Source: a virus
Virus record (IMG/VR): IMGVR_UViG_3300010368_000156
Location: 1 to 20,561 of that record
DNA: 20,561 bases
Strand: one strand, 5' to 3'
The notes under the pieces are model-generated. The model saw only the letters and a list, made by a program, of their open reading frames with translations. It was not told the DNA's origin and did no database searches. Below are positions 1-20,561 of this stretch, in pieces (position 1 is the first letter of the stretch; every line of letters starts with the position of its first letter). A program made the position numbers and the translations under genes.

Positions 1-80
1 GACATACCCACGATGGAACGGCCCTGATCAAACAGGTTGACCCCATCCACATAATGCAATATGGTCATAGAACACCTTAA
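1..80 (+). CDS. 3' end of an upstream gene (partial)
   Basis: The frame beginning at base 3 is open from the window edge to a TAA at 78-80, encoding about 25 residues that end in QYGHRTP. The stop lies 14 bases before the next start codon, the tight spacing typical of this region, so it is probably the C-terminus of a gene beginning outside the window. No family can be assigned from so short a piece, and a chance open frame is not excluded. Confidence 0.3.
   Translation, partial: HTHDGTALIKQVDPIHIMQYGHRTP
37..65 (+). promoter_or_regulatory. possible sigma70-type promoter
   Basis: TTGACC (37-42) is followed after 17 bases by TATGGT (60-65), a reasonable -35 and a weak -10 for the host housekeeping RNA polymerase. 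Transcription would begin near 72, just before the gene at 95. It overlaps the presumed end of the previous gene and rests on consensus matching alone. Confidence 0.2.
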
Positions 81-94
81 CCGGAGAATGTTCT

Positions 95-382
95 ATGACC
101 ATTTCTGTATCTGCCGAGTGGCGGCCAATCGAAGATCACCTTCCCGATAATCGGGAACCTATCATTGCGATCCACCGAATGTATGGCCCGATGACAATCA
201 AGTGGACGCCCGAGGCACTGGAAGGCTGCCCATGGGTGACCGCTGCTATGGATCATGCATGGCCCACCGAGGCATTTTCATATTTCATCCCGTTGACGGT
301 TCTACCCGACGAGCCGGAAGACTCCCGGGAACGCATCATGCCGCCCGGGGCATCATATGTCGAACGTGGAAGTTTCGATTGA
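95..382 (+). CDS. small DUF551-like protein (95 aa)
   Basis: This 95-residue soluble protein starts at ATG 95, 8 bases after a GGAG ribosome-binding site (83-86). The N-terminus reads EWRPIEDHLPDN, the C-terminal half has FSYFIPLTVLPDEP, and a Trp-containing stretch lies between. That layout (W-x-P-I-E near the start, a (F/W)-x-P-L-x-x-(L/P)-P-(D/E) ending) resembles the DUF551-type small proteins of phages and prophages. Their function is unknown. The similarity is read by eye and the protein is longer after the core than typical members. It is the first complete gene of the accessory run; no enzymatic motif is visible. Confidence 0.65.
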   Translation: MTISVSAEWRPIEDHLPDNREPIIAIHRMYGPMTIKWTPEALEGCPWVTAAMDHAWPTEAFSYFIPLTVLPDEPEDSRERIMPPGASYVERGSFD

Positions 383-435
383 CATGCACTTCTGGATCGG
401 ATACACTTCGACCATCAATTAAAACGAGGATTACC

Positions 436-651
436 ATGCTCAATTTTCTCATGAACAACTATGTCACCGCCAATAAATGTCTTATTGCATTTCATGTATT
501 GCTGATAACATTCCAGATCGTCCTGATGTTCATCAGCGGCTTTTCCGCCATGACAGTGATCGGATGTGCAATTGCTGTATTCGGCATCTGTGTTGCGCTC
601 GATAACATCCTCACATATCAGCTGAATAAATCCCTCGATTGGATGGGCTGA
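436..651 (+). CDS. small membrane protein (71 aa), two predicted TM helices
   Basis: The start is ATG 436, chosen because GAGGA lies at 426-430 and the open frame upstream of it has no ribosome-binding site. The 71 residues contain two hydrophobic segments (about residues 14-34 and 37-57, including FHVLLITFQIVLMFISGF and VIGCAIAVFGICVAL), a short polar N-terminus and a C-terminal tail NKSLDWMG. It is probably an inner-membrane protein expressed early after infection. No family is recognised, and with no lysis motif there is no reason to call it a holin. The next gene starts 2 bases after its TGA. Confidence 0.6.
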   Translation: MLNFLMNNYVTANKCLIAFHVLLITFQIVLMFISGFSAMTVIGCAIAVFGICVALDNILTYQLNKSLDWMG

Positions 652-653
652 TC

Positions 654-1019
654 ATGGCCTCGCTGTACGACACTGTACAGAATAGTCTGTCGAAAAGACA
701 CCTCCTCGGATACTGCACGCCCGATGATATCAGATATATCGTCAATGATATCGTGGCATGGGCCGATGCGATTAATGCATCTACGAGCCCGTACATCAGT
801 GAATGGATATATCCGAAAGATAATCACCCGGACACTTCCATGCTGATCGATGTGTACAAGATGTCAACTAAGGATATCCGTATCGGGATGCAATACAATT
901 CCGATACGGATCAATGGCGCCGCCCGGGAGAGCATCAGCTCGGCCTGACAAACTACAGCCCCGGTATATGGAACGATATCAAGTGGCGGTATTCTGAATT
1001 GAATTGGAGCGAACCATGA
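654..1019 (+). CDS. accessory protein of the WRY-ending paralog family, copy 1 (121 aa)
   Basis: The start is ATG 654, immediately after the previous stop. An upstream TTG in frame at 639 would overlap that gene and has no ribosome-binding site. The 121-residue acidic soluble protein begins MASLYDTV, has an I-V-x-x-I-V-x-W-A helix near residues 27-36, and ends with YSPGIWNDIKWRYSELNW. The genes at 1722 and 2065 share this architecture: an LYxxV start, a central (V/I)-x-x-W-A helix, a hydrophobic strand region and a terminal WRY(S/A). The three are probably diverged duplicates. No catalytic motif or known family is visible. Copies sit within 1.8 kb, interrupted only by the 1087 gene and a mini-gene, in the early-type accessory block. 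Confidence 0.7.
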   Translation: MASLYDTVQNSLSKRHLLGYCTPDDIRYIVNDIVAWADAINASTSPYISEWIYPKDNHPDTSMLIDVYKMSTKDIRIGMQYNSDTDQWRRPGEHQLGLTNYSPGIWNDIKWRYSELNWSEP

Positions 1020-1075
1020 AAATCGTTGACATTCCATATTCTCTACTGTATCACTCTAATTGTCGAAGCGATTAG
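1016..1075 (+). CDS. possible 19-aa mini-gene
   Basis: ATG at 1016 overlaps the preceding TGA as ATGA, and the frame runs 19 codons (MKIVDIPYSLLYHSNCRSD) to a TAG at 1073-1075. This TAG is itself part of TAGGAGA, which provides the ribosome-binding site of the next gene, the same stop-plus-SD fusion seen at genuine gene ends in this region (1651, 4901). The same interval also holds a good promoter match, so it may be a promoter and leader rather than a coding sequence. Confidence 0.25.
   Translation: MKIVDIPYSLLYHSNCRSD
1026..1054 (+). promoter_or_regulatory. candidate sigma70-type promoter upstream of the OB-fold gene
   Basis: A perfect TTGACA (1026-1031) is followed by a 17-base spacer and TATCAC (1049-1054), matching the -10 consensus at four of six positions. 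Transcription would start near 1061 and give a leader of about 26 bases before ATG 1087. The gap between the 654 gene and the 1087 gene is one of the larger ones in this run, consistent with an internal promoter. It overlaps a possible 19-codon mini-gene. Confidence 0.35.
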
Positions 1076-1086
1076 GAGATACCAAC

Positions 1087-1653
1087 ATGTCCAGAGATAG
1101 CGCCGCCTACCAAGCCGCCATTCAACACCGTATCGCTGTCAATGCCCGTAAGGGTCGCAAGGCACGCTGGATGACCGAGGATCGTGAAAAGCTGGTCGAA
1201 CTTATGGCCCGCTTCACTCCCAAAGATCACTTCATTGGCAAGATGTGGGGTGCGTATTGCCAGTGGGGATCGCTGACCGAAGGTCAAGAGGCTGCCACAT
1301 GGCGTGCGCTTGACAAGATGACTGATCGTGACGAGGCATACGCCAAGGCCAACAAGGAACTTGCGGATGTCTCCCGCTGGGTTGGCGAGCCAAAGGCCCG
1401 CATCCCGATGGTGCTTAAGATCATCAGCACGAACGATTTCCACGGCGCATACGGTTTCAGCCGTCTTCACAACTGCCGTGACGCCACCGGCAACTCGGTC
1501 GTCTACATCGGCACGGTTGAGATTGGCCACAAGGGCGATACCGTCCAGCTGATCGCAACCATCAAGTCACATGATGTCTATCGTGATGTGCGCCAGACCA
1601 AAATCACCCGGCCATCCAAGGTCGTCCTTATCCAAGACGCTGCGGCTGAATAG
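1087..1653 (+). CDS. predicted OB-fold nucleic-acid-binding protein (188 aa)
   Basis: The start is ATG 1087, with AGGAG at 1074-1078. The protein has two parts. Residues about 1-90 are basic and helical (RKGRKARWMTEDREKLVELM) and resemble a small DNA-associated helical region. Residues about 95-185 carry a pattern common in phage and bacterial proteins: a leading WVGEP, a central F-x-G-x-Y-G with a C-R-D-A-T-G-N hairpin, then IATIKSHDVYRDVRQTKITRP. This GxVK-H-x-x-Y-x-x-x-x-Q-T-x-x-T-R type ending fits an OB-fold strand set, so single-strand DNA or RNA binding is inferred. Arginine codons are nearly all CGT/CGC, unlike several small neighbours and similar to the gp32 gene, suggesting selection for high expression. 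The precise function is unknown. Confidence 0.6.
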   Translation: MSRDSAAYQAAIQHRIAVNARKGRKARWMTEDREKLVELMARFTPKDHFIGKMWGAYCQWGSLTEGQEAATWRALDKMTDRDEAYAKANKELADVSRWVGEPKARIPMVLKIISTNDFHGAYGFSRLHNCRDATGNSVVYIGTVEIGHKGDTVQLIATIKSHDVYRDVRQTKITRPSKVVLIQDAAAE

Positions 1654-1662
1654 GAGAATTAC

Positions 1663-1725
1663 ATGTTCGGAAGAGCAATCTTTGCCAGAAACGAATCGTC
1701 ATCATCGGAGTTCGAGCTGGCATGA
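1663..1725 (+). CDS. 20-aa mini-gene coupled to the next gene
   Basis: ATG 1663 has a strong ribosome-binding site (AGGAGA, 1652-1657, spacing 5), which overlaps the TAG stop of the preceding gene. The frame encodes MFGRAIFARNESSSSEFELA and stops at TGA 1723-1725, overlapping ATG 1722 of the next gene as ATGA. The 1722 gene has no good ribosome-binding site of its own, so translation of this mini-gene probably delivers ribosomes to it. The peptide is unlike any family I recognise. It could be a functional micropeptide or only a coupling device. Confidence 0.45.
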   Translation: MFGRAIFARNESSSSEFELA

Positions 1726-2075
1726 GCGACCGAGAGCTATACCTAGTCATCAAGGCTGCCCATGATATCTCGGTGCCAAGCCGTCATATATCGAAAGCAA
1801 CATGCGAGGCTATCGAGAATGCTGTTCTTAATTGGGCTGGCGTATTGGAGGAGCGGGAAGCACCCCAGATGGAATGGGCATCACCCGAGGACATGGAACC
1901 CGATATGACTCGCACGATTGACTTTCTGGACCTTGGGGACAATATAGTCTTTCACAAGTTTAGATTTGACTTTGCGGAATTACGCTGGGTACAGAAGCCT
2001 GATGTGGCCCAGACCGAGAAATACAGCCCGGGCCAATGGCCGAACTTGAAATGGAGATATTCAAATGTCGGATAG
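1722..2075 (+). CDS. accessory protein of the WRY-ending paralog family, copy 2 (117 aa)
   Basis: This 117-residue acidic protein starts MSDRELYLVIKAA, has a helix containing ENAVLNWA near residues 32-39, an M-E-W-A...E-P-D-M-T-R-T-I-D block in the middle, and ends EKYSPGQWPNLKWRYSNVG. The ending closely matches copy 1 (YSPGIWNDIKWRYS), and the M-W...D...IDxxxL core is shared with both neighbours. No catalytic residues or membrane segments are evident. Initiation probably depends on coupling to the mini-gene that stops at 1725. Its last 11 bases overlap the start of copy 3. The function is unknown. Confidence 0.7.
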   Translation: MSDRELYLVIKAAHDISVPSRHISKATCEAIENAVLNWAGVLEEREAPQMEWASPEDMEPDMTRTIDFLDLGDNIVFHKFRFDFAELRWVQKPDVAQTEKYSPGQWPNLKWRYSNVG

Positions 2076-2421
2076 CCTGTATGATGTAATCTTCGACTAT
2101 GTTGTCGAGAACCAGCACGCCGCCATGGACGTCACGGTCACGAAATACACCGATGGGCTACGGGATGCCGTCATTGAGTGGGCGAAGAGCGAAGATGCCG
2201 TCGCACCTGATGCCGATGACTATTCCGTGATGCAGTGCGCCGGAACATGGAGCTCCGGACGCCTACACGCCAAGACAACTAAGCGGGTTGATATTAAGGC
2301 GACTTCTGGATCGTTCTATATGGGCTGCGTCTATCGCAATGGGGTATGGAACGACACTCAGGGTAATCAATGCCACACATCGAACATCGACATGTGGAGA
2401 TATGCTGCTGTTCAAGCTTGA
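2065..2421 (+). CDS. accessory protein of the WRY-ending paralog family, copy 3 (118 aa)
   Basis: Start ATG 2065 lies inside the end of copy 2, with GGAGA about 7 bases upstream formed by the codons of copy 2's conserved ending. The 118-residue protein begins MSDSLYDVIFDYV, carries LRDAVIEWA near residues 32-40, then M-x-C-A-G-T-W, and ends NIDMWRYAAVQA. It is the most diverged of the three copies: the C-terminal YSPG is missing, there are two cysteines (in QCAGTW and GNQCHT) and one in MGCVY. No function is assignable. Its stop lies 45 bases before the endolysin gene. Confidence 0.7.
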   Translation: MSDSLYDVIFDYVVENQHAAMDVTVTKYTDGLRDAVIEWAKSEDAVAPDADDYSVMQCAGTWSSGRLHAKTTKRVDIKATSGSFYMGCVYRNGVWNDTQGNQCHTSNIDMWRYAAVQA

Positions 2422-2445
2422 CGCACGAACTGATCCGTGTATGCT
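2418..2445 (+). promoter_or_regulatory. possible promoter inside the endolysin leader
   Basis: TTGACG (2418-2423) and TATGCT (2440-2445) are separated by 16 bases, a plausible host-type promoter spanning the end of the previous gene. Transcription would begin near 2452, downstream of the left arm of the hairpin at 2434-2459, so such a transcript could not fold that hairpin. The match is moderate (five of six and four of six) and not supported by other data. Confidence 0.25.
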
Positions 2446-2459
2446 TAGATAAACACGGA
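2434..2459 (+). promoter_or_regulatory. hairpin masking the endolysin ribosome-binding site
   Basis: TCCGTGT (2434-2440) pairs with ACACGGA (2453-2459) over 7 bp, with a 12-base loop. The right arm contains the first three bases of GGAG (2457-2460), the ribosome-binding site of the endolysin gene at 2467. In transcripts reading through from upstream this would reduce initiation. T4 lysozyme gene e is known to use the same device on its early transcripts. Here it is an inference from sequence, and the stem is short. Confidence 0.4.
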
Positions 2460-2466
2460 GACTCCC

Positions 2467-3105
2467 ATGATCACAATCAAGAGCATCTATATCGACGCCG
2501 CAATCCTGACAGTCTCGTTTACTGGGGCGTGCCTGATTGCGCAGGGTATCTATCTGTCCACCCGTGTCGATGATCCGATCACGATTGATGTCCCCGCAAT
2601 CTCAATCGAAGTTGATATGGCACTCACCCCCACCACATACCCCATTGCTGAGCCGCCGAGCCTCCCTCCAATCGAGAGACCCATAATTCCGCTTATCATG
2701 AGTCATCCGGACACCACACCAGAGGAGCTTGCTGAGATCAACTGTCTGGCCCTGAATCTGTATCATGAGGCCAGAGGATCAACCTTTCGTGACAAAGTTG
2801 GCGTATCATATGTCGTGCTCAATCGAGTGGGGCGGGCTCGATATCCGAACACGGTATGCGAAGTCGTATATCAGCGAAATCAGTTCAGCTGGACCGGTGA
2901 CAGAATATCGGACACGGCATATGAACAGGACGCATGGGTGGAGAGCCTGATCATCGCCGAGGCTGTGTATAATGGCCGTGTGCTCGATCCAACCGGCAAT
3001 GCCACACACTATCATGCGACATACGTAAATCCTCGCTGGTCCCGCTATGGGTATGATGTCCGGCTGATCGGTGCACATCAATACATGAAAGTGAGACGCC
3101 CATGA
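2467..3105 (+). CDS. membrane-anchored endolysin, SleB/CwlJ-type cell wall hydrolase (212 aa)
   Basis: The C-terminal domain (about residues 85-208) matches the Hydrolase_2 (SleB/CwlJ) family of peptidoglycan hydrolases: LALNLYHEARG with the expected catalytic Glu101, VGVSYVVLNRV, YPNTVCEVVYQRNQFSW, the D-P-T-G-N-A-T-H-Y-H-A segment and a final IGAHQYM. Residues about 10-30 form a hydrophobic segment without a clear signal-peptidase site, and a Pro-rich linker (about 60-76) follows. It is therefore probably anchored to the inner membrane with its hydrolase in the periplasm (signal-anchor type endolysin). It would degrade the host wall at lysis. The gene stands in the accessory block, away from the late operon. 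The ribosome-binding site GGAG at 2457-2460 is partly enclosed in a hairpin. No holin or spanin gene is recognisable beside it. The stop overlaps the next ATG as ATGA. Confidence 0.88.
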   Translation: MITIKSIYIDAAILTVSFTGACLIAQGIYLSTRVDDPITIDVPAISIEVDMALTPTTYPIAEPPSLPPIERPIIPLIMSHPDTTPEELAEINCLALNLYHEARGSTFRDKVGVSYVVLNRVGRARYPNTVCEVVYQRNQFSWTGDRISDTAYEQDAWVESLIIAEAVYNGRVLDPTGNATHYHATYVNPRWSRYGYDVRLIGAHQYMKVRRP

Positions 3106-3761
3106 CCGTAACACATACCAATCTCGAATATACCACAAAGTTTTCGGCGGACCTTGCTGGACATCGCTATGATATCCGATCCGATCTCGATCTGTTTCGA
3201 TTGAAAGCCCGGTATCAAGAAGACCCTGTCATCACTGATGTCATAAACCAGATCGATCAGGCGCTTGTCAATATCATCCATGACACCATCGAGGCACTGC
3301 GGCGGACTTCGGAAGAGGATGCCCCATTGGTCCCATCGATCCATGAGTACCTTGAATACATGCGCACGGAAGCATACGACTTGGGCAAGACCGACGAGCA
3401 TGATGTTGCATACGATAGTGGATATAATGATGGCCGAGATCAAGGCGAGAAAGATGGATACGCTGACGGTAATGTGGTCGGCCTAGATGCCGGATACGAA
3501 GCCGGTTCCCGTGACGCATATGAGCCCGCCAAGGCCGAGGGATATGCAGACGGATTGCTTGACGGCGCTGAATATGCCCGGCTGCAACATGAACCGGATG
3601 TTGCGGCGGCATATGAAGAGGGCGTGCGCAATGCCGACAAGCGATCATTTATTGAGGGCCGATCCGAGGGTCTTTTGACCGGATATGATGAAGGCCATGC
3701 CGATGGACTGCAAGAGGGATTTGACAAGGGGTATAAAACCTGTGAAGATGACCGTACATAA
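3102..3761 (+). CDS. Gly/Tyr tetrad-repeat protein (219 aa)
   Basis: The protein starts at ATG 3102 in an ATGA overlap with the endolysin stop. Residues 1-100 are acidic and helical. From about residue 104 to the end there is a repeat with glycine or tyrosine every four residues, for example DSGYNDGRDQGEKDGYADG and later GYDEGHADGLQEGFDKGY, interrupted near 145-185 by a less regular stretch. Similar GYxxGxxxG runs occur in Yae1-like and other helical scaffold proteins, where they form extended helices that can pack on one another. The sequence gives no enzymatic motif. An oligomeric or scaffolding role is a guess. The context (after the endolysin) does not show that it takes part in lysis. 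Confidence 0.7.
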   Translation: MTVTHTNLEYTTKFSADLAGHRYDIRSDLDLFRLKARYQEDPVITDVINQIDQALVNIIHDTIEALRRTSEEDAPLVPSIHEYLEYMRTEAYDLGKTDEHDVAYDSGYNDGRDQGEKDGYADGNVVGLDAGYEAGSRDAYEPAKAEGYADGLLDGAEYARLQHEPDVAAAYEEGVRNADKRSFIEGRSEGLLTGYDEGHADGLQEGFDKGYKTCEDDRT

Positions 3762-3790
3762 ATCCTGTCATAGACAGAGGATACAAAATC

Positions 3791-4903
3791 ATGGCTCGTA
3801 AAAGAACCGACACCATCGCCACCAAGGACAAGGATCGCAAATACCATACGAAATATCTCGGCGAGGAGCCCGAATGGGATACCATGCCCGATGATGATAC
3901 TCGTAAGGTTGCGGTCATCGATGCCTTCAACTGGTATGCATATTTCTACCCAACGATTGAGGACTACAAGAACAACGTGCTTTCGCTGATCGCCCGGGAT
4001 GAGTTCCCGTATGCCGTCTCGGATGACGATGTCGATGGTATCCTCAAGCATCTCCCCCGTCTCCCTATTCGGGTCGGCAAGTATGGCCGGATGGTCGAGA
4101 GCGGTTGGGTCCTGTCTGACGAGGAGCTGAATACAATTGGCACCGACATTTCCGAGTTGATCGATTATGCCCGTGAAGAGTTGGCCAATGCTCCTGTTAT
4201 GACGCCCATTGTGCCGAGGAAGATCGTGTCGCCGACATCAAAGATGCTCGCCGAGCTTGATGCTCTGGAAGATGCATGGATGGACGGCAACAAGATGTCA
4301 TTTGATTTCGAGTCCCGGCTCGGAGTGACCAAGGAGACCAAGAGCAACCTTGCGGACATCATCGGTCCATGGGCAAAGAACCGCCTGATCGATTTAGAGG
4401 ACGACTGGATAGCCGATGCGTTTCCCTTTGGGGTGGCGGAGCGGAACAGACGTATCAAGGTCCTGCGGGGCATCCTTGACGGTGTGGAGGCATCTCTGGC
4501 GCCGAAGGTACGGAAGCCACGCCGGAAGAAGGTTGTGACACCCGAGATGCAGGCCAAAGGATTTGTCTGTCAGGCCGATGACCCGGAGACTGGCGTTAAG
4601 TCAATCAAGCCGGTCAAGATCATCGGAGCAACTCGGGCATTCCTGTACAATGCCAAAACCCGGCAGCTGACCGAACTGGTTGCGGAAGATGGGCAGTCAT
4701 TCAGCGGCAAGGGAATGGAAATCCTGAACGTCAACAAATCAAAGAGTCGGACAACCCGACTGCGAAAGCCTATTGACATGCTGGCTGTTGTATGCAATAA
4801 CGGTATTCGTAAGATTCATGCCGAGTGGAAGTGTCTCACCACCAAGGACACATTCGCAAATCCTCGGCTCAACCGCACAACCATTGTGCTCAAGGTATTG
4901 TAG
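3791..4903 (+). CDS. hypothetical protein (370 aa), basic C-terminal half
   Basis: Start ATG 3791 has AGAGGA about 9 bases upstream. This is the largest gene of the accessory block. Residues 1-45 are polar and charged. Residues about 40-135 have a helical region with FNWYAYFYPTIEDYKN and a later RMVESGWVLSDEEL. Residues 150-240 are helical and charged (LAELDALEDAWMDG; AKNRLIDLEDDWIADAF). A very basic linker near 240-252 (KVRKPRRKKVVTPEMQ) leads into a beta-rich C-terminal region (VKIIGATRAFLYNAKTRQLTEL, about 275-370). The basic linker suggests nucleic-acid or membrane contact. I recognise no family. It stands alone, flanked by short gaps of 29 and 8 bases. Confidence 0.75.
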   Translation: MARKRTDTIATKDKDRKYHTKYLGEEPEWDTMPDDDTRKVAVIDAFNWYAYFYPTIEDYKNNVLSLIARDEFPYAVSDDDVDGILKHLPRLPIRVGKYGRMVESGWVLSDEELNTIGTDISELIDYAREELANAPVMTPIVPRKIVSPTSKMLAELDALEDAWMDGNKMSFDFESRLGVTKETKSNLADIIGPWAKNRLIDLEDDWIADAFPFGVAERNRRIKVLRGILDGVEASLAPKVRKPRRKKVVTPEMQAKGFVCQADDPETGVKSIKPVKIIGATRAFLYNAKTRQLTELVAEDGQSFSGKGMEILNVNKSKSRTTRLRKPIDMLAVVCNNGIRKIHAEWKCLTTKDTFANPRLNRTTIVLKVL

Positions 4904-4911
4904 GAGATATC

Positions 4912-5076
4912 ATGAAATATTTGATCAATTGGATTCTGACAATGACATCCGGCACATTCCTGTATTACATCACCATGAAATACTGTGCCGAGACAGGTAA
5001 CTGGCTGGTGCTACCGTTTGTTATCATGGCCGTTTCATACCTGCAATGGTCCGGCTTCACTGGTGACCAGTCATGA
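4912..5076 (+). CDS. tiny membrane protein (54 aa)
   Basis: Start ATG 4912 has AGGAGA at 4902-4907, overlapping the TAG stop of the preceding gene. The 54 residues hold two hydrophobic stretches (about 3-23, LINWILTMTSGTFLYYITMKY, broken by one Lys/Asn, and about 30-46, WLVLPFVIMAVSYLQW) and a short polar tail. It is probably a small inner-membrane protein. No family is recognised. The stop overlaps the next start as ATGA. Confidence 0.6.
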   Translation: MKYLINWILTMTSGTFLYYITMKYCAETGNWLVLPFVIMAVSYLQWSGFTGDQS

Positions 5077-5462
5077 GTACGATCACAGTCCCGGCCAAAG
5101 AAGTATTTGAATTGGCCACAGCCGCATTGCGCAATGCCAATGCACATAGCGCAGCTCAGCGAGCTGCTCAGATCGATAAATGGACCGCCGAATTCTTGGC
5201 GGAACGCAGGTTCGGGTGGTTCATGAAACGGGTGCCGAAATACACCGAGGCCGGGGCAAGAGCCCGAGCCGAGGAATATGCCAATAATACAGGTGATTAC
5301 GATTTCACCATGTATTTACTTTCGGTCTATGCCGATGATCGATCCGCTCCGGCCATTCGATTGGCATCTGCCAGCCGCAATCACACCCACAGCATCATGC
5401 AGGTGTCAACGAGCGATATGGTGTATCTCAATCGATGGGCCAATCCCGGGAGTGTACCATGA
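5073..5462 (+). CDS. hypothetical Ala-rich helical protein (129 aa)
   Basis: Start ATG 5073 overlaps the previous stop (ATGA). The first 45 residues are Ala-rich and helical (VFELATAALRNANAHSAAQ), followed by a basic and aromatic stretch RRFGWFMKRVPKYTE and a second Ala/Glu helix, then a less ordered C-terminal third. There are no cysteines, no membrane segment and no recognised motif. It lies in a chain of four genes (4912-6073) coupled by ATGA overlaps or one-base gaps, so it is probably co-translated with the small membrane proteins on either side. Confidence 0.65.
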   Translation: MSTITVPAKEVFELATAALRNANAHSAAQRAAQIDKWTAEFLAERRFGWFMKRVPKYTEAGARARAEEYANNTGDYDFTMYLLSVYADDRSAPAIRLASASRNHTHSIMQVSTSDMVYLNRWANPGSVP

Positions 5463-5596
5463 ACACTACAGGCAAACTCCTGATGGTGGGATTCGCCGCC
5501 ATCTGCATATTTCTTTTCATGTCGGTGCGCTCCGGCATTGAAAACGGCCAGCTGGCCCACTATAACGGTCTGCTGCTTATCAAGGATTGTGAATAA
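5459..5596 (+). CDS. tiny single-pass membrane protein (45 aa)
   Basis: ATG 5459 overlaps the previous TGA as ATGA, and the frame runs 45 codons to TAA 5594-5596. The sequence has one hydrophobic helix (about residues 7-22, LLMVGFAAICIFLFMS) and a polar C-terminus ending in KDCE. The next gene begins one base after the stop. The continuous overlap pattern on both sides is the main support, because it is too short for family recognition. A lipid-attachment site is not evident. Confidence 0.55.
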   Translation: MNTTGKLLMVGFAAICIFLFMSVRSGIENGQLAHYNGLLLIKDCE

Positions 5597-5597
5597 C

Positions 5598-5882
5598 ATG
5601 TCATACATTGTCCTACCGTCCAGCATGGTCTATAAGATGTGCACGATTGCGCTCAAGGCCAAGCGAGAACTCATCCTGAACAATCTCGCCAAGGCGGGAT
5701 GGAGTGAGGCGTCAATGCCGTGGAAGCTTGCCAAGGCCGGGCTCAAGAAAGAGTTTGCGCCTATCACGAAGCTGCAATCAGCCTGCAGACTGGCCGAGAG
5801 CTGGATGCCAGACAGCCCGGTGCATGTGCACTGCGACGATCTCAGCCTGATCGAAGAGTGGGGGCGTGACCTAGTCCAATGA
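5598..5882 (+). CDS. hypothetical basic helical protein (94 aa)
   Basis: The start is ATG 5598, one base after the previous stop, which also sets the length. An upstream in-frame start would overlap the 45-aa gene. The N-terminal two thirds are basic and helical (YKMCTIALKAKRELILNN, then WKLAKAGLKKEF), and the C-terminal third is acidic with VHVHCDDLSLIEEWG. The charge split could indicate an interaction surface, but no motif identifies one. Its TGA overlaps the next ATG as ATGA. Confidence 0.6.
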   Translation: MSYIVLPSSMVYKMCTIALKAKRELILNNLAKAGWSEASMPWKLAKAGLKKEFAPITKLQSACRLAESWMPDSPVHVHCDDLSLIEEWGRDLVQ

Positions 5883-6073
5883 TCACCATCCTTATTATCT
5901 TGCTATTGATCGGTATCTGTGGTACAATGCTACTTGAGTTGATCCAGATTCTGGGGCCATGGATTCTTGGGGCACTGGCGGTCCTCACGATTATCGGCGT
6001 CATAATCAAGGCCGCTGACATTGCAATGTGGCTGTCCGATGCACTGGTGTCGGTAATCGAACGATTTGTATGA
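5879..6073 (+). CDS. tiny hydrophobic membrane protein (64 aa)
   Basis: The protein is almost wholly hydrophobic: residues 2-21 (ITILIILLLIGICGTMLLEL) and about 27-47 (PWILGALAVLTIIGVIIKAA) form two likely transmembrane helices, followed by a short amphipathic tail SDALVSVIERFV. It starts in an ATGA overlap with the gene before it. Small size and two helices would suit a holin or antiholin, but nothing specific shows this and the endolysin is 3 kb away. Confidence 0.55.
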   Translation: MITILIILLLIGICGTMLLELIQILGPWILGALAVLTIIGVIIKAADIAMWLSDALVSVIERFV

Positions 6074-6089
6074 CCAAAGAGGAATAATC

Positions 6090-6335
6090 ATGACCGCAGA
6101 GAATAGCATCATCAACAAACAGGCATTCCGGACAGAGGTTCTGGCCCGGGTGGCAGAGTTCAAGACCAATTATATCGATGCGGTGCTGCATGTGCTGGCC
6201 CGATATGGTCTGGACCCCGAGGATGGCGACCGTCTATTGGACGCCGCTATGCGTACCGCCATTGAGCGTGAGGCTGTGGCCCTGCGCATGGTAGAGGGCG
6301 ACGACAATTCGAGCCTCACGGGGCTTGTAGAGTGA
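6090..6335 (+). CDS. 33: late-promoter transcription co-activator, gp33-like (81 aa)
   Basis: The start is ATG 6090, with AGAGGA at 6078-6083. An upstream TTG at 6066 is rejected. The central part TNYIDAVLHVLARYGLDPED followed by LLDAAMRTAIEREAVALRM aligns with T4 gp33 (MSYLEATTAFLEENSIPETQ then an IIEKIQSEA helix), and with the shorter gp33 homologues of marine T4-like phages. In T4, gp33 binds the host RNA polymerase flap and links the late sigma factor gp55 to the sliding clamp gp45. This fits the TATAAATA promoters at 8653 and 18107/18126. In T4, gene 33 also lies just upstream of 59 and 32; here two small genes intervene. The protein is shorter than T4's 112 residues, and the assignment rests on motif and synteny. 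Confidence 0.6.
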   Translation: MTAENSIINKQAFRTEVLARVAEFKTNYIDAVLHVLARYGLDPEDGDRLLDAAMRTAIEREAVALRMVEGDDNSSLTGLVE

Positions 6336-6583
6336 TGGAGTTCCTTGCATGGCTGGTCTTTATAGCATTTTGGGCATGGGTCGGATGGAGTTTCCCGAAA
6401 ATTTCGTATGATCCGTGGAGGAATGCTCGATATGACCATGACACGGGATCGTGGTATGATACCCACACCCCGTATGCTCTGCATGTAATTGCATTCTATC
6501 TGTCAATGGGATTTGTAATGGGCATGGCATATGTTATTATCGGATGCATCAGTTTCGTATTCACGGGACACTGGTACGGCTAA
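6335..6583 (+). CDS. small membrane protein (82 aa), two predicted TM helices
   Basis: The start is ATG 6335, sharing its A with the preceding TGA (TGATG). Residues 2-20 (EFLAWLVFIAFWAWVGWSF) and about 50-76 (VIAFYLSMGFVMGMAYVIIG onward) are hydrophobic. The 28-residue loop between them is polar and aromatic, rich in Tyr, Asp and Trp. It is an inner-membrane protein of unknown function, inserted between the gp33-like and gp59 genes. Confidence 0.6.
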   Translation: MEFLAWLVFIAFWAWVGWSFPKISYDPWRNARYDHDTGSWYDTHTPYALHVIAFYLSMGFVMGMAYVIIGCISFVFTGHWYG

Positions 6584-6594
6584 GGAGAATTATC

Positions 6595-6774
6595 ATGGCA
6601 GTTCAAGACACGATTTACAAGGGCGTGACCCCGAAGACTCTGGTAGACCCCGAAGAAACACAGCGGAGCCTTATCGCTCTGCGTGATGAACTTTGGGAAC
6701 GCAATCTCGGTGAGGAATTGTTCTTCAAGATCAACTCATGCCTGTACAAGTCGTATCCGGCCCATAAGGAATAG
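6595..6774 (+). CDS. hypothetical small soluble protein (59 aa)
   Basis: The start is ATG 6595, with AAGGAGA at 6582-6588 overlapping the TAA of the gene before it. The 59 residues are charged and probably helical in the second half (QRSLIALRDELWERNLGEEL), with a C-terminal FFKINSCLYKSYPAHKE. It is placed directly before the helicase loader and separated by only 3 bases, so it is co-expressed with the replication genes. No family is recognised. Confidence 0.6.
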   Translation: MAVQDTIYKGVTPKTLVDPEETQRSLIALRDELWERNLGEELFFKINSCLYKSYPAHKE

Positions 6775-6777
6775 CCC

Positions 6778-7401
6778 ATGCACCCGGGTGAGGCATACGA
6801 AATCCATGCGGCGCTGACAATGCACTTTGCGCCCGGGAACTTCGACGCAATCAAATACAATTTCAAGGTGAGGAATTCCGACACCCGATGGAAGAACTAT
6901 CCCCGCAAGCATGTGTACAACAAGCTGGCCGAGCGATTTCCCGTTAAGAAGGACCTGATCGAATTCCTCCTTGCCAACATTGTGACCGGTGTGACATATG
7001 CCGGTGACATGGAAGCGTGTAACTATTTGCAGTGGTGCGGCAGAAAATCACGTCTTTCCTATCAGTTCGTGCTTGACATGAGCACGCTGCTGTGCTATAA
7101 TGATACCCTTGAGTTTGATGAAATCTTCATCCAATCCTCTGATGGTAGCCGTCCACTTATGATGGCCGCCCTTAGTGCTGGTGATGTCTCGCTTGAGTCT
7201 GTGGTACTATTCCATAAGCTCACAGATGTCATCAACAAGATGCCAGACTTTGACTCCATTGTCTGGCCTGACGAGAAACGTCTCATGCTACAGTATGCGG
7301 CGTTCCTCCCCTTTGATCGGGAGAAATACTTCTCGATCTTTTCAAATATTATGAATTCTGCGAAAACCCAAAAGCTGGAAAAAGCTGACAATAAGGTGTA
7401 A
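6778..7401 (+). CDS. 59: helicase loader gp59
   Basis: The 207-residue protein matches T4 gp59 (217 residues) in length, position and sequence pattern. The N-terminal FDAIKYNFKVRNSDTRW and KHVYNKLAERF correspond to T4's YDVIKYNWCMRVSDAAY and YFFQKLSEKY, and the C-terminal helical domain contains LESVVLFHKLTDVINKM and IVWPDEKRLML. In T4, gp59 binds replication forks and gp32 and loads the gp41 helicase. The gene is directly upstream of gene 32, as in T4, with a 9-base gap. AAGGA at 6767-6771 precedes ATG 6778. The N-terminal DNA-binding and C-terminal gp32/gp41 contact regions both appear complete. Confidence 0.85.
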   Translation: MHPGEAYEIHAALTMHFAPGNFDAIKYNFKVRNSDTRWKNYPRKHVYNKLAERFPVKKDLIEFLLANIVTGVTYAGDMEACNYLQWCGRKSRLSYQFVLDMSTLLCYNDTLEFDEIFIQSSDGSRPLMMAALSAGDVSLESVVLFHKLTDVINKMPDFDSIVWPDEKRLMLQYAAFLPFDREKYFSIFSNIMNSAKTQKLEKADNKV

Positions 7402-7410
7402 TGCAAACAT

Positions 7411-8355
7411 ATGTCTAAGATGAACTTTGACGCCCTTCGTGGACGTCTCGCAGGACTTTCTGTTGATGAGTTGACCGCAGCGGTTGACGCCAGCACCGGA
7501 AAGAAGGACTTCGGTCCTGATGAACGCTTCTGGAAACTGACCCGGGATAAACTCGGCAACGGCCAAGCGGTCATTCGCTTCCTCCCTTCTGTTGAAGGTG
7601 AGGCACCATGGATTTCCTATATGGACCATGGATTCAAAGGCCCAACCGGGAAGTGGTATATCGAAAAAAGTCGGAAGACTCTTTCGTGGGATCATGATGA
7701 TCCGGTTAGTGAATGGCTGGAAATCCAGTACAACAAGGGCGACCATGGTAAGGACATTGTGAACAAGGTTGGTGCCAAGCGCCGGACCCACTTCGTCTCT
7801 AATATCTTGATCGTTCAGGATTTCGGCAACCCCGAGAATAACGGCAAGGTCATGCTGTTCGAATATGGCAAGTCCATCATGGACATGGTCAAGGATGCAA
7901 TGCATCCAACATTCGAAGGACAGGCAACTGTCACTGCGTTTGACCCTACCGATAAGGGTGCCAACTTCAACCTGCGAGTGCGCAAGGTTGACAACTTCCC
8001 AAAATACGACAAGTCCGAATTCAGTCAGCCAGCACCGCTTGCCAACTCGATTGACGACATCGTCGCTGTTTTGGATCAGGCCCATTCTCTGAATAGCCTG
8101 ATCTCTCCCGACAAGTTCAAGTCCTATGAGGAGCTGTCACGGCACTTCAACAAGGTCATGAACCTGTCAGCCTCAATTCCTGCTGCAGCACAGCCAGCTG
8201 TTGGGAATGAACGAGCATCCTCGTTCGAGGCAACGACTCCGAACTTCTCGGATGACTCGGATGACTCACTTCCATTCGAGCCTGATGCAACTGCCGCACC
8301 AGCACCGGACGATGCTCTTGCATACTTCCGGGCAGCGGCTGCCGACAAGTCGTAG
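7411..8355 (+). CDS. 32: single-stranded DNA-binding protein gp32, zinc-site cysteines absent
   Basis: The 314-residue protein follows T4 gp32 (301 residues) throughout. It has a helical N-terminal self-association region, an OB-fold core with RFLPSVEGEAPWISYMDHGF and KWYIE, then RRTHFVSNILIVQDFGNPEN and GANFNLRVRKV, and DKFKSYEELSRHFNKVM. The C-terminal tail is acidic (DDSDDSLPFEPD) and recruits partner proteins in T4. It coats ssDNA in replication, recombination and repair. The segment corresponding to T4's zinc ligands aligns without gaps, but Cys77, Cys87 and Cys90 are replaced by Ser87, Asp97 and Ser100, while the histidine (His73 here) remains; there are no cysteines anywhere in the protein. 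Arg codons favour CGT, as expected for an abundant protein. Only a distant AAGG (7393) precedes the start, and no leader pseudoknot was identified. Confidence 0.92.
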   Translation: MSKMNFDALRGRLAGLSVDELTAAVDASTGKKDFGPDERFWKLTRDKLGNGQAVIRFLPSVEGEAPWISYMDHGFKGPTGKWYIEKSRKTLSWDHDDPVSEWLEIQYNKGDHGKDIVNKVGAKRRTHFVSNILIVQDFGNPENNGKVMLFEYGKSIMDMVKDAMHPTFEGQATVTAFDPTDKGANFNLRVRKVDNFPKYDKSEFSQPAPLANSIDDIVAVLDQAHSLNSLISPDKFKSYEELSRHFNKVMNLSASIPAAAQPAVGNERASSFEATTPNFSDDSDDSLPFEPDATAAPAPDDALAYFRAAAADKS

Positions 8356-8359
8356 CAGT

Positions 8360-8412
8360 TTGAAAATATCCCGGAACTTACACTATTGGTATGAGTTCCG
8401 GGATATTTTCAA
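8360..8412 (+). terminator. long hairpin terminator after gp32
   Basis: A perfect 19-bp inverted repeat, TTGAAAATATCCCGGAACT (8360-8378) and its complement (8394-8412), flanks a 15-base loop and begins 4 bases after the gp32 stop. The core CCCGGAACT/AGTTCCGGG is followed by an AT-rich segment with a T4 run, and preceded by the mirrored A4 run, so it can act as an intrinsic terminator on either strand. The length of the perfect stem is unusual, and it may also protect the gp32 mRNA 3' end. Confidence 0.75.
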
Positions 8413-8534
8413 CTGTGGTTTATGAATATCACAACTGTGGTAGCACCGCTACCCAATGCATGGTATATGTAAACTCATTTTAGAAATATCGCTGCAGTGG
8501 TAGTCTTAGTACCACAAGAGTGAACATTCTAAAA
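8410..8534 (+). repeat. degenerate hairpin repeats in the gp32-gp26 intergenic region
   Basis: CAACTGTGGT occurs at 8410-8419 and 8432-8441, 22 bases apart, and a variant GCAGTGGTA lies at 8494-8502. Each is preceded by an ATAT(C/T) element. The second and third continue into small hairpins: GGTAGC/GCTACC (8439-8453) and GTGGTA/TACCAC (8497-8515). The last is enclosed by TTTTAGAA (8478-8485) and TTCTAAAA (8527-8534). No coding frame on either strand looks real. They could be protein-binding sites, a replication start or a small structured RNA. The remaining sequence from 8535 to 8611 shows nothing I can name. Confidence 0.5.
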
Positions 8535-8611
8535 CACGGTACTCTCTGCACGTCAAATACATGACATAGGGCGAGAGAGCGAAGAGAATGCATGTGTGAC
8601 TGCCGGTGAAT

Positions 8612-8643
8612 AATGGGAAGGGATTTCGGTCTCTTCCCATTTT
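8612..8643 (+). terminator. intrinsic terminator before the late promoter
   Basis: AATGGGAAGGGA (8612-8623) pairs with TCTCTTCCCATT (8630-8641), 12 bp including one G-U, across the 6-base loop TTTCGG and followed by a T run. It stands just before the late promoter at 8653. It would stop any transcription entering from the replication block and so separate early or middle from late expression. Confidence 0.75.
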
Positions 8644-8652
8644 CATGTCTGG

Positions 8653-8660
8653 TATAAATA
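8653..8660 (+). promoter_or_regulatory. T4-type late promoter (TATAAATA) for the gp26/effector operon
   Basis: An exact TATAAATA, the -10 element recognised by the T4-family late sigma factor gp55 with gp33 and the clamp. The expected start is near 8666, giving a leader of about 28 bases before ATG 8694 with GAAGG as ribosome-binding site. No other late promoter is visible before 18107, so this one probably serves gp26, the seven paralogs and the membrane protein to 14974. Confidence 0.85.
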
Positions 8661-8693
8661 CATGGTAACTCAATCTTATCGAAGGTCCATATA

Positions 8694-9413
8694 ATGGCAC
8701 TCCCAAAACTCAATACCACATTCGCATACGATATGACACTGCCACTCAACGGCAAGACCTACAAGTACCGCCCGTATCTCGTGCAAGAGGAAAAGATGCT
8801 GCTGGTGGCAGGCGAGTCCAAGGACCCTACAGCCTCCATGAAGGCCATGCGTGACATTCTTAATGCATGTGTCCAGAATTTGCGTGCCGACGACCTAGCC
8901 ATGGCTGACGTCGAGTATGCGTTCATCCAGCTCCGGGCCAAGGCAGCCGGAGAGGTGACCACGGTCCAGTCGGCGTGTGATGAATGCGAGCACGTCTCGG
9001 AGATCACAATCAATCTGGAAGATATCGTCGTCCTAGATGAAACCGCCGATATGTTGCGGTTCACGGTCGGAGATTCAATCGGCGTCACGATGCGGCACCC
9101 AACTCTTCAAGACGTATTGCGCAATCCCAAGATCGTGTCCACCGAAAAGAGTGATCGGGTCGACTCCATGTTCACCATGATCGACATTGTGATCGACACC
9201 GTCGAGTTCGGGGATGAATGTGAAAAGTTTTCGGCGCAGCCGCTCGCTGATCGCACAGAGTTTGTTGGTACGATGAACCAAGAACAGTTTTCCCATGTCA
9301 GGAAATTCCTTGAGGCGATGCCATCCGCAAAGCTTCCTATCAGCTTCAAGTGCCCGAAGTGCGGTCACGTCAATGAGAAAGTGCTCACGGGTATCCAGAA
9401 TTTTTTCGGATAG
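8694..9413 (+). CDS. 26: gp26-family baseplate hub assembly protein (tail assembly chaperone type)
   Basis: The 239-residue protein has the family's N-terminal pattern (MTLPLNGKTYKYRPYLVQEE then KMLLVAGESKD), central LRAKAAGE and HPTLQD segments, and two Cys pairs, CDEC at 95-98 and CPKC at 220-223, which together can form a zinc ribbon. T4 gp26 is 208 residues and acts in assembly of the baseplate hub. The end, QNFFG then TAG, is encoded by a T run that forms a -1 frameshift heptamer. A second product extended by about 63 residues is therefore expected, as in lambda G/GT chaperones. It is the first gene after the late promoter at 8653. Confidence 0.82.
   Translation: MALPKLNTTFAYDMTLPLNGKTYKYRPYLVQEEKMLLVAGESKDPTASMKAMRDILNACVQNLRADDLAMADVEYAFIQLRAKAAGEVTTVQSACDECEHVSEITINLEDIVVLDETADMLRFTVGDSIGVTMRHPTLQDVLRNPKIVSTEKSDRVDSMFTMIDIVIDTVEFGDECEKFSAQPLADRTEFVGTMNQEQFSHVRKFLEAMPSAKLPISFKCPKCGHVNEKVLTGIQNFFG
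9401..9407 (+). promoter_or_regulatory. programmed -1 ribosomal frameshift site T TTT TTC
   Basis: In the gp26 frame the codons are TTT (9402-9404) and TTC (9405-9407), preceded by T at 9401, exactly the X-XXY-YYZ layout of a -1 slippery heptamer. Both tRNA-Phe can re-pair after slipping. The gp26 stop is only one codon further on (9411-9413), and the -1 frame continues to 9598. No convincing downstream stem-loop or upstream SD-like stimulator was seen. Confidence 0.65.
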
Positions 9414-9598
9414 CCCTCTCCTATAACACGCTAGAGAACTTCTATCGTACTCAGTTCGCCTTGATGCACCATCACCAATGGAGGCTCGATGAACAAAATG
9501 CGATGGTTCCATGGGAAAGGGAAATCATGCTGGCCATGCTAGAGCAGCACATCGAGGAAGAGAAAGCCAAGATGAAAGAACAGGGAATTAAGGTCTAA
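9407..9598 (+). CDS. -1 frame extension of gp26 (fusion C-terminus, 63 aa)
   Basis: Read in the -1 frame from 9407, the sequence encodes RIALSYNTLENFYRTQFALM, then HHHQWRLDEQNAMVPWEREI and an acidic coiled-coil-like end (LEQHIEEEKAKMKEQGIKV), stopping at TAA 9596-9598. There is no start codon with a ribosome-binding site: ATG 9464 and ATG 9503 have none. The fill of aromatic residues and the PWER segment look like genuine protein, and resemble C-terminal extensions of tail assembly chaperones that contact the tape measure protein. It is most simply made as a fusion with gp26. The stop overlaps the next gene as TAATG. Confidence 0.65.
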   Translation, partial: RIALSYNTLENFYRTQFALMHHHQWRLDEQNAMVPWEREIMLAMLEQHIEEEKAKMKEQGIKV

Positions 9599-10419
9599 TG
9601 CAATTCGAAGACTTCATGGCTCTCATCAGTGAGAATGTCAGGCCTAATTCTCTGTACCACTACACCCCGCAGTGGGCGAGCATGCTGAATGACAATGACA
9701 TCATTATGTCAAGGCTTGTGGACAGTGAAGAGATTGCGACCGTACAGAAGGCCGTCCCTAAACTGGACAGATCATATCGGTATTACCTATCAACCGGTCG
9801 ATCAATCCGCAACTCATATACCGAAGCCGACATCAAGAACCAATACAATCCAATCGTGGTTGTGTTTGAGCTTGACCGGAACAAACTGGCCGCAGATTTC
9901 AAGATCATCCCGGTTGACTATCAGGCATCTACCCTTGATCCTGATGGCGGTTCTAATGAGTTCCGTCACCGGGGTAGCAGTGAGACCGAAGACCGGGTGA
10001 TGTCAAAGAAGCAGAATGTCCCACTGTCAAAGTATCTCGTTGCGGTGCATGCTCTGGTCAAGGGTGAGACGCCAGATGCCTATCAGTATGTCCGGAAGAT
10101 GATCGCACATTACGAGGACATCATTCGCAGGATCGAGTCGGGTGAAACTGTCATGCAGCCAGCGCAGTCCAACATATATGATGCATCACCATACGTCCTC
10201 AAAGACGTACAGTTCAAGCTCAAGCAGGCGCATGAGCGTATCGCCCAGATCAGGAACAACATGACCGAGGGTGAGTCCCGCTTTCGTGCCATGGCCGAAG
10301 AGGCTGATGAGAAGATTCCATTCTGGATATACTCAAACCAACACGCCTTCATGTCCGCACGCTGGGCAGAAGCCGAGCAGGCCAATCCAGCGATGTGGGA
10401 AGATGACGATGAACTTTAA
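9598..10419 (+). CDS. tandem paralog A: predicted capsid-targeted ART-like protein (273 aa)
   Basis: First of seven related genes; ATG 9598 shares a base with the previous TAA. Features in order: N-terminal MQFEDFMALISE, a capsid-targeting-like peptide with a possible prohead-protease site after Glu12; SLYH (His21); YYLSTGRS (62-69) in place of the usual S-F-A-R-S; VVVFELDRNKLAADFKIIPVDY (87-108); SETEDR (128-133); YLVAVHAL; a charged helical middle region (about 160-235); then IPFWIYSNQHAF, ARWAEAEQANP and the acidic tail WEDDDEL. The His, Ser/Arg and Glu motifs have the order seen in ADP-ribosyltransferase-like folds (inference, unverified). It is the most diverged copy, with Asp replacing the second Glu of EER. 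Confidence 0.75.
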   Translation: MQFEDFMALISENVRPNSLYHYTPQWASMLNDNDIIMSRLVDSEEIATVQKAVPKLDRSYRYYLSTGRSIRNSYTEADIKNQYNPIVVVFELDRNKLAADFKIIPVDYQASTLDPDGGSNEFRHRGSSETEDRVMSKKQNVPLSKYLVAVHALVKGETPDAYQYVRKMIAHYEDIIRRIESGETVMQPAQSNIYDASPYVLKDVQFKLKQAHERIAQIRNNMTEGESRFRAMAEEADEKIPFWIYSNQHAFMSARWAEAEQANPAMWEDDDEL

Positions 10420-11161
10420 CGAATTCGACAAGCTCCTAACAGAGGCCGTCCGGAAGCAGAAGCTGTATCACAGCTCACCCAGCTGGCGCAATATCCTTGA
10501 GGACGGGGAGCTTACATCATCCGAGATGGGCTGGACAGAACGTGTTGTGGTCAAGAAGGCCGGGATCAGCACGGAACGATATGGTGACCGCTACATTTCA
10601 TTTGCCCGGTCACCCGGCAGCTCATTCATCAAGATGCAACAGAGCGATCTTGTTGTGGTGTTTGAGTTCGATGCCGAATACCTGCGCCGGAAGTACAAGA
10701 TCGTACCGGTTGACTGGCTACATTCCAGCGGCTCTACCCATGGCCGGGAGAGGGGACACAGTGAGATGGAGGAACGCCTGATCACATCCAAGACCGAGAT
10801 ACAATTGGCGCCGGTGTTCACAGGCATGCATGTATTATGGACAGGCCTTGGGGAGATGACCCGGGACATGGAACAATACCAATACACCATCAGTCAGATC
10901 AGGGCGATGGCGACTGATCCGGACACAAACTCTGTCCGGAACGAGCTACGATCTCGGAGACTGGCCGAGGCTGAGCGAGAGCTTGCCTATATCCGGACCA
11001 AGATCGATAATGTCTATGACGATCTTCTGAAACGCACTGCCGAGTTCCCGAATGTCCCGGTATGGATGTACTCCAATCGGAAATCATTCGATCAGGCACG
11101 CTGGGCCGAGGCCCAACAGATCAACACCCGCCTAGAGGACCCGCATGATGAAGACGCTTAA
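10409..11161 (+). CDS. tandem paralog B: predicted capsid-targeted ART-like protein (250 aa)
   Basis: ATG 10409 is preferred to in-frame ATG 10403 because GGGAAG (10397-10402) is then 6 bases away. The gene begins inside the acidic tail codons of paralog A. It has the N-terminal peptide MNFNEFDKLLTE|A (possible cleavage after Glu12), KLYH (His21), RYISFARS (61-68), VVVFEFDAEYLRRKYKIVPV then DW (82-103), HSEMEERLI (117-125), MHVLW, a helical charged region (150-212) and the cap VPVWMYSNRKSF, ARWAEAQQIN, ending DPHDEDA. It keeps every conserved position of the array and is a good reference copy. Expected to be made late, packaged and delivered with the DNA if the targeting reading is right. Confidence 0.78.
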   Translation: MNFNEFDKLLTEAVRKQKLYHSSPSWRNILEDGELTSSEMGWTERVVVKKAGISTERYGDRYISFARSPGSSFIKMQQSDLVVVFEFDAEYLRRKYKIVPVDWLHSSGSTHGRERGHSEMEERLITSKTEIQLAPVFTGMHVLWTGLGEMTRDMEQYQYTISQIRAMATDPDTNSVRNELRSRRLAEAERELAYIRTKIDNVYDDLLKRTAEFPNVPVWMYSNRKSFDQARWAEAQQINTRLEDPHDEDA

Positions 11162-11975
11162 GGCATTCATAAGGGACTTGACAGAACGTGTTGGTCCCAA
11201 TTCTCTATACCATATGTCCAAGAGACCATGGGCATTGCTATCCTCCGGGGTGTTCGAGCTGACAAAGGTGGACATCACCCAAACCGAGAAGCGGGTTGTG
11301 AAGAAGGCCCGTGATATCAACTTCGATCCGGCGAAGCCCATCTATTACATGTCCATGGCCCGGACCATCAACTCATCCTTCACACAGGAATGGCTCAGCA
11401 ATGGCTCACGGTATACCGGTGTTGTGTTTGAACTGGATGCCGAGCGCCTTCGAAACCATTACAAGATTGTACCGGTCGATTACTTCTGGGCCGAGCCCGC
11501 TCACAGTTCATTCTCCCGTCCGGGTGGATATAGTGAGCAGGAAGAGCGGCTTCTGTCCAAGGATGACAGGGTGCCCATCAAATATATCAAGGCCGTTCAC
11601 ATCTATAGCAAGAGCAAGCACCGTGATCCAATCGAGAATGATTTGTTCGCCAAGAAGGTTGCGGGTTATGAGAGGCTGATCGACCGTATTGAGGCTGGCG
11701 AGAAAGTCGTGAAGTCCGGCCTGAATACCGAGAGAGTTGTGTACTGGACGCTTGAGAAGGCACAGGAGATGCTCGACCGTACCGTTGCCAATGGCGAGGC
11801 CAACCGGAACTATGAGCACTATGAAGAGGATCAGGCCCGAAAGTATGCGGCATCAGGCAAGTACGATGTGCCATTCTATCTGTATCACAACCGAGCAGCA
11901 TTCAATGCCGGGCGATGGGCCGAGGCCGAGCAACTAAACCCAGACTTTAGGGACGATGACGATGAAGAGGCTTAG
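11145..11975 (+). CDS. tandem paralog C: predicted capsid-targeted ART-like protein (276 aa)
   Basis: The start is ATGATG at 11145/11148, after GAGGA (11135-11139), overlapping the end of paralog B by 14-17 bases. The N-terminus MMKTLKAFIRDLTER departs from the others: the usual Glu is Asp11, but L-T-E at 12-14 could still be cut. Then SLYH (His23), YYMSMARTINSS (67-78), VVFELDAERLRNHYKIVPVD (93-112), YSEQEERLL (129-137), AVHIYSK, a long helical middle (160-235), VPFYLYHNRAAF and GRWAEAEQLNPDF with tail RDDDDEEA. It has an insertion of about ten residues between the SMART region and the VVFELD strand compared with paralog B. Same predicted role as its neighbours. Confidence 0.77.
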   Translation: MMKTLKAFIRDLTERVGPNSLYHMSKRPWALLSSGVFELTKVDITQTEKRVVKKARDINFDPAKPIYYMSMARTINSSFTQEWLSNGSRYTGVVFELDAERLRNHYKIVPVDYFWAEPAHSSFSRPGGYSEQEERLLSKDDRVPIKYIKAVHIYSKSKHRDPIENDLFAKKVAGYERLIDRIEAGEKVVKSGLNTERVVYWTLEKAQEMLDRTVANGEANRNYEHYEEDQARKYAASGKYDVPFYLYHNRAAFNAGRWAEAEQLNPDFRDDDDEEA

Positions 11976-12576
11976 AACATTCATTACCGAGGCCGTGAGG
12001 TCTGCCAAGCTCTATCATGTCACTGAGTTCGGGACATCGATTATCCGGGCTGGCTATATCACCATCGCCCATCTAGACGAGACATCGGATGAGTCTCTGA
12101 ACAAGTCAATCTCAAAGCGTAGTGTCAAGTCAGCGCCGGATGTTGGTCACATCTCATTCACCCGATCCATCGGCGGCCACTACACCAACTCTGTCATTAA
12201 CTGGGCGGCTGTGGTCTGGGCATTCGAGTTCGATGCTGCCAAGCTCAAGTCAAAGTATCAGGTCAAGCCCGTGGACTTCTTTAAGGGTGGCCTGCGCAAG
12301 TTCGGTGAGGATGAGCAGGAAGAGCGGTTGGTCTCGAAGGATCACAGCATGCCTATCGATCCATTCCTGACCGCAGTGCACATCTATATCTCCGCCGAGT
12401 CTGTTGATGATGAGGACAACCGGCCTAACATGTTGCGAGATCAGCTTGTCGGTGAGATGAAGAGCCTCAAGGTTCCGGCATACCTTTACCACACCATGGC
12501 CACATTCAAGGCCGGGAGATTTGCGGAAGCCGAGCAGATCAATCCAAGATTCTTTGATCATGATGACGAGGACTAG
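11962..12576 (+). CDS. tandem paralog D: predicted capsid-targeted ART-like protein, short form (204 aa)
   Basis: ATG 11962 is chosen over in-frame 11956 because AGGGA (11949-11953) is then 8 bases upstream. The first ten residues, MKRLRTFITE, align without gaps with the T4 internal-protein targeting peptide MKTYQEFIAE (identical at M1, K2, F7, I8, E10), followed by A. Then KLYH (His19), GHISFTRS, VVWAFEFDAAKLKSKYQVKP, EDEQEERLV, AVHIYIS, VPAYLYHTMATF, GRFAEAEQINP and tail FDHDDED. It lacks most of the charged helical region present between the AVHI strand and the C-terminal cap in A, B, C, F and G, so that region is dispensable for the fold. Confidence 0.76.
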   Translation: MKRLRTFITEAVRSAKLYHVTEFGTSIIRAGYITIAHLDETSDESLNKSISKRSVKSAPDVGHISFTRSIGGHYTNSVINWAAVVWAFEFDAAKLKSKYQVKPVDFFKGGLRKFGEDEQEERLVSKDHSMPIDPFLTAVHIYISAESVDDEDNRPNMLRDQLVGEMKSLKVPAYLYHTMATFKAGRFAEAEQINPRFFDHDDED

Positions 12577-12580
12577 GCAC

Positions 12581-13210
12581 ATGAAGAGACTCAAAACATT
12601 CATGGCAGAGGCTGTTCGTACAGCCAAGCTCTATCATAGGGGCGATTGGAAGGGAATTCTGTATAGTGGCGACCTGATGACAAGTGCCATGGATGATGAC
12701 GAAATGGGTGTCATAGGAAATGATAAGCTGATCGATAAATACGGCGACAGATATGTGTCATTCGCTCGGACACTGGGCGGATCGTTCATGAAGACAAAGT
12801 TTCACCAGTTCTCATGTGTTTTGGAATTCAGCTCGGAAAGACTTCGGCGTGACTATAAGATCATTCCGGTTGATTGGATGGCCAAGTTTTCATATGATGA
12901 CGATCCCGTGCGGGCTGATGGCGTATCAGAAGAAGAGGAACGCCTCATCACGAGTGCGGAGAGTATTCCAATTGGCAAATATCTGGATGGCGTTCACATA
13001 TGGCAGCGGGACACTGACATGCCCGGTGAGATAACCACTGCAGTGGAAGCCGGTGCCGTTGCCAAGCTCGTGAGTAGATACCCCAACATCCCATTTTGGC
13101 TGTATGATGATGCGAAGACATTTGCGGCGGGTCGATGGGATACGGCGCATCAGATAAACCCGAATGTCACCGATCCACATGACGAGGACGACTATGATGA
13201 AGAGACTTAA
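12581..13210 (+). CDS. tandem paralog E: predicted capsid-targeted ART-like protein, short form (209 aa)
   Basis: ATG 12581 is 4 bases after the stop of D, the only non-overlapping junction in the array; upstream in-frame codons lie inside D. The N-terminus MKRLKTFMAE|A matches the T4-type targeting peptide, with Met in place of Ile/Leu at the usual P3 position. Then KLYH (His19), RYVSFARTLGGSF (57-69), CVLEFSSERLRRDYKIIPVDW, GVSEEEERLI (114-123), GVHIW, and a short linker replacing the helical region, then IPFWLYDDAKTF, GRWDTAHQINP and tail DPHDEDDYDEET. The acidic tail codons contain the ribosome-binding site and start of paralog F. Confidence 0.77.
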   Translation: MKRLKTFMAEAVRTAKLYHRGDWKGILYSGDLMTSAMDDDEMGVIGNDKLIDKYGDRYVSFARTLGGSFMKTKFHQFSCVLEFSSERLRRDYKIIPVDWMAKFSYDDDPVRADGVSEEEERLITSAESIPIGKYLDGVHIWQRDTDMPGEITTAVEAGAVAKLVSRYPNIPFWLYDDAKTFAAGRWDTAHQINPNVTDPHDEDDYDEET

Positions 13211-13955
13211 GACATTCATTGGCGAGGCTGTACGCAATGCCAAGCTATATCACCGCTCGGCGATGTGGCGGACCATCCTGACGAGCAACAAGCTCAAGAC
13301 CACACTGATGGGAGAGGGTGAGCGGGCAGTGGTGGCCAACCCTGATCTCATCAAAAAGCATGGCGGGCGATATGCATCCTTTGCTCGCTCGATGAGTGGT
13401 GACTTCATGGGGGCGGTCTATGCCGATGTGGTTGTGGTCCTTGAGTTTAACTCCGAGAAGTTGAGAGCCGACTATAAGCTGGTGCCGGTCGATTGGTTCA
13501 ACCGCAATGCTCTGCCCAATCAACGGGGCGGCGGGCGCAGTGAGGAAGAGGAGCGGCTGATTACGGATGATGAGTACATTCGGCTTGACAAGTATCTTGA
13601 TGGTGTTCACATTTTCATGAAGTTTGCGCTCCGGGATGTCAAGAACATTGCCTATCACCGGGCCATGATCGCCGGGCTCAAGGACGATCTTGCATCCAAT
13701 TCAACAGCCCCTGACGAGAAGCCTATCATCAGGGACAAGATCGCACAACAGGAGGCCTGGATTCGGAACATGCAGGACCGCATCTGGGATCACGACTCGA
13801 CCGTTGCCATGTATGCGGATAAGCACCCGGGCGTGCCTGTCTGGGTCTATGGCGATGAGAAGAGCTTTGCGCAAGGGCGCTGGGCCAATGCCGCCCAGAT
13901 GAACCCACACCTGTGGGACAAGGACGATGAGGACGACTATGATGAAGAGGCTTAA
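13194..13955 (+). CDS. tandem paralog F: predicted capsid-targeted ART-like protein (253 aa)
   Basis: The start is ATGATG at 13194/13197, after GAGGA (13184-13188), within the tail codons of E. Upstream in-frame starts are ignored. Residues: MMKRLKTFIGE|A targeting-like peptide, KLYH (His20), RYASFARSMSGDF (59-71), VVVLEFNSEKLRADYKLVPV then DWF (80-102), RSEEEERLI (115-123), GVHIF, a helical charged region (145-205), VPVWVYGDEKSF, GRWANAAQMNP and tail DDEDDYDEEA. It resembles E strongly from the N-terminus to GVHI, pointing to a recent duplication of this part, but carries the helical region that E lacks. Confidence 0.78.
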   Translation: MMKRLKTFIGEAVRNAKLYHRSAMWRTILTSNKLKTTLMGEGERAVVANPDLIKKHGGRYASFARSMSGDFMGAVYADVVVVLEFNSEKLRADYKLVPVDWFNRNALPNQRGGGRSEEEERLITDDEYIRLDKYLDGVHIFMKFALRDVKNIAYHRAMIAGLKDDLASNSTAPDEKPIIRDKIAQQEAWIRNMQDRIWDHDSTVAMYADKHPGVPVWVYGDEKSFAQGRWANAAQMNPHLWDKDDEDDYDEEA

Positions 13956-13956
13956 G
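13926..13956 (+). repeat. conserved F/G gene junction, repeat of 13181-13211
   Basis: The 31-base stretch here and the one at 13181-13211 (the E/F junction) agree at about 29 positions. Each encodes the acidic end DEDDYDEE(A/T) of one paralog and, in another frame, the GAGGA ribosome-binding site and ATGATGAAGAG start of the next. It marks the duplication unit as ending in the overlap. Confidence 0.7.
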
Positions 13957-14709
13957 GGCTGGCTACTGGGCGAGGGTGTTCGTACACCAAAGCTCTATCA
14001 CACATCACCTAACTGGTGGTCCAACATCCTAGAGGATGGCCTGATCAAGTCCAGTGACATGCGGAACTATGCGGATGAGCTTGCGCTCATGAAGCGGACA
14101 GGCATCGGCAACAAGTATCGCCGGTTCATCTCATTCGGTCGGAGCCTGCAAAGCTCATGGGCAAACCCCCGGGGAGGGAACAGTGACAACAGGTCAGCCG
14201 TGTCCCTTGAGTTTGATGCGAACAAGCTGCGGGCCGACTATAAGATTGTGCCGGTCGATTACTTCTCATATGAGACGACGGGCGAGGATGATGACGGCAT
14301 GGTCCATGTGCGCCATGGTCGGGGCCAAGGCGTGTCAGAGACCGAGGAGCGCCTTCTTACCAATAAGCCTGCCATCCCCATCGAGCCATACCTAACGGCT
14401 GTCCATGTGGCCATGACGGCCCGGGAACAGCACATCATGGACCAGATATGGCGAGCGAAGCGTGTGCCCAAGTGGAAATTCGCCACCGACGCCGAGATCA
14501 AGCACGCCGAGAACCTACTAGATAGCTATGAGGAAGAGCTTGGGAAGGTCTACAGCTCCATACTTGAGTTCACGAATAAATACCCCGAGGTTCCGGTGTA
14601 TGCCTATCGGAACAACAATGATTATTATAATGCGAGATGGGCAGATGCAGAGCAGATCAATCCAAAGCTAGAGAGTCACGACGATGACCGAGACGACACC
14701 GACGAATAA
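13939..14709 (+). CDS. tandem paralog G: predicted capsid-targeted ART-like protein (256 aa)
   Basis: The start is ATGATG at 13939/13942 with GAGGA at 13929-13933, in a junction nearly identical to that between E and F. N-terminal MMKRLKGWLLGE|G (possible cleavage after Glu12), KLYH (His21), RRFISFGRSLQSSW (61-74), SLEFDANKLRADYKIVPVDY (89-108), an acidic insertion GEDDDG, GVSETEERLL (131-140), AVHVAMTA, a helical region (160-215), VPVYAYRNNNDYY, ARWADAEQINP and tail SHDDDRDDTDE. SFGRS replaces SFARS. The last gene of the array; its end overlaps the membrane-protein gene by 26 bases. Confidence 0.77.
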   Translation: MMKRLKGWLLGEGVRTPKLYHTSPNWWSNILEDGLIKSSDMRNYADELALMKRTGIGNKYRRFISFGRSLQSSWANPRGGNSDNRSAVSLEFDANKLRADYKIVPVDYFSYETTGEDDDGMVHVRHGRGQGVSETEERLLTNKPAIPIEPYLTAVHVAMTAREQHIMDQIWRAKRVPKWKFATDAEIKHAENLLDSYEEELGKVYSSILEFTNKYPEVPVYAYRNNNDYYNARWADAEQINPKLESHDDDRDDTDE

Positions 14710-14974
14710 GCACGATCTCAATGAGGATGGTGTGATCGATGAGAATGAAGGCGCCGTGATCTTTCGCTGGCGCCGGACCCAGAGATACTTTGCGGTGGTC
14801 GCATTCGCTGCAATTGCCCTCAACACTACGGTGCTCATCATACTGGTGTCCATGGGTGTGATGACACCCGACATGATCAACTCATTGGGCGCACCATTGG
14901 CATGGTTCTATGGTGTGATGGGTGGCGTGATTGGCACCTTCATGGGCGGCGAGGTCTTTATCAACCGGCCCTAG
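14684..14974 (+). CDS. small membrane protein with EF-hand-like loop (96 aa)
   Basis: ATG 14684 lies within the end of paralog G. Residues 11-22 read DLNEDGVIDENE, which has Asp, Asn, Asp, Gly, Ile, Asp and Glu at positions 1, 3, 5, 6, 8, 9 and 12 of a canonical calcium-binding EF-hand loop. Two hydrophobic segments follow, about 36-60 (FAVVAFAAIALNTTVLIILV and on) and about 70-92 (PLAWFYGVMGGVIGTFMGG). A small two-helix membrane protein in a late operon might be a holin, but no family match is recognised. The tail is short (FINRP). The stop shares CTAG with the stop of the convergent tape-measure gene. Confidence 0.65.
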   Translation: MTETTPTNKHDLNEDGVIDENEGAVIFRWRRTQRYFAVVAFAAIALNTTVLIILVSMGVMTPDMINSLGAPLAWFYGVMGGVIGTFMGGEVFINRP

Positions 14975-16575
14975 TTTCTAAATGGTCTCGCTGGGTTGGT
15001 TGTGCTGACCTGCCGGTTGATGAATGCATTGGTCTGGGTGCTTGAGGTGACACTGGTGTTCGATGGTGCCGAGATAACCATAGACGCCGATACCTGAGCC
15101 GCTGCTTGTTGGGCGGTCTCTCTTGCATTTGTAGAAATGGTCTCGCCCGGACGAGCCGATGCACCTGACGGTATGATACCGCCTGCGGCGCCCTGATCCG
15201 CCAGAGTGTTGGGTCCATTTAATGCATCAGCAATCGTGGCTATTGCACCGGCAGAGCCGGGTAATAGAGCGGCAGTAGTGCCAGCCGCAAGGTTTCCTGC
15301 GCCTTGAAGCATGTTGCCGAGAATTTCGCCGGGGTTCAGGCGGCGTGCCCATAGGATGGCATCATCAAGGAATGAAACCATTCCGGAGAATGCACCGGTG
15401 ATCATGGACCAGAAACTATCCCATGCACCCACAAGCATATCCCATACTTCGCCAATACCCTCAACAGGATTCTCCCCAAAGAACCCTCCGAACATTCTGA
15501 GTGCGGCCTCCACAAAATCATAGAACCAGTTGGACAATCCAATAACCCAGTCCTCTAGCCATTGAGCGGCGCCATTGATGGCCTCTCGCACAGCCAGCGA
15601 TGCCTCCTCAGAGAAGCCCATCATCCTCATAACCTTCTCAACGATCCAACCAAAAAATTCCCCGAGATCAGTAATGAGCGTAAGGAACCCATTGACGGCA
15701 CCTCGGAAGAATGCCACAAACACAGAGATTGCGTCCGATCCTTGCTGGCCAGCTTCCGTAAAGGCGGCGGTCATTCCATCCCAGATCGCAATCACGAGTG
15801 TGATGAACCACGCAAACTTCCCAAGGGAACGGAACACCGCCCCCAGCAGTTTGCCCAGAAACTCTTTGAACGGAATGATAGCCTTGACAATGTCAACAAA
15901 GAATTTTGATATCTTCCCAATCCACTTAAAGATGAACTTGATGCCGTCAAATAGCATCCGCCTCGAAGACTTGGCCGGGGTAAGCCAATTACCAAGGCGG
16001 GCAATGAATCTGGTGATGGGCGAGAATAGATTGGTCCGGAGTGTTTTGAACCATTTCGAATCAAAGGCCGCCCGTATCGCATTATTGATCATACTTGGGA
16101 TACCGAACATCATGGTATTAATCAATGAGCCGACTTTCTTCGCAAACCCAATTGTATTCAATGAAACAAAGAAGCCTGTGACCATCTCAATGGTCTTTGT
16201 CATGGCGTCATCAAGGTCTGTCCGCATTCTACTGGCAGCCAATGCAACACCCATGACAATGGCGCCTGCTGCAGCAGCCACGCCCATAGCCGCAAGCAGA
16301 CCATCTAGGATAAGACCGTTCTTCCTCTTCTCGCCATCCTTCATACCCTTGGCTTCCTTGCGGCGCTCGGCAGCGGCTAGTGCCTGCTGTTGAAGTTCGA
16401 GCAATCTGGCACCCTCACTAGCGGCCATCAGATCGAGTAGTGCTTTCATGCGTTCGGCGAGAATTTTAGTAAATTCTTCATTCTCAGTAGTTCGGTCCAA
16501 TGCCTTGGTGGATGTCTCATTGAGGATTTTGAGTTCCGCAACCACAGCACCCATGAAGTCGTTATTGCCAGCCAT
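14971..16575 (-). CDS. tail tape-measure-like protein (534 aa), gp29-like role
   Basis: The 534-residue protein begins with a charged coiled-coil-like region (about 1-85, with MKALLDLMAASEGARLLELQ), a small hydrophobic Ala/Gly/Val helix (about 88-112), then a long stretch of amphipathic and hydrophobic segments rich in Phe, Trp and Gly (115-430), and ends in a Ser/Thr/Asn/Ala-rich low-complexity tail. That layout is typical of phage tape-measure proteins, which set tail length and sit inside the tube; T4's gp29 has 590 residues. It follows the tube-fold gene with one base between, and GAGGA precedes the start. Sequence identity to gp29 cannot be judged here, so the role is inferred from architecture and position. 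Confidence 0.65.
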   Translation of the reverse strand: MAGNNDFMGAVVAELKILNETSTKALDRTTENEEFTKILAERMKALLDLMAASEGARLLELQQQALAAAERRKEAKGMKDGEKRKNGLILDGLLAAMGVAAAAGAIVMGVALAASRMRTDLDDAMTKTIEMVTGFFVSLNTIGFAKKVGSLINTMMFGIPSMINNAIRAAFDSKWFKTLRTNLFSPITRFIARLGNWLTPAKSSRRMLFDGIKFIFKWIGKISKFFVDIVKAIIPFKEFLGKLLGAVFRSLGKFAWFITLVIAIWDGMTAAFTEAGQQGSDAISVFVAFFRGAVNGFLTLITDLGEFFGWIVEKVMRMMGFSEEASLAVREAINGAAQWLEDWVIGLSNWFYDFVEAALRMFGGFFGENPVEGIGEVWDMLVGAWDSFWSMITGAFSGMVSFLDDAILWARRLNPGEILGNMLQGAGNLAAGTTAALLPGSAGAIATIADALNGPNTLADQGAAGGIIPSGASARPGETISTNARETAQQAAAQVSASMVISAPSNTSVTSSTQTNAFINRQVSTTNPARPFRN

Positions 16576-16576
16576 A

Positions 16577-17197
16577 TTAGAATAGTCCTCGGGTTAGGTC
16601 ACGAATGACATTGGATGGGAAGCTGCCACCTTGGACGGCTCGCAGTAGGTCAATACCACCAGATAGCAGGGCACTCTCCATGACCTCATAGTCCTCATAC
16701 TCGATCTGGATTTGTATCTCGACCACCGAGTTTTCGGAGTTGTCGCTTAGATCGATCTGGGTCTTGACCTTCGGGAAGGCACCACGCAGCTTGACAATGT
16801 ATGTGGGCACACCGCTATCATTGGTGGCCATGATATAGATGTCCCGGACCAAGTCCTTACGGTAGGCCACTGCATAGGTCACCGGATCAACTGCCGAGTT
16901 CATCCATCGGTCGAAGTATCGGCTCACGGTATGGTCATTGGACTCGGTGAAGGCCATGTCAACCGGGGTATTGATGTATCCGGTCGGTGTCTCGAAGCTC
17001 TTCATGTTCACTCGACGGGGAACGGTGGTGATGCTGCGGCCCGGCAAGGTTGCCCGCCGACACAGGACATCCATGGAGATGGCATCCTCGCCAACCGACA
17101 TGGTGGGCAACAGGATGCGATACTTGTTGAGCTTGGCGATGCCACCCTTGGCAGCAATGATGGTATGAGCAAAGTCAGGTCCGATGAAGTTTACCAT
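16577..17197 (-). CDS. tail-tube-fold protein (gp19/gp54-like, 206 aa)
   Basis: The 206 residues follow the pattern of contractile-tail tube proteins such as T4 gp19 (163 residues): an N-terminal NKYRILLPTMSV strand, CRRATLPGRSITTVPRRVNM, ETPTGYINTPVDMAFTESND followed by a helix (VSRYFDRWMNSAV), and an ending with LRGAFPKVKTQIDLSDNSEN and VEIQIQIEYEDYE. It could be the main tube protein, or the tube-initiating baseplate protein gp54, which shares the fold in distant T4-like phages. The small size favours a gp19-like fold, while its place beside the tape measure and near baseplate genes favours an initiator. Gaps of 6 and 1 bases to its neighbours show an operon with gp4 first. Confidence 0.7.
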   Translation of the reverse strand: MVNFIGPDFAHTIIAAKGGIAKLNKYRILLPTMSVGEDAISMDVLCRRATLPGRSITTVPRRVNMKSFETPTGYINTPVDMAFTESNDHTVSRYFDRWMNSAVDPVTYAVAYRKDLVRDIYIMATNDSGVPTYIVKLRGAFPKVKTQIDLSDNSENSVVEIQIQIEYEDYEVMESALLSGGIDLLRAVQGGSFPSNVIRDLTRGLF

Positions 17198-17203
17198 GGC
17201 GTG

Positions 17204-17653
17204 TTATAGTGTCCTCGTTACGAGTGTGGCAAGTTCCTCGGGTAGCACCTCAATGATGCGGCCTTTGATGCGGTTCTTTGAATAGAATTTCAGGGCAGGC
17301 TTGGTCGAGCCATTGGCCTTGACCGCCAGCTCCATGCGCAGGAGGGCATCCTTACGATCATCCTCCTTGGGCAGGGACATGATACGGATGTACTCTTCGA
17401 CAATACGGCGGCGATGTGTGATGGATGTGAGGGACAGGACATTGATACCGAGCAGGCCACCATTGCGCACCCGGGTCACAATGAACAGAGGCACCATGTC
17501 AAGGGGCGTCATGTTACGCTCGCTGCGATCAGGTTCATAGCCGAACAGATAGGACCGGCCAAACTCAAGGGTTGCCAGCTTGGATGAAGGCGAACGCATC
17601 TTGCGTGTCACCCAGTTCTGATATGTGGCGGGTTGCCGTGGTCCATCTACCAT
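17204..17653 (-). CDS. small conserved phage protein of uncertain role (149 aa)
   Basis: The start at 17653 overlaps the end of the gp4 gene by 7 bases. The protein contains RSYLFGYEPDRSERNMTPLD, MVPLFIVTRVRNGGLLGINVLSLTSITHR and a C-terminal basic part (KFYSKNRIKGRIIEVLPEEL). The pattern Y-x-F-x-Y-x-P...LxxxDxxPLxxxxxxxxGGxxGxNxxxLxxxxR recurs in small proteins of T4-like marine phages, some of which I believe carry the label DNA end protector (gp2); I cannot confirm this. In T4, gene 2 adjoins gene 4, which agrees, but T4 gp2 is much larger (274 residues). Probably a structural or head-completion factor. Confidence 0.6.
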   Translation of the reverse strand: MVDGPRQPATYQNWVTRKMRSPSSKLATLEFGRSYLFGYEPDRSERNMTPLDMVPLFIVTRVRNGGLLGINVLSLTSITHRRRIVEEYIRIMSLPKEDDRKDALLRMELAVKANGSTKPALKFYSKNRIKGRIIEVLPEELATLVTRTL

Positions 17654-18096
17654 TTCAGTATCCCCATCTTCTTTAGGACGTGTTCATCCCAGATTGCGAA
17701 CTCATATCCGGCCTTCTTTGCATAGGCCTCGGCTGCTTCCCATTTACAGCTGTTGGTGACATAGGTCATGCACTCTTCGATATAATACTGGCGCTTCTTG
17801 CCCTTCTTAACAGGTGGCCGGGTCTGCTTGGATGGCTTGACCTCAACCATAAGAATGGTGCCGTCCGCAAACTTGATTGTCAGGTCCATGAAGTAACGGC
17901 GCTGCTTCTTCTTGCCGCTATCATAGTATGGGATGACCGTCTCCTCTGCCACCCACTCGACTACCTTGTCCTGACGCTCACACCAAAGGAAACATGCACG
18001 CTCCCACCCAGACCTATACACGACATCATCAGGATTGCCCATGTACTTGGCAGGCTTCTTTAATTTATATTTGCCCTTGTATGTGCGAAAAGCCAT
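17647..18096 (-). CDS. 4: head completion protein gp4 (endonuclease-like)
   Basis: At 149 residues it matches the length of T4 gp4 (150). It has RTYKGKYKLKKPAKYMGNPD, a YRSGWERACFLWCE helix with Glu32, then VEWVAEETVIPYY, YFMDLTIKF with Asp71 and MVEVKPSKQT with E85-V-K87. The E...D...ExK arrangement is the PD-(D/E)xK nuclease core. The following KRQYYIEECMTYVTNSCKWE and GYEFAIWDEHVLKKMG complete the family pattern. In T4, gp4 completes filled heads so that tails can attach. It is the first gene of the leftward late operon, 24 bases from the predicted transcription start, with GAGGA in front of the ATG. Confidence 0.85.
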   Translation of the reverse strand: MAFRTYKGKYKLKKPAKYMGNPDDVVYRSGWERACFLWCERQDKVVEWVAEETVIPYYDSGKKKQRRYFMDLTIKFADGTILMVEVKPSKQTRPPVKKGKKRQYYIEECMTYVTNSCKWEAAEAYAKKAGYEFAIWDEHVLKKMGILKW

Positions 18097-18106
18097 GAGT
18101 CCTCGG

Positions 18107-18114
18107 TATAAATA
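18107..18114 (+). promoter_or_regulatory. T4-type late promoter, rightward (gp48-gp53-hub operon)
   Basis: Exact TATAAATA on the + strand. With the usual 5-base spacing the start is at about 18120, giving a 27-base leader to ATG 18147 with GAGGG as ribosome-binding site. It directly faces the leftward promoter at 18126-18133; 11 bases lie between the two elements. Confidence 0.85.
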
Positions 18115-18125
18115 CAGATACGATC

Positions 18126-18133
18126 TATTTATA
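18126..18133 (-). promoter_or_regulatory. T4-type late promoter, leftward (gp4 to tape measure operon)
   Basis: TATAAATA read on the - strand (TATTTATA on +). The predicted start is about 18120, the same base as for the opposing promoter, followed by a 24-base leader to the gp4 ATG at 18096. The whole element GTATAAATA-N11-TATTTATAC is a near-perfect inverted repeat. Confidence 0.85.
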
Positions 18134-18146
18134 CAGAGGGAACGTA

Positions 18147-19133
18147 ATGACTAACCGCACAATTATGAAATATCCATCGAATGTTTCCTCGAAGGATCGG
18201 CTGTGGGTTCGCTTCAAACAGGTGGACTTCAAACTAGACTCTCATAACAGACTCAAGGTGAAGGGTAACGACACACCGGCGGTCTATCTTCATATGCCCG
18301 GCTCATTCTCATTCGGCGACGGCGCCACATACACATCATCTGATTTCGGGATGATTGGACGGGGTGTCGAGCAGGCCATTCAGGGTGGGGTACTTGGTGG
18401 TGTTGGTGACTTGGAAAGTCGTCTCTCGGATGCCGGGGCCATGTTGTCCGGCGCATTGGTTGACACCATCCAACAGGGACAGAACCTTGTTGGCGGTAAT
18501 GCCGTGAACGCCGCCGTGATCACCATGGTCATGCAGCGCTTCCCGGGGCTTTCTGCCAGTCCGGCTGGCAATGCCGTGAGGGGTAACCTACGATACACCG
18601 CCAATCCACACCAGCGAGCGATCTTTGAACGTGTTGGCATTCGGACATTCAAGTGGGACTTTGAGCTAATCCCGGACGACTCCAATGAAGCATCCGAGAT
18701 TAATGACATCGTCAAGTTCTTTCGTAGGAACCTGTATCCTGAGTATGTGCCCGGAGCCTTGGGATCGTCCGAGCTGGCGGTTGCGGCGGATGATTATGTC
18801 TACAAGTTTCCCAGCATGCTCAAGATCGATATGTTCTATCAGATGGCTGATGAGACCCGGGATGCGATTAGTCAGGCCGGTGATATCACCGATATATTGA
18901 CGACCACGCTTGGCGGCGACAGGGATGATCTGGTCAGCTCAGGACTACTGCGCATCGGACCACGGCTGCAGTATTGCTCGCTGGTCTCGGTGGACACCAC
19001 ACTCGACTCCGGCAATGCCATGACCTATCGCACCGATAGCCAAGGACGGGCTGCTCCATTGGCCACCAAGCTATCTGTATCAGTCACCGAGGACCGTACC
19101 CTTCATCGGGGCATGATCGACCAAGGATTCTAA
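18147..19133 (+). CDS. 48: baseplate tail-tube cap protein, gp48/gp54-like (328 aa)
   Basis: The diagnostic segment is ANPHQRAIFERVGIRTFKWD then FELIPDDSNEASEINDIVKF and FRRNLYPE (about residues 149-196), the pattern shared by T4 gp48 (364 residues) and gp54 (320 residues) and their distant relatives: N-P-x-x-x-x-x-F-x-G/V-x-x-x-R-x-F-x-x-x-F-x-L-x-P. A Gly/Ala-rich region (70-135) precedes it. The C-terminal part, GPRLQYCSLVSVDTTLDSG then LSVSVTEDRTLHRGMIDQGF, has the strand pattern of tube-associated proteins. In T4 these proteins join the tube to the hub. The gene is first in the rightward operon, and its stop abuts the gp53 ATG. The choice of gp48 over gp54 is tentative, since the tube-fold protein at 16577 may be gp54. 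Confidence 0.72.
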   Translation: MTNRTIMKYPSNVSSKDRLWVRFKQVDFKLDSHNRLKVKGNDTPAVYLHMPGSFSFGDGATYTSSDFGMIGRGVEQAIQGGVLGGVGDLESRLSDAGAMLSGALVDTIQQGQNLVGGNAVNAAVITMVMQRFPGLSASPAGNAVRGNLRYTANPHQRAIFERVGIRTFKWDFELIPDDSNEASEINDIVKFFRRNLYPEYVPGALGSSELAVAADDYVYKFPSMLKIDMFYQMADETRDAISQAGDITDILTTTLGGDRDDLVSSGLLRIGPRLQYCSLVSVDTTLDSGNAMTYRTDSQGRAAPLATKLSVSVTEDRTLHRGMIDQGF

Positions 19134-19997
19134 ATGTCATACTTCAACTCATTCCCTACTGTCAAGTACCAATTCTCATCGACCGAGAAGACTGCGGACG
19201 TGGAATTCACCAACATTGTCTCATTCTCCGAAGTGTTCGAGGGTGTGGCGGATGATGAGAGCCTGTATCAGTTCTATGATGTGGCGGATGGCGAGAGACC
19301 GGACATCGTAAGTCAGCGCCTCTATGACACACCGGAATATTACTGGACCTTCTACCTACTCAATGATGGTCTGCGCCAGTGCGGCTGGCCTCTGTCCTAT
19401 GATAGCCTACTTGCCAAGCTCAATGAGGATATCCCGGGCGAGTGTCTGGTGTTCCTGCCTAGTGTGGTGGACCTTGGGGATGAAACCAACTTCCAACAGC
19501 ATGCCATGATCGAACAGTTTGCGGTCGGCGACTCCATCTTCGGCCAGCAGTCCGGCGCATCGGGTGTGGTCTATGCCCGCAATGTCAACCTCGGCCAGAT
19601 GTTTGTTCGCAAGACCAACACCATTCCATTCCAAGCCAATGAGGTTGTGGTTGATGTGGTGGCCGGGGCTCCTAACAGTCAGCTGACCGTGCGCATTGTC
19701 CACTCGCCCGCACACCTTGCCTATCACCACTTCGAAGACGGAGATGGTGACCATGTAGACGTTGACTATGCCGTGGACTTCCGGGGCCGGGGTCCCGAAG
19801 GTGCGACCGATCTCATTGGTGGTGTCTTTGATGATCTCGTCACGCCTGATGTCTATGCCAACTCTGCGCCCTACACCGGCATCACCTTCCGGGAGTTCTA
19901 TGAGGAGAAGAATGCAGACCTATCCCGCATCAAGGTGCTACGTCCCGGGACCACTGCCAAGTTTGTGGCTCTGCATAACAAAAGCATGGCCCGCTAA
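19134..19997 (+). CDS. 53: baseplate wedge protein gp53 with an inserted domain (287 aa)
   Basis: The N-terminal YFNSFPTVKYQFSS...FSEVF leads into RPDIVSQRLYDTPEYYWTFY with LLNDGLRQCGWPLSYD, the gp53 signature (T4: ANAIYGNPQLYWVLLMCND). The C-terminal FREFYEEKNADLSRIKVLRP also belongs to it. Between them, about residues 125-175, is a beta-rich segment (FAVGDSIFGQQSGASGVVYA and on) with the G-x-S-G-A-x-G-x-V motif found as an added domain in several marine phage structural proteins. That explains the greater length than T4 gp53 (196 residues). gp53 strengthens contacts between baseplate wedges. It is adjacent to the hub gene, as gene 53 is to gene 5 in T4. The ending TAATG overlaps the next start. 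Confidence 0.85.
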   Translation: MSYFNSFPTVKYQFSSTEKTADVEFTNIVSFSEVFEGVADDESLYQFYDVADGERPDIVSQRLYDTPEYYWTFYLLNDGLRQCGWPLSYDSLLAKLNEDIPGECLVFLPSVVDLGDETNFQQHAMIEQFAVGDSIFGQQSGASGVVYARNVNLGQMFVRKTNTIPFQANEVVVDVVAGAPNSQLTVRIVHSPAHLAYHHFEDGDGDHVDVDYAVDFRGRGPEGATDLIGGVFDDLVTPDVYANSAPYTGITFREFYEEKNADLSRIKVLRPGTTAKFVALHNKSMAR

Positions 19998-20561
19998 TGT
20001 CTGGCTATGTCCTCAAGCAGGCATTCCTGCACCGTAACCGATTTGAGGGACAGAGGGACGAAGGAACATCCGGGTCATTTGATATCCTTCGTGCGGTTGC
20101 CGAGATCAACATCTATGAGAGTATCTTTGTTGCATACCTGACAGGCTCGGTTGTGATTGCGGACACCAGTGCTCTATCATCCACCATCAATTTTCAGGGA
20201 CAGGAAACCATCCGCCTTGTCTGGAATGTCGGTGATGTAGAGTATGACCGTACCTTCTATGTCTATGGTGTATCAGCCGCTGTACGAGGGGACAACGACA
20301 CATCACAGACCTATGTCCTACAAATCATCGAGGAGCATGCCTACCTGTCAGCATTCAAGCATATGCGTGGAAGCTCGGTGGGCAACATCGCCGACATCAT
20401 CGCCAATACACTGTCATCCAAGCTTGACATGGATATGGAGGGCGTTGAGTTCGATCAGTCTTATCATTATGTGCCGGCCACCGAGAATAACCGGACACCC
20501 CTTGAGCTATGTGAATGGCTGGTCGAACGTGCGACATCCCTCTATGGCGAGCCCATGTTCC
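19997..20561 (+). CDS. baseplate hub protein, N-terminal part (partial, 188+ aa)
   Basis: ATG 19997 overlaps the gp53 stop as TAATG, and the frame stays open to the window edge. Visible segments include ILRAVAEINIYESIFVAYLT, GSVVIADTSALSSTINFQGQ with ETIRLVW, an aromatic FYVYGVSAAVRGD, YVLQIIEEHAYLSAFKHM, SSVGNIADIIANTL and PLELCEWLVERATS. The succession (a strand-rich domain with IYESLF/GxxxIxD, then a domain with a repeated 'xExWLxxRA' helix) is the hub pattern related to T4 gp27/gp5-type and gpD-type tail proteins. T4 has gene 5 in this position. Whether the rest includes a lysozyme or spike domain cannot be seen. Confidence 0.65.
   Translation, partial: MSGYVLKQAFLHRNRFEGQRDEGTSGSFDILRAVAEINIYESIFVAYLTGSVVIADTSALSSTINFQGQETIRLVWNVGDVEYDRTFYVYGVSAAVRGDNDTSQTYVLQIIEEHAYLSAFKHMRGSSVGNIADIIANTLSSKLDMDMEGVEFDQSYHYVPATENNRTPLELCEWLVERATSLYGEPMF

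What the first reader, a model, noticed from the sequence alone, without database searches (positions are those of the whole stretch)
9598..14010. Array proteins carry T4 internal-protein-like capsid targeting peptides and prohead-protease sites
T4 internal proteins begin with MKTYQEFIAE, which directs them into the prohead and is removed by protease gp21 after (L/I)-x-E. Here D begins MKRLRTFITE|A, E MKRLKTFMAE|A, F MMKRLKTFIGE|A, B MNFNEFDKLLTE|A, G MMKRLKGWLLGE|G, A MQFEDFMALISE|N; C has only the weaker LTE|R. Cleavage would fall just before the conserved LYH. This predicts that up to seven different proteins are packaged with the DNA and injected into the host.
Basis: partly seen in the sequence, partly recalled or inferred. 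Interest (0 to 1): 0.9.

Follow-up and report, generated by a model that had tools for sequence, protein, structure and literature searches.

The report
Seven capsid-tagged phage ADP-ribosyltransferase-like proteins
A phage of the T4 group carries a row of seven related genes for probable ADP-ribosyltransferase enzymes, each starting with a short removable tag like the one T4 uses to load proteins into its head, so this phage probably injects a cocktail of seven host-modifying enzymes together with its DNA.

Summary
The seven N-terminal peptides are really there. All seven read [L/I/M]-x-E, ending at residue 10-13 and exactly 6 residues before an invariant LYH; T4 ipII/ipIII begin MKTYQEFIAE|A. 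The motif alone is weak evidence: 6% of T4-group proteins have it. Comparison is stronger. (1) Homologues in phages without T4-type heads lack it, some starting directly at LYH; leader and gp21-type protease (PF03420) agree in 10 of 10 phages scored. (2) In Alishewanella phage Slickus01 the same leader sits on five homologues and six other proteins, one an ART-PolyVal enzyme. (3) Leaders match each phage's inferred capsid-protein maturation site. (4) AlphaFold leaves the leader disordered beside a well-folded core. The core matches no family model, but a family member's best PDB fold matches are DarT and Tpt1/KptA (top E 0.002-0.06), and H, S-x-x-R and E-x-E are conserved in all seven. Most likely: seven paralogous ADP-ribosyltransferase-like enzymes, targeted to the prohead, trimmed by its protease and injected. 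Packaging, cleavage, injection and activity are untested; the window holds no head-protease or capsid gene, so its protease specificity is inferred from relatives. The array runs to 14709.

The parts
9598..10419 (+). gene A, 273 aa; predicted leader 9598-9633 (MQFEDFMALISE), mature part from N13
10409..11161 (+). gene B, 250 aa; predicted leader 10409-10444 (MNFNEFDKLLTE)
   Evidence: overlaps A by 11 nt
11148..11975 (+). gene C, 275 aa; predicted leader 11148-11186 (MKTLKAFIRDLTE), P1' is Arg
   Evidence: overlaps B by 14 nt
11962..12576 (+). gene D, 204 aa, lacks the long middle insert; predicted leader 11962-11991 (MKRLRTFITE)
   Evidence: gapless match to T4 CTS
12581..13210 (+). gene E, 209 aa, lacks the long middle insert; predicted leader 12581-12610 (MKRLKTFMAE; M at P3)
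   Evidence: modelled by AlphaFold2: much of the core above pLDDT 80, residues 1-13 below 50
13197..13955 (+). gene F, 252 aa (253 if started at 13194); predicted leader 13197-13226 (MKRLKTFIGE)
13942..14709 (+). gene G, 255 aa (256 if started at 13939); predicted leader 13942-13974 (MKRLKGWLLGE)
   Evidence: extends past the 14010 given in the finding
7411..8355 (+). gp32-type single-strand DNA-binding protein: places the phage in the T4 group
   Evidence: phrog_224 E=5e-83; best listed named relatives are a pelagiphage and Synechococcus phages (two checked: Kyanoviridae), about 40% identity
8694..9413 (+). baseplate hub protein upstream of the array
   Evidence: phrog_150 E=2e-52
14971..18096 (-). 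convergent structural block: tape-measure-like, tail tube, DNA end protector (gp2-like), head closure (gp4/50-like)
   Evidence: phrog_1535, 45, 429, 218

Best explanation
A-G are seven paralogous enzymes, most likely DarT/Tpt1-like members of the ADP-ribosyltransferase (ART) superfamily. Each begins with a 10-13 residue capsid-targeting sequence of the T4 type. During head assembly the leader binds the scaffold core and carries the protein into the prohead. A gp21-type (S77) prohead protease then cuts after hydrophobic-x-E and releases the mature enzyme, which starts 6 residues before LYH. It stays in the head with the DNA and is injected at infection, where the seven variants ADP-ribosylate host targets (nucleic acid or protein) or disarm defences before phage genes are expressed. 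Shown here: leader anatomy and its covariation with T4-type heads, sharing of the leader by unrelated proteins in a relative, match to inferred capsid maturation sites, and an ART-like fold and conserved residues. Inferred: packaging, cleavage in this phage, injection, catalysis and targets.
For: Leader and spacing conserved in all seven. T4 CTS read directly; in T4, residues 4 and 7 target and 8 and 10 are needed for processing (PMC9026906). Homologues in JA13 and Sen-NF start at LYH/LFH. S77 protease found in K566, Mel-JY01, SCTP-2, LR756508, Slickus01 and G024 (leader present), not in JA13, Lu11, HRDY3, RHph_N46 (no xE leader); Fisher p=0.005, phylogeny ignored. A profile from five Slickus01 leaders finds six more N-termini on other bodies, with a clear gap to the rest; one is ART-PolyVal PF18760, E=4e-11. 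Inferred capsid sites match leader sites in Slickus01, K566, G024, Mel-JY01, SCTP-2; Kyanoviridae ILTE|T and FLGE|I. G024 homologues abut terminase and portal. Closest gp32 relative L016 has leader MFEDLLALITE|S on a zeta-toxin-like kinase. AlphaFold: leader disordered, core confident. Foldseek on a family member: the first 23 of 119 matches are DarT or Tpt1/KptA. DarT1 LFHFT aligns with LYHxT.
Against: The window has no prohead protease, scaffold or capsid gene, so its own protease specificity is inferred from relatives. The bare motif occurs in 6% of N-termini. E has M at P3 and C has Arg at P1'. The capsid sites used for comparison are themselves inferred by alignment with T4 gp23, not measured. 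Fold evidence is moderate: no PDB match below E=0.001, TM 0.33-0.49 for the best; the window protein's own model gives weaker, mixed hits; a profile comparison with the ART-PolyVal neighbour failed. The array lies beside tail rather than capsid genes. No virion proteome of a family member was found.
Confidence: 0.74

Rival explanations
1. The proteins are ART-like host-takeover or anti-defence enzymes made inside the infected cell and not packaged; the N-terminal helix is a structural or regulatory element whose xE motif is coincidental.
For: The motif is common by chance (6%); homologues in K566 and Mel-JY01 lie among replication or metabolism genes rather than capsid genes; leaderless homologues exist.
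Against: Sharing of the leader by other proteins in Slickus01, concordance with S77 protease and match with inferred capsid sites are not expected; T4 ipII and ipIII themselves lie beside the lysozyme gene, away from the capsid genes.
Confidence: 0.14
2. The leaders do target the prohead, but the cargo is not an active ART: it is a DNA-associated or structural internal protein, or a degenerate ART fold serving as an inhibitor (as T4 IPI inhibits a restriction enzyme).
For: No sequence-family match above cut-off; T4 internal proteins include non-enzymes (PMC9026906).
Against: H, S-x-x-R and E-x-E are invariant over seven paralogues and very distant homologues; mature proteins are acidic (pI 4.6-6.4), unlike the basic T4 internal proteins; DarT/Tpt1-like fold.
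Confidence: 0.1
3. The leader is a binding tag for some other phage structure (baseplate or an infection compartment), independent of the prohead protease.
For: Array is next to tail genes; Lu11, which lacks a detectable S77 protease and Gp23, has its own shared leader MKIQLAxA on at least eight proteins including three homologues.
Against: The end motif coincides with the inferred capsid-protein cut site in each T4-type phage checked.
Confidence: 0.02

Closest known systems
T4 internal proteins IPI, IPII, IPIII with capsid-targeting sequence (Mullaney and Black 1996)
   Same: 10-13 residue N-terminal leader ending in hydrophobic-x-E, mostly before a small residue; D, E, F align without gaps to MKTYQEFIAE|A
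   Different: cargo is a larger, acidic, ART-like enzyme rather than a small basic protein; seven tandem paralogues
T4 Alt (head-packaged ADP-ribosyltransferase)
   Same: predicted head-packaged, leader-trimmed, injected ADP-ribosyltransferase
   Different: no family-model match to Alt found; Alt is of the R-S-E clade (PMC9503650), the array core is nearest DarT/Tpt1 in fold; Alt is a single gene, here seven proteins of 22-31 kDa
Head-packaged phage ARTs and polyvalent-protein ARTs (Iyer et al. 2022, PMC9503650)
   Same: general proposal that myovirus ARTs are packaged and delivered with DNA; a leader-bearing ART-PolyVal neighbour exists in Slickus01
   Different: their evidence is fusions and gene neighbourhood; a targeting leader and this family are not mentioned in the sections read
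DarT / Tpt1 (KptA) ART families
   Same: fold of a family member matches these best; YHxT motif aligns with DarT1
   Different: no match to any curated family model; no DarG-like partner recognised in the window; its own S-x-x-R and E-x-E arrangement

Membership tests
T4-type capsid-targeting-sequence (CTS) cargo | short N-terminal leader ending in the phage prohead protease motif | tested here: met
   7/7 [LIM]xE at residue 10-13; matches inferred capsid maturation sites of relatives; own protease not in window
T4-type capsid-targeting-sequence (CTS) cargo | leader is a portable module independent of the cargo | tested here: met
   absent in leaderless homologues; shared by other proteins in Slickus01
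T4-type capsid-targeting-sequence (CTS) cargo | phage encodes gp21-type (S77) protease and Gp23-type capsid | tested here: inconclusive
   window is a 20.5-kb fragment without a detected S77 gene; gp32 relatives G013, HTVC008M, S-RIM2 have both
T4-type capsid-targeting-sequence (CTS) cargo | protein present in virion with leader removed; injected | not testable with these tools
   needs virion proteomics
ADP-ribosyltransferase superfamily | ART fold | tested here: met
   Foldseek: first 23 of 119 PDB matches are DarT or Tpt1/KptA, best E=2.4e-3, prob 1.00; weaker list with several ARTs for the window protein. Moderate strength
ADP-ribosyltransferase superfamily | conserved NAD-binding and catalytic residues | tested here: met
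   H, S-x-x-R, E-x-E invariant in 26 members; DarT1 LFHFT aligned with LYHxT; residue roles inferred
ADP-ribosyltransferase superfamily | NAD+-dependent transferase activity | not testable with these tools
   biochemistry needed
DarT (DNA thymidine ADP-ribosyltransferase) | match to a curated family model | tested here: not met
   no significant Pfam, NCBIfam or PADLOC match
T4 Alt/ModA/ModB family | match to a curated family model | tested here: not met
   no significant PHROG or Pfam match

The most novel reading that the evidence does not exclude
A previously unannotated DarT/Tpt1-like ART family is a recurrent CTS-tagged cargo of several T4-group phages. This phage loads seven different members into its heads, giving a pre-made cocktail of ADP-ribosylating enzymes, possibly acting on host DNA or RNA, that works before any phage gene is expressed. 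Prohead leaders are attached to different enzyme families as interchangeable address labels.
Probability: 0.5. Interest if true: 0.78.

Novelty: new variant of a known kind. Interest (0 to 1): 0.64.

Why it matters
T4's capsid-targeting leader is known mainly from one phage. This suggests a way to read, from sequence alone, which proteins a T4-group phage carries in its head: find short leaders ending in the motif that matches the phage's own capsid cleavage site. It points to a family of unannotated enzymes that would act in the first moments of infection, when restriction and other defences must be beaten, and to Slickus01 and K566, sequenced phage isolates in which one virion proteomics run would test the idea.

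Tried and rejected
Motif frequency alone as evidence: rejected, 6% background and no N-terminal enrichment genome-wide. Array next to gp32 in relatives: no family member found in 49 gp32-related loci. Direct tblastn of array protein F against phage genomes found nothing; C and intermediate homologues worked. Family libraries gave no significant match. Profile comparison with the Slickus01 ART-PolyVal protein failed. C-terminal processing as in Alt: considered, no hydrophobic-x-E seen near the acidic tails. Homologues of the L016 zeta-like kinase in phages: matches start inside the domain, so leaders could not be compared.

Full report
WHAT IS THERE. The window is a 20.5-kb virus fragment of a T4-group phage: gp32-type SSB, baseplate hub, tail tube, tube cap, head closure and DNA end protector are recognised. 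Its gp32 matches over two thousand phage records; the best-ranked listed hits are a pelagiphage and Synechococcus phages at about 40% identity, of which the two checked are Kyanoviridae. Between the hub gene and the convergent structural block lie seven tandem genes A-G, 9598-14709; each of B-G starts within the end of the previous gene or 4 nt after it. They are paralogues, roughly 30-50% identical, and match no Pfam, PHROG, NCBIfam or PADLOC family significantly.

THE LEADER. All seven begin with 10-13 residues ending in [L/I/M]-x-E, then exactly six residues, then LYH. T4 ipII and ipIII, read from the genome, begin MKTYQEFIAE|A. D, E and F align with this without gaps. In T4 such leaders carry proteins into the prohead core and are removed by gp21; residues 4 and 7 matter for targeting and 8 and 10 for processing (PMC9026906). 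By itself the motif is weak: 62 of 1011 T4-group proteins show it, and a stricter pattern is no commoner at N-termini than inside proteins.

COMPARATIVE TEST 1, PRESENCE AND ABSENCE. Searches found homologues of the core domain in jumbo phages JA13, Lu11, HRDY3 and SCTP-2, in Sen-NF, in Rhizobium, Vibrio, Alishewanella and Microcystis phages, and in IMG/VR contigs. In JA13 and Sen-NF the protein starts at LYH or LFH, with no leader. PF03420 (gp21-type protease) was found in K566, Mel-JY01, SCTP-2, LR756508, Slickus01 and G024, all of whose homologues have an xE leader; it was not found in JA13, Lu11, HRDY3 and RHph_N46, whose homologues do not. Gp23 was also not found in those four. Ten of ten agree (Fisher p=0.005, ignoring phylogeny; some of these phages are related).

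COMPARATIVE TEST 2, SHARED LEADER. In Slickus01 a profile made from the leaders of five homologues was scored on 189 annotated proteins. Six further proteins stood out (scores 10.4-20.7; next best 3.7; at most 0.013% of 38,437 internal windows score as high). They do not carry the array domain; one is an ART-PolyVal protein (PF18760, E=4e-11), one belongs to phrog_4301, one is beside the large terminase gene.

COMPARATIVE TEST 3, SAME CUT SITE AS THE CAPSID PROTEIN. By alignment with T4 gp23 (T4 site from established knowledge), capsid-protein maturation sites are VISE|S in Slickus01, GLNE|AV in K566, VLNE|A in G024, LISE|A in Mel-JY01 and MLKE|S in SCTP-2. The homologues' leaders in the same phages end LLEE|G (and similar), ELAE|AV, LLEE|S and ILNE|E, SLLQE|I and SLVTE|T, NLNE|S. 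In Kyanoviridae the sites are ILTE|T (S-RIM2) and FLGE|I (HTVC008M), the same tripeptides (LTE, LGE) as in array members B, C and G. These capsid sites are inferred, not measured. In G024 two homologues lie directly upstream of terminase and portal.

THE CARGO. AlphaFold2 models of E and of a G024 homologue have confident cores; the leader is below pLDDT 50. Foldseek against the PDB with the second model lists DarT and Tpt1/KptA structures in the first 23 places of 119 (best E=2.4e-3, probability 1.00, TM up to 0.49), followed by cholera toxin A chains. The window protein's own model gives weaker hits, several of them ARTs. A family profile's only PDB sequence match is DarT1 (E=0.14), aligning LFHFT with LYHxT; one member weakly matches Tox-ART-HYD1 (E=0.016). 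H, S-x-x-R and E-x-E are invariant in all 26 aligned members, so all seven array copies look intact. I conclude an ART-superfamily enzyme nearest DarT/Tpt1, probability about 0.85; activity and target unknown.

CONTEXT. Head-packaged ARTs have been proposed as widespread in myoviruses from fusions and gene neighbourhood (PMC9503650). What is added here is a targeting leader, an unannotated family, and a seven-fold array.

WHAT IS NOT SHOWN. No protein was seen in a virion; the window's own protease and capsid genes are missing; injection and catalysis are inferred. A library of cellular protein models was not available for fold search.

Noticed in passing
L135 (Pseudomonas phage Lu11, JQ768459, 152001-172000): At least eight proteins of very different length share an N-terminal peptide M(K/R)I(Q/M)LA-x-A, three of them homologues of the array proteins. 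This phage has no detectable S77 protease or Gp23, so it may use a different leader for the same kind of cargo.
   Followed up: partly
L016 4783-5772: Closest gp32 relative of the window carries a zeta-toxin-like kinase (PF06414) with leader MFEDLLALITE|S, very like array A's MQFEDFMALISE|N.
   Followed up: partly
L049 217-1434; L101 (HTVC008M); L109 and L111 (S-RIM2): CTS-like leaders on other proteins of T4-group phages: a DUF6267 protein (MITFQYWNTLSE|G) and a similar-looking one in HTVC008M (MYNDLLVE|D), a P-loop protein (MIPFILKE|G), MKKFSAFLTE|A and MKSYKQFMSE|S.
   Followed up: no
window gene junctions 10403-13955: Acidic C-terminal tails (D/E-rich, codons such as GACGAGGAC) overlap or abut the next gene's start and appear to supply its Shine-Dalgarno sequence, which may partly explain why the tails are conserved.
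   Followed up: no
L064 30368-30856, 42569-45028 (Slickus01): The phage with the other large set of leader-tagged homologues also encodes a macro-domain protein and NAD-related enzymes (ribose-phosphate pyrophosphokinase, nicotinate phosphoribosyltransferase).
   Followed up: no
PV359490 (Salmonella phage Sen-NF), L003 and L005: Two homologues and the neighbouring ligase and glycosyltransferase genes are in the same order as in Dickeya phage JA13, although the record is 108 kb and said to infect Salmonella.
   Followed up: no
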